DNA of 64,000 bases. It comes from Gracilimonas sp. (lineage in GTDB: Bacteria > Bacteroidota > Rhodothermia > Balneolales > Balneolaceae). The notes under the pieces are model-generated. The model did no database searches. It saw only the letters and a list, made by a program, of their open reading frames with translations, and was not told where the DNA came from. Numbering within the stretch: the first letter of the stretch is position 1; the number at the start of each line of letters is the position of its first letter. Shown here one piece after another: positions 1 through 64,000 of this stretch. The stretch lies in contig NZ_JAEPPI010000003.1 of NCBI RefSeq assembly GCF_017641085.1, positions 186,001 through 250,000 on the forward strand. Direction: 5' to 3'. Position numbers and translations under genes: made by a program.

Positions 1-291
1 GATTATCTGCCTTTTCCAAAAGCTTTCGAAAAAATGCCAATGGCTTTTATCGGTGAGGCAAACGGTGCTTTTGGTGGATTGCGTGCCGTCGAGCAATTTC
101 AGATGGTTGCAAATTACAGGAATGCACTTCAGTTTCCGGAGCGGGTTTTTATCTCCCGGGTAGAAAAAGAGTTCTCGGAAACAGAGGGAATTAACGATGA
201 CTTCCAGCAAAACTTACTCGAATCACAAGTGGAAAACTTTGTGAAGTTCGTAGAATCCGTAAAGCAAAAAGAAATGGATCAGCTGGTTTAA
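1..291 (+). CDS. NADPH-dependent FMN reductase family protein, C-terminal part
   Basis: The reading frame is open from the first base, so the gene starts before the window; about 96 C-terminal residues are visible. The segment GGLRAVEQFQMV followed by an N-A-x-x-x-P-x-x-V-F-I pattern is typical of the last third of the flavodoxin-like NAD(P)H:FMN/quinone reductases (SsuE/ChrR/ArsH type), which pass electrons from NAD(P)H through bound FMN. The TAA stop is followed directly by the stop codon of the convergent response regulator gene, with no spacer and no shared terminator. The exact substrate cannot be told from this fragment. Confidence 0.7.
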   Translation, partial: DYLPFPKAFEKMPMAFIGEANGAFGGLRAVEQFQMVANYRNALQFPERVFISRVEKEFSETEGINDDFQQNLLESQVENFVKFVESVKQKEMDQLV

Positions 292-996
292 TTACCCGTT
301 TCGAAGCATATATCCAACACCGTGTAAAGTAATTAGGTAACGTGGATCGTCGGGGTGAACTTCAATTTTGGCTCTCAGCTTTGAAATGTGAACGTCCACC
401 GTTCGGGTATTTGTGCTAAACTCATAGCGCCATACTTTTTCCAGCAGTTCATCTCGCGATACCGGTTCGTTAGCACTTTTCAGCAGATAGCGGATCAGTT
501 CGACTTCCCGGGAAGTCAATTCAATTTCCTGTCCATCCGGGCGGTGAACAACAGACTCATGAAGGTCAATTTTTATAGGACCCAATTGCAAGATGTCCAC
601 TTCGCCGGAAGTGGAATACGTGCCGGCGCGTCGTAACCGGGCTTCAATGCGGGCAAGGAGTTCCTTCACCCCAAACGGTTTGGTGAGGTAGTCGTCGGCG
701 CCAAGATTCAGCCCTTTAACTTTATCCGGCTCCTGATCTTTGGCTGTAAGCATGATAACGGGGAAAGTAAATTTGTTATCCCGGATTTCCTCCAGAATAT
801 CATAGCCACTTTTACCGGGAAGCATGATGTCCAGAATCATGATATCCGGCTTATGCTCTTTTACCATTTCCACGGCTTGCGTACCCTCTTCACTTACTAA
901 AACATCGTACCCTTCACTTTCCAATGTATCCCGAAGTGTAAAAACAAGGCTTGGCTCGTCTTCCACAACGAGCACTTTCATGCGTTTATCCGACAT
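292..996 (-). CDS. OmpR/PhoB-type response regulator
   Basis: This is a 234-residue two-component response regulator. Residues 7-120 form a receiver domain with acidic residues E12-D13, phospho-acceptor D56 in ILDIMLPG, T84 and K106 (LTKPF). Residues about 130-234 form a winged-helix DNA-binding domain ending in the usual RTVDVHISKLRAKI and VGYML motifs. It lies downstream of the histidine kinase gene and overlaps it by 11 bp, so the two are translationally coupled cognate partners. The signal and regulon are unknown. The length is normal for the PhoB/OmpR class. Confidence 0.95.
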   Translation of the reverse strand: MSDKRMKVLVVEDEPSLVFTLRDTLESEGYDVLVSEEGTQAVEMVKEHKPDIMILDIMLPGKSGYDILEEIRDNKFTFPVIMLTAKDQEPDKVKGLNLGADDYLTKPFGVKELLARIEARLRRAGTYSTSGEVDILQLGPIKIDLHESVVHRPDGQEIELTSREVELIRYLLKSANEPVSRDELLEKVWRYEFSTNTRTVDVHISKLRAKIEVHPDDPRYLITLHGVGYMLRNG

Positions 997-2713
997 ATTT
1001 CGTGTGCTTATTTAAATTTTCTGTTGGCGAGGAAGCAGTCTGTACGTTTTGCAGCTGTTCTTTCGTAACGTCATCTCCATCCAATTTAGGAAATCTCACA
1101 ATAAATGTTGTGCCTTTGCCCGAACTACTTTTCACTTCAATCTTTCCGCCATTCAGGCTAACCATATTCCGTACGATACTTAATCCCAATCCATGTCCTT
1201 TAATTTTGGTGCTCTTTGAATCGGAATCGTCAACCCGGTAAAACTTTTTGAAGATGTTCTTTTGTTCTTTTTTAGGAATTCCCATTCCATGATCCGAGAT
1301 GCTGAAAAAGACATTGTCTTTGTTGGATGAAATCTGGTACTCGATGCATTTCTCATCCTTGCTATATTTGATGGCGTTTTCCGTAAGGTTGTGGACGATA
1401 GTTTCAAAGCTGTCGCTGTCGATCAAACACATAGCATCTTCAGCAGAAGATTTAAACTTCACTTCAAATCCCTTGTTTTCAATATACTCCCGATTTTCAT
1501 TCAGGAACTTGTTCATCAGATTGTGAATACTGTAAGGAGCGGCTTTAATCATGTTCTGACCAGAGTCTACACGGGCTACATCCAGAAGTTTTTCAATCAT
1601 GCTTCTTAGCCGGATAGACTCATTATAAATATGTTCGCCATACTGCTTCAGCCGTTTGGGTTCGGTGACCCGCCCATCGGAAATGTTTTCGCCTGCAGCC
1701 TGCATCACTGCCAGGGGTGTTTTCAGTTCGTGGGTTACATTAGCAAGAAAGCTGGCCTGCCGCTGTGCTAAATGTCGCTCGCGCTGTGCCGTCACAAACA
1801 TGAAGATTAGTGCCCCCAGTAAGAACAGCACGGCCACCCCAAGTACAATCAGGTTTTTGATAAGGGTTTCGTTATAGGCATTAGTAACCGGCGCATCCAG
1901 AAAAGCAAGATTCAACGACCAGTTGTCGAAGAAGCCGGAGCCGGAGAACCCCATCACATGGTCTCTCAGGTCGCGGTCGTATTGTATGGTAGTATCATTA
2001 GTGGCCAACACTTTGTTATTGGTCCAGTCGCGAACCCAAACCACAATCCCGGTTTCCTCACTTTTACCAAAATAGTTGGTGAGAATAGGAGGAAGGACCT
2101 CATTTACAATATAATCCTCATTTAATGTGAGGGTTATGTAGCCGATCATCCGGCTTTCAGAAAGATTAATGAGTCCGATATTCAGGCTGCGATGGGTATC
2201 AAACTCAAAGTTATTATTCCAACGGTAATTGAAATCGTTAAGCTGAATCTTGGTTTTGGTGCGTGCCAGGCCAACACCGTCACAAACAAAATCCGGGTAG
2301 TCATTAGTAGGGGTGATTTGTTGGTTCTCAGGATCAAACCTGTAAATAGAGTTGTCAGGATTGCAGGGGTCAACATTTTCAGGGGTGAAATAAATGCTAT
2401 TAAAAAACGGACTTTTGGATGATCGGGCCAGTACATCCTGAAAATTATCAGGAAGCTGTCCGGTTTGCTGAAGGGAGTTTTCAATGGGCTCAAGCTCGAT
2501 TCGGGATAGCCCACGCAGAGGCTCAAGAATCTGATTTCTTATCGTGTCGTTGATCTCATCCAGTTGATCAATCCGGCGTTCTTCTTCACTTTCAACCATG
2601 CGGTCTCGGAGGTCATACAACGAAAGGACGTTCATCCCGGTAAGCGCAATAATAGCCGAGAGCCCAAGCATCAAAAGAATCCAGCGAAAAGCTCTGTTTT
2701 GTAAAATTTTCAT
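986..2713 (-). CDS. Membrane sensor histidine kinase
   Basis: This is a 575-residue sensor kinase. A first membrane helix spans residues about 10-32. A roughly 250-residue periplasmic sensor region follows, holding two Cys (C117 and C144) that could form a disulfide, and a second helix spans about 286-308. The HisKA domain has H328 in NVTHELKTPLAV, and the HATPase_c domain has an N box (NLTENAIKYS), a DHGMGIP G1 box and a GHGLGLSIV G2 box. It autophosphorylates on H328 and passes phosphate to the overlapping OmpR-type regulator. The periplasmic domain is not one I can name, so the stimulus is open. Confidence 0.93.
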   Translation of the reverse strand: MKILQNRAFRWILLMLGLSAIIALTGMNVLSLYDLRDRMVESEEERRIDQLDEINDTIRNQILEPLRGLSRIELEPIENSLQQTGQLPDNFQDVLARSSKSPFFNSIYFTPENVDPCNPDNSIYRFDPENQQITPTNDYPDFVCDGVGLARTKTKIQLNDFNYRWNNNFEFDTHRSLNIGLINLSESRMIGYITLTLNEDYIVNEVLPPILTNYFGKSEETGIVVWVRDWTNNKVLATNDTTIQYDRDLRDHVMGFSGSGFFDNWSLNLAFLDAPVTNAYNETLIKNLIVLGVAVLFLLGALIFMFVTAQRERHLAQRQASFLANVTHELKTPLAVMQAAGENISDGRVTEPKRLKQYGEHIYNESIRLRSMIEKLLDVARVDSGQNMIKAAPYSIHNLMNKFLNENREYIENKGFEVKFKSSAEDAMCLIDSDSFETIVHNLTENAIKYSKDEKCIEYQISSNKDNVFFSISDHGMGIPKKEQKNIFKKFYRVDDSDSKSTKIKGHGLGLSIVRNMVSLNGGKIEVKSSSGKGTTFIVRFPKLDGDDVTKEQLQNVQTASSPTENLNKHTKYVG

Positions 2714-2796
2714 GTGAAATAGTTGTGAAACTTAGCGCCTGAATATAGCACTTAACGTTATTGTAAGAACTCAAATTTGGTAAAAATAATGGCCAA

Positions 2797-2830
2797 TAAA
2801 AAAAGCCCTTCGGTGAGAAGAGCTTTCTGA
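2797..2830 (-). terminator. Intrinsic terminator after the M1 peptidase gene
   Basis: The imperfect stem AAAGCTCTT/AAGGGCTTT (minus strand) closes a 7-nt loop and is followed by a run of seven T on the minus strand. It lies 36 bp past the stop codon of the M1 peptidase gene and ahead of the two-component operon. Confidence 0.75.
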
Positions 2831-2865
2831 ACTTAAAATAAGAGATTCGCTGTTCGTTAAGTGCC

Positions 2866-4875
2866 CTATCGTACCCAAATGTTGTTCTCGCGGTTTGTAT
2901 CCGGGAAGTAGTGGTCGGCATCAATTTCTACCCGGGAAATCATAGCCGGCGCATCTAAGGTCACGGAAGTAGTTCGTTTGCCCATCATCCAGTCATCCAC
3001 GCCAATGCGGGTTGTAGTTTTGGAGCCGTCTTCAAAAGTAATGGTAAGATCAACAGGCATCACAACTTTGCCTAAATCTTTGATGGTTATGGTAGCCTCA
3101 TCGTCGTTTTGGGCAACATCAGCAATGGCCTGGTCCAGGGTCCACGTTTCGAAATACCAGGATCGCCAAAACCAGTCAAGTTCTCTTCCTGAAACATCCT
3201 CAAAGGTATTAAACATATCATAAGGTGTGGGATGTTTATATGCCCAGCGGTCCATGAAACTTGTCCATGCTTCTTTAAACAAATCATCACCTAACACACC
3301 CTGCAAGGCAATTAAAACGGTAGCAGGTTTTGGATACGAAGCGACGCCGTAAGCCGGGCCGGGATAGTGGTAGTCGGACCATCTCATGATTTCGCCTTCC
3401 AGGTAGCTGCCTGCAATGGGCAGGTAACTGTTGAATTCATCCAGCCTGCTAAAGCTTTCCGGAAATTTATCCCAGCGGGCGTGGGCTTCATGAAAAGTGG
3501 TAGCTCCTTCATCCATCCAGGCATGTCGGCGTTCGTTATTGCTCACAATCATCGGGATCCACATATGGGCAATTTCGTGGGCGGTTACATTATACAGCGC
3601 CTGCTTTTTTTGTGATAAGGGAATATTCGGGTTCGGGTTGTTGTAGCTGCCCATTACCGTCATCATCGGGAATTCCATCCCGCCGCCTATAATGCCGGCT
3701 CCTTCAACGGAAGTCATGTGTGGCCACGGATACGGAATGCCGGTATAATCAGATAAAAATGAAATAGAGTGAGCAGTGTAGTCTGCGGCATCTTCCCAAA
3801 GCGGGGCTGATTCTCTCCAAAAAGCATTAATGAGGGAATAGTTTTCGCTGCCGTCACCGTCCACATCCCCAACCGGAGTCCGCATGGCATCCCACTGTGA
3901 TTGAGAGGTAGCACTGAAGGCAACATCACGAACTTTTTCAGCCTTAAAGCGCCAGGTTAAAGTTCCGTCCTCACCGGATCCCGTTGAGCTTCCAAAATCA
4001 TTGATTTCAACAATTGAAACCACAGTGTCAGATTGCTGAGCTGTGTTATATCTCTCGAGGACAGCTGGAGCCAAGACTTCTTCCGGATTCAAAAATTCAC
4101 CGGTACTCATAACCAGCCATTGTTCAGGAGCGGTGATATTAATTTCGTAGTCTCCAAAATCGTGATAAAACTCGGCATTTCCGGTAAAGTCGTCTCCAAA
4201 CCATCCGTGAACGTCATCATAAGTAGCAACATGCGGAAACCAATAGGCAATGAAGTACAGATTATTTCGGCTGTAGCCCATGCGTCCGCTTGCACCTGCT
4301 TGCGGAACTTTGAAATTCCAGTCAATTTCGATTTCGGTAGTCTGTCCCGGGAAAATCCTTTCGTTAGGATATACAACCAGGTTCGTGCCCTGAACTACAT
4401 AAGTCGGGCGACTTCGTTTCATGCCGGCAATGTCTTCACCATCAATAGAAACCCGTGTGATATTCATGCCACCGGTAATCTCCACGATTTCTTTACGGGG
4501 CACACCTTCTTTGTGGAGATTCTGAGCCAGTTCAAAAAGAATATAGTTTAAAGTATCGGGCGAATTATTGGTGTAGGTGATATCCGCCTCACCGTATAGC
4601 ATGGTATCGGCCGGCACCAGTTCGGTATCAATTTTGTAGGAATAGGTGTTGGTGAAATAGTTGGGGCCGGGAGTTCCGTTATAGGATCGGAATCCATCTG
4701 CAACAGCTTGTTTAAAATCCCAGGGCTCTTCGATCTCGTAGGGAATGGGGCGTTCAGGTTTGAAGCTCTGTTCAATAGCGTCAGAAGTAGCAGGCGAAGT
4801 CGTGGTTTTTGATGGTGAACACGCAGTAAAAGCGGCGATTATAAAGATCAGGAATCCTGAAAGCGATGATTTCAT
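2866..4875 (-). CDS. Secreted M1-family zinc metallopeptidase (lipoprotein)
   Basis: This is a 669-residue gluzincin peptidase. The N-terminus has a hydrophobic signal with a lipobox-like AFTAC (C19), so it is probably lipid-anchored outside the inner membrane. The catalytic motif is H433-E-I-A-H437 with E456 eighteen residues later, giving the HExxH-X18-E zinc site of M1 aminopeptidases; H433, H437 and E456 bind zinc and E434 is the catalytic base. The N-terminal beta-rich domain and C-terminal extension fit M1 proteins of Bacteroidota. It is monocistronic with its own terminator. It probably helps degrade peptides in the periplasm or at the surface. Confidence 0.9.
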   Translation of the reverse strand: MKSSLSGFLIFIIAAFTACSPSKTTTSPATSDAIEQSFKPERPIPYEIEEPWDFKQAVADGFRSYNGTPGPNYFTNTYSYKIDTELVPADTMLYGEADITYTNNSPDTLNYILFELAQNLHKEGVPRKEIVEITGGMNITRVSIDGEDIAGMKRSRPTYVVQGTNLVVYPNERIFPGQTTEIEIDWNFKVPQAGASGRMGYSRNNLYFIAYWFPHVATYDDVHGWFGDDFTGNAEFYHDFGDYEINITAPEQWLVMSTGEFLNPEEVLAPAVLERYNTAQQSDTVVSIVEINDFGSSTGSGEDGTLTWRFKAEKVRDVAFSATSQSQWDAMRTPVGDVDGDGSENYSLINAFWRESAPLWEDAADYTAHSISFLSDYTGIPYPWPHMTSVEGAGIIGGGMEFPMMTVMGSYNNPNPNIPLSQKKQALYNVTAHEIAHMWIPMIVSNNERRHAWMDEGATTFHEAHARWDKFPESFSRLDEFNSYLPIAGSYLEGEIMRWSDYHYPGPAYGVASYPKPATVLIALQGVLGDDLFKEAWTSFMDRWAYKHPTPYDMFNTFEDVSGRELDWFWRSWYFETWTLDQAIADVAQNDDEATITIKDLGKVVMPVDLTITFEDGSKTTTRIGVDDWMMGKRTTSVTLDAPAMISRVEIDADHYFPDTNRENNIWVR

Positions 4876-4931
4876 GATTAGGTAGAATTAGGTTAGTCAG
4901 GAAGGAAGGTGGTAGTAAAAGTGAAGTGAAT

Positions 4932-5318
4932 CTATTTATGGATCTTCTTGTAATTTCTCTCTATAGATTCTTTCAGGTCGTTAAATTCAATGGGTTTCAC
5001 CAGGTAATCGAGATACTCGGTTTCTTTCGCTCTTTGAACGTGGTGAGGATCAGAATTCCCGGTGATGTAGATAACGGGCACATCTGAAAACTTGCGAATT
5101 TCTTTCATGGCTGTGATGCCATCTATTTCCCCTTCAAGAGAAATATCCATTAAGATGAGGTCGGGCTTAATCTTCTGTGCCACTTCTATGGCTGTTTTAC
5201 CATATACGAGTTCCCCTTCCGCGTCATACCCCAATTTTTCCAGGTAGCTTTCATACAGAAGATTCAGAATCAGATCGTCTTCAACGATCATGACTGTTTT
5301 ATTCTGTTTCTTGTCCAT
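4932..5318 (-). CDS. Single-domain response regulator (receiver only)
   Basis: This 128-residue protein is a receiver domain alone, with E13-D14-D15 acidic cluster, phospho-acceptor D58 (LILMDISL), T85-G86 in place of the usual T/S-A, and K107 (LVKPIEF). There is no output domain. The LEGEIDGI insert after the acceptor Asp is typical of receivers that pair with hybrid or HWE/HisKA_2 kinases. It lies alone between the M1 peptidase and tRNA-Leu genes, so its partner kinase is elsewhere. The PAS-HisKA_2 kinase at the right end of this window is of the right class, but there is no direct evidence for a link. Confidence 0.9.
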   Translation of the reverse strand: MDKKQNKTVMIVEDDLILNLLYESYLEKLGYDAEGELVYGKTAIEVAQKIKPDLILMDISLEGEIDGITAMKEIRKFSDVPVIYITGNSDPHHVQRAKETEYLDYLVKPIEFNDLKESIERNYKKIHK

Positions 5319-5462
5319 CTCGTTCCATTAATTTTCATTGCCTTATAAGCAACAGGCTAAATAATAACATGAATTAATATTAAACGAAATTTTCTAATAA
5401 AAAAATTTAGTGGTTAAATAGAGTAAATAGTCAATTTATAAGCTGTAGAGAAAGGATTGCAT

Positions 5463-5500
5463 AAAAAAAGCCTGCTTCTCTGTTCTGAGAAGCAGGCTTT
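5463..5500 (-). terminator. Strong intrinsic terminator after tRNA-Leu
   Basis: A perfect 14-bp stem (AAAGCCTGCTTCTC and its complement) encloses a 6-nt loop and is followed on the minus strand by a run of seven T. It starts right at the 3' end of the tRNA-Leu gene. Confidence 0.9.
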
Positions 5501-5501
5501 G

Positions 5502-5589
5502 TACCGCTGATCGGACTCGAACCGATACGGGCATTTTAATACCCATTGGATTTTAAGTCCAACGTGTCTACCAATTCCACCACAGCGGC
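5502..5589 (-). tRNA. tRNA-Leu (anticodon UAA)
   Basis: On the minus strand an 88-nt cloverleaf can be drawn. The acceptor stem is GCCGCTG paired with CAGCGGT, with A as discriminator. The D-arm is GTGGAATTGGTAGACAC, the anticodon loop ACTTAAAAT carries TAA, a long class II variable arm follows, and the T-arm contains GGTTCGAGTCC. The long variable arm and TAA anticodon identify leucine. The CCA end is not encoded (ACA follows). A consensus Bacteroidetes-type promoter lies just upstream and a strong terminator just downstream, so it is a single-gene transcript. Confidence 0.96.
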
Positions 5590-5603
5590 TTTCCGGTAGG
5601 CGC

Positions 5604-5635
5604 CAAATATACGGCTTTACCTTTCACTACTTCAA
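5604..5635 (-). promoter_or_regulatory. Bacteroidetes-type promoter for tRNA-Leu
   Basis: On the minus strand TTG (5635-5633), a 21-nt spacer and TATATTTG (5611-5604) match the -33 TTG / -7 TAnnTTTG consensus exactly. The -7 box ends 14 nt before the tRNA 5' end. Confidence 0.75.
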
Positions 5636-5653
5636 TAAAGATTTAAACAAATA

Positions 5654-5683
5654 TTGAATCCACATCTGCGTTTCGTAACTTTG
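5654..5683 (+). promoter_or_regulatory. Bacteroidetes-type promoter for the beta-barrel gene
   Basis: TTG at 5654-5656, a 19-nt spacer and TAACTTTG at 5676-5683 match -33 TTG / -7 TAnnTTTG. The -7 box lies 26 bp before the ATG at 5710. Confidence 0.7.
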
Positions 5684-5709
5684 GGCAAATAACAACTAAA
5701 AGAGAAGCT

Positions 5710-6279
5710 ATGAGACGATTTATACCCCTTACTATTTTAATGGCCGTTATTTTTTCAGCAAGCAGTTTGGCTCAGCTTGAGATCGGAGCTTCCTACGAGC
5801 TTCGTGATGAAAAGCCTAAGAATGGATTTGGCCTTCGAATCGAAAAAGGAATTCTTGAAAAACTGCCGGTGGTGAACCTTTCGCTTAGATTGCACGGAAG
5901 TTATTTCAGTGAAGAGAACAACGTGGATCCCAACAACCAGAGCTTCTCTTATTCAGAAGACCTGACCAATTATGATGTAGGAGTAGCTGCAGTTGGTGGT
6001 GTTTCTGTAGGACTTCTTGAACCCTACGTAGGCGTGGGACTTGGGACCGAGAATTATGAAAAAGCAGTTAAGGACTACAATGGCCTGCCGGGGAACCGTC
6101 CGGAAGACGGAAATGAAAGTAACTTGTACTGGAATCTATCGGTTGGCGCCAAAGTAACGGTGATACCGGTGTTAAAGCCCTTTGTTGAATATCGATATTC
6201 TAACAAGGAGCTGGCCGAGCCTACTCTGGCTGATGCTCAAAACGGCAGAATTATGTTTGGTGTGTCTTTAAGTTTTTAA
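5710..6279 (+). CDS. Small outer-membrane beta-barrel protein
   Basis: This 189-residue protein starts with a clear signal peptide (MRRFIPLTILMAVIFSASSLA, cleavage near residue 21). The mature part is made of alternating polar/hydrophobic strands rich in Gly, Tyr and Asn, and ends in FGVSLSF, a C-terminal Phe as in many outer-membrane barrels. It resembles OmpA/OprF-like 8-stranded opacity-family barrels, but no specific family motif is visible. It is transcribed alone from a good promoter and ends at an intrinsic terminator. The function is not known; a structural or adhesion role is possible. Confidence 0.75.
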   Translation: MRRFIPLTILMAVIFSASSLAQLEIGASYELRDEKPKNGFGLRIEKGILEKLPVVNLSLRLHGSYFSEENNVDPNNQSFSYSEDLTNYDVGVAAVGGVSVGLLEPYVGVGLGTENYEKAVKDYNGLPGNRPEDGNESNLYWNLSVGAKVTVIPVLKPFVEYRYSNKELAEPTLADAQNGRIMFGVSLSF

Positions 6280-6302
6280 ACAAAATCAGTTAATTGTATT
6301 AC

Positions 6303-6333
6303 AGCGGATGTGAACTCCATATCCGCTTTTTTT
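6303..6333 (+). terminator. Intrinsic terminator after the beta-barrel gene
   Basis: A 7-bp stem AGCGGAT/ATCCGCT with an 11-nt loop is followed directly by seven T, 23 bp past the stop codon. Confidence 0.85.
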
Positions 6334-6408
6334 GTACAAGAAAATATAAGTAAGTGCTTTAAACGAGGGTTATACCTACCTTAAAAGGGTGTTAGGCTGG
6401 ATTAGTTT

Positions 6409-8655
6409 ATGAGTGATACTGCTTCCATAGATAAATATGACCTTGAGGGTTATAAATTAAAGAAGGCTCAGAGAGAAGATCTGAAGCAGTTACTGACCGT
6501 GTGCCGTGATCACATTGACTCGGTGGATGAGCAAGCAGTGACGAATGCTTTTAAACTATGCTACATGTCGCACGAAGATATGAAGCGAGCCTCCGGGGAG
6601 CCATATTATTACCATCCGGTGGAAGTGGCCAAAATTGTAGCCAGTGAAATCAATATTGATGATATCTCTGTTATTGCCTCCCTGTTGCACGATACGGTAG
6701 AGGACACCGATGTAACCCTGGATGATATCCGGCACTGGTTCGGGGATGAAGTGGCCGTCATTATTGATGGAGTTACTAAAATTACAGGGGTGTTTAAAAG
6801 CAGGGATAGCAAGCAGGCCGAAGCGTTTATGAAGCTGCTGCTTTCCATGGCGGAAGATATCAGGGTGGTGCTGATTAAATTTGCCGATCGCATGCACAAC
6901 ATGCGAACCATCCAACACCTGAAGCGGGAAAAGCAGATTAAGATTGCTTCGGAAACCATGGACTTGTATGCCCCGCTTGCTCATCGTTTTGGGTTGTTTC
7001 GGATTAAGAACGAGCTGGAAGATCTGTGTTTCAAAACCATAGATCCGACTTCCTTCAAGTTTGTAGCCCGAAAGCTTAGGGAGAAAAGGGAGGACCGGGA
7101 AGAATTTATTAATGAGTTCATGCAGCCTATTCAAAATGAGCTGACCAAAATGAACTTTAAGTTTGAAATTAAAGGCCGGCCCAAGCACATCTTCTCTATC
7201 TACCGGAAAATGCAGCGGCAGCAAAAACCCTTCGAAGAAATTTATGACCTTTTTGCTATTCGGATTATTCTGGAAGGTCAGCATACAAAAGAAGATTGCT
7301 GGAGGGTGTATTCCATCATCACCGATTGGTACACGCCAATACCTGAACGATTCCGGGATTTCATTTCGGTGCCAAAAGCGAACGGCTATCAATCACTACA
7401 CACTACGGTAATTACTAATAAAGGCCGGAAAGTGGAGGTTCAAATCAGAACCCGCAGGATGGATGACATTGCTGAAAAAGGCCTTGCCGCCCACTGGAAA
7501 TATAAAGAAGGAGCCCAGCAAGGCTCCGATACCCTCGACAAGTTTGTGAATTGGGTTCGGGATGTACTGGATAATCCACGTCCCGATGCAGCCACCGATT
7601 TCGTAAAAGATTTTCAGCTGAACCTGTATAAGGATGAGATCTATGTTTTTACTCCTGACGGCGAACTGAGAACCCTGCCCCGGGATGCAACGCCTATAGA
7701 CTTTGCTTTTGAAATTCACAGTGAAATCGGGGAACGTGCCATGGCCGCCAAAGTGAACGGGAAGATGGTGCCGCTTCGCCAGAAACTTCAGAATGGGGAT
7801 CAGGTTGAGATTATCACCGGCAATAAGATCAATCTAAATCCGGACTGGATTGATGATGTGGTTACCCATAAAGCGAAGTCACGAATCCGACAGTTTATAA
7901 AGCAGAAGCAGCGTAAAGTTGCCGAAGAGGGACGGGAAATATGGAACAAGAGAGCGGCCCGCGGCAATATTGAAATTTCGGAGCAGGAGCTGAATCGATT
8001 TGCTAAAAGGTTTAAGTATGAATCGACCCAGGAGCTGTTTTTTGATATCGGTTCTGGCGTTTTTGACGTAAATGAGCTGTTCCGGGAAGTGAAGAAGTTC
8101 AAGAGTACGGGCCGGATTGAAGATAACGAGCAGGTGGAAGTCAATCCCATCACTGAAGAAGAAATTCAGGATAAATACATCAGTGAAGCCCGGTCGGTGG
8201 GTGACGGCAAGTCACTCTTTATCAATGGCGAGCTTAGCAATATCAAATATTCCTACGCAAATTGCTGCAACCCAATTCCCGGCGATGATGTGATTGGGTT
8301 TATAAGCCGAACCGGGGATGTCAAAATTCACCGGACCATGTGTAACAATGCTCAGCATCTGTTAAAGACAGAAGCAGAACGCATTGTGGATGTAAATTGG
8401 GCCAAGAATATTGATACCAAATTCCTTGGAGCCATTAAGGTTATCGGCGGCGACAGGGTGGGTATGATTAATGATATCACGGACGTATTGTCGAAATCGC
8501 TTGAGACTAATATGAAAAGTATCAACGTTAGCAGCGACAGCGGCATGTTTGAGGGGATTATCACTCTTTACGTTGACGGTATTTCTCATCTCGGCAAGAT
8601 CATGAAACGACTTGAAAAAGTAGAAGGCGTTAAAAACGTTCTGCGCTACGAGTAA
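6409..8655 (+). CDS. rel: Bifunctional (p)ppGpp synthetase/hydrolase (Rel/SpoT type)
   Basis: This 748-residue protein has the complete long RSH layout. The HD hydrolase domain has H69, H94-D95 and D160; the synthetase domain (about 215-350) has GRPKHIFSIYRKM and PKANGYQSLHT; a TGS domain spans about 410-470; a conserved YANCCNPIPGD zinc-finger-like segment follows; and an ACT domain ends the protein (about 670-748). The loop that separates monofunctional RelA (ExDD) from bifunctional Rel (RxKD) reads R314-F-R-D317, a basic variant, and the HD box is intact, so both activities are expected. It makes and degrades the stringent-response alarmone from GTP/GDP and ATP. Confidence 0.95.
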   Translation: MSDTASIDKYDLEGYKLKKAQREDLKQLLTVCRDHIDSVDEQAVTNAFKLCYMSHEDMKRASGEPYYYHPVEVAKIVASEINIDDISVIASLLHDTVEDTDVTLDDIRHWFGDEVAVIIDGVTKITGVFKSRDSKQAEAFMKLLLSMAEDIRVVLIKFADRMHNMRTIQHLKREKQIKIASETMDLYAPLAHRFGLFRIKNELEDLCFKTIDPTSFKFVARKLREKREDREEFINEFMQPIQNELTKMNFKFEIKGRPKHIFSIYRKMQRQQKPFEEIYDLFAIRIILEGQHTKEDCWRVYSIITDWYTPIPERFRDFISVPKANGYQSLHTTVITNKGRKVEVQIRTRRMDDIAEKGLAAHWKYKEGAQQGSDTLDKFVNWVRDVLDNPRPDAATDFVKDFQLNLYKDEIYVFTPDGELRTLPRDATPIDFAFEIHSEIGERAMAAKVNGKMVPLRQKLQNGDQVEIITGNKINLNPDWIDDVVTHKAKSRIRQFIKQKQRKVAEEGREIWNKRAARGNIEISEQELNRFAKRFKYESTQELFFDIGSGVFDVNELFREVKKFKSTGRIEDNEQVEVNPITEEEIQDKYISEARSVGDGKSLFINGELSNIKYSYANCCNPIPGDDVIGFISRTGDVKIHRTMCNNAQHLLKTEAERIVDVNWAKNIDTKFLGAIKVIGGDRVGMINDITDVLSKSLETNMKSINVSSDSGMFEGIITLYVDGISHLGKIMKRLEKVEGVKNVLRYE

Positions 8656-8670
8656 CCCTTTCTAATGCAG

Positions 8671-8701
8671 TTTAGGTAGATTTTTATTAAAGTTATCTTT
8701 A
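8671..8701 (+). promoter_or_regulatory. Possible promoter for the HU-ruvX-def-fmt unit
   Basis: TTTA (8671-8674), a 19-nt spacer and TATCTTTA (8694-8701) resemble the -33/-7 boxes, each with one mismatch. This would give a 5' leader of about 120 nt before the HU-like gene. It is a weak call. Confidence 0.35.
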
Positions 8702-8823
8702 CAATGCTGAAAGATTATTCGCTATAGGTCAAACAGCTTAAGGAAAACAAAGTTGCGAATAATTATGGAAGGACAAACGTGCCACAAGTAAATAAAAGGC
8801 ACTTAACATAATCTATAAAAACT

Positions 8824-9147
8824 ATGATGACTTACACAAAACGAGACGTTGTACGTCGGGTTGCAGAAGCAATGGATGAACCTATGATTCAAGCAGAGCC
8901 GTGGGTTGATGCTGTGATTGTAGCTTTACGAGAAATTATGATGTCTGCTGATACAGAGTGCAGAATCGAAATTCGTGACTTTGGAGTATTTGAAGTAAAG
9001 GAAACAAAAGCTAAACCAAAGGCCAGAAATCCTAAAACAAACGAAGTAATTTACGTGCCGGCGCATCGCAAAACACACTTCAAGCCCAGTAAGTTGATGA
9101 AGAAGTTTCTGCGACAGCCTTTAGAGGACGTAAAGAAGGATAAATAA
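8824..9147 (+). CDS. HU/IHF-family DNA-binding protein
   Basis: This 107-residue protein shows the HU/IHF fold: helices formed by KRDVVRRVAEAM and a second amphipathic helix, then the beta-arm signature around IRDFGVFEVKETKAKPKARNP (residues about 53-73) and PAHRKTHFKPSKLMKKF. It is slightly longer than the usual 90-residue HU because of a basic/acidic tail. It binds and bends DNA as a nucleoid protein. Two ATG codons occur in tandem at 8824 and 8827. ruvX follows after 19 bp, so co-transcription with DNA-repair and translation genes is likely. Confidence 0.92.
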   Translation: MMTYTKRDVVRRVAEAMDEPMIQAEPWVDAVIVALREIMMSADTECRIEIRDFGVFEVKETKAKPKARNPKTNEVIYVPAHRKTHFKPSKLMKKFLRQPLEDVKKDK

Positions 9148-9166
9148 TTCAGGGGTAAACAAATAG

Positions 9167-9589
9167 TTGCAGGAATATGCACGGCTTGTCGGTATAGATG
9201 TTGGAAAAAAGAGAGTGGGTATTGCTCAAACCGACTTACTCAAAACCATAGCTTCACCGGTCGGCACTTTTTCCCCTGAGGAAGCATTATCTGAAATTCA
9301 GAAAATCACAGAAAACGCTTCTGTAGAAAAATTTGTTGTTGGTTGGCCTTTGTCTCTTAAAGGAGAAGAAGGGTCGGCCACACAAATGGTTAATAATTTT
9401 ATAAAAAAACTGCGCCATTCTTTCCCAAATATAGACATTGCAAAAGTTGATGAGCGATACACATCGAACCAGGCGCGCAGCCTTATGATTGAGGCCGGAT
9501 TCCCCCAGAAAAAGAGACGCGAAAAGGGGCGGGTTGACCGTATTGCTGCTGCCATCATTTTACAAAACTACTTAGATTCGAATTCTTAA
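9167..9589 (+). CDS. ruvX: Holliday junction resolvase-like RuvX/YqgF
   Basis: This 140-residue protein has an RNase H-like fold with the acidic triad in GIDVGKKRVGIA (D near residue 10), VDERYTS and KGRVDRIAAAIIL. It is known as YqgF/RuvX, implicated in Holliday-junction resolution and in 16S rRNA 5'-end maturation. The start is TTG at 9167, preceded at about 10 bp by AGGGG; the nearby ATG at 9177 is out of frame. It lies 19 bp after the HU-like gene and 8 bp before def. Confidence 0.92.
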   Translation: MQEYARLVGIDVGKKRVGIAQTDLLKTIASPVGTFSPEEALSEIQKITENASVEKFVVGWPLSLKGEEGSATQMVNNFIKKLRHSFPNIDIAKVDERYTSNQARSLMIEAGFPQKKRREKGRVDRIAAAIILQNYLDSNS

Positions 9590-9597
9590 TATAACAT

Positions 9598-10161
9598 ATG
9601 CCCATATTACCAATTGTAACGTACGATGATCCGGTTTTACGGAAACAAGCAGATGAAATAGAAGAAGACAGTCCGGAACTGCAAACCCTGATCGATAATA
9701 TGCTGGAGACTATGTATAACGCTGATGGCGTTGGATTGGCTGCTCCGCAAATTGGCCGGTCTATCAAATTGTTTGTGATGGATACCGACTCTATGATCGA
9801 AGATGGTGAAGTTCCTTACGGTCCTATGGTTTTTATCAATCCGCTGATCCTGGAAAAAAGAGGAAATAAGGTGCCACTCGAAGAAGGCTGCCTGAGTATC
9901 CCGGAAGTGAACGACAAAGTGTTTCGCCCCGAAACGGTGATTATCGAGTTTTTTGACCGAGATTTTAACAAGCATAGGCTGGAAGCCGGCGGTTGGACTT
10001 CAAGAGTAATTCAGCATGAATATGATCATCTTGAGGGAGTGCTATTTCTGGATTACCTGAGTGCCTTCAAAAAAAGAATGCACAAAAAAGAGCTTAAAGA
10101 GATTGATGAAGGCAATAAAAAGGTAAAATACCCGGTAGTCCCCAAACAGGAAGAAGCATAG
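9598..10161 (+). CDS. def: Peptide deformylase
   Basis: This 187-residue enzyme removes the formyl group from N-terminal formyl-methionine. The three family motifs are present: GVGLAAPQIG, EEGCLSIP (metal-binding Cys) and QHEYDHLEG (two metal-binding His and the catalytic Glu). The Lys-rich C-terminal tail is variable in the family. Only 2 bp separate its stop from the fmt start, so the enzymes that add and remove the formyl group are made together. Confidence 0.97.
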   Translation: MPILPIVTYDDPVLRKQADEIEEDSPELQTLIDNMLETMYNADGVGLAAPQIGRSIKLFVMDTDSMIEDGEVPYGPMVFINPLILEKRGNKVPLEEGCLSIPEVNDKVFRPETVIIEFFDRDFNKHRLEAGGWTSRVIQHEYDHLEGVLFLDYLSAFKKRMHKKELKEIDEGNKKVKYPVVPKQEEA

Positions 10162-10163
10162 CG

Positions 10164-11078
10164 ATGAATATTGTTTTTATGGGTTCACCCGAATTTGCGA
10201 TTCCAAGCCTGGAGCAAATTCATAATTCTGAACATACCATAAAGGCGGTGATCAGCAATGTGGACAAAAGGCGAGGGCGGGGTTCGAAGAAGTCCCCGAC
10301 ACTTGTTAAGGCGAAAGCGCTGGAATTGGGACTTCCTGTAATTGAGGTTGATGACCTTTCATCTCCGCAATTCGGAACACAACTGAAAGCACTGGAAGCC
10401 GACCTTTTTGTGGTTGTAGCCTTCCGTATTTTACCCACCTCGGTTCTAAGTATCCCGAAAAAAGGCTCTATTAACTTACACGCTTCCCTGTTGCCCAAAT
10501 ACCGGGGGGCGGCTCCTATTCACTGGGCCATTATTAATGGAGAAGATGAGACCGGCTGCACTGTTTTCTTTTTGGATGAAAAAGTGGACACCGGCAATAT
10601 CATCCTTCAGCAAAAAACAGAAATCGGAGATAATGAAACGACCGGAGAATTGTATAACCGGCTCAGGGACATGGGAAGCGAGTTACTGCTGGAGAGCATC
10701 CACAAAATAGATTCTGGGGATTATACCTTATCCGCTCAGGATCACTCCAAAGCTACCCCGGCGCCCAAACTCTTCAGGGACGATTGCCACATCAACTTCA
10801 ATAAACCTGCAGCAGATGTTCATAATAAAATAAGAGGCCTGAGCCCGTTTCCAACAGCCTGGGCTAATTGGAATGGAGAGAAGTTCAATATGTATCGGTC
10901 GCGTTTAGGGATTGCCGCCAATGTAGATCCCGGAGAGCTGTTGGTTAAGGACGATAAGCTGCTTGTTGGGTGCCTGGATGGCACGGTAGAATTGACCGAA
11001 GTGCAGCTTCCCGGTACAAAAAGACTGACAGGAGAGGAATTATTAAGAGGCTACGACGTTGAGGGAGTGCTGAATTAA
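10164..11078 (+). CDS. fmt: Methionyl-tRNA formyltransferase
   Basis: This 304-residue enzyme transfers a formyl group from 10-formyl-THF to the initiator Met-tRNA. The N-terminal formyltransferase domain has the INLHASLLPKYRGAAPI motif (catalytic Asn and His) and the D of EKVDTGNII, and the C-terminal OB-like domain starts near residue 205 (INFNKPAADVHNKIRGLSP). Length is normal. It is the last gene of the HU-ruvX-def-fmt run. Confidence 0.97.
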   Translation: MNIVFMGSPEFAIPSLEQIHNSEHTIKAVISNVDKRRGRGSKKSPTLVKAKALELGLPVIEVDDLSSPQFGTQLKALEADLFVVVAFRILPTSVLSIPKKGSINLHASLLPKYRGAAPIHWAIINGEDETGCTVFFLDEKVDTGNIILQQKTEIGDNETTGELYNRLRDMGSELLLESIHKIDSGDYTLSAQDHSKATPAPKLFRDDCHINFNKPAADVHNKIRGLSPFPTAWANWNGEKFNMYRSRLGIAANVDPGELLVKDDKLLVGCLDGTVELTEVQLPGTKRLTGEELLRGYDVEGVLN

Positions 11079-11158
11079 TTTTCTTGAAGAATTAATTTGA
11101 GATATACGTTCGGTTTTTTATCATCACGCCAATTGCAAAGCTAAAATCATAGCATATT

Positions 11159-11854
11159 ATGGAGCAATCTGAAATTTTTGAGGCAGCAAAAGCCGGTAAT
11201 TTGGAAGAGCTGAAAAAGCTTTTGAAAGGCAAAATGGATATCAATGAAACCAACAAGAGTGGTGCCTCTGCTCTGATCCTGGCTTCTGAAAAAAACCACA
11301 CCGAAGTGGCTAAGTTTCTTGTAGAGGAGGGAGCTGATCTGAATATAGAAACCAAGATGGGGGGAACAGCATTAAACCGTGCAGCTGAAAATGCGAACCT
11401 GGAGCTGTTGAAATATTTCCTCGAAAAAGGAGCCAGTATTGGTAACCTTGCTTTAATTGCAGCTTCCCGAGTTGGAAATCTTGAAGCCGTAAAATTATTG
11501 GTAGAAGCCGGCGCTGATGTTGATGCCCAGCAACGCTGGGGACACACAGCACTGATGCTGGCCGCAAAAGAAGGCAACACAGATGTGGTGAAGTATTTGA
11601 TTGACCAGGGTGCCAATGTTAAGCTACGGGATAAGAATGGGGATACTGCTATGATGATCGCCATGGATAATGAGCAGGATGACATTGCCCTAATCCTTAG
11701 GAGAGCGGGAGCTAAAGCCGAATCCAAGCCTAAGAAAGAAGTTGCTCCTGTTACGGATGAAGATGAAGACGTTGACCTGGATGATACGCCCGATGTGGAC
11801 GACCTGGTTTCTGATGATGACGATGCCCCCGATGATGTAGATTTGGACGATTAA
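11159..11854 (+). CDS. Ankyrin-repeat protein with acidic tail
   Basis: This 231-residue protein consists of about six ankyrin repeats of 33 residues (residues about 3-190) with repeated G-A-x-L-x-x-A and V-x-x-L-x-x-x-G-A-D motifs. A basic linker (KAESKPKKE) and a highly acidic Asp-rich tail of about 35 residues follow. No signal peptide or membrane helix is visible, so it is probably cytoplasmic and acts in protein-protein binding; the partner is unknown. It starts 80 bp after fmt. Its acidic tail is not part of the ankyrin family fold. Confidence 0.88.
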   Translation: MEQSEIFEAAKAGNLEELKKLLKGKMDINETNKSGASALILASEKNHTEVAKFLVEEGADLNIETKMGGTALNRAAENANLELLKYFLEKGASIGNLALIAASRVGNLEAVKLLVEAGADVDAQQRWGHTALMLAAKEGNTDVVKYLIDQGANVKLRDKNGDTAMMIAMDNEQDDIALILRRAGAKAESKPKKEVAPVTDEDEDVDLDDTPDVDDLVSDDDDAPDDVDLDD

Positions 11855-11963
11855 TTCTACACACTTGAGCCACGACTAGAAATTCTTTGGGATCACCTTG
11901 ATTATGGATTAATGACCTAATTTAGGTTGATTTCTATCTACCCCTCATTTTGATATCAGATAT

Positions 11964-12000
11964 AAAAAAGCCCCGCACATCATTTGATGAGCGGGGCTTT
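11964..12000 (-). terminator. Intrinsic terminator after pruA
   Basis: A perfect 10-bp stem AAAGCCCCGC/GCGGGGCTTT with a 14-nt loop has a run of T on the minus-strand side, 27 bp past the pruA stop. The short T tract on the plus side may also let it act for the ankyrin gene. Confidence 0.85.
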
Positions 12001-12027
12001 AATTTTATCAATCGTTGTGGTGTTGGA

Positions 12028-13644
12028 TTACTTATTTGCGAACTCAAAATCTTCGAGTTCATAATCAACACCATCAGCCGGACGCAGTGTGGTTGATTTC
12101 GGCTCAAGGAAATACTTGAGGTAATCTCGTCCACCTGCTTTTGCATCGGTACCACTTAGCTTGAAGCCACCAAATGGCTGGGCTCCAACAAGGGCTCCGG
12201 TACACTTGCGGTTTATGTACAGGTTACCGACGCGGTATTCTCTCAATGCCCGGTCTATTTTCTTAGGATCTTGTGAGAAGTAAGCTCCGGTTAGTCCGTA
12301 GTCAACACCATTGGCAATGCGAAGGGCATCGTCAGTGTCTTTGGCTTTGATGAAAGCCGTTACAGGGCCGAAGATTTCTTCCTGGGCAATTCGATCATCT
12401 TCGCTAATGTCCGCAAAAACGGTAGGCTCAATGTAGTACCCTTCGTTTTCAGTTTCAGCACGTTTACCACCGGCTACTAATCGGCCTTCCTTTTTACCAA
12501 TCTCAATGTAGCTCATGATTTTATCCACGGCTTTTTGATTGATTACAGGACCTGCAATATGGTTTTCTTTGGCATCACCAACAGAGAGGGCTTTAGTTTT
12601 TTCAGCCACTCTCTCCAGCAGTTCATCATAAATGTCCTGATGGGCAATTACTCGTGAACTTGCTGAGCATTTCTGTCCCTGGAACCCAAAGGCACCTTTC
12701 ACGATCTCGGTTGAAGCTTTTTCAATATCGGCATCGGCATCTACAACCGTTGCATTTTTACCGCCAAGCTCACAGACCATTCGCTTAAGGAATTTTTGTC
12801 CGTCAGCTACTTCAGCTGCAATTTTATTCAGATGAAGGCCTACGGCTTTAGATCCGGTGAAAGAAATAAACCGGGTTTTAGGATGCTTGGCCAGGTTCTC
12901 ACCTACTTCAATGTCGCCACCGGTTACAAAGTTGAATACGCCTTTTGGCAGTCCCACTTCCTCGAAAATCTCGGTGAGGATGGAACCCATGCGCGGAGTA
13001 TCAGGGGCAGGCTTAGCTACAACGGTGTTACCTACAGCGATTGGGGCAACGGCCATTCCCACAAAAATAGCGAAAGGGAAGTTCCACGGAGAAATTGATA
13101 TACCGGCGCCAATTGGCATATAAATGGTTTTGTTGTAATCGCCCCAGGTTTCAGATAATACATCCATTCCGTCATCAATACGGAGAGCTTCATGGGCGTA
13201 ATACTCAATAAAGTCGATGGCTTCGCAGGTATCGGCATCTGCTTCCAGGTAGCTTTTACCGGCTTCGCTGATCATCCAGGCATTAATTTCCAGTCTGCGG
13301 CGGCGAACTACATCGGCTGCTTTGAATAAATACTCTGCTCTTTTTTCGGCAGAAACATATTGCCAGCTTTCGAAAGCATCCCAGGCTTTTTCTAAAGCGT
13401 CAAAGGCTTGGTCTTTGCTGGCCATCTGGAAAGTTCCAATAGTCTCAGAAAGGTTGGATGGGTTCTTACTTTCAAAAGTACCGGCATCACCTTTAACAAA
13501 TTCGCCATTGATGTAGAGGTCATACTCCTGGCCAAAATCAGACCGGACTTCTTCAAGTGCTTTTTTTTGAGCTTTATCGTTAGTGGGATCAGAAAAATCT
13601 AAGTACGTCTCATTTTTGTACTTTTCTAAGGTCTGGTCGGGCAT
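12028..13644 (-). CDS. pruA: L-glutamate gamma-semialdehyde (P5C) dehydrogenase
   Basis: This is a 538-residue aldehyde dehydrogenase. It has the NAD-binding FTGSKAVG segment, the ELGGKNATVVD motif with the catalytic Glu, the catalytic Cys in GQKCSASSR, and EEIFGPV. The length and the GYYIEPTVF and KCTGALVGAQPFGGFKLSG segments fit the group that oxidises glutamate semialdehyde/P5C to glutamate in proline catabolism. It is a stand-alone enzyme, not a PutA fusion, and no proline dehydrogenase gene is in the window. It is transcribed divergently from gap and ends at a strong terminator. Confidence 0.93.
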   Translation of the reverse strand: MPDQTLEKYKNETYLDFSDPTNDKAQKKALEEVRSDFGQEYDLYINGEFVKGDAGTFESKNPSNLSETIGTFQMASKDQAFDALEKAWDAFESWQYVSAEKRAEYLFKAADVVRRRRLEINAWMISEAGKSYLEADADTCEAIDFIEYYAHEALRIDDGMDVLSETWGDYNKTIYMPIGAGISISPWNFPFAIFVGMAVAPIAVGNTVVAKPAPDTPRMGSILTEIFEEVGLPKGVFNFVTGGDIEVGENLAKHPKTRFISFTGSKAVGLHLNKIAAEVADGQKFLKRMVCELGGKNATVVDADADIEKASTEIVKGAFGFQGQKCSASSRVIAHQDIYDELLERVAEKTKALSVGDAKENHIAGPVINQKAVDKIMSYIEIGKKEGRLVAGGKRAETENEGYYIEPTVFADISEDDRIAQEEIFGPVTAFIKAKDTDDALRIANGVDYGLTGAYFSQDPKKIDRALREYRVGNLYINRKCTGALVGAQPFGGFKLSGTDAKAGGRDYLKYFLEPKSTTLRPADGVDYELEDFEFANK

Positions 13645-13686
13645 GGTTTTGAATTATTTTTTGATGAATTTTAAGCTTTGTTACAC

Positions 13687-13719
13687 TAAAGATACGCAGA
13701 AAAGCGCTCCCAATTCAAA
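13687..13719 (-). promoter_or_regulatory. Likely promoter for pruA
   Basis: On the minus strand TTTG (13719-13716), a 21-nt spacer and TATCTTTA (13694-13687) fit the -33/-7 consensus with one mismatch. It lies 43 bp before the ATG. Confidence 0.55.
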
Positions 13720-13876
13720 GGCGATGATATTAAACCTGCCAGGTAGCCGAAAACATTGAAAATAGGGCGCGATAATGGTAGCTTTCAACGATTCATAAGA
13801 ACTTTACAAGTCTGTTTTACATTCTTACTTAGTGAAGTTAGAAGAATAAAAAATTCAATTATAAACAGGATTCGAA

Positions 13877-14875
13877 ATGGCAAAAATTAAAGTGGGAATT
13901 AACGGGTTTGGCCGTATTGGTAGAATGGTGACCCGTTCAATCCTAACTAATCATAAAGATACAATTGAAATTGTTGGAGTAAATGATCTGACAGATACCA
14001 AAACTCTGGCTCATCTTTTCAAGTACGATTCAGCCCAGGGTACGTATCCCGGAGATGTTTCTGTGGATGGAGACAAAATGACCATCGATGGAATGAGCTT
14101 TGATGTGAGTGCTGAGAGAGATCCCGCGAATCTGAAATGGGGAGAGCTCGGCGCTGAAGTTGTTGTGGAGTCAACCGGCTTTTTCCGTGATGCCAAAAGT
14201 GCCGGAAAACATTTGGAAGCTGGTGCCAAAAAAGTAGTTATTTCAGCTCCGGCATCCGGCGATATTCAAACCATCGTTCTCGGAGTTAATGATGAAGAGA
14301 TTTCTGACGATATAGAAATCTATTCCAACGCAAGCTGTACTACCAACTGCCTGGCACCTATGGCCAAGGTACTTGATGACAACTTTGGGTTGGTAAAAGG
14401 ATTCATGACCACTATTCACTCTTATACCGGTGATCAGCAGTTGGTAGATGGCCCGCATAAAGATCTTCGCCGTGCCCGAGCAGCCGCTGCAAACATTGTA
14501 CCTACTACAACAGGTGCAGCTAAAGCAGTTGGACTTGTACTTCCTAAGCTGGATGGTAAACTGGATGGAGGAGCTGTTCGTGTTCCAACCCTAACCGGTT
14601 CTTTGACTGATTTTGTATGTGAAGTAGAAAAAGAAACCACTGCCGAAGAAGTAAATGCGGCGTTTAAAGCGGCTGCCGAAGGACCTATGAAAGGAATCCT
14701 CGAGTATGCGGATGTGGAACTTGTTTCTTCTGACATTGTTGGAAACCCACATTCAAATATTTACGACAGTCAGCTTACGAAAGTAGATGGCAAAATGGTT
14801 AAAATTATCGGATGGTATGATAATGAAGCCGGCTATTCTGCACGAACCGCTGATTTAATTACCAAGATCGTTTAA
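13877..14875 (+). CDS. gap: Type I glyceraldehyde-3-phosphate dehydrogenase
   Basis: This 332-residue glycolytic enzyme converts glyceraldehyde-3-phosphate, NAD and phosphate to 1,3-bisphosphoglycerate. The sequence shows the NAD-binding GINGFGRIGRMV, the catalytic SNASCTTNCLAP with the active-site Cys, the HSYTGDQ motif and WYDNEAGYS near the end. It stands alone and ends at an intrinsic terminator. Confidence 0.98.
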   Translation: MAKIKVGINGFGRIGRMVTRSILTNHKDTIEIVGVNDLTDTKTLAHLFKYDSAQGTYPGDVSVDGDKMTIDGMSFDVSAERDPANLKWGELGAEVVVESTGFFRDAKSAGKHLEAGAKKVVISAPASGDIQTIVLGVNDEEISDDIEIYSNASCTTNCLAPMAKVLDDNFGLVKGFMTTIHSYTGDQQLVDGPHKDLRRARAAAANIVPTTTGAAKAVGLVLPKLDGKLDGGAVRVPTLTGSLTDFVCEVEKETTAEEVNAAFKAAAEGPMKGILEYADVELVSSDIVGNPHSNIYDSQLTKVDGKMVKIIGWYDNEAGYSARTADLITKIV

Positions 14876-14927
14876 TCTGTTAAGCAAGTATTGGTGAACT
14901 CGTTTCACCGGACTTGGTATTTTATTG

Positions 14928-14963
14928 AAACTCCTGCTTTCGAAAGAGGCAGGAGTTTTTTTA
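14928..14963 (+). terminator. Intrinsic terminator after gap
   Basis: A 10-bp perfect stem AAACTCCTGC/GCAGGAGTTT with an 11-nt loop runs into seven T, 53 bp past the gap stop codon. Confidence 0.9.
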
Positions 14964-15032
14964 TGTCTGTTTACTTGTAAAACTCAGCTGATCTCCTCAC
15001 ATTTCTACACACCAAAAAAATGAGGAAGAATT

Positions 15033-16040
15033 ATGTTTAGGGTACCATTTTATATTTTATCGGCACTGTTAATGTTTGCAGCTTCAGGTTGTGTGGAAGT
15101 AGATATGGGAAAAGAGGCAACAACTCAGGCTCCTGAAGTTGATTTTGAGCTTACATCCGATCAAACACATAACCGCTGGAGCAGCGCCATTGAACCGGTG
15201 TTGACGGTTCCATCAGGTTCAGTCATAAAAGTTGGAACTGAAGAGGCTTCTGATCAACAACTGGATGTAAATTCTACCTTAGAAGATTTAGCCAATCTGA
15301 GTTTTGATCCCATCCATCCGTTAACCGGCCCCGTTTATGTGGAAAATGCCGAGCCCGGAGACGTACTTAAAGTAACGCTTCACAAAATTGAGATGGGCGA
15401 TTGGGGCTGGACCGCCATCGTGCCCGGTTTTGGATTTTTGGCTGATGAATTCACTGAGCCCTACCTGAAAACGTTTGAGCTGGGTAAAGATAAAAAGACA
15501 GCGAAATTTTCTGAGAATATTGAGATCCCACTAAAGCCGTTTCCGGGTGTGATGGGAGTTGCTCCTGATACCGAAGAAATGCTTTCGACCATTCCACCCA
15601 GGGAAAATGGTGGGAATATGGATGACCCAAACATCACCGAAGGTTCCGTGGTTTATTTCCCGGTGTTAGTGGAAGGGGCCTTATTCTCAATAGGAGATAC
15701 CCATGCCGCCCAGGGACACGGGGAAGTATGTGGTACTGCTATAGAAGCACCCATGAATATTATTTATGAAGTGGAAGTGATTAAAGGTGGAAGGTCAATC
15801 AGTGAGCCGCAATATGAGACAGACGACTATTACGCGGTTACTGCTTTTGCAACCACCATTGATGAGGCGGCCAAGAAAGCCACCCGATATATGATTGATT
15901 TCTTAGAGGAAGAGAAAGGAATGGATCGACAGGATGCATATGCGCTATGTTCGCTGGCCGGAGACCTGAAAATAGCTGAAGTGGTGGATGTGCCTCATAT
16001 GTTGGTTTCCATGCATATCCCTAAGAGTATTTTTAAGTAA
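15033..16040 (+). CDS. Exported acetamidase/formamidase-family protein (lipoprotein)
   Basis: This 335-residue protein has a lipoprotein signal (hydrophobic stretch then AASGC, Cys near residue 20). The mature part matches the FmdA/AmdA fold: THNRWSSAIEPVLTV near the start, GPVYVENAEPGDVLKVTL, DTHAAQGHGEVCGTAIE and the C-terminal LCSLAGDLKIAEVVD. Family members hydrolyse short amides to the acid and ammonia, but exported Bacteroidota members have unproven substrates. It stands 33 bp before an exported M28 peptidase gene, so the two may form an operon. Confidence 0.88.
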   Translation: MFRVPFYILSALLMFAASGCVEVDMGKEATTQAPEVDFELTSDQTHNRWSSAIEPVLTVPSGSVIKVGTEEASDQQLDVNSTLEDLANLSFDPIHPLTGPVYVENAEPGDVLKVTLHKIEMGDWGWTAIVPGFGFLADEFTEPYLKTFELGKDKKTAKFSENIEIPLKPFPGVMGVAPDTEEMLSTIPPRENGGNMDDPNITEGSVVYFPVLVEGALFSIGDTHAAQGHGEVCGTAIEAPMNIIYEVEVIKGGRSISEPQYETDDYYAVTAFATTIDEAAKKATRYMIDFLEEEKGMDRQDAYALCSLAGDLKIAEVVDVPHMLVSMHIPKSIFK

Positions 16041-16073
16041 AACAAACAGACACTCAACATAAAACTCAAAATT

Positions 16074-16970
16074 TTGAAGAAGAAATCACTGCTTTTATTA
16101 GCTGCATTATTAGTAATCAGCCTGGGCTGTACCACTCAGCAGCAGCAAGTAACGTTAGATACTGAACAGCTTATTGAAGATCTTCGGGTGATTTCTTCCG
16201 ATGAGATGGAAGGGCGGCGTGCAGGAACGGAAGGCAACCGTAAAGCCCGGGAGTATCTGCTGCAACGATTTGAAGAAGATGGAGCTCAGCCATTTCAGAA
16301 TTCCTTTACCCATGAGTTCACCTTTACTAATAGAAGCGGCGAGGAGATGACCGGTGTGAACGTAATTGGCCAAATCAAAGGAAAGACGGATTCAGTGATG
16401 GTGATTACCGCTCATTATGATCACCTCGGTATTCGTGACAGCCTGATCTATAACGGAGCGGATGACGACGCTTCGGGCACTGCAGCTCTGCTGGCTTACA
16501 TCGACTATTTTAGCCAGACTCAACCCAATCATACCCTGGTGTTTGCCGCTTTCGATGCCGAAGAGATGGGCTTACAGGGGGCACGAGCTTTTGTAGAAGA
16601 TTCTGTTTTCCTTGAAAAAGTGAAACTGAACATCAACCTGGATATGATTGCGCAAAATGATTCAAATGAGATCTATGCGGTTGGTACTTTTCATTATCCG
16701 GAACTGAAACCAGTATTAGAAAATGTAGAAACCGGTGAAATCAATTTACTATTTGGCCACGATAACCCTGACAGCGGGCTAGATGACTGGACCTATGCAT
16801 CAGATCACGGGCCATTTCACCAAAAAGGGGTTCCGTTTGTGTACTTCGGGGTGGCAGATCATGAACACTATCATCGCCATACGGATGACTTCGAAACCAT
16901 TCCTCAGGAGTTTTATAAAGGAACCGTTCGAATGATACGAAATGCCATTGTAGCTTTTGATGAGCAGTAG
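16074..16970 (+). CDS. Exported M28-family zinc peptidase (lipoprotein)
   Basis: This 298-residue peptidase has a lipoprotein signal (LLVISLGC). The M28 zinc-site pattern is present: H in ITAHYDHLG, D in NGADDDASGTA, the E-E pair in DAEEMGLQGA, D in LNLDMIAQND and a final H in HYHRHTDDFETI. It probably acts as an aminopeptidase or dipeptidase outside the inner membrane. The start is TTG at 16074; it gives a complete signal peptide, and no ATG lies in a suitable place. It follows the formamidase-like gene by 33 bp. Confidence 0.92.
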   Translation: MKKKSLLLLAALLVISLGCTTQQQQVTLDTEQLIEDLRVISSDEMEGRRAGTEGNRKAREYLLQRFEEDGAQPFQNSFTHEFTFTNRSGEEMTGVNVIGQIKGKTDSVMVITAHYDHLGIRDSLIYNGADDDASGTAALLAYIDYFSQTQPNHTLVFAAFDAEEMGLQGARAFVEDSVFLEKVKLNINLDMIAQNDSNEIYAVGTFHYPELKPVLENVETGEINLLFGHDNPDSGLDDWTYASDHGPFHQKGVPFVYFGVADHEHYHRHTDDFETIPQEFYKGTVRMIRNAIVAFDEQ

Positions 16971-17044
16971 GTGGAATAGGAAATAGGTTGAGGAGGACGG
17001 TGGCTCTCGCTACAAATACCCGCCGATGTAACATGTGGATTAAC

Positions 17045-17464
17045 TTATTCTTCAGTCAGGAACCTTGTCACAAACTCCTCCGGAGTGTAAACGGGAAGTT
17101 TGGATGCTTTGTAATCCCGTTTATTACGGGTAATGATCGCATCACACTTATTATCTAATGCGCAGAAATGATGGAGGGCATCTTCAAAATCTTTCCATTT
17201 AGCCTGCAATGAATAAGTGAAAACCTCTTGGTCTATGGTTCCAATACTCACGGTTTGGGCCAAACCCTCGAGCACTTCGTAAGCTGCCTGTCTGTCTATT
17301 TGATGAGCAATTATATAGAAGATCGTATCGGGTACATGGGCGGCAATTATACCTTCAATCTGACCTGTTTCAGAAGCGGATAAAATTCTGAGAGCCGATT
17401 CATTATTTGAGCGCAATAATGCAGCATCAAGGCAAACATTGGTGTCCAATAAATAGCGGGACAT
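17045..17464 (-). CDS. PIN-domain toxin (VapC-like)
   Basis: This is a 139-residue PIN-domain protein with D7 in YLLDTNVCLD, a conserved acidic residue in DFEDALHHFCAL and the late DAIITRNKRDY motif, giving the cluster of acids that binds Mg2+ in these ribonucleases. Its ATG overlaps the antitoxin stop codon by 1 nt (TGATG), so it is translationally coupled to that gene. VapC-type toxins cut tRNA or rRNA and halt growth when not bound by antitoxin; the target here is unknown. Confidence 0.88.
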   Translation of the reverse strand: MSRYLLDTNVCLDAALLRSNNESALRILSASETGQIEGIIAAHVPDTIFYIIAHQIDRQAAYEVLEGLAQTVSIGTIDQEVFTYSLQAKWKDFEDALHHFCALDNKCDAIITRNKRDYKASKLPVYTPEEFVTRFLTEE

Positions 17465-17724
17465 CAGAACCTTTTCATTTTACTTTGAAGGGCTCTTCCT
17501 TTTAACGACTTGTAATCGTAACTATTCACTTTTTTATTATTAGGAACTGCTTTGGAAATTTGTTCTGTAGCTGATTCTTTTGGAGGGTTCCAATAGTCCT
17601 CTTTAGATAATTCAATGATAAAATCTTCGAACAGTCCGGATACACTTTTGCCGCTCTTACCTGCAATACGCTTGGCTTTGGCCTTTACAGACTTTTCAAT
17701 TGAAAGAGTTAGTTTTTCCTTCAT
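17464..17724 (-). CDS. Ribbon-helix-helix antitoxin (DUF6364-like)
   Basis: This 86-residue protein starts MKEKLTLSIEKSVKAKAKRI, a beta-strand followed by two helices, as in ribbon-helix-helix repressors. A flexible C-terminal half rich in Lys, Asn and Ser would wrap the toxin. I chose the ATG at 17724 over the longer in-frame start at 17778, because the longer form would run through the 30-bp palindromic operator. It precedes and overlaps the PIN toxin gene, the usual order for antitoxin then toxin, and probably represses its own promoter. Confidence 0.85.
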   Translation of the reverse strand: MKEKLTLSIEKSVKAKAKRIAGKSGKSVSGLFEDFIIELSKEDYWNPPKESATEQISKAVPNNKKVNSYDYKSLKGRALQSKMKRF

Positions 17725-17740
17725 GGTGTGTGAAATTATG

Positions 17741-17770
17741 ATACGTATTGAATATATATTAAATACGTAT
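17741..17770. promoter_or_regulatory. Palindromic operator of the toxin-antitoxin pair
   Basis: A 30-bp inverted repeat with one mismatched pair has ends ATACGTATT and AATACGTAT. Each half carries the self-complementary ATACGTAT, with centres 22 bp apart, about two helical turns. It lies 17 bp upstream of the antitoxin ATG and over a possible promoter (TTTG-N19-TATATTCA on the minus strand). This fits cooperative binding of two RHH dimers for autoregulation. Confidence 0.7.
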
Positions 17771-17836
17771 TCTTGCAAACAAAATTGTTCGCCCTTGCTA
17801 TGTAGCAGTGGATAGGGAAATAGAATTCAAGAGCAT

Positions 17837-17867
17837 AAAAAAAGCCTCACCATTTGGTGAGGCTTTT
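17837..17867 (-). terminator. Intrinsic terminator after the YegP-like gene
   Basis: A 12-bp perfect stem AAAAGCCTCACC/GGTGAGGCTTTT with a 4-nt ATTT loop is followed by T on the minus strand. It lies 22 bp past the stop codon at 17890. Confidence 0.88.
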
Positions 17868-17889
17868 AAAGTTCTACAAAAAAGTTGTT

Positions 17890-18060
17890 CTAAAACTTCC
17901 GCAGGTAACTGGTGCATTCGTTGCAATCTTTACCATCTTTGCGGGCGTCTTCTTCTTTTTCAAAACCTTGACTTGAAAAGGCCTCAATATCTCCGCTTTT
18001 GGAGACTCGTCTCCATCTCCATTCGCCTTTAACGTCTTGGTATAACTCGCATTTAGCCAT
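17890..18060 (-). CDS. Small YegP/DUF1508-like protein
   Basis: This 56-residue ORF begins at 18060 and reads MAKCELYQDVKGEWRWRRVS at the start. The pattern G-E-W-R-W-R, a Ser/Gly turn, then a strand and a helix with E-E-D-A-R-K resembles one repeat of the YegP/DUF1508 fold (about 50 residues per unit). Four Cys (C4, C45, C48 and a neighbour context DCNECTSYL) could bind a metal or form disulfides. It has its own strong terminator, which supports a real gene. The function of this family is not known. Confidence 0.75.
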   Translation of the reverse strand: MAKCELYQDVKGEWRWRRVSKSGDIEAFSSQGFEKEEDARKDGKDCNECTSYLRKF

Positions 18061-18143
18061 AGGTAAGTATCTGATTTATTGGTAATTAACTATCTCCAAG
18101 TATAGCCAAAATGCTGCTTTTAAGCAATTCTGAGCGGTTTAGG

Positions 18144-18227
18144 AATGAAAAATTCAAAATGTAGAATTAAAAATTACCTGAACTCAGGAGTAATTTTTAA
18201 TCTTTAATTTTTCATTTTTAATTATTT
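18144..18227. repeat. Heptad-periodic inverted repeat (A/T type)
   Basis: Twelve in-phase 7-bp units fill this stretch. The left five are of the AATnnAA type (AATGAAA, AATTCAA, AATGTAG, AATTAAA, AATTACC), then two central units, then five of the complementary ATTTTTA type. The two arms form a long hairpin. The last unit runs over the OsmC stop codon. Confidence 0.7.
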
Positions 18228-18638
18228 GATTTCGTAGTCGTAGCTAATCTCGGAGCCTTTCTCCAGTGCTTTGGAAACCGAGCAGTATTTGGTGATGGAC
18301 AAATCTAAGGCACGCTGAACTTTTTTGGGATCCAGATTCCCGGACAGGATAAAATGCAGGTGTATGGTTTTATACTCAGAATAACCGGCATCCAGCTTTT
18401 GTTTGTCGGCATCCACTTCTACTTTAAGATCGGTGAGGTCTTGTTTTTGCTTTTCGAGGATCGATATTACATCAATAGCGCTGCACCCGCCAATACCGGC
18501 CAGCAACAATTGCATGGGGCTTAATCCGCCTTCGAGTCCGCCAATATTATTTTTGCCATCAATTCGGATTTTTCCATCAGTTTCGTTTTCTGCTTCCATG
18601 TGGAAGTCTTTGCCAAGCCAGGTTACATCAATTTTCAT
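18222..18638 (-). CDS. OsmC-family peroxiredoxin-like protein
   Basis: This 138-residue protein has the OsmC/Ohr fold, with the first redox Cys in GIGGCSAIDVISIL and the second in SITKYCSVSKALE. It is closer to the YhfA/OsmC-like branch than to Ohr itself. Such proteins reduce organic hydroperoxides with thiol help. The gene is divergent from the histidine operon and ends inside an A/T-rich heptad hairpin that may serve as its terminator. Confidence 0.88.
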   Translation of the reverse strand: MKIDVTWLGKDFHMEAENETDGKIRIDGKNNIGGLEGGLSPMQLLLAGIGGCSAIDVISILEKQKQDLTDLKVEVDADKQKLDAGYSEYKTIHLHFILSGNLDPKKVQRALDLSITKYCSVSKALEKGSEISYDYEIK

Positions 18639-18790
18639 AAATATCAGGTTAGTTAATTCACTTTGAAGGAAGGTAAAGAAATGAAAGCTGTTGAACCACG
18701 GAAAGGATTACTAAAGCTGAGAGCCTTAACTGAACGAAATAAGTGATCAATCCAGTTTAATTATCAAATTATAAAGACGAATAAAAACAG

Positions 18791-18822
18791 TTGACCCAAT
18801 AACAAAGCTTTGCCTATATTTG
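18791..18822 (+). promoter_or_regulatory. Promoter of the histidine operon
   Basis: TTG (18791-18793), a 21-nt spacer and TATATTTG (18815-18822) match -33 TTG / -7 TAnnTTTG exactly. The -7 box ends 5 nt before the ATG of the leader peptide, so the transcript would begin at or next to that ATG. Confidence 0.7.
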
Positions 18823-18827
18823 AAGCA

Positions 18828-18914
18828 ATGAAAGACGCACTCCTACATATCCATCATCTTTCGCTCGATGTCCATCATGCCCATCGCGGACATCATCATA
18901 TCCATGTGCATTAA
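18828..18914 (+). CDS. hisL: Histidine operon leader peptide
   Basis: This 28-codon ORF starts MKDALLHIHHLSLDVHHAH and ends in HHHIHVH before TAA. Eleven of 28 residues are His, at positions 7, 9, 10, 16, 17, 19, 22-24, 26 and 28. It lies between a consensus promoter and hisG, and its last codons enter a hairpin followed by a T-run. This is the classic layout of transcription attenuation: ribosomes stall at CAU codons when His-tRNA is scarce and change the folding of the leader RNA. All eleven His codons are CAT. The ORF is too short for ordinary gene calling. Confidence 0.88.
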   Translation: MKDALLHIHHLSLDVHHAHRGHHHIHVH

Positions 18915-18928
18915 TTGCACCTTTTTTG
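18867..18928 (+). promoter_or_regulatory. Attenuator hairpins of the his leader
   Basis: One stem pairs GATGTCC (18867-18873) with GGACATC (18888-18894). A second pairs GTGCA (18906-18910) with TGCAC (18916-18920) and is followed by six T (18922-18927), acting as the terminator. The ACAT at 18890-18893 can pair instead with ATGT at 18904-18907 and would break the terminator. The terminator stem is only 5 bp, so the model needs testing; the layout is an inference. Confidence 0.5.
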
Positions 18929-18973
18929 ACCTTTTATCTACCTATTTTCTAATTCTTATTACTTACTAATTTC

Positions 18974-19855
18974 ATGAACAGAACAAAAGATTCTTCTACC
19001 TCTTTACGTATTGCTATTCAAAAAAGCGGTCGCCTGACTGATAAGACCATCGACTTACTGGAGGGCATCGGTATAGAGTTCGATAACTATAAGCGGAACC
19101 TGATTGTTAAAACCCGAAATTTTGATGTTGAGCTTTTATTGCTGCGCGATGATGACATCCCCGAGTATGTACAGGATGGTGTGTGCGATCTGGGTTTTGT
19201 GGGAGCCAACGAAACCCAGGAAACAGGCGCAGATGTAACCCCGATTCGGGATCTTCAATACGGGAAGTGCCGGCTTTCATTAGCAGCACCTAAAGACGGA
19301 GATATTCAGTCGCCACAGGATTTTGAAGGGAAGAAAGTAGCAACGAGCTATCCAAATTTGACCCGTCGTTTCTTCGAAGAACGAGATATAAATATTCAGA
19401 TTGTTGAAATATCCGGAGCTGTAGAAATAGCCCCTCAGCTTAAAGTAGCCGACGCCATTGTGGATCTGGTTTCCAGCGGAGGCACGCTGAAAGCAAACGG
19501 ACTGGTTGAGCTGGATACCATTCTGCACTCACAAACCCAGCTCATCCGAACCAACAAAGAACTTTCACCCGGCAAAAAGGAGCTGATTGAACGGTTTTTA
19601 GTGAGGATGGACGGCTATCAAAAAGCTGCGAAAAGCCGCTACATTATGATGAATGCATCCACATCCAATGTGGAAAGGATTAAGGAAATTATTCCTTCCA
19701 TGAAAAGCCCTACGGTGATGCCGTTGGCGGATAACGATATGGTAGCTATTCATACCGTGATTCCCCTGGATAAATTCTGGACAGTGATGGAAGAACTAAA
19801 AGAAGCAGGCGCTTCGGATATCGTAATGCTGCCCATTGAAAGCATGATCCTGTAG
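18974..19855 (+). CDS. hisG: ATP phosphoribosyltransferase (long form)
   Basis: This 293-residue enzyme carries out step 1 of histidine synthesis, joining ATP and PRPP. It starts LRIAIQKSGRL, with GANETQETG and the PRPP loop around VDLVSSGGTLKANGL. The length and the C-terminal ACT-like regulatory domain (about 215-293, with MPLADNDMVAIHTVI) mark the long, histidine-inhibited form that needs no HisZ. It is the first structural gene after the leader peptide. hisD follows after an unusually long 227-bp gap that holds a heptad repeat. Confidence 0.97.
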   Translation: MNRTKDSSTSLRIAIQKSGRLTDKTIDLLEGIGIEFDNYKRNLIVKTRNFDVELLLLRDDDIPEYVQDGVCDLGFVGANETQETGADVTPIRDLQYGKCRLSLAAPKDGDIQSPQDFEGKKVATSYPNLTRRFFEERDINIQIVEISGAVEIAPQLKVADAIVDLVSSGGTLKANGLVELDTILHSQTQLIRTNKELSPGKKELIERFLVRMDGYQKAAKSRYIMMNASTSNVERIKEIIPSMKSPTVMPLADNDMVAIHTVIPLDKFWTVMEELKEAGASDIVMLPIESMIL

Positions 19856-19861
19856 AATATC

Positions 19862-19896
19862 GAACAAGGAACATTGAACATTCAATATTGAAGGGT
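19862..19896. repeat. Heptad repeat in the hisG-hisD gap
   Basis: Five in-phase 7-bp units are seen (GAACAAG, GAACATT, GAACATT, CAATATT, GAAGGGT) with a TTGAA/TTCAA inverted core. The first 17 bases (GAACAAGGAACATTGAA) recur at 28786-28802, at the start of another gene. Confidence 0.6.
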
Positions 19897-20082
19897 GATT
19901 TGATTCATAAAGTGCATTAGTCGAAAACATAGCCAGCTTTGCGAAGACTTTGCGTTCAAAAACGACTATGAGAATAAAGAAAAACATGTGTTATCAAGTC
20001 AGATACATGAACACTATTCCTTGTCCCATTACAGTTCGTTTCGTTACCTGGAGGCACTTACTTCAACTATAATAAAATTGAA

Positions 20083-21369
20083 ATGAGAACTTATAACTAT
20101 AGAGATTTAAAACCGGCACAACTCACGGAGTTGCTGAAGCGACCGAAAATCGACTTTGCCTCTATTTTTAGTACGGTACAACCTATCATTGAAGCAGTTG
20201 AAAACGATGGGGATGAAGCGGTCAGAAAGTTTACCCATAAGTTTGATGGGGTAGATTTGGATGAGGTCTGTTTCAACCCGATGAAGCAGGAAGTATCGTT
20301 ATCAAAAGAAGCAAAAGAGGCTATTGATACGGCATTCGACAATATTTATGCCTTCCATAAAGCGCAGGTTCCGGCTCCGTTAGAAATTGAAACCATGCCG
20401 GGCGTACGATGTATGAAGGTGGCGAGACCCATTGAACGGGTAGGATTTTATGTGCCGGGTGGAACGGCGGTATTACCATCAACAGCTATGATGCTGACCA
20501 TACCTGCTATGATTGCCGGCTGCTCAACAAAAGTGCTGGCAACTCCACCCGGAAAAGACGGTAGTATAGCTCCTGAAATTATTTATATCGCACAAAAAGC
20601 CGGTGTGGAAACGATTTTGAAAGCCGGCGGAGCACAGGCGGTAGCAGCGATGGCTGTCGGTACGGAATCGGTCCCAAAAGTGGATAAGATATTCGGGCCG
20701 GGTAATCAGTATGTGACGGCAGCAAAAATGATTCTACAAAACTCGGAAGCTCAAATCAGTATTGATATGCCGGCCGGTCCTTCTGAAGTATTGGTTATAG
20801 CGGATGGGCAGGCAAACCCGGCTTATGTAGCCGCAGATCTGCTTTCGCAGGCCGAGCATGGCCAAGACAGCCAAGTTGTACTGGTTGCCACGGCTGCTTT
20901 TGATCTGAAAAAACTGGAACAGCAATTGGAAGATCAGTTGCAGGAACTTCCACGAAAAGACATTGCCAAAGAAGCCCTCGAACATAGCTTTATACTTAAC
21001 GTAGAGGATCTGAATCAGGCCTTTGACTTCTCAAACGAATATGCTCCTGAACATTTAATTGTGAATGTGGAAGAAGCAGAAAGTTATATGGAAAAGATTA
21101 CCAATGCCGGTTCTGTTTTTCTGGGGCAGTTGACGCCGGAAAGCGTAGGTGATTATGCATCGGGAACCAATCACACCCTGCCTACCTATGGGTATGCGCG
21201 GATGTACAGCGGGGTAAACCTCGCGGCCTTCCAAAAATCGGTAACCATGCAGGTACTGAGTGAAGAAGGGTTAAAAAATTTGGGTCCCACAGTGGAAAAA
21301 CTCGCAGAATTGGAAGAGCTTCAGGCACATAAAAATGCTGTAAGCATCCGGTTAAAAGACATACAATAA
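20083..21369 (+). CDS. hisD: Histidinol dehydrogenase
   Basis: This 428-residue enzyme makes the last two steps of histidine synthesis, the NAD-dependent oxidation of histidinol to histidine. Visible motifs are [57 protein letters not shown] (zinc ligands Gln and His) and PEHLIV with the catalytic His, plus the late [13 protein letters not shown]. Length is normal. hisC follows after 115 bp. Confidence 0.98.
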
Positions 21370-21384
21370 GTAAACCTAATTAGT

Positions 21385-21473
21385 GTCGTTTTGAGTGAAA
21401 GCGAAGAGGTATGCATGAAAATTGATGGTAACTATTTCAAGCAAAGATCCTTCGCAGGTATGCTCATGATGAC
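21385..21473. repeat. Dispersed imperfect palindrome in the hisD-hisC gap
   Basis: The arms run from 21385 (GTCGTTTTGAGTGAAAGCG) and back from 21473 (right arm complement GTCATCATGAGCATACCTG), and GCAAAGATCC lies inside. This is of the GTCATYCTGAGYGAAGCGAAGGATC type of dispersed repeat seen in many bacterial genomes. It fills most of the 115-bp gap between hisD and hisC. Confidence 0.55.
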
Positions 21474-21484
21474 TTTTTAAGTAT

Positions 21485-22540
21485 ATGAGCAAAAAAATAA
21501 ATATTGACGCCTTAGTACGGGAAAACATCCGAAACCTGAAGCCTTACCGAAGTGCACGGGACGACTTTGACCGGGGAATTTTGCTGGATGCCAACGAAAA
21601 CAGTATGGGAGCTCCTTTTGAGGACGATTTGGAGCTAAACCGTTACCCGATGCCGTACCAGGAGGAGTTGCGGGAAAAAATAGCTGCCTTCCGAGATGTT
21701 CATAAAGAAAATGTATTTGTAGGAGTAGGCAGTGATGAAGCCATTGATTTGTTGTTTCGGGTGTTTTGTATCCCCGGGAAAGACCGGGTGATTGTAAACC
21801 CGCCTACGTACGGAATGTATAAAGTATCGGCAAATATAAATGACGTTCAGGTGGATGAAGTGCTGCTGACCGAGGGATTTCAGCTTCAGCCGGAAAAGAT
21901 TCTGGATGCGGTTCAGCCCGAAACAAAAATCATATTTATTTGTTCGCCCAACAACCCAACGGCAAACAGCATGAATATTTCGGATGTGGTGAGGGTGCTG
22001 GAAGGTTTTAACGGAATTGTGGTGGTAGATGAAGCCTATATCGACTTCAGCAGGCAGGGAAGTCTGGCCAATAACCTTAATGATTTTCCAAATCTCGTAG
22101 TGTTGCAAACCATGTCTAAATCGTTTGGCTTGGCGGGAATCAGACTCGGAATTGCACTGGCCAACCCGGAGGTTATTTCATACATGATGAAGGTGAAGGC
22201 TCCCTACAATGTGAATAAACTGACCTCAAAAAAAGCAATACAGGCCTTTTCCAACCTGGAGAATATCACTACAAATATTAAGTCCATTTTGAAAGAAAGG
22301 GAACGGGTCATCAACAAGCTGATTAAGTATGAGGCCGTTGACTATGTGTACCCGACCGATGCGAACTTCATTCTCTTTAAGATTAAAAATGCCATGGATG
22401 TTTATAAAAAAATGGCTGAAGAAGGGGTTATCATTCGATACCGGGGAAATGAACCTCATTGCGAAGACTGTCTGAGGCTGACCATTGGAACTCAGGCAGA
22501 AAACGACCGGTTTTTCGAAGCCTTAGATAAGATTAAATAG
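21485..22540 (+). CDS. hisC: Histidinol-phosphate aminotransferase
   Basis: This 351-residue PLP enzyme transfers the amino group from glutamate to imidazole-acetol phosphate. It shows LDANENSMGAP near the start, NPPTYGMYKVSA, CSPNNPTAN, VVDEAYIDFS and the PLP-lysine motif TMSKSFGLAGIRLG, then CEDCLRLTIGT near the end. These are standard for class I/II fold HisC. hisB starts 56 bp downstream. Confidence 0.97.
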   Translation: MSKKINIDALVRENIRNLKPYRSARDDFDRGILLDANENSMGAPFEDDLELNRYPMPYQEELREKIAAFRDVHKENVFVGVGSDEAIDLLFRVFCIPGKDRVIVNPPTYGMYKVSANINDVQVDEVLLTEGFQLQPEKILDAVQPETKIIFICSPNNPTANSMNISDVVRVLEGFNGIVVVDEAYIDFSRQGSLANNLNDFPNLVVLQTMSKSFGLAGIRLGIALANPEVISYMMKVKAPYNVNKLTSKKAIQAFSNLENITTNIKSILKERERVINKLIKYEAVDYVYPTDANFILFKIKNAMDVYKKMAEEGVIIRYRGNEPHCEDCLRLTIGTQAENDRFFEALDKIK

Positions 22541-22596
22541 AAGCCGGATGATACCGGCATTCGGATTATTATAGATTCAGATTAAAAATTGGACCC

Positions 22597-23481
22597 ATGT
22601 TAATAGCTATCACAAAAAATGCACTTTCCGATCCTGATGAGAAGTTCAGTTTCAGGAAGAATTCTCTTATCTCATTAAAAAGGATCTGTGAGTCCGGCCA
22701 TACTTTATTGATAGAGGATGCGGAGATTTCTGAAGAACAGGCTTTATTGTTGGACCAAGAGCACATCTCCTATGAAAAAGAAGGAGAAGCTGATTTAGTG
22801 ATTTCCGGTTCTGAACAGCAGCTGAAACTGCTTAAAGTAGAGAACGAGCTGCTGTCCTCTGAAAACTGGGAAGCTGTGGTGAGGTTCATTACCCGGGAAG
22901 CCCGAAAGGCATCTCTTCAGCGGAAGACCAATGAAACGGATATCAGTATCAATATAAACCTGGACGGAACCGGAAAGGCCGATATATCTACCGGATTGAA
23001 CTTTTTTGATCATATGCTGGATCAAATTGCACGCCATGGGTTAATTGACCTTAAATTGAGTTGCAAAGGGGATCTGGAAGTGGACGAACATCATACCATT
23101 GAAGATGTGGCCATCGCATTGGGTGAAGTGATTACCAAAGCCCTTGGAAATAAGAAGGGAATTGAGCGCTATGGCTTTGTTCTGCCGATGGATGAAGCAC
23201 AGGCTACAGTGGCGATAGACCTGTCCGGGCGTCCGTTTTTAGTGTTTGAAGGCGACTTCATGAGAGAGTATGTAGGCGATATGCCTACCGAGATGATTAA
23301 ACATTTTTTTTATAGCCTGGCAATGAACTTGAAGGCAACGATTCATGTTAGCTTTTCAGGTGAAAATGATCACCATAAAATTGAAGCATGCTTTAAGGGT
23401 TTAGCCCGGGCTTTAAAGATGGCTATAGAACAGAACGGGCGCATCAAAAATCTGATCCCAAGTTCAAAAGGGACGTTGTAG
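22597..23481 (+). CDS. hisB: Imidazoleglycerol-phosphate dehydratase with a degenerate N-terminal domain
   Basis: This 294-residue protein has a complete IGP dehydratase domain from about residue 101: FFDHMLDQIARHG, DEHHTIEDVAIALGE, FVLPMDEAQA, TEMIKHFFYS, NDHHKIEACFKGLARAL and SSKGTL, with the paired His motifs that bind manganese. The first 100 residues are not part of this domain. Their position and the pattern ISLKRICESGHTLLIEDAE recall the HAD histidinol-phosphatase half of the E. coli-type fused HisB, but the DxDGT catalytic motif is absent and the region is about 65 residues shorter. It probably keeps only dehydratase activity. Confidence 0.93.
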   Translation: MLIAITKNALSDPDEKFSFRKNSLISLKRICESGHTLLIEDAEISEEQALLLDQEHISYEKEGEADLVISGSEQQLKLLKVENELLSSENWEAVVRFITREARKASLQRKTNETDISININLDGTGKADISTGLNFFDHMLDQIARHGLIDLKLSCKGDLEVDEHHTIEDVAIALGEVITKALGNKKGIERYGFVLPMDEAQATVAIDLSGRPFLVFEGDFMREYVGDMPTEMIKHFFYSLAMNLKATIHVSFSGENDHHKIEACFKGLARALKMAIEQNGRIKNLIPSSKGTL

Positions 23482-23488
23482 ATTATTT

Positions 23489-24100
23489 ATGATAGGAATC
23501 ATCAAGTATAAGGCCGGAAACACTGCCTCTGTCGCAAATGCACTGGACAGACTGGGCGCACAATTTTTCTTTGCAGAAACCCCTGAAGAGCTGGAACAGG
23601 CAAAAGCAGTGATATTTCCCGGTGTTGGACACGCCGGTGCAGCTATGAAATCGCTCGAAGAAAAGGGAGTGGATCAATGGCTGAAACTTACAGATAAACC
23701 GGTTTTGGGAATTTGTGTGGGAATGCAGCTATTATTTGAGTCCTCCACGGAAGGTGATACGGTTGGCCTTGGGATTATTCCCGGCTCCCTAAAGAAGTTT
23801 GACGAGACCCAGGCGAAAGTACCACACATGGGGTGGAATAAACTACATGATCCCCAAAAGCATGCTATTCTCAAAAACCTGATTGACAAACACTACCTCT
23901 ACTTTGTGCACAGCTATTACGCACCGGTAGGTGAATATACCCTGGCAACCTGTAACTATATCAATGATTTTTCGGCCATCGTTGCCAAAGACAACTTCGT
24001 TGGGGTACAATTTCACCCTGAAAAATCAGGCAGCGTGGGATCCATGATTTTGCAAAACTTTCTCGACATGGTGTACTCCCCTGAAAAAGTGAAGATTTAA
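23489..24100 (+). CDS. hisH: Imidazole glycerol phosphate synthase, glutaminase subunit
   Basis: This is a 203-residue class I glutamine amidotransferase. The nucleophile Cys lies in GICVGMQLLFE, and the catalytic His-Glu pair in GVQFHPEKSG. It frees ammonia from glutamine and passes it to HisF. It begins 7 bp after hisB and is the last his gene here. hisA, hisF and hisI/E, which usually follow, are absent from the window, so its partner HisF must be made from another locus. Confidence 0.97.
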   Translation: MIGIIKYKAGNTASVANALDRLGAQFFFAETPEELEQAKAVIFPGVGHAGAAMKSLEEKGVDQWLKLTDKPVLGICVGMQLLFESSTEGDTVGLGIIPGSLKKFDETQAKVPHMGWNKLHDPQKHAILKNLIDKHYLYFVHSYYAPVGEYTLATCNYINDFSAIVAKDNFVGVQFHPEKSGSVGSMILQNFLDMVYSPEKVKI

Positions 24101-24215
24101 GCTGCACATTAAGTCGGGTATAAACACTTTTCTCTTCATCACATCTTAACCTCCGGTGTGTAATTTGTTTTGTTCCATCATTTGCTTAAATAGGGGCAAA
24201 ATCAGGAGGTTTATG

Positions 24216-24965
24216 ATGCTTAAGTCACTATCACTGTTTTTATTAGCCGCATTTGTTTTATGTGAATGCTTGCCGGCACAGGACGCTACACAAATTATTG
24301 AACAAGCTAACGAAAGGATGCAGGGTGAAAGCTCAAAAGCTGAGATGACCATGCAGATTGTTCGTCCGAATTGGGAGCGAAGTGTTTCTTTTAAGAGCTG
24401 GAGCAAAGGAGAAGATTTCAGCCTTATTTTGATTACAGCTCCTGCAAGAGACGAGGGTACAGCTTTTCTAATGAGAGAGAATGAAATCTGGAATTGGCTG
24501 CCGGATGTAAACAGAACTATTAAAATGCCCCCGTCTATGATGAGTCAGTCCTGGATGGGTTCAGACTTTTCAAACAACGATTTGGTGAGGGAATCTTCAA
24601 TCGTTACCGATTATACCCACAAGCTTTTGCAGGATACCACTATAAACGGGTACGATTGTTACAGAATTGAAATGATACCGAAACCGGAAGCGCCCATCGT
24701 ATGGGCAAAGGTTCATACCTTTATTTCTAAAGATGAATATTTGCAGTTGCGATCTGAGTTTTATGATGAAGATGATTTTTTAGTAAGAATCATGAAGGGT
24801 TCAGAAGTGAAAGAGATAGGAGGAAGATTAATCCCCACTAAATTGGAAATGATACCGCTGGAAGATGAGGGTAACAAAACCATCGTTACCTACCAAAACC
24901 TGGATTTCAATATCGATATCTCTAACCAGTTTTTCAGCATACAGAATATGAAAAGAATACAGTGA
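24216..24965 (+). CDS. LolA-like outer-membrane lipoprotein-sorting protein
   Basis: This 249-residue protein has a signal peptide (MLKSLSLFLLAAFVLCECLPA). The mature part has the pattern of the LolA-like proteins of PF17131: an early E-Q-A-N-E-R-M-Q-G segment, MTMQIVRPNWER, TAPARDEGTAFL and NWLPDVNRTIKMPPSMMSQSWMGSDFSNND. The start was set by a strong AGGAGG (24204-24209); an ATG at 24213 also exists but is too close. It heads a unit with two FtsX-like permeases and an ATPase, so it may carry lipid or lipoprotein from that exporter to the outer membrane. Confidence 0.85.
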   Translation: MLKSLSLFLLAAFVLCECLPAQDATQIIEQANERMQGESSKAEMTMQIVRPNWERSVSFKSWSKGEDFSLILITAPARDEGTAFLMRENEIWNWLPDVNRTIKMPPSMMSQSWMGSDFSNNDLVRESSIVTDYTHKLLQDTTINGYDCYRIEMIPKPEAPIVWAKVHTFISKDEYLQLRSEFYDEDDFLVRIMKGSEVKEIGGRLIPTKLEMIPLEDEGNKTIVTYQNLDFNIDISNQFFSIQNMKRIQ

Positions 24966-25002
24966 TCAGTAAACAGTTGTACAATGAACAGTAAACAGTG
25001 AT
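24960..25002. repeat. Left heptad array flanking the IVP gene (CAGTnnn units)
   Basis: The units CAGTGAT, CAGTAAA, CAGTTGT, then (after a 1-nt slip) CAATGAA, CAGTAAA and CAGTGAT are seen. The array overlaps the stop codon of the LolA-like gene. Its CAGTGATCAGT start is matched in inverse orientation at 25563-25573. Confidence 0.65.
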
Positions 25003-25032
25003 TAGATAGTATAGGTAAATTTTTTAGCATAC

Positions 25033-25102
25033 ACTGCTAACTGCTAACTGCTAACTGCTAACTGCTAACTGCTAACTGCTAATTGCTAACTGCTAACTGC
25101 AC
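25033..25102. repeat. Tandem ACTGCTA heptamer array
   Basis: Ten 7-bp units lie head to tail. Eight are exact ACTGCTA, one is ATTGCTA and the last is ACTGCAC. The array ends 5 bp before the stop codon of the opposite-strand IVP gene. Confidence 0.9.
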
Positions 25103-25107
25103 CCTGT

Positions 25108-25461
25108 TTATCGATTAATGCGTGTTGTTTTAAGAATGGAGAATAAGATTTTGGCGAGTTCATCAGCATCTTCGTACATACTGTTGTACAGTTTTTCATC
25201 AATAAAGTCAGTGTCTTTAAGAAGAGAAAGCCAATATTTTGTTTCAAGACATTCTTTATATGATATGGATAACTTTGCTGAAAAGTCAGCTTTTGAAATA
25301 CCACCATTAGCTTCGGCAATATTTGCACCGATGCTGGTTCCACTTTTTAAAAGTTGTTTTGAAATAATGAACTCTTTTTTATCAGAGCTTAAAAACTGGT
25401 ACGCTTTTACTATCCGAACGGCAAATGCGTACGCCTTTTCATATAGATTATTACCTCTCAT
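25108..25461 (-). CDS. Four-helix-bundle protein (23S rRNA intervening-sequence protein family)
   Basis: This 117-residue protein starts MRGNNLYEKAYAFAVRIVKA. The KSGTSIGANIAEANGG segment and the closing E-x-x-E-x-x-Y-W-L-x-L-L pattern mark the S23/IVP four-helix-bundle family (TIGR02436). These genes were first seen inside 23S rRNA insertions, but most stand alone; the role is unsettled. I took the ATG at 25461 because homologs begin here; a longer frame to 25560 is open. It lies against the direction of the surrounding ABC operon and between heptad arrays, so it looks inserted. Confidence 0.85.
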   Translation of the reverse strand: MRGNNLYEKAYAFAVRIVKAYQFLSSDKKEFIISKQLLKSGTSIGANIAEANGGISKADFSAKLSISYKECLETKYWLSLLKDTDFIDEKLYNSMYEDADELAKILFSILKTTRINR

Positions 25462-25561
25462 GATACTATTACTTCGTTGTACATTGTACCCTGTTAGAGC
25501 AATGTCAAAAGAAATCCTTACAAGATTTTTTAGTGAAAGAAGAAAAACCTTTGCCCACACC

Positions 25562-25624
25562 CACTGATCACTGGTTAATGATCACTGTGAACTGTTAACT
25601 GCCAACTGATAACTGCAAACTGAA
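25562..25624. repeat. Right heptad array flanking the IVP gene (nACTGnn units)
   Basis: Nine in-phase units are seen: CACTGAT, CACTGGT, TAATGAT, CACTGTG, AACTGTT, AACTGCC, AACTGAT, AACTGCA and AACTGAA. The last unit touches the ATG of the permease gene at 25625. Confidence 0.8.
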
Positions 25625-26848
25625 ATGCTGTATCTAAACTTAGCTTGGAGAAATATCTGGCGGAATCGTCGTCGCACGTTTATCACGATTCTGTCTATTG
25701 TGGTGGCAGTGATGTTATCAGCCGTGATGAGGGCCATGCAGGAAGGTCAGTATGATGACATGATAGAGAATACCGTTGGCACCTTTACCGGCTACATACA
25801 AATTCATCAGGCTGGATATTGGGAAGACCAGACTCTTGATAACACTCTGGTTTTTTCCGACTCCCTAATTCGTAAGCTGAACAACAATGATGAGGTTGCC
25901 CATGTTGTGCCCCGGCTTCAGTCTTTTGCACTGGCTGCGGGAGAGAGCCAAAGTCGGCCGGCATTGATTTTAGGGGTTGACGTAAGCAAAGAGCAGCATC
26001 TCAGCAATGCCAGGGAAAGATTACAAGCCGGTGCGTACTTTGACTCAAATGATGAGAAGTCGGTATTGGTAGGTAATGAGATGATGCAACGCCTTGGCGT
26101 ACAACCGGGGGATAGCCTGGTTTTAATTGGTCAGGGTTTTCGGGGGCAAAGTGCAACAGGGCTATACGAGGTCAAAGGCTCGGTTCGGTTCCCAAGTTCT
26201 GAAATGAATAAGAACATGGTGATGCTTCCTTTGGAGACGGCTCAAAACCTATTTGCTTCCCATAACCGTGTTACGGCTATTGCTTTAATGCTTGATGACG
26301 CACATCAGGTAGAAGAAGTTGTAACTAAGCTGAAGAAGGAACTTTCAGCCGGCGATTATGAAATAATGGGATGGCAGGAATTAATGCCGGAACTGATGCA
26401 GAGCATTGAAGCAGACCGTGGCAGCGGACTGATTATGATATTCATTCTCTATATGGTAGTAGGCTTTGGTATCCTGGGTACCGTGCTTATGATGATAAGT
26501 GAGCGAACGTACGAATTAGGTGTGATGCTGGCCGTGGGAACCCCCAGGGTTACCATCTTGTCAATTCTTGCCATCGAGATGTTGGTCATCACCTTTATCG
26601 GGGTGGGGGTTGGGGTTTTAATTTCTATTCCCATCTCATGGTATTTCAATATCAATCCTATTCAACTGCCAGATAGTATGACCGAAGTGATGGAAGGGTA
26701 TGGTATGGAACCGGTTATACAGTTTGCTACAGATCCATCCATTTTCTACTCACAAGCTGTCATAGTGTTTATCATCACTCTGATCTTCACCATAATCCCG
26801 CTGATAAGGGCGAGCAGGTTGAATCCTGTAAAAGCATTGAGGTCCTAA
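25625..26848 (+). CDS. ABC transporter permease (FtsX/LolCE-MacB type), first subunit
   Basis: This 407-residue protein has a first membrane helix at about 20-40 after the NLAWRNIWRNRRRTFITILSI start, a large periplasmic MacB-PCD-like domain (about 45-265) and three C-terminal helices (about 275-300, 320-345 and 375-400). The typical ERTYELGVMLAVGT and LNPVKALRS motifs are present. It is the membrane part of an exporter that lifts substrates from the inner membrane. The next gene, 1 bp away, is its paralogue, so they form a heterodimer as LolC/LolE do. Confidence 0.92.
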   Translation: MLYLNLAWRNIWRNRRRTFITILSIVVAVMLSAVMRAMQEGQYDDMIENTVGTFTGYIQIHQAGYWEDQTLDNTLVFSDSLIRKLNNNDEVAHVVPRLQSFALAAGESQSRPALILGVDVSKEQHLSNARERLQAGAYFDSNDEKSVLVGNEMMQRLGVQPGDSLVLIGQGFRGQSATGLYEVKGSVRFPSSEMNKNMVMLPLETAQNLFASHNRVTAIALMLDDAHQVEEVVTKLKKELSAGDYEIMGWQELMPELMQSIEADRGSGLIMIFILYMVVGFGILGTVLMMISERTYELGVMLAVGTPRVTILSILAIEMLVITFIGVGVGVLISIPISWYFNINPIQLPDSMTEVMEGYGMEPVIQFATDPSIFYSQAVIVFIITLIFTIIPLIRASRLNPVKALRS

Positions 26849-26849
26849 T

Positions 26850-28073
26850 ATGTTGATGAAGATCATTAAGCTCGGATGGAAAAATATTTGGCGCAACCCC
26901 ATGAGAAGCAGCGTGGTTATAGTAGCTGTGTTGTTGGGAACCTGGGCGGGTATTTTCTCGGCCGGTTTTTTAAATGGTATGATGCAGGATTCTCTGAGTA
27001 ATCAGATAGAACTTTCGGTCGGGCATATTCAGATTATGCATCCCCGGTTTGATGACCTCTACAATCCTAAGTACCAGGTGGATAAAGCGGATGAGGTAAT
27101 AGAAACCCTTCAGAATGAATCGTATGTAACAGATATTTCTGTCAAAAGTTTGGTAACCGGACTGGCTCAAAGTACACGAAACAGTTACGGGGTTACCGTG
27201 AATGGAGTAAGCCCGGCAACAGATACTTTGCTCGCTATCAAGCAATACATGACAGAGGGTACATTTCTTACCTCAGACCGCCGAAACCCAATTGTGATTG
27301 GACGTAAACTTGCCGAGCGGCTGGATATTGGTATGCGCTCCCGGATGGTGCTGAGTTTTCAGGATATTAATGGAGAAATAACCGGAGGGGCATTTCGGGT
27401 GGCGGGGATTTTTGATTCCTTCAGCAATCAATATGACGAGAGCACAGTATTTGTACTTAAGGATGATTTGAACCGGTTAATAGGAAGCGGGCAAGCTGTT
27501 CATAATATCCGGGTAGATACAGATGACCTATCGCGTGCCGATGAATATGCCCGGCAATTACGCGAACAGTTTCCGGAGTTGGAAATCAAAACCTGGAGAG
27601 ATATTGCTCCTGACCTTCGATACATCTTTGATATGATGGATATCTCTTTATACATGGTGATGGTGCTTATAACAATTGGCTTGGTGTTCAGCATCATAAA
27701 TACCATGCTGATGGCTGTACTTGAGCGTACAAGAGAACTTGGGATGTTGCGCGCAATTGGGATGAATAAAAGCAGGACGTTTAGCATGATCATGTTGGAA
27801 ACTTTTTTCCTTACGATGGCAGGGACCCCTTTAGGCCTTCTGTTTAGCTGGCTTACCATCTCATATTTCTCACATTCCGGTATTGATTTAAGTGCTTTTT
27901 CAGAAGGATTAAGTGAGTATGGCTTTAGTACAATAATCTATCCTGAGCTGTCCGCTACCTATTATTTGAATATCACCCTACTTATTGCTGTTGCAGCACT
28001 TTTGTCAGCGATCTACCCTGCTGTTCGAACGCTTAAGCTAAACCCTGTTCAGGCCATTAGAAAATTCAATTAA
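26850..28073 (+). CDS. ABC transporter permease (FtsX/LolCE-MacB type), second subunit
   Basis: This is a 407-residue paralogue of the gene before it, with the same length and layout: helix at about 18-40 after LGWKNIWRNPMRSSVVIVAV, periplasmic domain to about 265, and three C-terminal helices. ERTRELGMLRAIGMNKSRT and LNPVQAIRKF close the fold. It starts 1 bp after the first permease and ends 7 bp before the ATPase gene. It presumably pairs with the first subunit. Substrates may be lipoproteins or lipids, judged by the LolA-like gene in the same unit. Confidence 0.92.
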   Translation: MLMKIIKLGWKNIWRNPMRSSVVIVAVLLGTWAGIFSAGFLNGMMQDSLSNQIELSVGHIQIMHPRFDDLYNPKYQVDKADEVIETLQNESYVTDISVKSLVTGLAQSTRNSYGVTVNGVSPATDTLLAIKQYMTEGTFLTSDRRNPIVIGRKLAERLDIGMRSRMVLSFQDINGEITGGAFRVAGIFDSFSNQYDESTVFVLKDDLNRLIGSGQAVHNIRVDTDDLSRADEYARQLREQFPELEIKTWRDIAPDLRYIFDMMDISLYMVMVLITIGLVFSIINTMLMAVLERTRELGMLRAIGMNKSRTFSMIMLETFFLTMAGTPLGLLFSWLTISYFSHSGIDLSAFSEGLSEYGFSTIIYPELSATYYLNITLLIAVAALLSAIYPAVRTLKLNPVQAIRKFN

Positions 28074-28080
28074 TAAAGCT

Positions 28081-28773
28081 ATGTCTGTCATAACCACCGA
28101 AAACCTTACGAAAGTGTACAATCCGGATCCGGATAAAGTGCCGGTTCATGCACTGAATGGAGTAGATTTAACAATTGAGAAGGGGGAGTTTACTGCTATC
28201 GTAGGGCCGTCCGGTTCAGGAAAAACAACTTTGCTGAATATAATTGGCGGACTTGATGAACCAACGGAAGGCAAAGCGTTTATTAAAGACACGGATTTAA
28301 CCACCCTGTCAGACAGCGAGCTCATCAAATTCAGGCTCAATCATATTGGGTTTGTGTTTCAGGCTTATAACCTGATCCCGGTGTTGACAGCTATTGAAAA
28401 TGTATCTTTTGTAATGCAAATGCAGGGACGCCCATCCGCTGAATGTCGCGAGAAAAGCCTGGCATTGTTAAAAGAAGTTGGACTTGAAGATAAAATTCAC
28501 AAACGACCTTCCGAGCTTTCAGGTGGGCAACAACAAAGAGTTGCAGTAGCAAGAGCATTGGCATCCAAGCCGGACTTTGTCCTCGCTGATGAGCCCACCG
28601 CCAACCTGGATTCCGTTTCTACGGCCGAATTACTGGATATGATGCTGGATCTGAATAAGCGCGAGGATATGACCTTTGTATTTTCCACTCACGACCAGCG
28701 CGTGATTGACCGGGCTCGAAGAGTGGTTACCCTGGTAGATGGGAAAATTGATTCTGATGAGAAAAGAGGATGA
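28081..28773 (+). CDS. ABC transporter ATP-binding protein (LolD/MacB type)
   Basis: This 230-residue ATPase has Walker A GPSGSGKTT, the Q-loop FVFQAYNLIPVLTA, the signature LSGGQQQRVAVARAL, Walker B FVLADEPTANLDS and the switch His in FSTHDQRV. The FQAYNLIP form of the Q-loop is usual for the LolD/MacB/FtsE group. It powers the two permeases upstream. Its stop codon TGA is directly followed by the ATG of the outer-membrane protein gene. Confidence 0.95.
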   Translation: MSVITTENLTKVYNPDPDKVPVHALNGVDLTIEKGEFTAIVGPSGSGKTTLLNIIGGLDEPTEGKAFIKDTDLTTLSDSELIKFRLNHIGFVFQAYNLIPVLTAIENVSFVMQMQGRPSAECREKSLALLKEVGLEDKIHKRPSELSGGQQQRVAVARALASKPDFVLADEPTANLDSVSTAELLDMMLDLNKREDMTFVFSTHDQRVIDRARRVVTLVDGKIDSDEKRG

Positions 28774-29973
28774 ATGTTGATTACTGAACAAGGAACATTG
28801 AATATCGGAGTGCCATTTTTTCGAGCCTGCGTTCTTTTTGTGTTTATCACGGTTTTCCTTTTTCCTAATAAATCTAATGCACAGCTGAAGGAAATCGTAG
28901 ATATCAGTGGATATATGAAGGAGTTGGGACAGATTTCGGCGAGTAATGATTTTTCTGAGCTTCGCTATGATAATATTCTTCATAGCAGATTTGAAACCGA
29001 GTGGACCTTTACAGAAAACCTGGAGTTTAATGCCGACCTTCGAACACTATTACTCAATGGATATACCGTTCGGAATGCGATTGGTTTGGCAAGCTTTTTA
29101 GAAAAAGATCCTAATCTCATAGATATGTCCTGGGTTTGGATCGATACAGATCAGGCGTTGATTCATTCACAGATAGATCGGTTTCACATCAGCTATTATA
29201 ATGGAGACTTTGAGCTATATGCCGGCCGTCAAAGAATAAACTGGGGGAAAACCCTGGCATGGAACCCCAACGATCTTTTTAACAATTATGCGTTTCTGGA
29301 TTTTGACTATGAGGAACGTCCCGGCGTTGATGCCATTTCAGCCATATATAATTTAGATTTTGCTTCCAGCATAGAAGCCGGTATTAAGCTGGCTGACTCA
29401 TTTGATGAGATGGTAATCGCAGGCATGTATCGGGTTAATTATAAAACCTATGATTTACAGCTTATAGCCGGGCATTACCAGGACAAAGCAGCGCTGGGAA
29501 TTGGCTGGGCCGGTTATATTAAAGATGCAGGGTTTAAAGGGGAGGCCTCCTATTTTCATCCCGAAGATGAATTCTTTAACAATACGGGATCACTTTCTGC
29601 TACGCTTGGGTTCGATTATATGTTTGAAACCTCCATTTACGCACAGGCAGAGGTTTTATACAACGGTGGGTATCAAAACCGGAATGCAAGTCTGTCTTCA
29701 CTCACTCAACCCCCAAGTGCAGACAACCTTTTTATTTCAAAAACCGGCTACCTTATCAATGGTTCGTATCCGGCCAGTCCACTGCTCAATGGCAATCTTG
29801 GAATTATGGGCAGCTTTACTCAAAAACTATTTATTCTTTTCCCACAGGTGAGTTATTCCCTGGATGAAAACCTCGACCTTTTACTGGTTTCTCAGCTGCT
29901 TAAAGGAGAAGCTTTTTCCAACTCTGTGGAGACACCAAACGTATTTTTCATAAGACTGAAATGGTCTTATTAG
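28774..29973 (+). CDS. Outer-membrane porin-like protein of the LolA-like/ABC unit
   Basis: This 399-residue protein has a signal-like stretch FFRACVLFVFITVFLF followed by NAQ at about residue 37. The mature part has many short amphipathic strands (YAGRQRINWGKTLAWNPNDLF, FAS-SIEAGIKLA) and ends VFFIRLKWSY, as expected for a beta-barrel. No named family is recognised with confidence; proteins of this kind often end such exporter operons. The first 13 residues are encoded by a 17-bp dispersed repeat (GAACAAGGAACATTGAA), so translation may in truth start later, for example at GTG 28811. Confidence 0.75.
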   Translation: MLITEQGTLNIGVPFFRACVLFVFITVFLFPNKSNAQLKEIVDISGYMKELGQISASNDFSELRYDNILHSRFETEWTFTENLEFNADLRTLLLNGYTVRNAIGLASFLEKDPNLIDMSWVWIDTDQALIHSQIDRFHISYYNGDFELYAGRQRINWGKTLAWNPNDLFNNYAFLDFDYEERPGVDAISAIYNLDFASSIEAGIKLADSFDEMVIAGMYRVNYKTYDLQLIAGHYQDKAALGIGWAGYIKDAGFKGEASYFHPEDEFFNNTGSLSATLGFDYMFETSIYAQAEVLYNGGYQNRNASLSSLTQPPSADNLFISKTGYLINGSYPASPLLNGNLGIMGSFTQKLFILFPQVSYSLDENLDLLLVSQLLKGEAFSNSVETPNVFFIRLKWSY

Positions 29974-30010
29974 TATCCCCTGTAAGCCGAGAGGGCTAAT
30001 AATCAAGTAA

Positions 30011-30024
30011 TTAGCCCCGGCTAA
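30011..30024. promoter_or_regulatory. Upstream TTAGCC palindrome
   Basis: TTAGCC-CC-GGCTAA is a perfect 6-bp-arm palindrome. It lies 55 bp upstream of the operator-like palindrome at 30079 and shares its TTAGC/GCTAA arms. A degenerate third copy (AGCC/GGCT) lies near 29985-29997. Confidence 0.45.
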
Positions 30025-30052
30025 AAATATAATTATCTAACTTAAATATTTC

Positions 30053-30098
30053 TTGCAATTCAGGACTGTCAATACCTATTTTTAGCCTAAGCTAAAAA
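30053..30098 (+). promoter_or_regulatory. Promoter with overlapping operator, TonB receptor gene
   Basis: TTG (30053-30055), a 21-nt spacer and TATTTTTA (30077-30084) fit the -33/-7 boxes with one mismatch. The 20-bp palindrome TTTTTAGCCTAAGCTAAAAA (30079-30098) covers the -7 box and likely start site. A repressor bound here would block transcription. The TTAGnnTnnnCTAA look recalls DtxR/MntR-class metal regulator sites; the regulator is inferred, not seen. Confidence 0.55.
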
Positions 30099-30120
30099 AT
30101 TAAATAGTTCAGAATAACAA

Positions 30121-32352
30121 ATGAAAAAAGTGTCGCTGGTTTTAGCCGTCTTTTTCTGTTTTAATGGAATCCTTTTTGCACAATCCGGCAGTGGAACAAT
30201 CACCGGAAAAGTAACCTCGGAGGGAGAGCCTGTGGTTGGCGCAAATGTTGGCATCCCGGAAATACAGAAAGGAAGTCCCACGGACGTAGATGGAACATTT
30301 GAAATAAAAAATGTACCTGCCGGAAAGTATAAGCTTCAAATCACTGCTGTTGGTTTTGATAAGGTAATTAAGAGAATAAGTGTGAAGTCCGGCGAGACTA
30401 CGACTGTTGACATCAGGATAAAAGAGACGCGTTTGGAGCTGGAGCAAATGGTGGTTACCGGGACCATGCGCCAAACCTATGTAAAGGAATCTCCGGTGAA
30501 GGTGAATGTGGTGAAAGCGGCCCAGCTTCAGCAAGGGAGAACCAGTTCCAATATCATGGACCTGATCAGCAGTGTAAACGGACTTTCAACCCAGCTTAAC
30601 TGTGGTGTTTGCGGAACCAACGCTATTCGGATTAACGGAGTGGAAGGACCAAATACAGCCGTATTAATTGACGGCATGCCGATTATGGGTGCTTTGGCTT
30701 CGGTGTATGGGTTGAATGGAATCAGTCCTTCAATCATCGATCAGGTGGAAGTGATTAAAGGTCCCCAATCTACTTTGTATGGAACACAGGCACTGGGCGG
30801 GGTGGTGAACATCATCACCAAAAACCCGGCTATTACACCCACTTTTTCAGCGGATGTGTATGCCAAAAGCACCGAAGAGGGGAATATAAATCTGGCATAC
30901 TCTCCCAGGGCTGGTCGGTTTGAAGGCTTTGTAAGTGGAAATATTTTGCATCTCGAAAATTACTTTGATGAAAACGGCGATAACTTCAACGACCTGGTTA
31001 AACAATCGCGGGTATCGCTATTTGGAAAAGGAACGCTGCTTGGTGAGAATATGGAGCAGCGTTTGAATGTTGCAACGAAGTACTACACCGAGAACCGAAC
31101 GGGAGGATTAGAAGCGTTCAGCGATGACCTTCGTGGCTCCGATCAGATTTATGGGGAGTCTATTTATACCAACCGGTTTGAGTTTATGACGGAATACCGG
31201 CCGGCCGGCTTGAATGAACAACTCAGGATCAGCGGTGCCGTCACGCATCATGATCAGGATAGTTATTATGGAACCGATTGGTACGATGCGCAGCAGGGAA
31301 TTGCATTTGGTCAGGCTACGTGGGATCAACCCATTGGTGAGAACTTCCAGCTGCTGGCAGGAACCACAATTCGCTACGAAACTTATAACGACAACACTCC
31401 GGCTACTTCATCCGGAGCCGACAAAAGGTGGATTCCCGGAGTATTCTCACAGGGAGAACTAAAAGCCGGTGATTTTACCTTTCTGGGTGGAATCCGGGTT
31501 GATCATCATTCCGAGCATGGGTTTGTAACTGCACCCCGATTATCATCGAAATTCAGCCCATCAGACCTGACGACATTCAGAATCAGTGCCGGAACCGGAT
31601 TTCGGGTGGTGAATGTATTTACGGAAGACCATGCTGCCTTGACGGGTTCCCGGGAAGTGGTATTTAATGAGGATCTGGAGCCGGAGGAATCCAAAAGCAT
31701 AACGGGGAGCCTCGAGCAGATTATCCCATTTGGTACAAACCCAATGACGGTAAGTCTGGACGGGTTTTATACGCGTTTCTCCAATAAAATTATCCCGGAT
31801 TACGATCAGGACCCAAACCTGATTGTGTACGAAAACCTGGATGGGTTCTCCGTAACGCAAGGCTTCTCGGTTGGGCTGGAGCAGAATTTTACGGCTCTGC
31901 CTGTTACCTACAATGCCAGCATCACCATTATGGATGTGTACACCGAAGAGAACGGACAGCGACAGGCTCTGGCCTATGCTCCGGAATATACCGGCGTGTT
32001 TGGAGCCACCTACAACTTTCGGTCGCTGGATCTTTCCCTTGGTTATAACGGGAACCTGGTGGGTCCAAAACGCATGCCGGCTAACTATGCTGAAGATTTT
32101 GGGAGATCTTCCAAGTCACCGGCTTACTCCACGCACGACTTAAAGATTACTAAGGAATTCACCAACGTGAACAGCGAAAAGGGAATCGGTTTTGAGGCGT
32201 ACCTGTCTGCGGAAAATATTTTCAACTACACGCAGGGCAGCCCGTTAGTGGGAGCCGGGAATCCCTTTGGTCCTGAGTTTGATACAATTTATACCTGGGG
32301 ACCAATCATCGGCCGTACCTTTTCAATTGGCGCAAGATTAAACCTGAGGTAG
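30121..32352 (+). CDS. TonB-dependent outer-membrane receptor
   Basis: This 743-residue receptor has a signal peptide (cleavage after FA near residue 20), a carboxypeptidase-regulatory-like beta-sandwich (about 25-105), a plug domain (about 110-225) and a C-terminal barrel ending in an aromatic-rich strand with terminal FSIGARLNLR. The plug has an unusual Cys pair in NCGVCGTNAIRINGVEG, seen in a subgroup of Bacteroidota receptors. It imports a bound ligand with TonB energy. A thioredoxin gene follows after 2 bp, and the promoter is covered by a palindrome, so a metal or metal-complex ligand is plausible but unproven. Confidence 0.93.
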   Translation: MKKVSLVLAVFFCFNGILFAQSGSGTITGKVTSEGEPVVGANVGIPEIQKGSPTDVDGTFEIKNVPAGKYKLQITAVGFDKVIKRISVKSGETTTVDIRIKETRLELEQMVVTGTMRQTYVKESPVKVNVVKAAQLQQGRTSSNIMDLISSVNGLSTQLNCGVCGTNAIRINGVEGPNTAVLIDGMPIMGALASVYGLNGISPSIIDQVEVIKGPQSTLYGTQALGGVVNIITKNPAITPTFSADVYAKSTEEGNINLAYSPRAGRFEGFVSGNILHLENYFDENGDNFNDLVKQSRVSLFGKGTLLGENMEQRLNVATKYYTENRTGGLEAFSDDLRGSDQIYGESIYTNRFEFMTEYRPAGLNEQLRISGAVTHHDQDSYYGTDWYDAQQGIAFGQATWDQPIGENFQLLAGTTIRYETYNDNTPATSSGADKRWIPGVFSQGELKAGDFTFLGGIRVDHHSEHGFVTAPRLSSKFSPSDLTTFRISAGTGFRVVNVFTEDHAALTGSREVVFNEDLEPEESKSITGSLEQIIPFGTNPMTVSLDGFYTRFSNKIIPDYDQDPNLIVYENLDGFSVTQGFSVGLEQNFTALPVTYNASITIMDVYTEENGQRQALAYAPEYTGVFGATYNFRSLDLSLGYNGNLVGPKRMPANYAEDFGRSSKSPAYSTHDLKITKEFTNVNSEKGIGFEAYLSAENIFNYTQGSPLVGAGNPFGPEFDTIYTWGPIIGRTFSIGARLNLR

Positions 32353-32354
32353 AG

Positions 32355-32825
32355 ATGAAATCCAGCAACCTGTTTTACCTGTCGGTTATTTTTACCCTGA
32401 TTGGGGTGGTTTTTTCAAACTCTGTTTATGCTCAGACAACAGAACTGGAATGGCATTCCTTTGAACAAGCTCTGAAGCTGGCGGAAGAAGAGGGCAAGCC
32501 CATCATGGTAGATGTTTGGGCACCGTGGTGTGGCTGGTGTAAGAAAATGAAGAAGGAAGTATACCCGGAGCTTAGCGCAGCACTCAGCAAAGACTTTGTA
32601 CTTACCCGACTAAACCGGGACGATAATGAGGATAAAAAAACCTATCAGCAATACAGAATCACTCCTTTACGATTAGCCCAGAAGTTCGGCGTACAAAATG
32701 TACCGGCTATTGTTTTCTTATCCCCGGAGGGAGAATACCTGTTTCATATTTCGGGCTTTGTGGAAGCGGATGAACTGAAAGAGATTTTGGGGTATGTTTC
32801 TGTGGAGAGGGCGGAAAGGCTTTGA
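32355..32825 (+). CDS. Exported thioredoxin-family protein
   Basis: This 156-residue protein has a signal peptide (hydrophobic to about residue 26, VYAQ) and a thioredoxin fold with the redox motif WAPWCGWCKKMKKEVYP (CGWC) and the cis-Pro segment NVPAIVFLSPEG. It resembles the DUF255/thioredoxin_7 group. It begins 2 bp after the TonB receptor stop, so the two are co-translated; it may keep the receptor's Cys pair or a ligand-binding thiol reduced in the periplasm. Confidence 0.9.
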   Translation: MKSSNLFYLSVIFTLIGVVFSNSVYAQTTELEWHSFEQALKLAEEEGKPIMVDVWAPWCGWCKKMKKEVYPELSAALSKDFVLTRLNRDDNEDKKTYQQYRITPLRLAQKFGVQNVPAIVFLSPEGEYLFHISGFVEADELKEILGYVSVERAERL

Positions 32826-32896
32826 GATAAGGTCTTGTTAGCAGCCGCTATATGTTGGAAAGTGAAATTTCCTGTACTGATTTATCGATAAGTACT

Positions 32897-33076
32897 CTAC
32901 TCGTAGGCTACAGATCGCAGATTTTGGTTATCCAGTTTCCCCTTAAGTTTCAACGACCGTAGATTTAGCTTGGTTTTTTTAGCCTTATTGAGAGAAGACA
33001 AATACAGATATACTTTTTCCAATTCCGTGTCAGAGAGTCGATCTATTTCTTTTTTTACTTTCTCTTTTGTAATCAT
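32897..33076 (-). CDS. Small antitoxin-like protein without a partner
   Basis: This 59-residue protein starts MITKEKVKKEIDRLSDTELE. The helix with L-S-D-x-E-L-E-K-V-Y-x-Y-L followed by a basic tail is like many short type II antitoxins. I chose ATG 33076 over the frame start at 33118, because the longer N-terminus does not fit the family pattern. No toxin ORF follows it downstream on the minus strand (next comes the thioredoxin gene end, convergent). It may be a decayed or orphan module at the edge of the cassette-like island. Confidence 0.55.
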   Translation of the reverse strand: MITKEKVKKEIDRLSDTELEKVYLYLSSLNKAKKTKLNLRSLKLKGKLDNQNLRSVAYE

Positions 33077-33149
33077 GGCAGGCGGGTTTGTTAACAACAA
33101 CAATTTAATTAACGCCAAGAAATTTTCATAAGTATAGCAGCGGTGGGGT

Positions 33150-33225
33150 TAAGGCGGCTAATAACCCGGCGTTTAAACGGTGCGTAGCTAATGAAGATGC
33201 TCAGCTGTAGAGCATCGGAGAGAGA
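33150..33225 (-). other. Degenerate attC-like junction after the YdeI-like ORF
   Basis: On the minus strand the segment AAACGCCGGGTTATTAG (33174-33158) matches the right end of the longer junction at 33821 (AAACGCCAGG, then GTTATG). It lies just past the stop codon of the YdeI-like ORF. A left core site (TAAC) is not seen, so it is degenerate. Confidence 0.35.
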
Positions 33226-33801
33226 TCAAGCCGGTTTTTCTTCACGAGCCAGCATATCCATGAATTTTGCAAATCGCCTCTGCCTGGTTTCGGGCTTCTT
33301 CGCTGATGTCAATCCATAGGCGATGTGATAGCGACTTGATTTGTTGAGTGTTTCAAAGAACTGTTTTGCTTTCAGCTTGCCATGGAGTGCTTCCAGGAAA
33401 TCTGCCGGCACTTCCAATTCGCTTGCCACATAGGCTTTCTCCCATCGGCCATCCAATTGGGCGGCGCGAACCTGGCTGAGTCCCGATTCCATCATGCGGC
33501 CTTCGCTTATCAAACGTTCGGCAAGTTCTCTGTTCCTTTTTGACCAGTTGCTTCGGGCTTTCCTGGGAGTAATCCGTTGAAGATAAGCCTGTTCATCCAA
33601 TGACTTCCGGATACCGTCGATCCAGCCCCAGCAAAGTACCTCAATCACGACATCATTCCAGGTCACGCTCGGAATCCCGGTCTTCTTCTTGAATATTTTT
33701 ACCCACAGTTCATACTCAGTGGCATGATTCCGTTTTAGCCAATGGCCGAGATCTTTTGACGATGCAAAGGGTAAGATTTTTGTTGGATCGGGTTCCGGCA
33801 T
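33226..33801 (-). CDS. YdeI/OmpD-associated-family protein
   Basis: This 191-residue protein has the pattern of the YdeI/OmdA family (PF13376): an N-terminal FASSKDLGHWLKRNH segment, WVKIFKKKTGIPSVTW, EVLCWGWIDGIRKSLDE, the ITPRKARSNWSKRN motif and a C-terminal FETLNKSSRYHIAYGL with the RQRRFAKFMDML tail. The biochemical role is unclear; a link to porin-dependent bacteriocin or peptide resistance was proposed for E. coli relatives. It is framed by attC-like junctions and is often a cargo gene on mobile or cassette DNA. Confidence 0.85.
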   Translation of the reverse strand: MPEPDPTKILPFASSKDLGHWLKRNHATEYELWVKIFKKKTGIPSVTWNDVVIEVLCWGWIDGIRKSLDEQAYLQRITPRKARSNWSKRNRELAERLISEGRMMESGLSQVRAAQLDGRWEKAYVASELEVPADFLEALHGKLKAKQFFETLNKSSRYHIAYGLTSAKKPETRQRRFAKFMDMLAREEKPA

Positions 33802-33820
33802 AAAATTAGATTCTTTTCGA

Positions 33821-34030
33821 CATAACGGCCTGGCGTTTGAGCAGCACTAGGATTAAGACTCAATAAAGGGCTAAAAAGTTCAGATCAGGTAGATAGTTTG
33901 AGGCGGAGCCTCCGGTTGGCATTACGGAGCAGAGCACCGTAACGAGCATAAACGGCTAAAAAAGTTAAAACAAACAACACCGGAAATCGAAGCTACGTCC
34001 GCGTCCCAGTTGATGCGCTTGTTATACGCT
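33821..34030 (-). other. attC-like cassette junction
   Basis: Read on the minus strand it begins GCGTATAACAAGCGC (34029 on), with a TAAC core followed by ATCAACTGGGACGCGG, and ends GCTCAAACGCCAGG then CCGTTATG (33821). The inverted GTATAAC/GTTATG ends and the position just after one ORF stop (34042) and just before the next ORF start (33801) are the layout of integron gene cassettes. At 210 bp it is longer than the usual 57-150 bp. No integrase is in the window. Confidence 0.5.
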
Positions 34031-34041
34031 ATTTTCTTTGA

Positions 34042-34815
34042 TCAACCTCCAATGATTTCTCTAAACTTCCGTATTCCTTTTATTGCCAATGCCCCAGGCA
34101 CAGTGACAAATAAGCCATATAAAAAAGCGACAGCGACAACAATCCAATTATTTGTTGTATATATCATAGCAGGTATCAAACCAACTAGTCCTATTATTAT
34201 TCCATAAAGGACCGCATGAAGTTGAGAGACTCCAAAGATTTGTTTTTGGGGCTCGCTATATTTGACTTTTACTCCTTTCTTTTCACACGACAACCAAATA
34301 GCTGGAACCTCAGCTGATTTTGGCGTATTTAAATATGTAAGACTGACAGTTTCACCTCTATTTAAAATTGGAACTAAATATTCTCTTTGTCCAAAATAAA
34401 TATTTCTTTGATTATCAGTTATCTGTTGCCCATCTGGGACATGAAGAAGCTGCTTATATCTATCAGTGAATTCCAAAATACTTGGAGAGTTGGAAATTCC
34501 TGTTCTTTCTGTAAGTAAATTAGTGTTGTCAGAAAAAGTATGAACAATAACATCTTCATAATCATTAAGGCTGTCATTTCTTAATTCAATAGTGGATAAA
34601 TATAGATCTTGAAGATTTGTCTCGTTCCAGATTATCTGGACATTTCCAAAAATGTTATCATTCGCAGACATTCCTATCCGGTTATGTTCTACAAAATATC
34701 TAAATACACCTCGTTTATGTAAAACTCGCTGAGTCACCCATGCTGTTAGGATACCGGCAATACCACCGAATATTATCGATATATATTCTGATTTAAGTAG
34801 TTCAATTAAATCCAT
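34042..34815 (-). CDS. Unknown membrane protein, cassette-like
   Basis: This 257-residue protein has one N-terminal membrane helix (about 12-30, IIFGGIAGILTAWV) and a C-terminal hairpin of two helices (about 198-218 and 222-245). A beta-rich soluble part of some 160 residues lies between. I do not recognise a family. Its base composition is clearly more A/T-rich than its neighbours, and it lies between two attC-like junctions with its stop 12 bp from one of them, all signs of acquired cassette DNA. The function is unknown; a surface or defence-like sensor is one possibility, but there is no direct support. Confidence 0.7.
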   Translation of the reverse strand: MDLIELLKSEYISIIFGGIAGILTAWVTQRVLHKRGVFRYFVEHNRIGMSANDNIFGNVQIIWNETNLQDLYLSTIELRNDSLNDYEDVIVHTFSDNTNLLTERTGISNSPSILEFTDRYKQLLHVPDGQQITDNQRNIYFGQREYLVPILNRGETVSLTYLNTPKSAEVPAIWLSCEKKGVKVKYSEPQKQIFGVSQLHAVLYGIIIGLVGLIPAMIYTTNNWIVVAVAFLYGLFVTVPGALAIKGIRKFREIIGG

Positions 34816-34836
34816 ATTAAAGGTGTTTTAAGTAAT

Positions 34837-34904
34837 GCGTATAACATAATATTAGACGAACAGGATTTTGTCAGGGCGAACACCGCCAACGTGCTCTTAT
34901 ACGC
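34837..34904 (-). other. Short attC-like junction
   Basis: The 68-bp stretch has inverted ends GCGTATAA(G) and (G)TTATACGC (minus strand) and an inner GGCG-GTGTT-CGCC hairpin. It ends 22 bp before the ATG of the unknown cassette ORF. A further CTTATACG copy lies at 34924-34930. Together with 33821-34030 it brackets the ORF. The whole gene-free stretch 34816-35237 holds this junction and the palindromic repeat at 35073. Confidence 0.4.
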
Positions 34905-35072
34905 TCCATTCAGCTGTTCTATTCGTATAAGGAGATTTTTGGGATGTACTCCGAACTGTTGTTCTCACATTCCATCCCCTTATTAATTCCTAAGATAACA
35001 CCTTGGCTTAATTTTGCAAGACGGGATGGCTGCCTTCTTTGAACAATAATCTGTCAAGCAGGATCAAATCAG

Positions 35073-35219
35073 CACGTCATCGCGAGGAGCTCACTTGTTT
35101 AAGCAGGGCATAGTTTTTTGCGACGAAGCGATCTCCCTAATTACACTTAATAATGTAAATCGGGAGATTGCCACGGTATTTGCTCCCATTCGGTCGGGCA
35201 ATACCTCGCAATGACATGC
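35073..35219. repeat. Dispersed GTCATTGCGAGG-type palindromic repeat
   Basis: The arms GCACGTCATCGCGAGG (35073-35087 region) and the complement of CCTCGCAATGACATGC (35204-35219) match at 14 of 16 positions. An inner stem pairs GCGATCTCCC with CGGGAGATTGC. This class of repeat, with CAATCTCC and GTCATTGCGAGG words, occurs in many bacterial genomes between genes. No ORF lies inside. Confidence 0.7.
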
Positions 35220-35237
35220 TATAAATTGAACAGATGT

Positions 35238-36050
35238 TTACTTAATCAGCGTCATCTTTTTGGTGAGCACCTGACCTTCTGTTCGGAGTTGGTAAATGTA
35301 CATCCCGGAAGGGACTGCACTTCCTGATGAACTCAACGCATTCCAGCTTACGGTTTTTTGTCCGGCCGATTGGCGCTCATTCACCAATGTGGCTACTTCA
35401 GCCCCCAGCATGTTGTAGATTTTGAGGGAAACCTGAGCCGGCTTATCCAGAGCATATGAGATCGTGGTGACCGGGTTAAACGGATTCGGGTAATTTTGAG
35501 CTAAGCTGATTCGCTCCGGAGACTGACCGGTTGGCTCCGCAGAGGTGATGGTTTTAGACAATTCTTCCTCAATTACAGCGATTACCTGTTCGGTATCTGT
35601 GTCAACAAATCCCGTTCCTTTATAGGCGATTTCTCCCTCTTTGGAGATTACTACTGACCGGTCGTAAGAGGAGGTATTTCCGTAGTAATCTTCCAGGCTT
35701 TGGCGGGCATTCAGCAGTAAAGTATAAGTGATTCCGGTTTCCGATTGAAAGCTTTGGTTTGCCGACCGGGATAAGTTCCAGGTATCCAGGCCCAGGGCAA
35801 CGAAGCCGGTGTCTTCCATATAGGGTTGGTAGATGTCGTTCTCCGTGATGGGGCCATTATCGAGGCAGTGTGGACAACCGGCTCCATAAAAAAAGATATA
35901 GACCACTTTGCCTTCAAAATCAGAAAGGGAGACCTCATCCCCATCCAGTGATGTGTAGGTAAACCCGGGAGCCGGATCACCAGTATTTACCTGGGCAAAA
36001 ACCGGAGCTGAAAAAAGAACGACAAGTAAGAGCAGTAAAAATGACTTCAT
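35238..36050 (-). CDS. Exported redoxin with C-terminal T9SS sorting domain
   Basis: This 270-residue protein has a signal peptide (LLLLLVVLFSAPVFAQ), a peroxiredoxin/TlpA-like thioredoxin fold with FYGAGCPHCLDNGP (CPHC), and from about residue 185 a type A sorting domain starting LAQNYPNPFNPVTTISYAL and ending GMYIYQLRTEGQVLTKKMTLIK-like. The last part sends proteins through the type IX secretion system to the surface. A thiol-redox enzyme with such a tag is uncommon. It lies 12 bp after a DUF6029-like gene and follows a TlpA gene, so it belongs to a thiol-redox operon. Confidence 0.9.
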   Translation of the reverse strand: MKSFLLLLLVVLFSAPVFAQVNTGDPAPGFTYTSLDGDEVSLSDFEGKVVYIFFYGAGCPHCLDNGPITENDIYQPYMEDTGFVALGLDTWNLSRSANQSFQSETGITYTLLLNARQSLEDYYGNTSSYDRSVVISKEGEIAYKGTGFVDTDTEQVIAVIEEELSKTITSAEPTGQSPERISLAQNYPNPFNPVTTISYALDKPAQVSLKIYNMLGAEVATLVNERQSAGQKTVSWNALSSSGSAVPSGMYIYQLRTEGQVLTKKMTLIK

Positions 36051-36062
36051 GGTATTTCCTGT

Positions 36063-37571
36063 TTAAAACCGTGTGGTGAATCTTAATTCAACTCCTTCAA
36101 AATCCAGAATCTCATAACAGATGCCGGATGTGCAGGCAGGTCCTCCGCGTCTTTTGCCTGCGAAAACATCTAACGTGTGAGACTGGTTGATCTTGTATCT
36201 TACATTTCCGCCCAGCCAGGTACGCGTTTCGTCCTCAATATCAAAGGTGTTGGGATTGTCGGTAATCAATAAGTCGTCGGTGGCTTCGAATACAAGACTG
36301 ACGGTTAAATCGGGGATCGTGCTGTAAGCGATGGAGGCGTAATAATTTTCAACGTTTTGGGAGAAGGCGGTTTTGTAATAGGTCTGGAACTGAACATCCA
36401 AAGCAAGGCTCCATTCATAGTTGAAGCTTTTTTCCGAAATCAACCCTGCCGAAATGCGGTTTTCTTCTCCCTTGCGCTCATCGGTTGCATAGTCCACAAA
36501 GGCTTTGAAAGAAAGGAAGTCGCTCGCCTGGTAATATCCTTCCAAAAAATACTCCCGGTAATAGTTGGTTCGGGCAATCTCATTCTTAGCGGTGGTGATA
36601 TTTGCCGTCACCGAATGGCCGTCTTCAAAGTTATAGAAGCCCTCCACTTGAAAGCCGGATTCATTGGCGGTGCTCAACACATGCGTACTTCGGTTCAGCA
36701 CCGGGTAGGTATGTTCTTTGATGAGCGAGGGTGGATCGTTGTATCCCGAACCCAGCCGAAATTGATTGTAGTTCTTGTATTCAGCACTGAGGCCAAAAGA
36801 TCCGTAGAAATAATTCAGCCCGGAATAAAGAGCATAGGAATCCTCCTCTTCAAACTGAAAAAGGGCGATATCGGTATCAAAAGCATACTCCCCGTAAACC
36901 TGCAGATTGAAAGGGAGATTGTAATTATACATTAGTGAAGCCAGTTCGCGGTAATCGTCACGCCCGTCGGAACGGCTTCTCATGAAGGCTCCGCCAATAC
37001 TGAGGTCTTCAGTGAGATAAAAATCAGACTCTATAGCCTCAATTAAATCGGGGCGGCGGGCACTATCCGGTTTAAAGTTGGGTGGAAGCGGGTTAAAAAG
37101 TGGACGGGCTCGGATCACGGAGGCTTCAATCCAATCATTCTTATAGCTGATGTCAACGCCCTCCTGGTCCCGGTTGAAGGCATATCGGGTGCGATAAAAA
37201 GAGTCTTCATACACGGATCCGGGGATGTCATAACTGCGAAGTAACAGTCCGCGACCGATGGTTTTATAGAAATTCCCGATTCTCACTTTAAAATGGTCGT
37301 CTTCGTACTGCAGGCGCTTTTGCGACAGAAGAAAGTAGTTGCGGTCATTAAAGGGGGTAAGAAAATGTTCAAATCGTCCGTAGGCACTGATTTTTCCCTG
37401 ATCATAGAAGAGATTGAGCTGATCGTACGATGTGGTCAGGTCCGTATTCTCTTCATAAGGCAGATTCCCATATTGAAACTCGAAGGTATTGGTGCCATAA
37501 AGCTGGGCAAAAGCGGATGAACTATAAAGGAGTCCGATTACCGATGATATGATTAGCAACCGCAGCATCAC
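36063..37571 (-). CDS. Outer-membrane beta-barrel protein, DUF6029-like
   Basis: This 502-residue protein has a signal peptide (LLIISSVIGLLYSSSAFAQ) and then repeated amphipathic strands with FEFQYG, GRFEHF, VRIGNFYKTIGRGLLLRSYDIPG and closing GVELRFTTRF with terminal Phe. The arrangement is that of a large porin-type barrel, and the GNFY-x-x-x-GRGL-x-L-R motif recalls the DUF6029 group of Bacteroidota. It overlaps the TlpA gene upstream by 4 bp (ATGA type) and precedes the redoxin. It may anchor or transport a partner of these thiol enzymes. Confidence 0.8.
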   Translation of the reverse strand: MMLRLLIISSVIGLLYSSSAFAQLYGTNTFEFQYGNLPYEENTDLTTSYDQLNLFYDQGKISAYGRFEHFLTPFNDRNYFLLSQKRLQYEDDHFKVRIGNFYKTIGRGLLLRSYDIPGSVYEDSFYRTRYAFNRDQEGVDISYKNDWIEASVIRARPLFNPLPPNFKPDSARRPDLIEAIESDFYLTEDLSIGGAFMRSRSDGRDDYRELASLMYNYNLPFNLQVYGEYAFDTDIALFQFEEEDSYALYSGLNYFYGSFGLSAEYKNYNQFRLGSGYNDPPSLIKEHTYPVLNRSTHVLSTANESGFQVEGFYNFEDGHSVTANITTAKNEIARTNYYREYFLEGYYQASDFLSFKAFVDYATDERKGEENRISAGLISEKSFNYEWSLALDVQFQTYYKTAFSQNVENYYASIAYSTIPDLTVSLVFEATDDLLITDNPNTFDIEDETRTWLGGNVRYKINQSHTLDVFAGKRRGGPACTSGICYEILDFEGVELRFTTRF

Positions 37572-38047
37572 TCGCTTAGCAATTTGTTGATTTCAGCTTC
37601 TATCATCTTCTCTTCACCCGGAGTGTATCCTTCATGAAAATACACGACTTCATCCTCGCTGTTTACGATAAGCAAGGTGGGTACAGCCTGAACCCGTAGG
37701 CGTGCCATCACATTGTTGTCGGTATCCAGTAAAACCGGATAATCTATGCCGAGGGATTTGGAAAAAGGTTTTACTTTGGAAAGGTTTCGGGGGCCGTCCA
37801 CACTGATGCCCACAAATTGTACACCCTGTGATTCAAACTCATCATACATGTCCACAAACTTGGGGATGGATTTGATACAAGGCTTGCACCATGTAGCCCA
37901 AAAGTCGATTACGGTCAGCTTTTCTCCCTTTACATCTTCGTAGGAAGTGGTGCGGTTATCCAGGTTTTTTAGCTTGAAGTTATGGACTTTAGGTCCGCTG
38001 AAGACGGCAGAGCTTACAATCAGTAAAATCGATAAGAGAAGTTTCAT
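37568..38047 (-). CDS. TlpA-like thiol-disulfide oxidoreductase
   Basis: This 159-residue protein has a short signal peptide (LLLSILLIVSSAVFSG), and a thioredoxin fold with the TlpA/ResA signature TVIDFWATWCKPCIKSIPKF (CKPC) and the cis-Pro segment VQAVPTLLIV. It is periplasmic and probably reduces disulfides of target proteins. It is first of a three-gene run (TlpA, barrel, redoxin), with a 4-bp overlap to the barrel gene. Confidence 0.93.
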   Translation of the reverse strand: MKLLLSILLIVSSAVFSGPKVHNFKLKNLDNRTTSYEDVKGEKLTVIDFWATWCKPCIKSIPKFVDMYDEFESQGVQFVGISVDGPRNLSKVKPFSKSLGIDYPVLLDTDNNVMARLRVQAVPTLLIVNSEDEVVYFHEGYTPGEEKMIEAEINKLLSE

Positions 38048-38094
38048 GGCTGTCTGTTTAGCAGGTTAGACAACCATGAAACGGAATTTCTTAC

Positions 38095-41000
38095 TTAATT
38101 GCTGTCTTCCCGGGAAGGAGGCCGGCGATTGTCATTCGAAATGGTGTCGATCAGCTTGTTATAGGGATCGATACCGGCCGAGGAGGGTTCTTTATCCACG
38201 GTAATGGTCAGCTCATTCAGAATCTCGGTAAACCTATGCTTTTTGAAATAAAGCACGGTTTCATTACCGAGCGAATCGGTTCCGAAAACTCCTACGTCCA
38301 CCCAATCCTGGAGTGGAAGTGACTTAACCGGAAGCCGGCGATCTTCAATTTCGATGGCCAGGCTGTCTCCAGCTTCATCCTGGTAAATACGCTTACCGGT
38401 TTCACCTGTTCGGTATTTGGAAACCTGAAGCGTCAGGTTTACCTCATAGGTGCTGCTTTCCACTTCGGTGTAGGTGGCGTCTTCTACCCGGTTATCATAC
38501 AGCGTGATGGTTTCAAACATATCTTTAATGAGGTACTGAAGCGAGTCCGGTGTGGCTGCCTTCAGGTGCTCAAGCAATTCCAATGAGGTGGTGTATGGCG
38601 GCTCCTGAAAAGCGACCTCGTCAATATAATCGCTAAGAGCTGCATTCAGATTGTCTTCGCCGATATAATCACTGAGGGCATAGAATACCAACGACCCTTT
38701 GTTGTAGTGGATATACTGCTGGTTTTCATTATAAATCAGCGGCAGTTCTTTTTTGGACTCCAGCGTACGGCCGGTAAGGTAGCTGTCCAGGGCGTCTTTC
38801 AGGAAAACCCGCATCTGATTTTCACCGTGTTCCTTTTCCAGCACTTTAAGCGAGCTGTACTCCGACAAACTTTCCGATAGCATGGTTGCCCCTTGAACGT
38901 TAGCCCCAATTACCTGGTGTGCCCACCACTGATGTGCCACTTCATGAGCCGTTATGCTGAACGGGTAATTCACGCCTTCTTCGCTGGTGGTATCCACTTC
39001 AGCGATAAAACCAATGGCTTCGGAATAAGGAATGGTATTGGCAAACGACTGTGCAAAACTTCCTCCGGTTCTCGGAAACTCAATAATGCGTACCTGCTGA
39101 TGCTGATAAGGGCTGTACTCAGAAGTATAGTAGTCCAGCGATTTCTTCATGCCGTTCATCATGTGGTCCAGGTTATAATCGTGGCCTTTGTGGTAGTAGA
39201 TCTCAAGGGCAACATCATTCCAGGTGTCTTTTACCACCTCAAACTCCGCGGAAATAAAGGAATAAAAGTTGACCATGGTGCTGTCCATTTTGTAATGGAA
39301 ATAGCGGCGGCCGTTTTCTTCCCATTCATCCTGAAGGTAACCCGGTGCAATGGCAATTTGCTCAGGAGAAGTACTGATGGTTGTTTCAAATTCAATCCAG
39401 TCGGCATCGCCGGAGATGTAGTTATTCATCCGGGCCGCACTGTCGGTAGGTGGAGCCATGCGTTCTTTGGGTGGGAGCCCATATCGCTCGCGGGCATCCG
39501 ATCCAGACAGCTCCATAGACTCCTGATAGCCCAATCTCGGGAAGATGGCATTGTTGATGAACGTACCATTATGACGAACCGGTGAATTATTACGCAGGAT
39601 TTCATTCGGCTTGTTTGAAATGGCGAAGGAAAAGAGAAGAGTATCACCGGGCATCAGAGCATTTTCCAGTCGGTAGATGTCGTAATTCATGGAGTCATCT
39701 TCCAACACCAATTCATAAGGCTGGTTAAAGCTGAATGAACTGATGAAATTGTTATGGTCGATGTGGATGGAGTCGATGGCAACATCGGTCTTGTTCTTGA
39801 GGATGTACGTACCGGCCGCTTTAAAGTCCCGCGTTTCGGGTGCCAGGTCCAGATTAATGGTCGACGAAACGATACGAGGCTGGGGAATGCCTTTAAACTT
39901 CCCGTAATTTTTTTCCCATTGTGCAGCCCGTTGTTCTCTTTCTTTGGAAGAAAGCCGTTCGTATTTGATGTTATCCACGTAGTATATCCAGCTGCCGATG
40001 GAGAGGAAGCCAACCAGTGAAAGTGTAAATACAGCTTTAAGAGCAGGAGTAAATTCCCGTTTCGCATTTTGCAATCGCTCCTTAAGACTTCCCGGCAATC
40101 CGCGACGGAAGAGTATTATGGAGAGCACATAAAAGGCGATTCCCAGTAACAGCCAGTACGCTTTGTACACATAATATTCGGCAAGGGATGAACCGTAGCC
40201 ATTCATGTCGGAATACTGAGTGCCGGGGCCCTGATTATACTTAAAGATATCCTGTTCGATACCAATTCCGTCCAAAAATGAAATCCCGATGGAGATTAAC
40301 AGCAAGAGGATAAACCCAATGTAGTAGTTCTTAAAAAAGGAATGGAACAGGATGGCGAGCAATCCCCAGATTACTACGTGGACTAAGGAAATGGCATACA
40401 GATCAAACAGGTAGAGTCCGATTTCGAAGTTATAATAGCCGTTGAAAAGCTGAACACCGATGCCGGCAATCATGATGATTGAAAGCAGAATAACCTGCAT
40501 TTTGACCAGTGCTATAAACTTGGAAAGCAGGATCGTCCAGTTGGGGGTTGGGGTAACGTGTACCAGCTGATCGATGTTAGAAGTCCGGCTGCGGTGGATC
40601 AGCATCCCGGCATACAGGAAGGTCAGAATATTAATGAAGAGGTTGAAAAAGGTGCCGGGAAGCTGCAGCATCTGCCAGGTGACCGGCAGGGTGTCGGTTC
40701 CGAAAATTTCAGCCCCGAGCAGAATCACGCTTAATGAGATCAGCAATCCCACCAGGGAAATAATAATGAACGCCCAGCCTTTTATGATGTATTTGAGGTC
40801 AATATCAGAAAGCGTCCACGCCAGCTTCAGGTTTTGGATCCATGAAAAATCAAAATCAACTTTTGGGAGAGAGACCGTGAGGATACTGCCGAAGTTTTTC
40901 TTGGTAACCCGTTCGCTTTTCTTGCTTCTAAACAGGCTGAATGAAAATGCTTCCTGGCTAAAACTGAAAGACCGGTAAACCAGTCCAAAAATGGCTATTC

Positions 41001-41760
41001 CTAAACCGGACCAAAGCAGCCGGTTGTATAAAATAACTTCACCCCAGGGCAGTGGGTTTTGGTTGCGTTCGTAGATAGTCCAGTACTCAGTGTAATAGGC
41101 ATTGGCCTGAAAGCCGTATGGATCGAGGAGGGCTGCCAGCATTTTGTTATCAAGATCCTGGGTAAGGTTACCGGCAAAAATCTGGATCAGGAAAAGCGCC
41201 AAAATGGTAATAAAGCCCACATTGATGTTGCGTGTAAAGGTGACAACAGCAAAAACGATGGCCCCGAAGAAAATCAGGTTGGGGATGATGTAGTAGATAA
41301 AAGGCTGGGTATAATTGATCAGCTTAAAAGGCCCCAGCAGGTCGGGATTGGTTCCCGGGAAAATGCTTCCCAAAAATACACCAAAAGCAGCAGCAACCAC
41401 TACCAGGGTGGCAATACAAATTCCGGCCAAAAATTTAGCCAACAGGTATTCCCATTTTGTAAACGGATAGGAATACAAAACAGAGTGCATCTCATGCTTA
41501 TAGTCTTTATAAATGGTGCCGCCAATGATGGCCGGGAGCAGGAAGTACACAATAATTGCCATCTCATTCAGCAACCCGTTAATGGACGAAGCCGAGTTTA
41601 CAATGGTGATGGAGTTGATGCTGACGGTGATGCTTTCAAACAAACCCGCAGCTGTTGCCATGGTAAATAACGACAGCAAAAACAGAATGCCGGAGTACAC
41701 ATAAAAAGAAGGCTTTCGCAGCCAGTACCGCAGTTCAAAAGTGAAGATGTTATAGAACAT
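38095..41760 (-). CDS. ABC-2 permease fused to an M1-family metallopeptidase
   Basis: This very large protein of 1221 residues joins two functions. The first about 580 residues have some twelve membrane helices in two sets (about 15-260 and 325-580), as in an ABC-2 type permease. The rest is exported and has an M1-like peptidase with H939-E-V-A-H943 followed by E963, nineteen residues on rather than the usual eighteen. It works with the ATPase gene 18 bp upstream. Fusions of this kind are known in Bacteroidota and others, but the substrate is not. The spacing change is shown by the sequence; activity is inferred. Confidence 0.9.
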   Translation of the reverse strand: MFYNIFTFELRYWLRKPSFYVYSGILFLLSLFTMATAAGLFESITVSINSITIVNSASSINGLLNEMAIIVYFLLPAIIGGTIYKDYKHEMHSVLYSYPFTKWEYLLAKFLAGICIATLVVVAAAFGVFLGSIFPGTNPDLLGPFKLINYTQPFIYYIIPNLIFFGAIVFAVVTFTRNINVGFITILALFLIQIFAGNLTQDLDNKMLAALLDPYGFQANAYYTEYWTIYERNQNPLPWGEVILYNRLLWSGLGIAIFGLVYRSFSFSQEAFSFSLFRSKKSERVTKKNFGSILTVSLPKVDFDFSWIQNLKLAWTLSDIDLKYIIKGWAFIIISLVGLLISLSVILLGAEIFGTDTLPVTWQMLQLPGTFFNLFINILTFLYAGMLIHRSRTSNIDQLVHVTPTPNWTILLSKFIALVKMQVILLSIIMIAGIGVQLFNGYYNFEIGLYLFDLYAISLVHVVIWGLLAILFHSFFKNYYIGFILLLLISIGISFLDGIGIEQDIFKYNQGPGTQYSDMNGYGSSLAEYYVYKAYWLLLGIAFYVLSIILFRRGLPGSLKERLQNAKREFTPALKAVFTLSLVGFLSIGSWIYYVDNIKYERLSSKEREQRAAQWEKNYGKFKGIPQPRIVSSTINLDLAPETRDFKAAGTYILKNKTDVAIDSIHIDHNNFISSFSFNQPYELVLEDDSMNYDIYRLENALMPGDTLLFSFAISNKPNEILRNNSPVRHNGTFINNAIFPRLGYQESMELSGSDARERYGLPPKERMAPPTDSAARMNNYISGDADWIEFETTISTSPEQIAIAPGYLQDEWEENGRRYFHYKMDSTMVNFYSFISAEFEVVKDTWNDVALEIYYHKGHDYNLDHMMNGMKKSLDYYTSEYSPYQHQQVRIIEFPRTGGSFAQSFANTIPYSEAIGFIAEVDTTSEEGVNYPFSITAHEVAHQWWAHQVIGANVQGATMLSESLSEYSSLKVLEKEHGENQMRVFLKDALDSYLTGRTLESKKELPLIYNENQQYIHYNKGSLVFYALSDYIGEDNLNAALSDYIDEVAFQEPPYTTSLELLEHLKAATPDSLQYLIKDMFETITLYDNRVEDATYTEVESSTYEVNLTLQVSKYRTGETGKRIYQDEAGDSLAIEIEDRRLPVKSLPLQDWVDVGVFGTDSLGNETVLYFKKHRFTEILNELTITVDKEPSSAGIDPYNKLIDTISNDNRRPPSREDSN

Positions 41761-41778
41761 GATAAAAGGAATTTAGGC

Positions 41779-42669
41779 TTAAGCGGCTACGACTTCTTTT
41801 TCTTCCCGGAGTGTGACGAAATACACGTCTTCCAGCTCAGGGCTTTTGGCTTCAAAACTTTCATCAGGTTTCTGGGTATCGTGTACCCGGATGTTCAGCG
41901 TGTTATCCTGGTTGAAGCTGGATGAAATCACATTAAACTTAGCCTCATGTTCTTCGAGAGCATCACGCTCGATATTCTTCGTCCACATTTGTCCTTCAAG
42001 GGCAGAAACTGCTTGCCCCGGGGTGTGGTGACTCAGAATCCTCCCGCCGTTCATGATCGACATATCGGTACAAAGTTCTTTCACATCATCAACAATATGG
42101 GTAGAGAAAATCACGATGTGATTGGTGCCGATTTCACGAAGTACGTTCAGAAACCGGTGGCGTTCAGATGGATCGAGTCCGGCGGTAGGCTCATCCACAA
42201 TAATGAGTTTGGGGTCGTTAAGCAGCAGCTGGGCAATTCCGAATCGCTGTTTCATCCCTCCGGAGTAACCGGCTACGCTTTTGCGCCTCACTTCCAGCAG
42301 GTTGGTGACCTCAAGTGCGGTATTCACCATTTGCGTACGTTGGTTCTTGTCAGCAATCCCTTTTAACCGGGCAAAGTAATGAAGCAGGTCTTCGGCCGAC
42401 ATCTTTGGATACACTCCAAAAGATTGGGGTAAATACCCGAGTACTTTCCGCAGGCTGTTTTTGTCGTTAAGGATATCAATGTCATCCAGGTAAGCGGTTC
42501 CGGTATCCGGTGCCTGAAGGGTGGCGATGGTTCGCATCAGGGTAGACTTACCGGCGCCATTTGGCCCGAGCAGTCCAAACATCCCCGACTCAATTTCTAT
42601 AGACACATCATCCAGTGCCTTAACCCCGTTTTTATATGTTTTTGAAATATTGGAAAGTGATAGCTTCAT
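41779..42669 (-). CDS. ABC transporter ATP-binding protein partner of the permease-peptidase
   Basis: This 296-residue ATPase has Walker A GLLGPNGAGKST, the Q-loop GYLPQSFGVYP, the signature YSGGMKQRFGIAQ, Walker B LIIVDEPTAGLDP and the switch His in FSTHIVDD. It is of the CcmA/NatA/DrrA type that serves ABC-2 permeases. The C-terminal 80 residues are a variable extension. It starts the two-gene unit with the permease-peptidase fusion. Confidence 0.95.
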   Translation of the reverse strand: MKLSLSNISKTYKNGVKALDDVSIEIESGMFGLLGPNGAGKSTLMRTIATLQAPDTGTAYLDDIDILNDKNSLRKVLGYLPQSFGVYPKMSAEDLLHYFARLKGIADKNQRTQMVNTALEVTNLLEVRRKSVAGYSGGMKQRFGIAQLLLNDPKLIIVDEPTAGLDPSERHRFLNVLREIGTNHIVIFSTHIVDDVKELCTDMSIMNGGRILSHHTPGQAVSALEGQMWTKNIERDALEEHEAKFNVISSSFNQDNTLNIRVHDTQKPDESFEAKSPELEDVYFVTLREEKEVVAA

Positions 42670-42751
42670 TTTTTGCCTGATTGAGTAAAAGTAACAGGTG
42701 AGAGTATAAGTAAATCAGGAAGGATTCTCCGAATAAATTTCGGTCAAAAAA

Positions 42752-43390
42752 TCAGGAAGCTTTTTCTTGCGGAATAATCAGGACGATAAATTTATCAAAC
42801 CGGAACACTACCATATCACGGTCTATTCCAATCTGAAGAATTCTTTGATAGATCTCCTGTGCATCTTTGACTGTACGGTCACTTTGTTCGATGGTATCCA
42901 ACTCTCCATCGGCGTCCATATCAAAGAAAAGCTCTTCATCGCCGGTGGTAAGGTTGGTAATCTCAAATTTGTTGTACAGTAAGTCGGTGTAATACCCAAA
43001 GGTTTGAAGGGTGTACTTCAGGTTGTTTTCGGTATGAGTGAAGATACGTTTCTCTTTGCGTGCTTTAAACTTTTGCTGCTCTATGGCCACCTGAATTCCA
43101 TACGTATAAATGGTATTGGCTTCTTCCAGAGAAATTTCCCCATACTGCACAAGGTCGATGATGCCGTCCTGGTTGGTGTCCATAGACCGGAGTACGGATT
43201 CGTCATTCTCATACTGAATCAGGTAATTATAACCTTCACCTGAGGGAGCAGATATACTGATAATATGGTAGGTGTTTTGGTTATACTCAAAAGAAAAATC
43301 AGTACGGGTTGGTAAATTTTTAGAGGATGAGCACCCCACAAATAAAAGCCCGGTAAAAAGAAGGAAAGATAATTTTGCTTTGAATTTCAT
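42752..43390 (-). CDS. Lipoprotein with EF-hand-like motifs
   Basis: This 212-residue protein has a lipoprotein signal (FTGLLFVGC, Cys near residue 20). Two acidic loops fit Ca-binding DxDxDG patterns: DTNQDGIIDLV and DMDADGELDTIE, about 75 residues apart. Each is followed by a helix of the same style (S-L-E-E-A-N-T-I-Y / V-K-D-A-Q-E-I-Y), so the protein is likely two repeats of one domain. No enzyme motif is seen. It is alone on its transcript and its function is unknown. Confidence 0.75.
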   Translation of the reverse strand: MKFKAKLSFLLFTGLLFVGCSSSKNLPTRTDFSFEYNQNTYHIISISAPSGEGYNYLIQYENDESVLRSMDTNQDGIIDLVQYGEISLEEANTIYTYGIQVAIEQQKFKARKEKRIFTHTENNLKYTLQTFGYYTDLLYNKFEITNLTTGDEELFFDMDADGELDTIEQSDRTVKDAQEIYQRILQIGIDRDMVVFRFDKFIVLIIPQEKAS

Positions 43391-43449
43391 AACACCCTCG
43401 GACTGTTAGGGGATGCTAAATAGTAACTAATTGGGGGGTTGATTCAAAG

Positions 43450-43484
43450 TTAAAAAGCCCGATTTAAATTATAAATCGGGCTTT
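43450..43484 (-). terminator. Intrinsic terminator after the PD40 lipoprotein gene
   Basis: A 13-bp perfect stem AAAGCCCGATTTA/TAAATCGGGCTTT with a 5-nt loop is followed by T on the minus strand. It lies 25 bp past the stop codon. Confidence 0.88.
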
Positions 43485-43508
43485 AGGATATCTGTTAAGA
43501 GTAATTTT

Positions 43509-44594
43509 CTAATCTACCCAGTCAGCCACAAAAACGTTGGTTGACCGGTCTCCGCCGTTATTTCGGTTGGATGAAAACACGATCTTTTTACCATCCGGGG
43601 AAAACATGGGGAAGGAGTCAAAGGCGTCGTCAAAGGTGACTTGTTCAAGTCCGGTTCCATCTACATTAATCATGAAAATGTTGAACGGAAAACCACGCTG
43701 GGATTGATGATTGGAAGAGAATAGAATTTTCTCGCCTGAAGGATGGAAATAGGGCGCCCAGTTGGCATTGCCAAGGTCGGTAATTTGTCGAAGGTCGGTT
43801 CCGTCCACATTCACTATAAAAAGCTCCATATTGGTCGGCTCAACGAGTCCATCTGCCAGCAGAGATTTGTATTTGGCAATCTCTTCCTCCGTCTCGGGTC
43901 GGGAAGCCCGGAAAATCAGTTGGCTGCCATCGGGCGAGAAAAAAGCCCCGCCGTCATAACCAAGTTCATCCGTAATCTGAATTACATTTGAACCATCGGT
44001 ATCCATTATGAATAACTCCAGATCACCGGTTCGGGTGGAAGTGAATACAATTTTGTCACCTTTCGGAGAAACGGTGGGTTCGGCATCATAACCGGGTTCA
44101 TCGGTAAGTTTGGCGATGATGTTTCCGTTCAGGTCGGCTTTGTAAATGTCGTAACTGTCGTAAATGGGCCAAACGTACGCACCGCCCGCTCCACGCTCAG
44201 GGGTAGCGGGACATTCCATTTGCTCAGCGTGAGTGGATGAGTACACAAAGGTAGAATCGCCGGGCAGAAAATAGGCACAGGTGGTTCGGCCATTTCCTGT
44301 ACTGATCATAGGCGGTTCAAAGCCGGGCTCTTTTTCAGAAATATCCATGTAAAAGATCTGGTCGCATTCCACGCCCCACTCCGGATTGTTGGATTGAAAA
44401 ATCAACTTATCGCTGTCGTAGCTCCAGTAAGCTTCGGCATTATCCCCACCAAAAGTTAACTGTTGAACATTGCGAAGATGTACTTCCTGAGCATATTTCA
44501 GGGTGTCAGCTTCAGGGTTATATGGTTTTTTATCAGGGGTAGAAGTGCATGAGATAGCCGCAATAGCTACCACAAGAACAGGAATAAATTTCAT
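43509..44594 (-). CDS. Lipoprotein with WD40-like (PD40/TolB) beta-propeller
   Basis: This 361-residue protein has a lipoprotein signal (VAIAAISC) and about six repeats of the PD40/TolB type: SYDSDKLIFQSN, SPKGDKIVFTSTRTGD, SPDGSQLIFRASR, HPSGEKILFSSNHQ and SPDGKKIVFSSNRNN. This gives a TolB-like propeller for protein binding at the outer membrane or cell surface. It is transcribed alone and ends at a good terminator. The ligand is unknown. No enzyme domain is attached, unlike the longer S9-like proteins with this propeller. Confidence 0.88.
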   Translation of the reverse strand: MKFIPVLVVAIAAISCTSTPDKKPYNPEADTLKYAQEVHLRNVQQLTFGGDNAEAYWSYDSDKLIFQSNNPEWGVECDQIFYMDISEKEPGFEPPMISTGNGRTTCAYFLPGDSTFVYSSTHAEQMECPATPERGAGGAYVWPIYDSYDIYKADLNGNIIAKLTDEPGYDAEPTVSPKGDKIVFTSTRTGDLELFIMDTDGSNVIQITDELGYDGGAFFSPDGSQLIFRASRPETEEEIAKYKSLLADGLVEPTNMELFIVNVDGTDLRQITDLGNANWAPYFHPSGEKILFSSNHQSQRGFPFNIFMINVDGTGLEQVTFDDAFDSFPMFSPDGKKIVFSSNRNNGGDRSTNVFVADWVD

Positions 44595-44724
44595 GAATAG
44601 TTGATTGAATTTTTTAAAAGCATGAAGAAGATAAGGAAAAAGCGAAACCGGCTCACAGAAATAATTCTGTAAGGTTTTGTGATGAATGGGCTCTTACTGT
44701 TATAAGGGAAACCAATAAATAGAA

Positions 44725-45258
44725 ATGGAATATTGGCAAAAACCACTTCGATTGGATGGCTGGGATTATAGAAATCCATGGTTTTATTTCGTGACCATCT
44801 GTACAAAAAACAGAGTCCATTATTTTGGCAGAATCAAGGATGGAAAGATGGGGTTATCAGAACAGGGATGTGCAGCATGGTATTTTTGGAATCAAATTCC
44901 CAACCACTTTAAGAATGTGAGATTAGATGCATTTGTGGTTATGCCGAATCATATCCATGGCATTATTCAGATATTACCTGATGAAAATGGTTTTAATCCT
45001 GTGGCATTATGCAATTGCATAATGCCACAGGAAAAGATCAGGGAATTTGGTAAGCCCAAAGCCGGATCTCTATCTGTTATTCTAAATAATTATAAAGGAT
45101 CTGTTACCAGATGGTGTAACAGAAAAGGTTATGAATTCTGTTGGCAGTCCCGATTCCATGATCATATCATCCGAAATTACAGATCACTGAACCGAATCCG
45201 GCAATACATCGAGTGTAACCCATTGAACTGGGAGAAAGATTCTAAGAATGTGCTATGA
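44725..45258 (+). CDS. REP-associated tyrosine transposase (RAYT)
   Basis: This 177-residue Y1 transposase has the HUH motif VVMPNHIHGII (H76, H78) and Y161 in RIRQYIECNP at the place of the catalytic Tyr of the E. coli enzyme, so it looks intact. These enzymes nick and join single-stranded DNA at short palindromes (REP/BIME units) and are usually single-copy, domesticated relatives of IS200/IS605. In-frame codons 92-102 are a perfect 34-bp palindrome (44998-45031), placed in the variable loop of the family. The gene lies between convergent and divergent minus-strand units. Confidence 0.9.
   Translation: MEYWQKPLRLDGWDYRNPWFYFVTICTKNRVHYFGRIKDGKMGLSEQGCAAWYFWNQIPNHFKNVRLDAFVVMPNHIHGIIQILPDENGFNPVALCNCIMPQEKIREFGKPKAGSLSVILNNYKGSVTRWCNRKGYEFCWQSRFHDHIIRNYRSLNRIRQYIECNPLNWEKDSKNVL
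44998..45031. repeat. Perfect 34-bp palindrome inside the RAYT gene
   Basis: The two 17-bp halves (CCTGTGGCATTATGCAA and TTGCATAATGCCACAGG) are exact reverse complements with no loop. It encodes PVALCNCIMPQ in frame. It could fold as a long hairpin in single-stranded DNA. Confidence 0.9.
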
Positions 45259-45259
45259 T

Positions 45260-47749
45260 TTACTTCCCGATTTGAAGCTGAAGGGTGGCATAGAATGTTC
45301 TTGGGGGAGATGGAATAATACCGGGGCCCGGATACCCGGTTGCGCGACGGGTGAAATACCAGGAATCCAATACGTTATTTATTCCAGACTCTATAGTGAA
45401 GTTCTTGTACGTCCAGGACAGGGACAGATCCAAAACATCATAAGCCGGAATTGCTCCACGGATACCACTTTGATTATCATTAAAGTTTTGCTCGGCATTA
45501 GAGGCATCGGTGTATTGCTCAGATACATAGGTGTACTGAATGGAACCCACCAGGTTTTGATAGCCAAAGTTGAGTCCGGTTTTCATATTCAGCAGAGGCA
45601 CAAATTCGACCTGATTACCTTCAACCCCGGGAATCTCTGAGTCGATATAATCTGATTTTGTGATGGCGGTATTGGCAAATACACTCAGTTTCACATCCCG
45701 ATTTTTATTACCAAACAGGGGCATTAGATTCACTTCAATCAGGCTTTCCAGTCCGTACATAAAGGCCTGCCCTATATTTCCACGATAGCGCACCACACGA
45801 CCCGTTTCTTCTTTTTCTCCATCGGCATTGATTCGCGTTTCTGCCCGTAACACTTCCCCGATTCGGTTATCATAAAGCAAGCCAAAACCGCCGATGTCGT
45901 ATGAAACACTCTCACCGATTCTGCCACGAATTCCAACATCCGAGGTAAACCCGCTTTCGTCAGTAATATCCGGGTCGACCTGAAAGGTGGGATTTACAAT
46001 GCGAATATCATTAAAGGTTACAGAGCGATAGTTTTGGGAAAAGTTACCATAAAGTTCGGTTTCGCTATCAGGCAGATAACTGACGCCGGCACCCAGTAAT
46101 ACAAAATGCCGCTCAAACGTACGGTCATCTTCAAAAGTCTGATTTTGAATAGGATTTCCGGCCAGGTCAAAGTTCACTCTCTTAAATGTACCTTGGCTCT
46201 GCGTTCGGATGTATTCAAACCGGAACCCCGGCGTAATAGAAATGTTATCCTGCAGGTAAAAAATATTCTCTCCGAAAACAGCAAGGTTACGGTTCGGGAA
46301 GGTGAAGTCGGATTGATTCGGGTAATTCGGGAATTGCTCATCGGCCAGGGTGAAATCGGCTTTGCTGCTTGTAGTCCCGGGTCCCTGAACGGAGGTGTTT
46401 TTCGACTGATACCATTTACTTCCGATCAGAAACACGGCGTTTTTATTACCGATTCGGTAGCGGTTCAGAAAACGGACTTCGGTTCCCCAGTTGTTGAAAT
46501 CGCCGAGGATGAGGTCGCGGGGAGCGTTAGGGTCATCCTGCTGAGAAACCCGATTGGTACGAAATCCCACCGATTTTCGGGAAGCATCAAGTCCGTACAC
46601 CAGAAAGCTGAGCTTGGTTTTATAGGAAAACTCGTGTTCAACATTCAGGGAGGCCAGCTTCCAGTCAACCTCAAACCAGTTACGGGTACGATTGCTGACT
46701 GTTGGGTCCCGGTAAAACTGGGCGTCAGTCAAACCGCCCGGCTGCTGGGCAAGGTAGTTCAGGTAGGTGAAGTCGAGAGCGATGTTGGTTTTCTCAGATA
46801 TCTGAACATCAGAATAAAGGTATAAGTTATTGGACTCGAACCCGGAGTTTGGCCGAAAGCCATCCCCATTTTTGTAATTGTAATATCCGTAATATCCAAC
46901 TTTGCCGGAGGTCCCGCTTACGCTGTTGAAGGAAGTAAATAAAGCATTGGAGCCGACCGATTGCCTGGAAGTGACTTCAACGCGTTTGTCATCGGCAGGT
47001 TTCTTCATTTTGAAGTTCACCAGCCCTCCAAACTGAGTGCCGTATTGCAGGGAGGCAGCTCCGCGAATTACCTGGATTTCAGCCAAGCCCTCAGCCGGGG
47101 GTGTATAGTAACTTTCAGGATAACCAAGTACATCGGCACTGATATCATACCCATTCTGCCGGATGTTAAAATTGGATGAACGATTGGGATCGAGGCCCCG
47201 ACCGCCGATATTCAGCTGAAGGCCGGCATCATTTGACTCAAAAATGTTGAGCCCGGATATTTGTCCGTATATCTGCCGGGCGTTATTGGCTGAGGTATTC
47301 GCCACCATTTGGTCGAGAGAAATAACTTCGTTCTTCTTTCCCGCATAAATGGAAGTACCCTCAACTTCCCGGAGCCGTTTGATGGCAAAAACTTTATCTC
47401 GCTGATCTATAACAGCAATTTCGGACATTTCCTCCGAAAGCTTCTCAAGCTCAATGGTGATGGCCGCATTGTTGGCATCAGGTACAAAAGTTCGATTGAT
47501 AATCTTATACCCAAGTTTGAAGAAAAACAGGTTCAGGTTACCATAAGGCAAATCCTTGATTTCGAAATAACCTTCTTCATTGGTCACATAAGATTTTCCG
47601 GCATCGTTATTGTAAATATCTACGCCTTCGATTGGTTCTCCGGTTTCTTTCTCTACAACGTAGCCGGAAAAGTTTATCTGGGCTGCTGCTGGTAGAGCAA
47701 ACAATACACATAAGGCAAAAAAACTAAAGGCCTTTAATTTCATCATCAA
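45260..47749 (-). CDS. TonB-dependent receptor, FecA-like
   Basis: This 829-residue receptor has a signal peptide (FFALCVLFALPAAAQ), a carboxypeptidase-regulatory-like domain (about 25-110), a plug (about 130-260, with NIFESNDAGLQLNIGGRGLDPNRS and PPAEGLAEIQVIRGAASLQYG) and a barrel ending FYATLQLQIGK. The RGLDPNRSSNFNIRQNGYDI stretch is common in receptors for ferric citrate and similar chelates. It is the last gene of the DUF4856/imelysin/HTTM run and overlaps the HTTM gene by 26 bp. Confidence 0.92.
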   Translation of the reverse strand: MMMKLKAFSFFALCVLFALPAAAQINFSGYVVEKETGEPIEGVDIYNNDAGKSYVTNEEGYFEIKDLPYGNLNLFFFKLGYKIINRTFVPDANNAAITIELEKLSEEMSEIAVIDQRDKVFAIKRLREVEGTSIYAGKKNEVISLDQMVANTSANNARQIYGQISGLNIFESNDAGLQLNIGGRGLDPNRSSNFNIRQNGYDISADVLGYPESYYTPPAEGLAEIQVIRGAASLQYGTQFGGLVNFKMKKPADDKRVEVTSRQSVGSNALFTSFNSVSGTSGKVGYYGYYNYKNGDGFRPNSGFESNNLYLYSDVQISEKTNIALDFTYLNYLAQQPGGLTDAQFYRDPTVSNRTRNWFEVDWKLASLNVEHEFSYKTKLSFLVYGLDASRKSVGFRTNRVSQQDDPNAPRDLILGDFNNWGTEVRFLNRYRIGNKNAVFLIGSKWYQSKNTSVQGPGTTSSKADFTLADEQFPNYPNQSDFTFPNRNLAVFGENIFYLQDNISITPGFRFEYIRTQSQGTFKRVNFDLAGNPIQNQTFEDDRTFERHFVLLGAGVSYLPDSETELYGNFSQNYRSVTFNDIRIVNPTFQVDPDITDESGFTSDVGIRGRIGESVSYDIGGFGLLYDNRIGEVLRAETRINADGEKEETGRVVRYRGNIGQAFMYGLESLIEVNLMPLFGNKNRDVKLSVFANTAITKSDYIDSEIPGVEGNQVEFVPLLNMKTGLNFGYQNLVGSIQYTYVSEQYTDASNAEQNFNDNQSGIRGAIPAYDVLDLSLSWTYKNFTIESGINNVLDSWYFTRRATGYPGPGIIPSPPRTFYATLQLQIGK

Positions 47750-49097
47750 AAGGGAGTAACCAGGTTCGGTGTTTCAGTGAGGGTTCAATTTCGGTAAGGT
47801 CCACGTTCGGGTTTACATAGCGCTGACTACTTCGTCCGTTTAAAGCCACGTAGCTGTCAACGTAGATTTTGGGGTCATCAATTCTGAGTTCTTGCCGGTA
47901 GTGGTCTTCCAGGAAGTGGGCATATTCAAGGATGAAGTCGGGTTGAAACGACATTTGTTTTTCCTGAAAGCGGGTGAGAAACTCGGTGTTGTCCACATAA
48001 AACCTTTGGCCTGAATCAGGGTTAACAACTTTGAAATTCGCATATCCGACTTTTTCCATCAGCATCACTCTCCAGGAAAACCGGTAGCCTTCTTCCGTCC
48101 AAAATAATTCGCCCGGATAAAGCAGGTATCGGAAAGGAATGAGAAGCTGGAGTACAAAGAAAACGGAAACCACTGCTAACGAAGCTTTTCGAACCCATTG
48201 TTGTGGGAATGAATACGCTTTTCCATTATCAAAAAAGGACTTTGTGATGTTAAACCATCTGGAAATATAGTCCAGTACTCGGTTATGTAGTCCGGCATCA
48301 AAAAATATGAGCGTGCTAACAATCATGATATAAGGGAACATCCCAATCGGGAAAAGTACCCGGGTTAATACATGAAAAATGACCACGAGAATAAATGCAA
48401 AAATCCGTGTTTTGCGAATCAGCAATAAAAAGGGAATGCTGAGGTCGTAGATAGCCCCGGCCCAGGCAAATGCGTAGTGTGTCCAGCTTTGCTGAAGGAG
48501 GTCGCCCAGCAATGGGATGGAATACTTGGAGGGCAGCCATATTTGTAAGGGCATTGCCTCAAACAGCCAGTCGGAATTGAGTTTGGCCAGCCCCGCATAA
48601 AAGTACACGATAAAAAGCAGAAGCTTGATCGAATCGATCGACCACTTGGGTACTTGTTGTGATCTCAGCGTTTCATTCTTCCGGGCGTCTAAGGAATAGT
48701 AGGCATGAGCCGGGAGAAAAATCATCAAAAAGCTGAGGATACTGATGAAGTAGTAGTGGTTGAGGTAGGTAGTCTTATCCATCAGCTCGATATAGGTGAA
48801 GCTGAGAAAAAAGACGAGGATCGAAAACCGATATTTATATCCCAGTGTCACAAAAATGGAACACAGCCCACAGATCACAAAAATAAGATAGGTCCAGTCT
48901 CCAAGAGGCTGAACCCATTCAAATCCGTAGTAAGAAAAGAAAAACTGTGGTTCTATATAGAGCTTTTCAATCCAGCCGTTGGCTGCAAACCGAACAATGC
49001 TGATCAGCATAAGCAGACCGAAAAAAATTCGGAAAACAGCCAGCGGAGCAGCATTGGTTGAGGTAGTCAGATATGATCGGATTGAAGAAATGCTCAC
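47724..49097 (-). CDS. HTTM-domain membrane protein (vitamin K-dependent gamma-carboxylase-like)
   Basis: This 457-residue membrane protein has six or more helices in the first 300 residues, with the family segments ISIVRFAANGWIEKLYIEPQ, FFSYYGFEWVQPLGDWTYL, TTYLNHYYFISILSFLM, YAGLAKLNSDWLFEAMPLQIW, HYAFAWAGAIYDLSIPFLL and FPIGMFPYIM. These mark the HTTM domain, shared with vertebrate vitamin K-dependent gamma-carboxylase. The C-terminal 130 residues are exported. Its role in bacteria is unknown, but co-occurrence with imelysin-like and TonB genes suggests a part in iron use. Confidence 0.88.
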   Translation of the reverse strand: MSISSIRSYLTTSTNAAPLAVFRIFFGLLMLISIVRFAANGWIEKLYIEPQFFFSYYGFEWVQPLGDWTYLIFVICGLCSIFVTLGYKYRFSILVFFLSFTYIELMDKTTYLNHYYFISILSFLMIFLPAHAYYSLDARKNETLRSQQVPKWSIDSIKLLLFIVYFYAGLAKLNSDWLFEAMPLQIWLPSKYSIPLLGDLLQQSWTHYAFAWAGAIYDLSIPFLLLIRKTRIFAFILVVIFHVLTRVLFPIGMFPYIMIVSTLIFFDAGLHNRVLDYISRWFNITKSFFDNGKAYSFPQQWVRKASLAVVSVFFVLQLLIPFRYLLYPGELFWTEEGYRFSWRVMLMEKVGYANFKVVNPDSGQRFYVDNTEFLTRFQEKQMSFQPDFILEYAHFLEDHYRQELRIDDPKIYVDSYVALNGRSSQRYVNPNVDLTEIEPSLKHRTWLLPFDDEIKGL

Positions 49098-49100
49098 TGG

Positions 49101-50213
49101 TTAATCACCATCGGCATCAACATAGTCCACGTTTATATTCAGCGCCTGCAGCATATCAACTTTCAGGTAAACCACATTCATCTGCAGTTCATCATAGGTG
49201 GCAAGCATGGCTGTATTGTTCGATTCAATCTGCCCTGCAAAACTTTTGTTAAGTGATGAGGCCTGCTCCCGGGCTGCATCAAATTGGTTGTTAATGAGTG
49301 TGGTAAGATCAGTTCCTTCCTTCATCGTGTTCAGATAATCAAGGTAGTCGTCAAGGCTTTCTCCGCTCTGATTGGGCTGGTTGACATGCACTCCGTTGAA
49401 AAAGTTCTGGGTGGCATCAAGGGAGGCATTAAAAAGCTCTTTAGAGAAATCACCACTGTAATAAGCTTCCACATGAGAACTCAGCGGTGAACCGGAAAAC
49501 ACACCGGCGGGAATGCCGATTTTGCCGGCGCGCAGATGTTTCTCGTAGTAATAGATATAGTCATTTACCATCATATCGAGTGAGGAATTGGCCCCGTTTC
49601 CGGAGTTGCTCACAAATTCATCGCGGTAGCCGGAAGTCCAGTCAGCAAGCACTTCATTAGTAAGAGAGTCGATGCGGGATGTCAGGTCGGTCAGGTACTG
49701 CCGATAGTTTTCGGCCTCAGGATGGGTGGTGTAAAAAGTCAGGATCTCGGTGTCTTCTTCGGCCAATCCATTCAATAAATAATCCAAAGCAGGAAATCCC
49801 TGGCTGTTGTTGAGCGATGGCAGTTCCAGGTTGTATGATCCGGACTCAATGTTATCCTCAATTTCGGTGGTGTCGGTCGGGTAAATATTCAGGTTGTCCC
49901 GATAGCGAAGTTCCATGGGTTTGCCGGTCTCAAACATGGAAACAGTTTGGAAAGCGAGGTAAGCTGATTCCCAGGAAGTCCGAAGTGTGAGAAGGTTGCT
50001 CGCGGTAGGAAATTCTGAAAAGGTAGCAGCATCAGTATGCAGTTGCTCGGTAGCCTCAGAAAAATTAGTATAAGACGGGATAATGATGTTATCAGCCCAG
50101 TTTACCAAAATGGCTTCCCGGTTAAAATCGTCTGCATCGGGACCGGAGGGTCCGTTATCGGTACAACTCCAAACCAATAACACAGTGAGTAATAAAAGCG
50201 AAAATTTCTTCAT
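49101..50213 (-). CDS. Imelysin-like iron-related lipoprotein
   Basis: This 370-residue protein has a lipoprotein signal (LLTVLLVWSC). It shows the imelysin (IrpA/ICMP) pattern: WADNIIIPSYTNF near the start, a repeat of helical bundles and the key motif at about 137-147. In the canonical family this reads GxHxxE, but here it is GFPALDYLL, with Pro for His and Asp for Glu. The product may bind a metal in a different way or use another site. The HTTM gene follows after 3 bp. It is very likely an iron-regulated periplasmic or surface protein. Confidence 0.85.
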   Translation of the reverse strand: MKKFSLLLLTVLLVWSCTDNGPSGPDADDFNREAILVNWADNIIIPSYTNFSEATEQLHTDAATFSEFPTASNLLTLRTSWESAYLAFQTVSMFETGKPMELRYRDNLNIYPTDTTEIEDNIESGSYNLELPSLNNSQGFPALDYLLNGLAEEDTEILTFYTTHPEAENYRQYLTDLTSRIDSLTNEVLADWTSGYRDEFVSNSGNGANSSLDMMVNDYIYYYEKHLRAGKIGIPAGVFSGSPLSSHVEAYYSGDFSKELFNASLDATQNFFNGVHVNQPNQSGESLDDYLDYLNTMKEGTDLTTLINNQFDAAREQASSLNKSFAGQIESNNTAMLATYDELQMNVVYLKVDMLQALNINVDYVDADGD

Positions 50214-50233
50214 GGTATGTATCTTTTTAAAGC

Positions 50234-50270
50234 AAAAAAAGCTGACACCCGATTTCGTTCAGGTGCCAGC
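50234..50270 (-). terminator. Internal terminator between DUF4856 and imelysin-like genes
   Basis: On the minus strand GCTGGCACC and GGTGTCAGC pair (nine pairs, one G-U) around a 12-nt loop and run into seven T. It lies 22 bp past the DUF4856 stop and 21 bp before the imelysin-like ATG, so it would lower, not prevent, expression of the distal genes. Confidence 0.7.
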
Positions 50271-50291
50271 GAGAAAAAAATAGATTAACTA

Positions 50292-51509
50292 TTAGTTGGC
50301 AGCTTCTTCTACAGTGAAGCTAAACTGGCCGGCAATTTCAGCAGACATGTTGTCGAGTGTTTCAGGAGTTATGTCCCAAAGTCCGTTTCCTTCTTCAAGC
50401 TGTGCAAGGAATGCGTCAACATCTGTTTTGGTAAAGTAAGGGCTGTCGGAGCCGGGCACTCGTGTAAACTGCAGGCTGTAAATAAATCCGTAAGCTTCTG
50501 ACAGGTCGTGAAAAGCAGCACCGTAATCAGGTGTTTCCTCAGCAAGTATATTTTTTGCTGACTGCAGATAGTAAACAGCACGCACTCCGATAAGGATGGA
50601 AATGTTTTCACGGATGATGTCTGCTTGTTCATCGCGTACATCATATTGCCCTTCAACAATGGCAGCGCGACCTAATGCAAAAGCATCAAAAGTTTCCTGA
50701 GCAATGCCGGAGAAATCATCATCATTATCCAGGCGGGCCAGGTACTTGTTCAGAAAGCTGTCGTCTTCACCAAGGGTAGCCAGTGGATTTGCAGGATCAG
50801 CAGAGGTGCCGAAGAGGTAGCCATAAGCTTCATCCCATTTATGCTCCATATTGGTGTAATTTTTGCCTTCAGCCAGGTTTCCGTCGTTGTTGTCTTCACG
50901 GTTAGTGCCGGCGTCTAACACAGAAACACTCACATAGTTGTTGAGCATTTGGTCGGTCATCAGGGCGCCAATCAAACTTTTACCCACCAACTGATTGTAT
51001 TCTAATCCTTTCCCATTTACGTAACGGGTAGAAGAACCATCGGCAATTTGTCCGGGTTGGCCGGGTGCAGCCAGCGTATTTCTATTTGGGAATACTTCCT
51101 CAACCTGAAGAGATATCCATGTTTCAAACTGATTCTTGATTTCCGCACTTACGGCTGTGTTGTTTGAAAAGAAATCGGTGGAAGCCGCTACTTTTCCTTT
51201 AATATTTTTGGTAGCAGTGTTCAGCTCAGCGCTTTCAAACGGATCTACATCGCCACCGTTTTCTGATTGGTTGCGGTACATTCGTAACAAAAGCTGTTCG
51301 GTAGAATTTTCGAAGTCCAGCATCGCCGGAAGTAATTCGTGCCCCATTTGGATACGAGTGGTTTGACCGGAGAATGACACAGTCGATTCGCCGTTTCGGG
51401 TGAATTCATAAGATGAGGGTACTTCGATTTTTGTACCGTCATTGTTGTCGCAGGAAATAAGTATAGATGAAACTAAGAATAGTGTTAAAAAGGATTTGAG
51501 TCGGAACAT
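50292..51509 (-). CDS. DUF4856-family lipoprotein
   Basis: This 405-residue protein has a lipoprotein signal (LVSSILISC). The pattern TNMEHKWDEAYGYLFG and a series of long helices with ALGRAAIVEGQYD are typical of DUF4856, a family found next to imelysin and TonB genes in Bacteroidota. It is first in the iron-type operon, has two paired operators upstream and is followed by an internal terminator, so it should be the most strongly made product. The molecular function is not known; iron or haem binding is possible by context. Confidence 0.82.
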   Translation of the reverse strand: MFRLKSFLTLFLVSSILISCDNNDGTKIEVPSSYEFTRNGESTVSFSGQTTRIQMGHELLPAMLDFENSTEQLLLRMYRNQSENGGDVDPFESAELNTATKNIKGKVAASTDFFSNNTAVSAEIKNQFETWISLQVEEVFPNRNTLAAPGQPGQIADGSSTRYVNGKGLEYNQLVGKSLIGALMTDQMLNNYVSVSVLDAGTNREDNNDGNLAEGKNYTNMEHKWDEAYGYLFGTSADPANPLATLGEDDSFLNKYLARLDNDDDFSGIAQETFDAFALGRAAIVEGQYDVRDEQADIIRENISILIGVRAVYYLQSAKNILAEETPDYGAAFHDLSEAYGFIYSLQFTRVPGSDSPYFTKTDVDAFLAQLEEGNGLWDITPETLDNMSAEIAGQFSFTVEEAAN

Positions 51510-51536
51510 GTCTTGAAAAATAGATTGTTATTTTTA

Positions 51537-51602
51537 TTTAGATCGATTCTAAGTTAAGGAGAGTTTTAAACCAAATCAAAGCTTATGTAGAATAAATCTA
51601 AA
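51537..51602 (-). promoter_or_regulatory. Promoter and paired operators of the iron-type operon
   Basis: On the minus strand TTTG (51580-51577), a 20-nt spacer and TAACTTAG (51556-51549) fit the -33/-7 boxes with one mismatch. Two near-palindromes share TTTAGATnnATTCTA: one at 51537-51552 overlaps the -7 box, and one at 51587-51602 (read on the minus strand) sits just above -33. The centres are 50 bp apart. The layout fits repression by a metal-dependent regulator. Confidence 0.6.
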
Positions 51603-51691
51603 TTAATTTCTCTCATACATTAAATCCCGGAACAAGTCAGGATAATTTCAATTCACTAAAGTGAATAACCCCAATCAAATACAGGAAAACG

Positions 51692-52123
51692 ATGTTTACG
51701 AGCAGACTAATTCTTTTAATCACTGCGACCATGCTACTGTTTACAGCTTGTTCTGAAAAGACCAACAAGAATGCTGAGAATGTGGGTAAAGAAGTTGAAA
51801 ATACGGTAGAATCAGCCAGGAATGATGTTCAACAAACCAGAGAGGAATTCATTGCAGAGGCGGAACGTACGCTGGAGAAAATGAATGAGGATATTTCCGA
51901 AGCCGAAGAACAGTTGAAGGAAAAGTCAGAAGAGGCTCGTGAAAAAGCAGAAGAAAAACTTGAGAAGCTTAAAGGCGAACGGGATTCCTTCAAAGAGGAT
52001 TTAGCCGAGCTTCAGGAATCAGGAAAGGATAAATGGAAGGAAGTAAAAGACGAAATGCAAGACGGACTGGAAACCCTGAAGACCAAATATAATCGACTAC
52101 TTGAAGACCTCCGGGTTGGATAG
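51692..52123 (+). CDS. Small coiled-coil lipoprotein
   Basis: This 143-residue protein has a lipoprotein signal (ATMLLFTAC, Cys near residue 20) followed by a single long run of charged heptads rich in Glu and Lys (about 25-140). This predicts one continuous coiled coil or helical hairpin, as in YtxH-like or apolipophorin-like proteins. No motif for enzyme activity is seen. It may line the inner face of the outer membrane or act as a periplasmic spacer. The stop codon touches the stop of the convergent SGNH gene. Confidence 0.75.
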   Translation: MFTSRLILLITATMLLFTACSEKTNKNAENVGKEVENTVESARNDVQQTREEFIAEAERTLEKMNEDISEAEEQLKEKSEEAREKAEEKLEKLKGERDSFKEDLAELQESGKDKWKEVKDEMQDGLETLKTKYNRLLEDLRVG

Positions 52124-53641
52124 TTACTCTTTTTGACGAGGAGAGACCAAATCCATGGCCTGGCCGAGAATATTTTTGCTAAAATTGAGGAATTTTTCCT
52201 GATTTCCCATTGCCAGGAAGCGGAGTACATACCGCAGCTCTGCCAATAATTTGGGAGGGTTACTTACCAGCGTGTCTTCGCGAACAACTTCATCCCAGTC
52301 GATGGAGTGCTGAAATTTAACACCCGCTTTGGCCATGGTTTTTAAATACACATTCGCCATTAGCCCATATCCAATGGTGGTAGGGTGAAGCCCATCTAAA
52401 CTGAAGATGCCACCTTTGTAAAGCTGTCCGTTTTTATCAAGACGAATAAAATCGGTACTGAGCTTTATGTCGCCATCCTCATCCACAAGGTGTGCGGTGC
52501 TTTCTTGTTTTAATAAGGCATCGGCCAGTCCTTTTGGTAGATCCCTAACCAGCTCCCCTCCTAAACGCCGACGAGCCAACCCGGCTACATTCTTAGCCAT
52601 GGGTACTACCGACCATCCGTATTCATCGGCTACTTCCCGGATGATCTTATTGTACTCATCCATGGTTAGGTCGAGCTGAATAGCCTGATCTTTTGTTAAA
52701 TGCGGATGCTTTTCAGGATCGAAATCTTCATCCCAAATCCAGAAGCGGGTGTAATAGTCAAAATATCCGAGGCGCTTGCTGGACAGGTCCGAATTCACTC
52801 CCCGGCAAACCGGTGGAATGGTTACATAGGGCAGGGTGGGTACAAAGACTCGTTTAGCGTTCAGCTTCGAGACTTTTTCTGCAAGTTTCCGGTACTGAAT
52901 TTCAAAATGTTCGGGGCGATAAACCGTGTGGGTTCGTTTTCCGGGAAATACTTCCAGGTTATCATCTTCGGTCCAGATCATTTTTAAGTCGGTAATAGCC
53001 GCAATCATGTTATTGTGGCCAAGACACACAATTAGGTTCTCAATACCGCCATCATCAGCCAGTACCTTTGCATTATCAAATTGGCTTCGGGTTTGGAGTT
53101 CGTTGTCCTTCTTCAGGGCTGGATTCAAAACCAGCCGGGCAGTGGTGAATTTGGCATGCTCGGGGAGCATATCAAAAACGGTGAACCTTTCGGGGTTAGT
53201 TTGAATGTGATGCCGGCTGTTTTGCTCATTCACAACCCAGGAGTCGCTTATGTTGAACCCCCACACCGATTGATTGTGATAAGGTGAACTTCGCTCTACG
53301 GCAAGGTCTTTTAAGCCGCCTTCCCAGTATTTTTTAATCCGCTTCAGGGTTTTCAGCATGTGAGTGGCGGCGGGCAAATATTCATTCCAGGTAATTTCAT
53401 CCCCGAACTCTTCCGACATTCCCCGAACCAACACTTCAAGGTTTAAGGGGATGCCGGCCTGAGCGGTAAAGCTGGGTTGGTCAAAATCGGGTGTTGGTTC
53501 AATGCAGCGATGCAGAAAAGAAGGAAAATTAACATCGGTGCGGTAAATACCACCGTTGTTAAACCCCTGCGAAAGGCTGTCTCCAATAACGACCAGTTTG
53601 TGCTTGGCTTCTTTTTTATTCCAGAACATGCATTTTGCCAT
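52124..53641 (-). CDS. SGNH/GDSL-family hydrolase
   Basis: This 505-residue protein has block I GDSLSQGFNN (nucleophile Ser), an Asn block in VCLGHNNMIAAI and block V DGLHPTTIGYGLMAN with the catalytic Asp-His. It is more than twice the size of a basic GDSL esterase, with long inserts in the middle. No signal peptide is visible, so it is probably cytoplasmic. It may be a lipase or carbohydrate esterase; the substrate is unknown. Confidence 0.85.
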   Translation of the reverse strand: MAKCMFWNKKEAKHKLVVIGDSLSQGFNNGGIYRTDVNFPSFLHRCIEPTPDFDQPSFTAQAGIPLNLEVLVRGMSEEFGDEITWNEYLPAATHMLKTLKRIKKYWEGGLKDLAVERSSPYHNQSVWGFNISDSWVVNEQNSRHHIQTNPERFTVFDMLPEHAKFTTARLVLNPALKKDNELQTRSQFDNAKVLADDGGIENLIVCLGHNNMIAAITDLKMIWTEDDNLEVFPGKRTHTVYRPEHFEIQYRKLAEKVSKLNAKRVFVPTLPYVTIPPVCRGVNSDLSSKRLGYFDYYTRFWIWDEDFDPEKHPHLTKDQAIQLDLTMDEYNKIIREVADEYGWSVVPMAKNVAGLARRRLGGELVRDLPKGLADALLKQESTAHLVDEDGDIKLSTDFIRLDKNGQLYKGGIFSLDGLHPTTIGYGLMANVYLKTMAKAGVKFQHSIDWDEVVREDTLVSNPPKLLAELRYVLRFLAMGNQEKFLNFSKNILGQAMDLVSPRQKE

Positions 53642-53689
53642 TAAATCTCAAAAACAAAAAAAGATAGCTAAGTGAAGGGTGAATACAAA

Positions 53690-53752
53690 TATGAGTCATG
53701 AGTAGTGAGTAGTGAGGAAAAATACTCATCACTCACTACTCAAACCTCACAA
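53690..53752. repeat. Heptad-periodic inverted repeat (TGAGT/ACTCA type)
   Basis: Nine in-phase 7-bp units are present. Four left units are TATGAGT, CATGAGT, AGTGAGT and AGTGAGG; one spacer unit is AAAAATA; four right units are CTCATCA, CTCACTA, CTCAAAC and CTCACAA. The arms are complementary and form a hairpin of about 17 bp. It lies upstream of the AhpD-like gene. Confidence 0.8.
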
Positions 53753-53815
53753 CTATTTATCACGAACATGCCTATTTTGTGTTTTGTTATCAGAGGCAAA
53801 TCAAATTAACAGACT

Positions 53816-54184
53816 ATGTCAGATAAAAACAGACTGGAACTATTCAGAGAAAAAAGAGCCGAGCAGAACGAGAAAGTGATGGACCTGGATCATCTGGGCA
53901 TCAAGCGCTTTTTCAATATGGACACCAATACCTATCGTGACGGAGCCCTTTCCACTCAAACCAAAGAACTGCTGGGTCTGGTGGCCTCATCGGTGTTGCG
54001 CTGCAACGACTGTATCGACTATCACCTGGAGCAGTGTGCCAAAGCCGGTTCAACCAAAGCCGAAATTGTTGATGCATTAAATGTGGCCTTAATTGTAGGT
54101 GGGAGTATTGTAATTCCACATCTCCGGCATGCAGCCGACACGCTGGATTTTCTGGAGGAAGAGGGGACTTTAAAAACAGAGTAA
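53816..54184 (+). CDS. AhpD-like carboxymuconolactone decarboxylase family protein
   Basis: This 122-residue helical protein has the AhpD-type motif LVASSVLRCNDCIDYHLEQCAKAG with the redox pair CNDC and the following His, then ALIVGGSIVIPHLRHA. Such proteins form small oligomers that accept electrons from thiols and reduce peroxides or disulfides. It has the size of one core domain, is cytoplasmic and stands alone. Confidence 0.9.
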   Translation: MSDKNRLELFREKRAEQNEKVMDLDHLGIKRFFNMDTNTYRDGALSTQTKELLGLVASSVLRCNDCIDYHLEQCAKAGSTKAEIVDALNVALIVGGSIVIPHLRHAADTLDFLEEEGTLKTE

Positions 54185-54212
54185 AGTTTAGAACTCTTCT
54201 TGAAGAATTTTT

Positions 54213-55028
54213 CTAATCTAGAGCTTCAAATTCCATCGGATCAGGATGCAGAAATTCCAGGTCAAATCTGTTTATCAGCTTTTTGGATGAAACGGTTTTC
54301 CCATCGGCTCCGCCTTCAACAAAGGTAGGTTTTTTAAGTCCCAGTCGCTCCGCAACAACAGTGTAAATCTCGGATCGACTCGGATGCGAACCTGAACACA
54401 CATTGTATATTTCCCCACGAATATTTTCAGAAATAATTTTTTGGGTAACCTGGATGACATCCTCACGATGAACAAGGTTCACCGGGGCATCGCCGTCAGC
54501 AATGTCGGTTCGGCCGGCCATATATTTTGCAGGATGACGGTCTTCTCCATACAACCCGCATAGGCGCAGTATGACGGCCTCAGGAATATACTCAAGCAGC
54601 TCACCTTCAGCAGCTATCATGGTATTCTTACTGTTGCGGTCCGGCACAGCATCTGTTTCTTTTACTTCATTAGTTGCATTTCCATAGGCGGATGTGGAAC
54701 TATACATCAGCACCTGTACGTTTCTTTCAGCCAGAACCTGAGAAAGTTGTCCGATAACGGTTGGGTATTCATCACGGTTTTCTCCTCGTCCCGGAGAAAT
54801 GGAGATGAGCACTGAATCAACTTCAGGTAAACGAATTTCAGATAGGGATTTGGCAGGTAGTTCTAATTTTACCGGCTTGATGCCCGCTTCATTTAATTCG
54901 GAGAAATTAGAGGAAGACCGGGTAGTTCCATAAACGGTGAATCCGTCATTGATAAGTTTTTCACCTAATTTTTTTCCCACCCAACCGCAGCCAACAATTA
55001 ATACAGAGCTGTTTTTATCGGAATTCAT
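54213..55028 (-). CDS. NAD(P)-dependent epimerase/dehydratase-like protein (YeeZ type)
   Basis: This is a 271-residue Rossmann-fold protein of the extended SDR class. It has the dinucleotide motif GCGWVGKKLG (about 13-22), a TTRSSS switch loop, VLISISPGRG, YSSTSAYGN (with Tyr of the active site) and LRLCGLYGEDRHP. Members like YeeZ act on nucleotide sugars or have unknown substrates. It is convergent with the AhpD-like gene and divergent from hemH. Confidence 0.88.
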   Translation of the reverse strand: MNSDKNSSVLIVGCGWVGKKLGEKLINDGFTVYGTTRSSSNFSELNEAGIKPVKLELPAKSLSEIRLPEVDSVLISISPGRGENRDEYPTVIGQLSQVLAERNVQVLMYSSTSAYGNATNEVKETDAVPDRNSKNTMIAAEGELLEYIPEAVILRLCGLYGEDRHPAKYMAGRTDIADGDAPVNLVHREDVIQVTQKIISENIRGEIYNVCSGSHPSRSEIYTVVAERLGLKKPTFVEGGADGKTVSSKKLINRFDLEFLHPDPMEFEALD

Positions 55029-55091
55029 ACTTTCTTCACATTAAATAAAGTTATTGCTTAACTGTACACTAAACATAGATCAAATTCAGGC

Positions 55092-56159
55092 ATGGCACAA
55101 TCGAACACTGGAATTTTATTGGTTAACCTCGGATCACCCGATAGTTATGAACCCGCAGACTTAAAAGTGTATCTGAGAGAGTTTTTAACAGACAAACGTG
55201 TAATCGACTTCCCGGCTCCCATCCGTAAAACCATTGTAGAAGCTTTTATTTTACCCTTTCGCCCCAAAGAATCGGGTGAGGCCTATGAATTGATATGGTG
55301 GGATGAAGGTTCGCCCCTGATCGTAATTACCCAGCGGGTGATTGATAAGCTTAAGCAGCGGTTGGGTGATGATATCCCTGTTTCGATGGGAATGAGATAT
55401 GGAAACCCATCCATAGAAGCAGGTTTTGATGAATTGATGGAAAAGAACCCCAATCTGGATCGCGTGTTCTTAATTCCGCTTTATCCGCAATATGCGATGG
55501 CCACAACCGAAACCGTGATCGAGAAAGCCAAAGAAGTTTGGCAGAGTAAGTATCCCAACCTGCAGGTAGAGTTTAAGGATGCTTTCTATGACGATCCGGA
55601 TTATGTGAAAGCGCTGGGTGAAAGTATTCGTCCATATATTGATGAGCATGATATCGATCACCTGCTGTTTTCCTATCATGGCGTGCCGGAGCGGCAAATT
55701 AAGAAGCGGGACATCACCGGCGATCACTGCCTGAAGTGCGAAGACTGCTGTAACGTCAACTCACCGGCGCATACCTTTTGCTACCGCCATCAGGATTTAA
55801 TGACTACGAAGAATGCTGCCGAGTATCTGGATTTGGATAGCAGGGACTTTACTTATAGCACGGCTTTTCAGTCGAAATTGGGAATCGACCCCTGGCTTAC
55901 CCCGGCCACCGATGCCGAACTGGTACGACTTGCAGAGGAAGAAGGCGTGAAGAAAGTAGCGGTTTGCTGTCCGGCTTTTATTTCAGACTGTATCGAGACG
56001 CTGGAGGAGATTGGTATCCGCGGTAAGGAAGACTTTGTGGAAGCCGGAGGAGAAGATTTAATCCTGATTCCTTGTGTAAACGATAGTGACCTCTGGATAG
56101 ACACACTTGAAAAATGGTGCGCAGAAAAGCTTAAGGTGAAAAAGGTAGAGGCGGCTTGA
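55092..56159 (+). CDS. hemH: Ferrochelatase
   Basis: This 355-residue enzyme inserts Fe2+ into protoporphyrin IX, the last step of haem synthesis. It begins GILLVNLGSPDSYEPADLK and has the SYHGVPERQIKK motif with the catalytic His, then CPAFISDCIETLEEI with the catalytic Glu. Between these lies a Cys-rich stretch, HCLKCEDCCNVNSPAHTFC, with five Cys and two His, which could bind a metal or an Fe-S cluster. The stop codon overlaps the start of hemG in TTGA, so the two are coupled. Confidence 0.96.
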   Translation: MAQSNTGILLVNLGSPDSYEPADLKVYLREFLTDKRVIDFPAPIRKTIVEAFILPFRPKESGEAYELIWWDEGSPLIVITQRVIDKLKQRLGDDIPVSMGMRYGNPSIEAGFDELMEKNPNLDRVFLIPLYPQYAMATTETVIEKAKEVWQSKYPNLQVEFKDAFYDDPDYVKALGESIRPYIDEHDIDHLLFSYHGVPERQIKKRDITGDHCLKCEDCCNVNSPAHTFCYRHQDLMTTKNAAEYLDLDSRDFTYSTAFQSKLGIDPWLTPATDAELVRLAEEEGVKKVAVCCPAFISDCIETLEEIGIRGKEDFVEAGGEDLILIPCVNDSDLWIDTLEKWCAEKLKVKKVEAA

Positions 56160-57496
56160 GTGACTTAACTTCACAGGAAGTTATTATTCTGGGTGGAGGC
56201 ATTTCGGGGCTTTCTGTGGCCTGGTTTCTTCACCAAAAAGGAATTCCGTTCAAGCTATTCGAAAAGCAGGCTGAAACCGGGGGGGTTATAACCTCCAAAA
56301 TGGCTAATGGATCGGTATTGGATTTCGGGCCTAATTCCCTGCGCGATCGAAATGGCCAAATTCGAAAATTGGCTAAACACTTAGAGCTTACAGATGACCT
56401 GATCCAAATTTCAGAAGCCTTTAAAACGCGCTTTATAGTTAGAGATCGGACGCTTGAAGCATTGTCGCCAAGTTTAAGCTCTCTTATTTCTACAAAGATT
56501 TTATCTCCTAAAGGAAAGCTTCGGCTGCTTAAAGAGCCGTTTATCGGGGAAAGATCAGGCGGGGATGAAAGTATCGGGGATTTTTTGGAGCGGAGAATCG
56601 GCAAAGAAGCCGTGGATTACCTGGTGGACCCGGTGTTTTCGGGCATCTATGCCGGCAATATCTATCGGATGAGTAAAAAATCGGTGCTGCCCAAACTTTC
56701 GGAATATGAGCAGGATTACGGCTCCATTGCCTGGGGAGCCATTCGTTCAAAAAAAGAGAGCAAAACGGTAAAACCGATGGTGCTTTCCTTTAAAAAAGGA
56801 GTCCAGCAGCTGACGAACGCCCTCACCGAAAGAATTTCAGATCATATCATATATGATGAAGTGAAAATGTTGGAGAAGACCGAATCAGGGTACAGGGTTA
56901 TGACGGAGGAAGATGAATACACTTCAAAAAATATTATCTCTTGTATCCCTGCGTACAGTTTAGGGCATATGCTGGGTGGATTTGAACCGGAGCTTTCTGC
57001 CGAACTTGTTGACATTGATTATGCCCCGATGCTATCCACCCAGGTACTCTTCAAAGCATCTGATATCAATACAGAACCAGAAGGCTTCGGATTTTTGGTG
57101 CCAAGAAAAGAGCGCATCAGACTGCTGGGTGCCATTTGGAAATCAAGTATCTTCCCCGAACTGACGGCCGACGGATATTTTCATGCTACCCTGATGACCG
57201 GTGGAGCTCACGACCGGGGAATATTAACCGAGCCGGTAGAAGATGTGGAAGAAGAAGTTTTGAAAGAGTTTCGTGAGCTGATGGAGACAGATGCTTCCCC
57301 TGCCTTCATTAAATCTTACCTCTGGAAAAAGGCCATTCCCCAATTTGATGTTGGTTACGAGCAGAAAAAACAAAAGCTTCAACAATTTGAAACTGAAAAC
57401 CCCGGCCTGCATTTAGGCGGTAATTACCGCTGGGGCGTTTCCGTGCCGGATTGCATTCAGGGAGCGGAAGAATTGGTTGAAGAAGTTACCGCTTAG
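56156..57496 (+). CDS. hemG: Protoporphyrinogen oxidase (FAD-dependent)
   Basis: This 446-residue flavoenzyme oxidises protoporphyrinogen IX to protoporphyrin IX, giving ferrochelatase its substrate. It begins with the FAD motif ILGGGISGLSVAWFL, has VLDFGPNSLR, VDPVFSGIYAGNIYRMS and the C-terminal GNYRWGVSVPDCIQGA FAD segment. The start is TTG at 56156, overlapping the hemH stop (TTGA). This is the oxygen-dependent class (HemY type), not the HemG flavodoxin. Confidence 0.95.
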   Translation: MSDLTSQEVIILGGGISGLSVAWFLHQKGIPFKLFEKQAETGGVITSKMANGSVLDFGPNSLRDRNGQIRKLAKHLELTDDLIQISEAFKTRFIVRDRTLEALSPSLSSLISTKILSPKGKLRLLKEPFIGERSGGDESIGDFLERRIGKEAVDYLVDPVFSGIYAGNIYRMSKKSVLPKLSEYEQDYGSIAWGAIRSKKESKTVKPMVLSFKKGVQQLTNALTERISDHIIYDEVKMLEKTESGYRVMTEEDEYTSKNIISCIPAYSLGHMLGGFEPELSAELVDIDYAPMLSTQVLFKASDINTEPEGFGFLVPRKERIRLLGAIWKSSIFPELTADGYFHATLMTGGAHDRGILTEPVEDVEEEVLKEFRELMETDASPAFIKSYLWKKAIPQFDVGYEQKKQKLQQFETENPGLHLGGNYRWGVSVPDCIQGAEELVEEVTA

Positions 57497-58480
57497 TTAT
57501 AAGTCTTTTGGGATAATCTCTATGCTCATTGGCAGGTGGTCTGCTGCCATATTCATTGAGTCAGGCGAAAAGTAGTAATTCACAATCACAGTATCCCCTG
57601 CAACTTCACTCTTCATGTTGTTATTGGGAAGGATGTGATCAATACGCCAGAAGGCAGAATCAGCCGGGTGAGAGAACACTCCGGTTCCGGCCAAAGGATC
57701 TACGAATTCAACGGATGAACCGGTTCCCAGAAAAGCTTGGAATTCATCACTGTCTGGTGCGCTGTTGAAATCACCCACAGCCAGAATATTTTCATCGGGA
57801 TTAAGCGCCAACAGTTGATTGTAGTGTGCACGCAAAAGATTGATTTGTCCGAGTCGCCAATTCTCATTTCGGTCACCACGGCCCGCTTTCAGATGTACCC
57901 CGGTTAAATAAAATGAATAGTCCGGGTTCACCAACACTTCTGTGGTCCACATACGATTGTTGGTAAATGCCTGTGAGGCAGGATTGCCCTCATCATCTAC
58001 TTGTTCAATAATCGGCGTATTTGTTGTGGCATAGCTGTGAAAAAGGCCAAAAGGAATTCGGCTCATCACCACTACATTCATATACCAATCGTTGCTCTCG
58101 TGGCCGGCAAAAACCTGATATCCTAACTCCGGAAAATGTTCTTCAGCTAATTGTTGAGCATAGCTGTCACTTTCAAATTCCTGAAGAACCACAATATCGG
58201 CATCCGCTTTTTTAATGATCTCAACGAATAATTTCCGCCGCTCTTCCATATTGTCAGGTGGATTATTCTCCCGTCTGTTGTCTATGTAAGGATTATCCAT
58301 ATCATCAACAAAATGTTCCACATTCCAGGACAATACTTTTACCGTATCAAAATCAGAAGCCTGATACCAGTCCGGCGTGGCCATTGCTTGAGGAAATGAG
58401 TTAGAGGTAGGCTCTTCTTTTTGCTGTTGAATGGTACAAGCTGAAGTAATAAGAATGAGAATCAGTAAAAGCAGGCGCAT
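57497..58480 (-). CDS. Exported endonuclease/exonuclease/phosphatase-family lipoprotein
   Basis: This 327-residue protein has a lipoprotein signal (LILILITSAC). It has the EEP fold motifs: VLSWNVEHF with Asn, VVLQEFES with catalytic Glu, GVHLKAGRG, AVGDFNSAPDS and a late DHLPMSIEI with catalytic Asp-His. Exported members degrade extracellular DNA or phosphoesters; the substrate here is unknown. Its stop codon directly follows that of the convergent hemG. Confidence 0.9.
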   Translation of the reverse strand: MRLLLLILILITSACTIQQQKEEPTSNSFPQAMATPDWYQASDFDTVKVLSWNVEHFVDDMDNPYIDNRRENNPPDNMEERRKLFVEIIKKADADIVVLQEFESDSYAQQLAEEHFPELGYQVFAGHESNDWYMNVVVMSRIPFGLFHSYATTNTPIIEQVDDEGNPASQAFTNNRMWTTEVLVNPDYSFYLTGVHLKAGRGDRNENWRLGQINLLRAHYNQLLALNPDENILAVGDFNSAPDSDEFQAFLGTGSSVEFVDPLAGTGVFSHPADSAFWRIDHILPNNNMKSEVAGDTVIVNYYFSPDSMNMAADHLPMSIEIIPKDL

Positions 58481-58661
58481 ATCTTTTTTTAATAAGATGG
58501 TAGGGGTTTTAATGTTATGGAACTTTTAAAGTTTGTGATGGAATTGTGAGGATCAACATCTGAGCTAAAGAACTCAGGTATAGGTAAAGTACGGTTATTT
58601 AATTTTGCATTCCCGCCTCCAAAACCGATATTCGGGCTCTTCAACCACTTAAAACATTTTT

Positions 58662-59954
58662 ATGCCTGAGAAATCTTCAAAAGGACTTTTAGCATGGGCT
58701 ATATATGACTGGGCCAATTCGGCTTATTTCGTGATGATTCAAACCTTTGTGTTTGCCGCCTATTTTGCCCAATCCATAGCCGAAAATGAAACCTCAGGCA
58801 CGGCATTGTGGGGAAATATGATCGGGTTGGCTGGTTTTGTCATAGCTATTTCAGCTCCTTTTTTAGGATCTATTGCTGATGAGGGGGGACGACGTAAGCC
58901 CTGGATTGCTTTTTTTACCACCCTTTGTGTAATCGGTTGCAGCATGTTATGGTTTGCCGAGCCCAGCTCTGATTTCATCTGGTTTGCCCTTTCAATGGCT
59001 TTCATTGCTACACTTGGAGCCGAGCTCTCATTCATTTTTTATAATGCCATGCTGCCTGATTTAACCACCAGTTTAACCATTGGCAAATGGTCGGGCTGGG
59101 GCTGGGCCATGGGGTATGCCGGCGGACTGGTTTGCCTGATTATAGGGTACTTCGGTTTTGTGGAATACGGTGCCGATGTATTTGGGTTGGATGAAGGCTC
59201 TCTGCAGAATGTAAGAATCACTTTTCTGTTCACCGGCTTGTGGTATGCTGTTTTTAGTCTCCCCATGTTTTTTAAAACGGAAGACGTTCCTTCAAAAAAT
59301 AAAAGAATGTCGGTGGCGGTAAAGGATGGGATGAAGGAACTCAAAAATGGGATTGCCATGCTTAAAGAGGAGCCGAATATCTGGAAGTTTTTATTGGCAC
59401 GCTTGTTTTATAATGATGGCCTTGCCACTATTTTTGCGATGGGGGGAGTGTATGCCGCCGGAACCTTCGGTTTTGACACCGGTCAGATCTTTATGTTCGG
59501 TATCGCTCTCAACGTAACGGCCGGACTGGGTGCTTTCGGGTTTTCCTGGCTGGATGATATTAGTGGTAGTAAAAACACAATCGTGTGGTCGTTGGTGGGG
59601 TTGATTGTGCCGGTGGTGGCCGTTCTTTTTGTGGAAGCGGAGACCTGGTTTTGGGTGTGGGGGTTGTTGCTTGGAATATTCGTGGGTCCCGTGCAGGCAT
59701 CAAGCCGGACATTTATGGGAAGACTTGCCCCGCAAGATAAAAGAAATCAAATGTATGGGCTGTTTGCATTGTCTGGAAAAGTAACCACTTTTGCCGGTCC
59801 TATTATGGTAGGTTGGATCACCTTGTTGATGGATAACCAGAGGTGGGGAATGAGTGCTATATTGTTGCTTTTGGTTGTGGGATTAGCGTTAATGTTAGGT
59901 GTGGATGAGGTTAAGGGAACAACCCGGGAAGAAGTGCCTATAATCCAGAATTAA
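58662..59954 (+). CDS. MFS transporter of the UMF1/Atg22-like group
   Basis: This 430-residue membrane protein has about twelve helices. It begins LLAWAIYDWANSAYFVMIQTF, the signature of the UMF1/Vps22-Atg22-like branch of the major facilitator superfamily, and has GSIADEGGRRKPWI between helices 2 and 3. It probably exports small solutes or amino acids, but no substrate is known for bacterial members. A possible -7 box TAATTTTG lies at 58600-58607. The gene stands alone. Confidence 0.9.
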   Translation: MPEKSSKGLLAWAIYDWANSAYFVMIQTFVFAAYFAQSIAENETSGTALWGNMIGLAGFVIAISAPFLGSIADEGGRRKPWIAFFTTLCVIGCSMLWFAEPSSDFIWFALSMAFIATLGAELSFIFYNAMLPDLTTSLTIGKWSGWGWAMGYAGGLVCLIIGYFGFVEYGADVFGLDEGSLQNVRITFLFTGLWYAVFSLPMFFKTEDVPSKNKRMSVAVKDGMKELKNGIAMLKEEPNIWKFLLARLFYNDGLATIFAMGGVYAAGTFGFDTGQIFMFGIALNVTAGLGAFGFSWLDDISGSKNTIVWSLVGLIVPVVAVLFVEAETWFWVWGLLLGIFVGPVQASSRTFMGRLAPQDKRNQMYGLFALSGKVTTFAGPIMVGWITLLMDNQRWGMSAILLLLVVGLALMLGVDEVKGTTREEVPIIQN

Positions 59955-60102
59955 AGAAAACAATGTATTTATCTGCTTATTTATTAAATTAACGCAGATT
60001 TTAATACTGTATAGAACTAAGCAGTACTATTTAAAAAAGCAGGTGCTTAACTAATTTTATATAGCACCGTTAATCGAAACTAAATCTTAAGGAGTACAAC
60101 AC

Positions 60103-60279
60103 ATGAGTAGAATGGACGATATCAACAACGTAGTAGAAGAACTGCAAGTTGACATGAAGAAATTTTATGAGAAAGGAAACAAAGCTGCCGGAACACGTGC
60201 CCGCAAGAGTCTAATGACTCTAAAAAAGCTTTCTCATGAAATCCGTCAGGAAATTCAGGAAAAGAAAAACGCTATGTAA
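60103..60279 (+). CDS. Hc1-like histone H1 family protein
   Basis: This 58-residue basic protein reads MSRMDDINNVVEELQVDMKK at the start, followed by FYEKGNKAAGTRARKSLMTL. The GNKAAGTRARKSL core and the amphipathic helix to the end fit the short histone H1-like (Hc1) proteins common in Bacteroidota. They bind DNA through the Lys/Arg face. A good AAGGAG (60089-60094) precedes the ATG, and an intrinsic terminator follows. The gene is below the usual length limit. Confidence 0.88.
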   Translation: MSRMDDINNVVEELQVDMKKFYEKGNKAAGTRARKSLMTLKKLSHEIRQEIQEKKNAM

Positions 60280-60301
60280 TTTCCTTTACCAATTTTAAAA
60301 G

Positions 60302-60326
60302 AAAAGCCACCATTGTGTGGCTTTTT
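60302..60326 (+). terminator. Intrinsic terminator after the Hc1-like gene
   Basis: A 9-bp stem AAAAGCCAC/GTGGCTTTT with a 6-nt loop runs into T. It lies 22 bp past the stop codon. Confidence 0.82.
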
Positions 60327-60399
60327 CTATTTTTAGGAACATTTATCCATTTATCTTTTTTATTATCAGGCTGAAATTAATGCTTCAATCATTCAGTGC

Positions 60400-60909
60400 A
60401 TGAATCAAGAGCCCGCTACCCGAATCCATAAAAATGCCATCAAAGCCTGGACGGTAAATGCTTTGCTATTTGGATTGTTTTGGTTTACCCCCTCTATTAT
60501 TCAATTGGCTCTTGCTATAAATCACAACTTAGGTATCGGCACGCCATGGTATCATGGTATAGACTGGCTTCTGTTTGGTTCTATATTTCTTGCTTCCCTG
60601 ATCTTTTATTTGTTAACCGGAGTGCTGCTCCCCAATATTCGTTGGAAGCGATGGAAGTATAATGTTTCCGAAAAAGAAATCGACATGCTACGGGGTATTA
60701 TCATTAAAAAAAGAACGCTCGTTCCCATTAACCGGGTTCAGCACGTGGATACCAAGCAAGGCCCTGTTTATCGGAAATTCGGGTTGTCGTCGGTCACCAT
60801 ATCCACAGCAGCAACCACGCATGAAATTCCTGCTCTTGACGATGATACTGCAGACGAGCTCCGCACCAAGATTTCTACACTTGTACGGAAGGTGAAAGAT
60901 GATGTCTGA
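60400..60909 (+). CDS. bPH2-domain membrane protein (YdbS-like)
   Basis: This 169-residue protein has two membrane helices (about 20-45 and 55-80) and a bacterial PH-like domain (bPH2/DUF304) from about 85 with NVSEKEIDMLRGIIIKKRTLVPINRVQHVDTKQGP and FGLSSVTISTAATTHEIPAL. It overlaps the YdbT-like gene by 11 bp, the same pairing as YdbS-YdbT in Bacillus. Those proteins are linked to resistance to some antimicrobial peptides; the role here is inferred from this pairing only. Confidence 0.9.
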   Translation: MNQEPATRIHKNAIKAWTVNALLFGLFWFTPSIIQLALAINHNLGIGTPWYHGIDWLLFGSIFLASLIFYLLTGVLLPNIRWKRWKYNVSEKEIDMLRGIIIKKRTLVPINRVQHVDTKQGPVYRKFGLSSVTISTAATTHEIPALDDDTADELRTKISTLVRKVKDDV

Positions 60910-62377
60910 GTTTAAGCGGCAACATCCCATTGCAGCAGTAACAAGGGTGATAGAAAGTATAAAACAGAATTTCATCACCATTGTTATTCTGCTTTTCATC
61001 GGTACCTCTAATACCGAAGGATATTTTATTTACTTCCTGCTGGGTGGTATTGCCATTACGCTTGTAAGCGGGGTGTTGAGTTGGGTGGTGTTTCGGTATC
61101 GGGTACACGAAGATGAGCTTCAGATTAAAAAAGGAGTGCTCGTAAAAAGTAATATGTACCTCTCTAAAGACCGCATACAGGTGATCGATATAACCGAGGG
61201 CTTGCTGCAGCGAATGTTTGGGTTGGTTAAAGTGGAAGTTAAAACAGCCGGAGGAGGTACCGAAACGGCTACAATCAGTGCTATTTCGCGTGGTGATGCA
61301 GAAGCTTTGCGGTCTGAACTTCGTAAAAAACGGTCCGCCAATGGTGAAGGAGAGGAAGAAGCTGAAGAGGTTTATGAAGAAGAAGAGGAAGTGCAGGGGC
61401 GGTGGCAATTGTCCACCAAGGATTTGGTTTTTGCTGCTTTTACCTCCGGCAATTTTGGCCTGATTGCTTCCATACTGGGTGCGGTTTCTGGTCAGATGGA
61501 TGAGTTTATAAACGAGGAAACCATAGAATATGTATATGAAGCTCTTCCCGGATACAGCGATGTCACCCTGATCGTTGGTATCGTCATAGCTATTATTGTG
61601 ATATCGTGGGCGCTGTCGTTTCTTGGGGTGATTTTTAAGTACTCAGACTTCCAACTCGAAAAAACCTCCAAGGAACTCATTATCACCAGCGGATTGGTAG
61701 AGAGAAAGCATATTACGGTTCCTTTTGACCGCATCCAGGCCGTGCGGTTTGTAGAGGGCGTTATTCGTCAGCCTTTTGGATATGGGATGCTGTACGTGGA
61801 AAGTGCCGGCTTCGATCAAACCCAGAAAGGGCGATCTATTGTGCTTGTCCCTTTTATCGCATCTTCAAATATCAGCAATTTTCTGGCAGAATTTCTTGAA
61901 GAATACAAAGAGCCGGAATACCAAATCAGGCCTCCCGGAAATACATTATGGAGATACATCCGGCGCCCAAATTATTTTGTGTTGCCGCTGATTCCGATTG
62001 CCTGGTACCTGATGGAGTACGGGTGGCTTTCGTTGCTGATAATTCCGCTTTTGGGATATTTAGGTTGGATGAGATATCAGGATGCAGCCCTTGGGCTTGG
62101 AGATAAAATCCTAAGAATGCGTTACCGGGTAGTGTCGCGCACAACCGCTATTGTGAAAAAGAACCGGATTCAAAATGCGGAGACCAGCCAAAATCCTTTC
62201 CAGGAGAATAAAGACATTCAGAACCTGACGGTGACGGCGGCATCAGGGGCCGGAGGTATGGGTTTTGAGACGGCTGACCTTAGTTCGCGGGATACTTTAA
62301 AAGTGTTAAAATGGCTGATGAATGAACCTATTGAGGAAGAGGAAACCGAAGTCAGTTACCCAGCTCAAACTGAATAA
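60899..62377 (+). CDS. Triple bPH2-domain membrane protein (YdbT-like)
   Basis: This 492-residue protein has three repeats of a helix pair plus a bPH2 domain: the first with VHEDELQIKKGVLVKSNMYLSKDRIQVIDITEGLLQRMFGL, the second with SGLVERKHITVPFDRIQAVRFVEGVIRQPFGYG, and the third with YRVVSRTTAIVKKNRIQNAETSQNPFQ. A Glu-rich linker lies between the first and second. It forms a unit with the YdbS-like gene. The last 26 bp overlap the 3' end of the convergent kinase gene. Confidence 0.9.
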   Translation: MMSEFKRQHPIAAVTRVIESIKQNFITIVILLFIGTSNTEGYFIYFLLGGIAITLVSGVLSWVVFRYRVHEDELQIKKGVLVKSNMYLSKDRIQVIDITEGLLQRMFGLVKVEVKTAGGGTETATISAISRGDAEALRSELRKKRSANGEGEEEAEEVYEEEEEVQGRWQLSTKDLVFAAFTSGNFGLIASILGAVSGQMDEFINEETIEYVYEALPGYSDVTLIVGIVIAIIVISWALSFLGVIFKYSDFQLEKTSKELIITSGLVERKHITVPFDRIQAVRFVEGVIRQPFGYGMLYVESAGFDQTQKGRSIVLVPFIASSNISNFLAEFLEEYKEPEYQIRPPGNTLWRYIRRPNYFVLPLIPIAWYLMEYGWLSLLIIPLLGYLGWMRYQDAALGLGDKILRMRYRVVSRTTAIVKKNRIQNAETSQNPFQENKDIQNLTVTAASGAGGMGFETADLSSRDTLKVLKWLMNEPIEEEETEVSYPAQTE

Positions 62378-64000
62378 TAAAGCGTGTCCTTTCTCCGCTT
62401 TCGATCTTCAGCGTTCCGTTTACCCTCTTAATTAGGACCCTGATCAGTGTCATGCCGAGTGAATCGCTTTGATCCGGATCAAAATCTTCGGCTATGCTGT
62501 CGCCATTATTCTCAACGACTAATTCCATACCCGACCCGCTTTTCTCCAGTGAAATCCTGATGACACCTTCTTTATGATCTTTAAAAGCATGTTTGAAGGC
62601 ATTATTGATTAGCTCATTGAGAATGAGTCCGATAGGTATTGCTTCATCCAGATCAATTTCAAAAGGAACCACGTCCAGTTGAATCTCAATATTCTTTTTG
62701 TCGCTTGTGTAAGCATTCTTTATTTCCTCCGATAATTCCCGGATATACGCATCCAGCGGAATATTGGAAAGGGTAGAGGACTCATACAGCTTCTCGTGTA
62801 CCTTGGCAATTGATTTGATGCGCGCCTGGCTGGAAGACAACAAGTCTTCAACGTCCTGGCTAACGTTATCTTTTTGAAGCTCCAGCAGGCTCGAAATAAT
62901 AGCCAGGTTATTTTTCACCCGGTGATGTATTTCCTGTAACAGAACCTCTTTCTCTTTAAGCGACTCCTTAATTTGTTTGTCTTGTTTTTTCTGTGTTGAG
63001 ATATCCCGTACGCTTCCGATAATAGCCTCGGGTTTGCCATCAGAGCCGCGAACCAGTGTTCGTACATTACTGACCCATTTCCAGTTTCCTGAGCTGTCTT
63101 TAAGCCGGAACTCAACGAAAGGGAGGAATTCGTTGTCTTCAATATGGTCATACTTTTCTACAACCTGCTGAATGCGCTCCCGGTCTTTGGGGTGCATTTT
63201 TGAGAAAATGAACGAGATTCCGCCATCCAGAAATTCCTCAGGTTTATAACCCAACATGGAGGTTAAGGCCGGGCTTACGTATTTGTACTCCCTGTCTTCC
63301 AAATTCATTTTGTAAAGTACGTCTTTGGAGTTGGAAAGCACCTGCTTGAACCGTTCTTCACTCTCCCTGAGGGTTTTCATCCAAACCCTTGTACTGTTCA
63401 GAAAGCGGTAAACCAGCCAAATGCCGATTCCAATAAGCATAAGCCCAAGGGTTATCACGCTCCAGCGCAAAACAGAGTTGACAAGACGAGCCAGATCACC
63501 CATTGCAGCCGAGAACCGAACTTCTAGGTCGGTGAATTCATGATCCATTTTTTCGATCCGTGTAACCCATTCTGTTTTTTGTCCTAAACTAATTTCAGGT
63601 GACTGTATCTGAGTTCGAATGGAATCTCCAAAGTGTATGAGGTCGGTAATTTTTTCATCAGCCTCCGTCCATATGTCAATGGCAGTTTGAACTTGTGGAG
63701 TCCAGCTAAACCTTCGGAATACATTAATCATATGCGGAATGTCTTCAGGGTGGTTTTTCCCCTTGATAAATCCATCATATGCTTTTTGATAATTGTAATC
63801 GTTTTTCAGCAGCTCTTCTCGGGCAGTGCGGTCACCAAGGTTTACACGCAATGCGCTCTTAAAGTGATTAAACTCCTCTTCGTTTTCCGTGATGATATAG
63901 TTGGTGAGATGGATAACAGACTCTTTTTGAGCTTTGGTCCACATACCTTCCCCACCAACATACCCGCGTACACCGGATGTGGTATTAATGGAGATGTTAA
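62352..64000 (-). CDS. PAS-domain histidine kinase (HisKA_2 type), N-terminus beyond the window
   Basis: The frame stays open from 62352 to the right edge (at least 548 residues), so the ATG at 63944 is internal. The first visible residues NISINTTSGVRGYVGGEGMW continue into WTKAQKESVIHLTNYI, a periplasmic sensor pattern known from this group. A membrane helix lies at about 175-195 from the edge, then PAS (FKQVLSNSKDVLYKMNLEDR to VRDIS), then HisKA_2 with LLQEIHHRVKNNLAIISSLLELQ and an HATPase domain (LNELINNAFKHAF). The response regulator is not adjacent. Confidence 0.9.
   Translation of the reverse strand, partial: NISINTTSGVRGYVGGEGMWTKAQKESVIHLTNYIITENEEEFNHFKSALRVNLGDRTAREELLKNDYNYQKAYDGFIKGKNHPEDIPHMINVFRRFSWTPQVQTAIDIWTEADEKITDLIHFGDSIRTQIQSPEISLGQKTEWVTRIEKMDHEFTDLEVRFSAAMGDLARLVNSVLRWSVITLGLMLIGIGIWLVYRFLNSTRVWMKTLRESEERFKQVLSNSKDVLYKMNLEDREYKYVSPALTSMLGYKPEEFLDGGISFIFSKMHPKDRERIQQVVEKYDHIEDNEFLPFVEFRLKDSSGNWKWVSNVRTLVRGSDGKPEAIIGSVRDISTQKKQDKQIKESLKEKEVLLQEIHHRVKNNLAIISSLLELQKDNVSQDVEDLLSSSQARIKSIAKVHEKLYESSTLSNIPLDAYIRELSEEIKNAYTSDKKNIEIQLDVVPFEIDLDEAIPIGLILNELINNAFKHAFKDHKEGVIRISLEKSGSGMELVVENNGDSIAEDFDPDQSDSLGMTLIRVLIKRVNGTLKIESGERTRFIIQFELGN

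Follow-up and report, generated by a model that had tools for sequence, protein, structure and literature searches.

The question raised by this locus is how the histidine operon of a Gracilimonas species is controlled, and what part a short open reading frame (ORF) directly in front of its first gene may play in this. The window, that is the whole stretch of 64,000 nucleotides that was analysed, contains the operon hisG-D-C-B-H, whose first gene hisG (18974-19855; TIGR00070, 204 bits) lies on the plus strand, to which all coordinates of the locus refer. Upstream of it, an ORF of 28 codons runs from the ATG at 18828 to the TAA at 18912-18914 and translates to MKDALLHIHHLSLDVHHAHRGHHHIHVH*. Eleven codons encode histidine, all of them CAT and the first being codon 7, and the frame stays open upstream to a TTG at 18810 (34 codons). 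The initial annotation had described this ORF between a promoter-like site and hisG, and its reading is confirmed at 18828-18914. The ORF is beyond chance in the window: only two of the 926 ORFs of 15-60 codons contain at least six His and at least 20% His, namely this one and a 40-codon ORF with nine His on the minus strand at 11751, and in 60 dinucleotide shuffles of its sequence such ORFs came up three times altogether, with at most seven His. A search for plasmid records matching the his leader locus found none. Among the neighbouring genes, HisB (22597-23481) carries about 100-130 N-terminal residues without a Pfam match ahead of its IGPD domain; a short HisB domain that retrieves only Balneolota sequences has been reported (PMC8305728). 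On the minus strand at 17045-17778, a PIN-domain protein (PF13470, 77 bits) is encoded directly behind a DUF6364 protein, and judging from this pairing the two are likely a VapBC-like toxin-antitoxin system.

If the ORF matters for the operon, it should be found at the same place in relatives. By HisG identity, the nearest named relatives are two Gracilimonas (90% and 88%) and a metagenome-assembled genome labelled Balneola sp. (89%), followed by Balneola, Aliifodinibius/Fodinibius and Rhodohalobacter; NCBI taxonomy places Gracilimonas, Fodinibius and Rhodohalobacter in the Balneolaceae, phylum Balneolota. A hisG gene was detected in 121 of the order's 128 genomes. Leaving out two genomes with a cut hisG (G027, G050) gave 119 upstream regions, and 117 of these have at least 150 nt upstream (G074 and G077 are shorter) and form the census. 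A leader was called if an ORF of 14-60 codons had at least four His and at least 15% His, ended at least 20 nt before hisG, and started 2-7 nt 3' of a TAnnTT box. By this rule, a His-rich ORF behind the box precedes hisG in 86 of the 117 loci, and in 93 if the box is not required, compared to 5 and 70, respectively, of 2,340 shuffled regions. The 104 control loci, taken upstream of trpE, ilvB, leuA, pheA and aspartokinase, were all negative. The initial annotation had proposed to look for such ORFs in close relatives, and they are there, in 9/9 members of the genus and 75/83 of the family (f1), counts that are not independent because family members are related. The other families of the order contribute 6/11 (f2), 3/4 (f3), 1/1 (f4) and 1/18 (f5). 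In f5, the rule gives no leader in 17 of 18 loci, and genomes without a called leader mostly have a -7-like box shortly before hisG. Within the family, genus g19 passes in one of seven loci only; five of these seven have a His-rich ORF whose ATG follows the box at a distance of 9-11 nt. Four genomes carry a distant HisG (41-45% identity), three of them without a leader, and the fourth (G036, 45%), one of the 75 family positives, is doubtful; the box assigned to G080 is also poor. For the structural comparisons a set of 90 leaders was used, from which G036, G087, G092, G095 and G100 were dropped by eye, and of which the rule-based census is independent: G036 is in the census only, and G084, G085, G086, G088 and G123 are in the 90-leader set only. 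In two f5 genomes (G122 and G123, leaders L085 and L086), a strong hairpin (-13.2 and -11.0 kcal/mol) encloses the last His codons together with the stop codon, accompanied by seven T in G123; the other 16 f5 loci are without a called leader.

Thus, the locus has what is expected of an amino-acid attenuator: a short ORF rich in His codons, between a promoter-like site and the first gene, and at the same place in relatives. Because the ORF is His-rich and bound to the operon but otherwise drifts in sequence, stalling of ribosomes at the His codons is the best-fitting reading of how it would sense, and we regard it as very likely that it is a leader peptide that senses histidyl-tRNA in front of hisG. 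The best-known such system is the enterobacterial hisL (Rfam RF00514, His_leader), which shares the short His-codon-rich ORF between promoter and hisG, the leader stem-loops, and the derepression expected when charged His-tRNA is lacking. In contrast to hisL, the Gracilimonas leader is predicted to be leaderless, its His codons are scattered instead of forming one run, its stop codon lies in a hairpin, and a conserved intrinsic terminator is missing. Under strict filters, none of 126 genomes of the order reaches the RF00514 cut-off of 49 bits, with two weak hits, and an Rfam scan of 18600-19100 gave neither RF00514 nor another family, save one hit at chance level.

Leader-peptide control is not confined to this family. 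We use phylum here for the wide Bacteroidota, a grouping larger than the Balneolota. Twenty genomes from outside the class were chosen by hand for family spread. A loose His rule picked up a short ORF in 16 of them, and 15 of these ORFs are plausible leaders, e.g. MKRTVLHHHHHHYNGQ and MKQITHIHHHHFLTNG. These resemble the Gracilimonas leader in preceding hisG and being rich in His; unlike it, they have a 5' UTR (the box is 18-24 nt before the start in 6/15), their His codons mostly form one compact run, and 13/15 carry a strong terminator followed by a T-run. L275, L276 and L278, among others, look like textbook his attenuators with a His-run leader and a strong terminator; L276 reaches 36 bits to RF00514, below the cut-off. 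Inside the class and outside the order, 10 of 40 loci, picked by hand among the matches listed, have an ORF under the loose rule, and eight are clear by eye (7/10 in family f18, 1/3 in f11). The f18 leaders (L147-L151, L155 and L156) are His-rich short ORFs of another kind, e.g. MTLHHHHVLSRRRDD and MRHTAHHGHAVHAQHHPMPDSD. Concerning other operons, Trp leaders with WWW precede trpE in 8 of 20 loci, four in Gracilimonas genomes and four in other members of the order; the four from Gracilimonas (L163, L166, L167 and L168) are classic trp leaders with strong terminators. For the genome of the window, the 600 nt upstream of trpE yielded no such leader. The upstream regions of ilvB, leuA, pheA and aspartokinase gave no convincing leader; Phe/Tyr-containing ORFs at two pheA loci (L235, L237) and hydrophobic ORFs at two ilvB loci (L180, L181) were unconvincing by eye. 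With these his and trp leaders, leader-peptide control looks common in the phylum, and the Balneolaceae his leader is a deviant form of it.

The deviation would begin at the 5' end. Between 18791 and 18820, a consensus scan found a promoter-like TTGACC (18791-18796), an 18-nt gap and TATATT, by itself no evidence above chance since one such site was found compared to 1.8 per shuffle. However, the eight bases TATATTTG at 18815-18822 match the Bacteroidota -7 box TAnnTTTG perfectly, and the same box is found ahead of the His leader in relatives. Five bases separate it from the start codon of the leader. In the family, this gap is 4-5 nt in 66 of 75 leaders, although the census rule allowed 2-7: it is 4 nt in 33 GTG leaders and one ATG leader, and 5 nt in 20 ATG and 12 GTG leaders. 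In Flavobacterium psychrophilum, the -7 box has been reported to occupy -12 to -5 (PMC9723704). With such a spacing, the first base of the RNA would fall on the start codon or one base before it, and a transcription start at 18827-18828 is predicted here. The leader is therefore predicted to be leaderless. Leaderless transcripts are rare in Bacteroidota, with about 3.7% of 5' UTRs shorter than 10 nt reported in B. thetaiotaomicron (PMC7366714) and 5.5% in F. psychrophilum (PMC9723704). A parallel is the leaderless trp leader rnTrpL of Sinorhizobium meliloti, in which the ATG of the leader peptide is the 5' end of the RNA (PMC7298713); it differs in belonging to a trp operon and to another phylum, and in the transcription attenuation that is reported to yield the RNA rnTrpL. 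Codon 7 is the first His codon in 57 of the 75 family leaders, and a ribosome stalled there would cover the very 5' end of the transcript.

Two hairpins are predicted in the leader RNA, and both stems that had been pointed out in the initial annotation are present in the predicted fold. P1 lies inside the ORF (18867-18894) and pairs GATGTCC (18867-18873) with GGACATC (18888-18894). P2 is built around the stop codon (18906-18920) from GTGCA (18906-18910) and TGCAC (18916-18920). The region 18828-18926 folds mildly better than its shuffles (z -2.1, 6/200). From codon 8 on, the window's leader does not exceed synonymous recodings in stability (p 0.51), and the ORFs have a mean z of +0.17 in the nine leaders of the genus and -0.76 in the 90 leaders, of which 15 reach p<=0.05. 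By this measure, the case for P1 as a structure selected beyond the peptide is weak. Changes on both sides of the stem in relatives speak for P1. In the Gracilimonas-Balneola clade (22 genomes), 145 of 154 cells are paired compared to 136.6 +/- 1.6 when re-dealt (0 of 5000), though the 7-nt arms were chosen by hand and are thus biased towards pairing; two pairs changed on both sides, pair 2 from A-U to G-C and pair 5 from U-A to C-G or G-C. In the Rhodohalobacter group (28 leaders), 72% of the cells pair, and 13 cells with double changes stand against 6.4 in shuffles (3 of 500); one pair is GC in 12, AU in six and UA in two leaders, and unpaired in eight. The two alignments comprise 22 of 25 sequences (A1, near-identical G004, G005 and G023 omitted) and 28 of 30 (A2, G060 and G076 omitted). 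For P2, the last codons pair more strongly with the leader's own spacer than with shuffled spacers (-8.4 and -6.3 kcal/mol, respectively; 17/90 leaders at p<=0.05), and at the level of groups own arms pair better than arms from different genera (-8.9 vs -6.7 kcal/mol; true of 19 of the 21 groups; Wilcoxon p 8e-5). Its variants include GUGC:GCAC, ACGC:GCGU in the Balneola-like g2, and GCGC:GCGC in G028; in g11 an outer stem such as GGGCA:UGCCC is added. Fodinibius (g3) has a hairpin 3' of the stop codon in place of P2, which beats shuffles in 8/12 leaders (p<=0.05) and is followed mostly by C and U without a T-run. Conserved in the family are a hairpin in the ORF, a hairpin around the stop codon and, ahead of hisG, a pyrimidine tract poor in G.

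Does P2 terminate transcription? It is directly followed by a C and six T (18922-18927). Here and in the sibling genome G023, the six T could make P2 a weak intrinsic terminator, and a scan of 601 nt marked one terminator-like site compared to 0.2 per shuffle. The hairpin alone, with its 5-bp stem, has just -5.3 kcal/mol. As criterion for a terminator we used a single hairpin of at most -8 kcal/mol followed by at least five T in eight bases. In the order, the search covered the sequence between the start of the leader and hisG, at the 20 loci elsewhere in the phylum the 230 nt before the hit. Such a terminator is found in 12 of the 90 leaders of the order and in 5 of 78 in the family, with the window's leader not among them; one of the 12 Fodinibius leaders, both f5 leaders (G122, G123) and four of six f2 leaders pass. 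At a looser -6 kcal/mol the number rises to 24/90. T-runs after P2 occur in 25 of 61 leaders, while 26.2 are expected from the composition of the spacers (61 of the 66 family leaders outside g3, with a stem of at least 4 bp). Elsewhere in the phylum, 15 of 20 his loci have a terminator. Among the 15 loci with a leader, 14 have one, which reaches -14.5 kcal/mol or below in 13; G218 has a terminator without a leader and G299 a leader without a terminator. All eight trp leaders found in the order have one, at -15.9 kcal/mol or below. With so few terminators in the family and T-runs at the rate of composition, the 5-bp stem and the six T are probably not a conserved terminator; the six T are not a shared feature but may act in this genome. 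The initial annotation had taken stem and six T for the terminator and had itself named the weak stem as its soft spot. The doubt was right and the assignment is not supported for the family, all the more as a stop codon within the hairpin would give the wrong polarity by enterobacterial logic. Of its broader proposal, that his attenuation acts here as in Enterobacteria, the His-codon leader sensing histidyl-tRNA is supported, and the terminator part of the layout is not. An antiterminator pairing common to the family was not seen in minimum free energy folds and by eye. One candidate picked by eye, the P1 loop AUGCCCAU with the P2 arm AUGUGCAU in Gracilimonas, is poorly kept in G025, G026, G091 and Balneola and was rejected. 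In Fodinibius, UAGC at the stop codon and GCUA of the next hairpin are kept, and UAGCAU remains 3' of the ORF even where the frame ends earlier, as in L012 (G019), which suggests that the stretch around the stop codon has a role as RNA.

The third conserved feature is the spacer of 59 nt between leader and hisG (18915-18973), which by its composition is a candidate site for Rho loading or ribosome standby. It contains two G and a 45-nt run without any, and 59-nt windows equally poor in G make up 0.08% (103/127,882, both strands). The 78 family spacers have 6.8% G and 69% C+T, compared to 18.4% and 52% in 39 control upstream regions (Mann-Whitney U test for G, 2e-16); G amounts to 17% in 15 his-leader spacers from other parts of the phylum. 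Without g3, the remaining 66 have 6% G and 27% C, fitting the C-rich and G-poor stretch of Rho-dependent uORF attenuators. The last 35 nt before hisG contain 3% G in the family; the value is 13% both for the 16 f5 genomes without a leader peptide and for 15 genomes from other parts of the phylum. The spacers have next to no fold of their own, except in g3 and a few small groups. A further pairing, P0, between the 5' end of the leader (GUGAA...) and a UUUCAC 3' of P2, was convincing in single folds (GUGAAUUC:GAAUUCAC in G031/G032). In 52 GTG leaders, the duplex energy is -6.7 compared to -5.7 for shuffled sequences (6/52 at p<=0.05), the contiguous run from the first base is 5.63 compared to 5.56 in shuffled and 5.37 in foreign spacers, and runs of at least six occur in 23/52 with 20.0 expected. 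Since most of this follows from starts rich in A and spacers rich in U, P0 was dropped, and together with it a translational model that rested on it.

How could such a leader switch the operon without a conserved intrinsic terminator? From the absence of the latter and the known logic of corL and mgtL, we infer that Rho-dependent termination with P2 as gate is the most likely output step, although we put it a little short of an even chance. In Salmonella and E. coli, translation of short uORFs (corL-corA, mgtL-mgtA) lowers expression through Rho; translation of corL lowers corA via Rho, poor translation raises it, and for mgtA the action of Rho was reported for Salmonella (PMC11552253). These leaders differ from the one studied here in responding to Mg2+ instead of the amino acid of the operon, and in not being leaderless, a Shine-Dalgarno site being described for corL. 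In the proposed scheme, transcription would start at the ATG and a ribosome would load on the bare 5' end once this has emerged. If charged His-tRNA is scarce, the ribosome would stall at the His codons, the first of them being codon 7, and the remaining leader RNA would fold into P1 and P2. If histidine is ample, it would reach the stop codon, open P1 and P2, and leave; the freed G-poor pyrimidine tract would then allow Rho to load and to halt RNA polymerase before or inside hisG, so that histidine lowers his expression. The genome carries rho (593 bits). Besides this main gene, a second Rho-like ORF is found at C2:403775-404878 in the window's genome (G000), with 407 bits to TIGR00767 (cut-off 509). 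The weak point of the scheme is that P2 covers only the first six of the 59 spacer bases, so that most of the tract would be open with or without P2, and the scheme does not account for a gating of Rho by P2. In addition, the G-poor tract could equally be a standby site for ribosomes. Taken as a whole, a ribosome-mediated his attenuator with leaderless start and Rho output is on balance the slightly favoured explanation.

The sign of regulation speaks against P2 acting together with the T-run as a terminator that a stalled ribosome blocks directly or via an antiterminator. Given the footprints of ribosome and RNA polymerase, a ribosome at the leader stop codon before the polymerase has moved past the six T would collide with it. 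P2 as a terminator would therefore form when the ribosome lags, as it does in starvation, which is the wrong sign. By this geometry, stalling at codon 7 would leave P2 free and a ribosome close behind the polymerase would block it, so that starvation would stop transcription. In the Rho scheme, stalling keeps P2 closed and translation to the stop codon frees the tract, and this would give the right sign. The terminator-like site above the shuffle rate and the candidates in 24 of the 90 leaders at -6 kcal/mol, and at -8 in both f5 and four of six f2 leaders, speak for intrinsic termination, as do six T of eight after P2 in G000 and G023 and five of eight in G024 and G029. But T-runs at composition rate, the rarity of terminators in the family and the weak P2 make it rather unlikely.

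The output could also be at the level of the hisG mRNA, its translation or decay, if the leader ribosome or P1 and P2 set the access to a standby tract in the spacer, or if a ribosome stalled at codon 7 shields the 5' end from nucleases. The low G content just before hisG and the mostly unfolded spacer are consistent with it, and for speF, pausing at Arg codons has been reported to change mRNA stability (PMC6386406). However, a structure that would link leader and spacer, the start codon with UUUCAC, is hardly above chance in its runs and slightly better than shuffled in its energy, and we consider this output quite improbable. Finally, the ORF might encode a working His-rich peptide, for example one binding metal, with its place before hisG being secondary. 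The peptide is indeed very rich in His, and a stretch like DVHHAH(R/H)GHHH is conserved in the genus. But the last 24 bases of the ORF occur once in the genome (at up to three mismatches), it has no Pfam family, the residues other than His drift between genera, the control loci have no such ORF, and leaders with Trp runs precede trpE in the same genus, so that it is hard to believe in a peptide function of this kind.

In 2010, the authors of a survey wrote that they knew of demonstrated leader-peptide systems only from Proteobacteria and Actinobacteria, to which they added Firmicutes (PMC2965389). A Flavobacterium study reported clues for leader peptides before amino-acid operons (PMC9723704), and in a study of his genes in these phyla attenuation is named once, for E. 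coli and Salmonella, and the word leader never (PMC8305728). In the open-access literature, we found no description of this Balneolaceae his leader. The 86 short ORFs indicated here fall in a size range that gene finders frequently overlook. Across the wide phylum, leaders appear before hisG in numerous lineages, and in one family their form is mostly without the standard terminator. It is a tentative idea, more doubtful than probable, that the Balneolaceae rebuilt their his attenuator by losing the intrinsic terminator and letting a leaderless ORF gate Rho via the hairpin at its stop codon. With relatives that have the standard form, the family offers a natural experiment on how the output step of attenuation can change, and on whether Rho can take over this step in a biosynthetic operon. 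If true, the histidine operon of these bacteria would have an attenuator of amino-acid biosynthesis that is switched by Rho and not by a hairpin.
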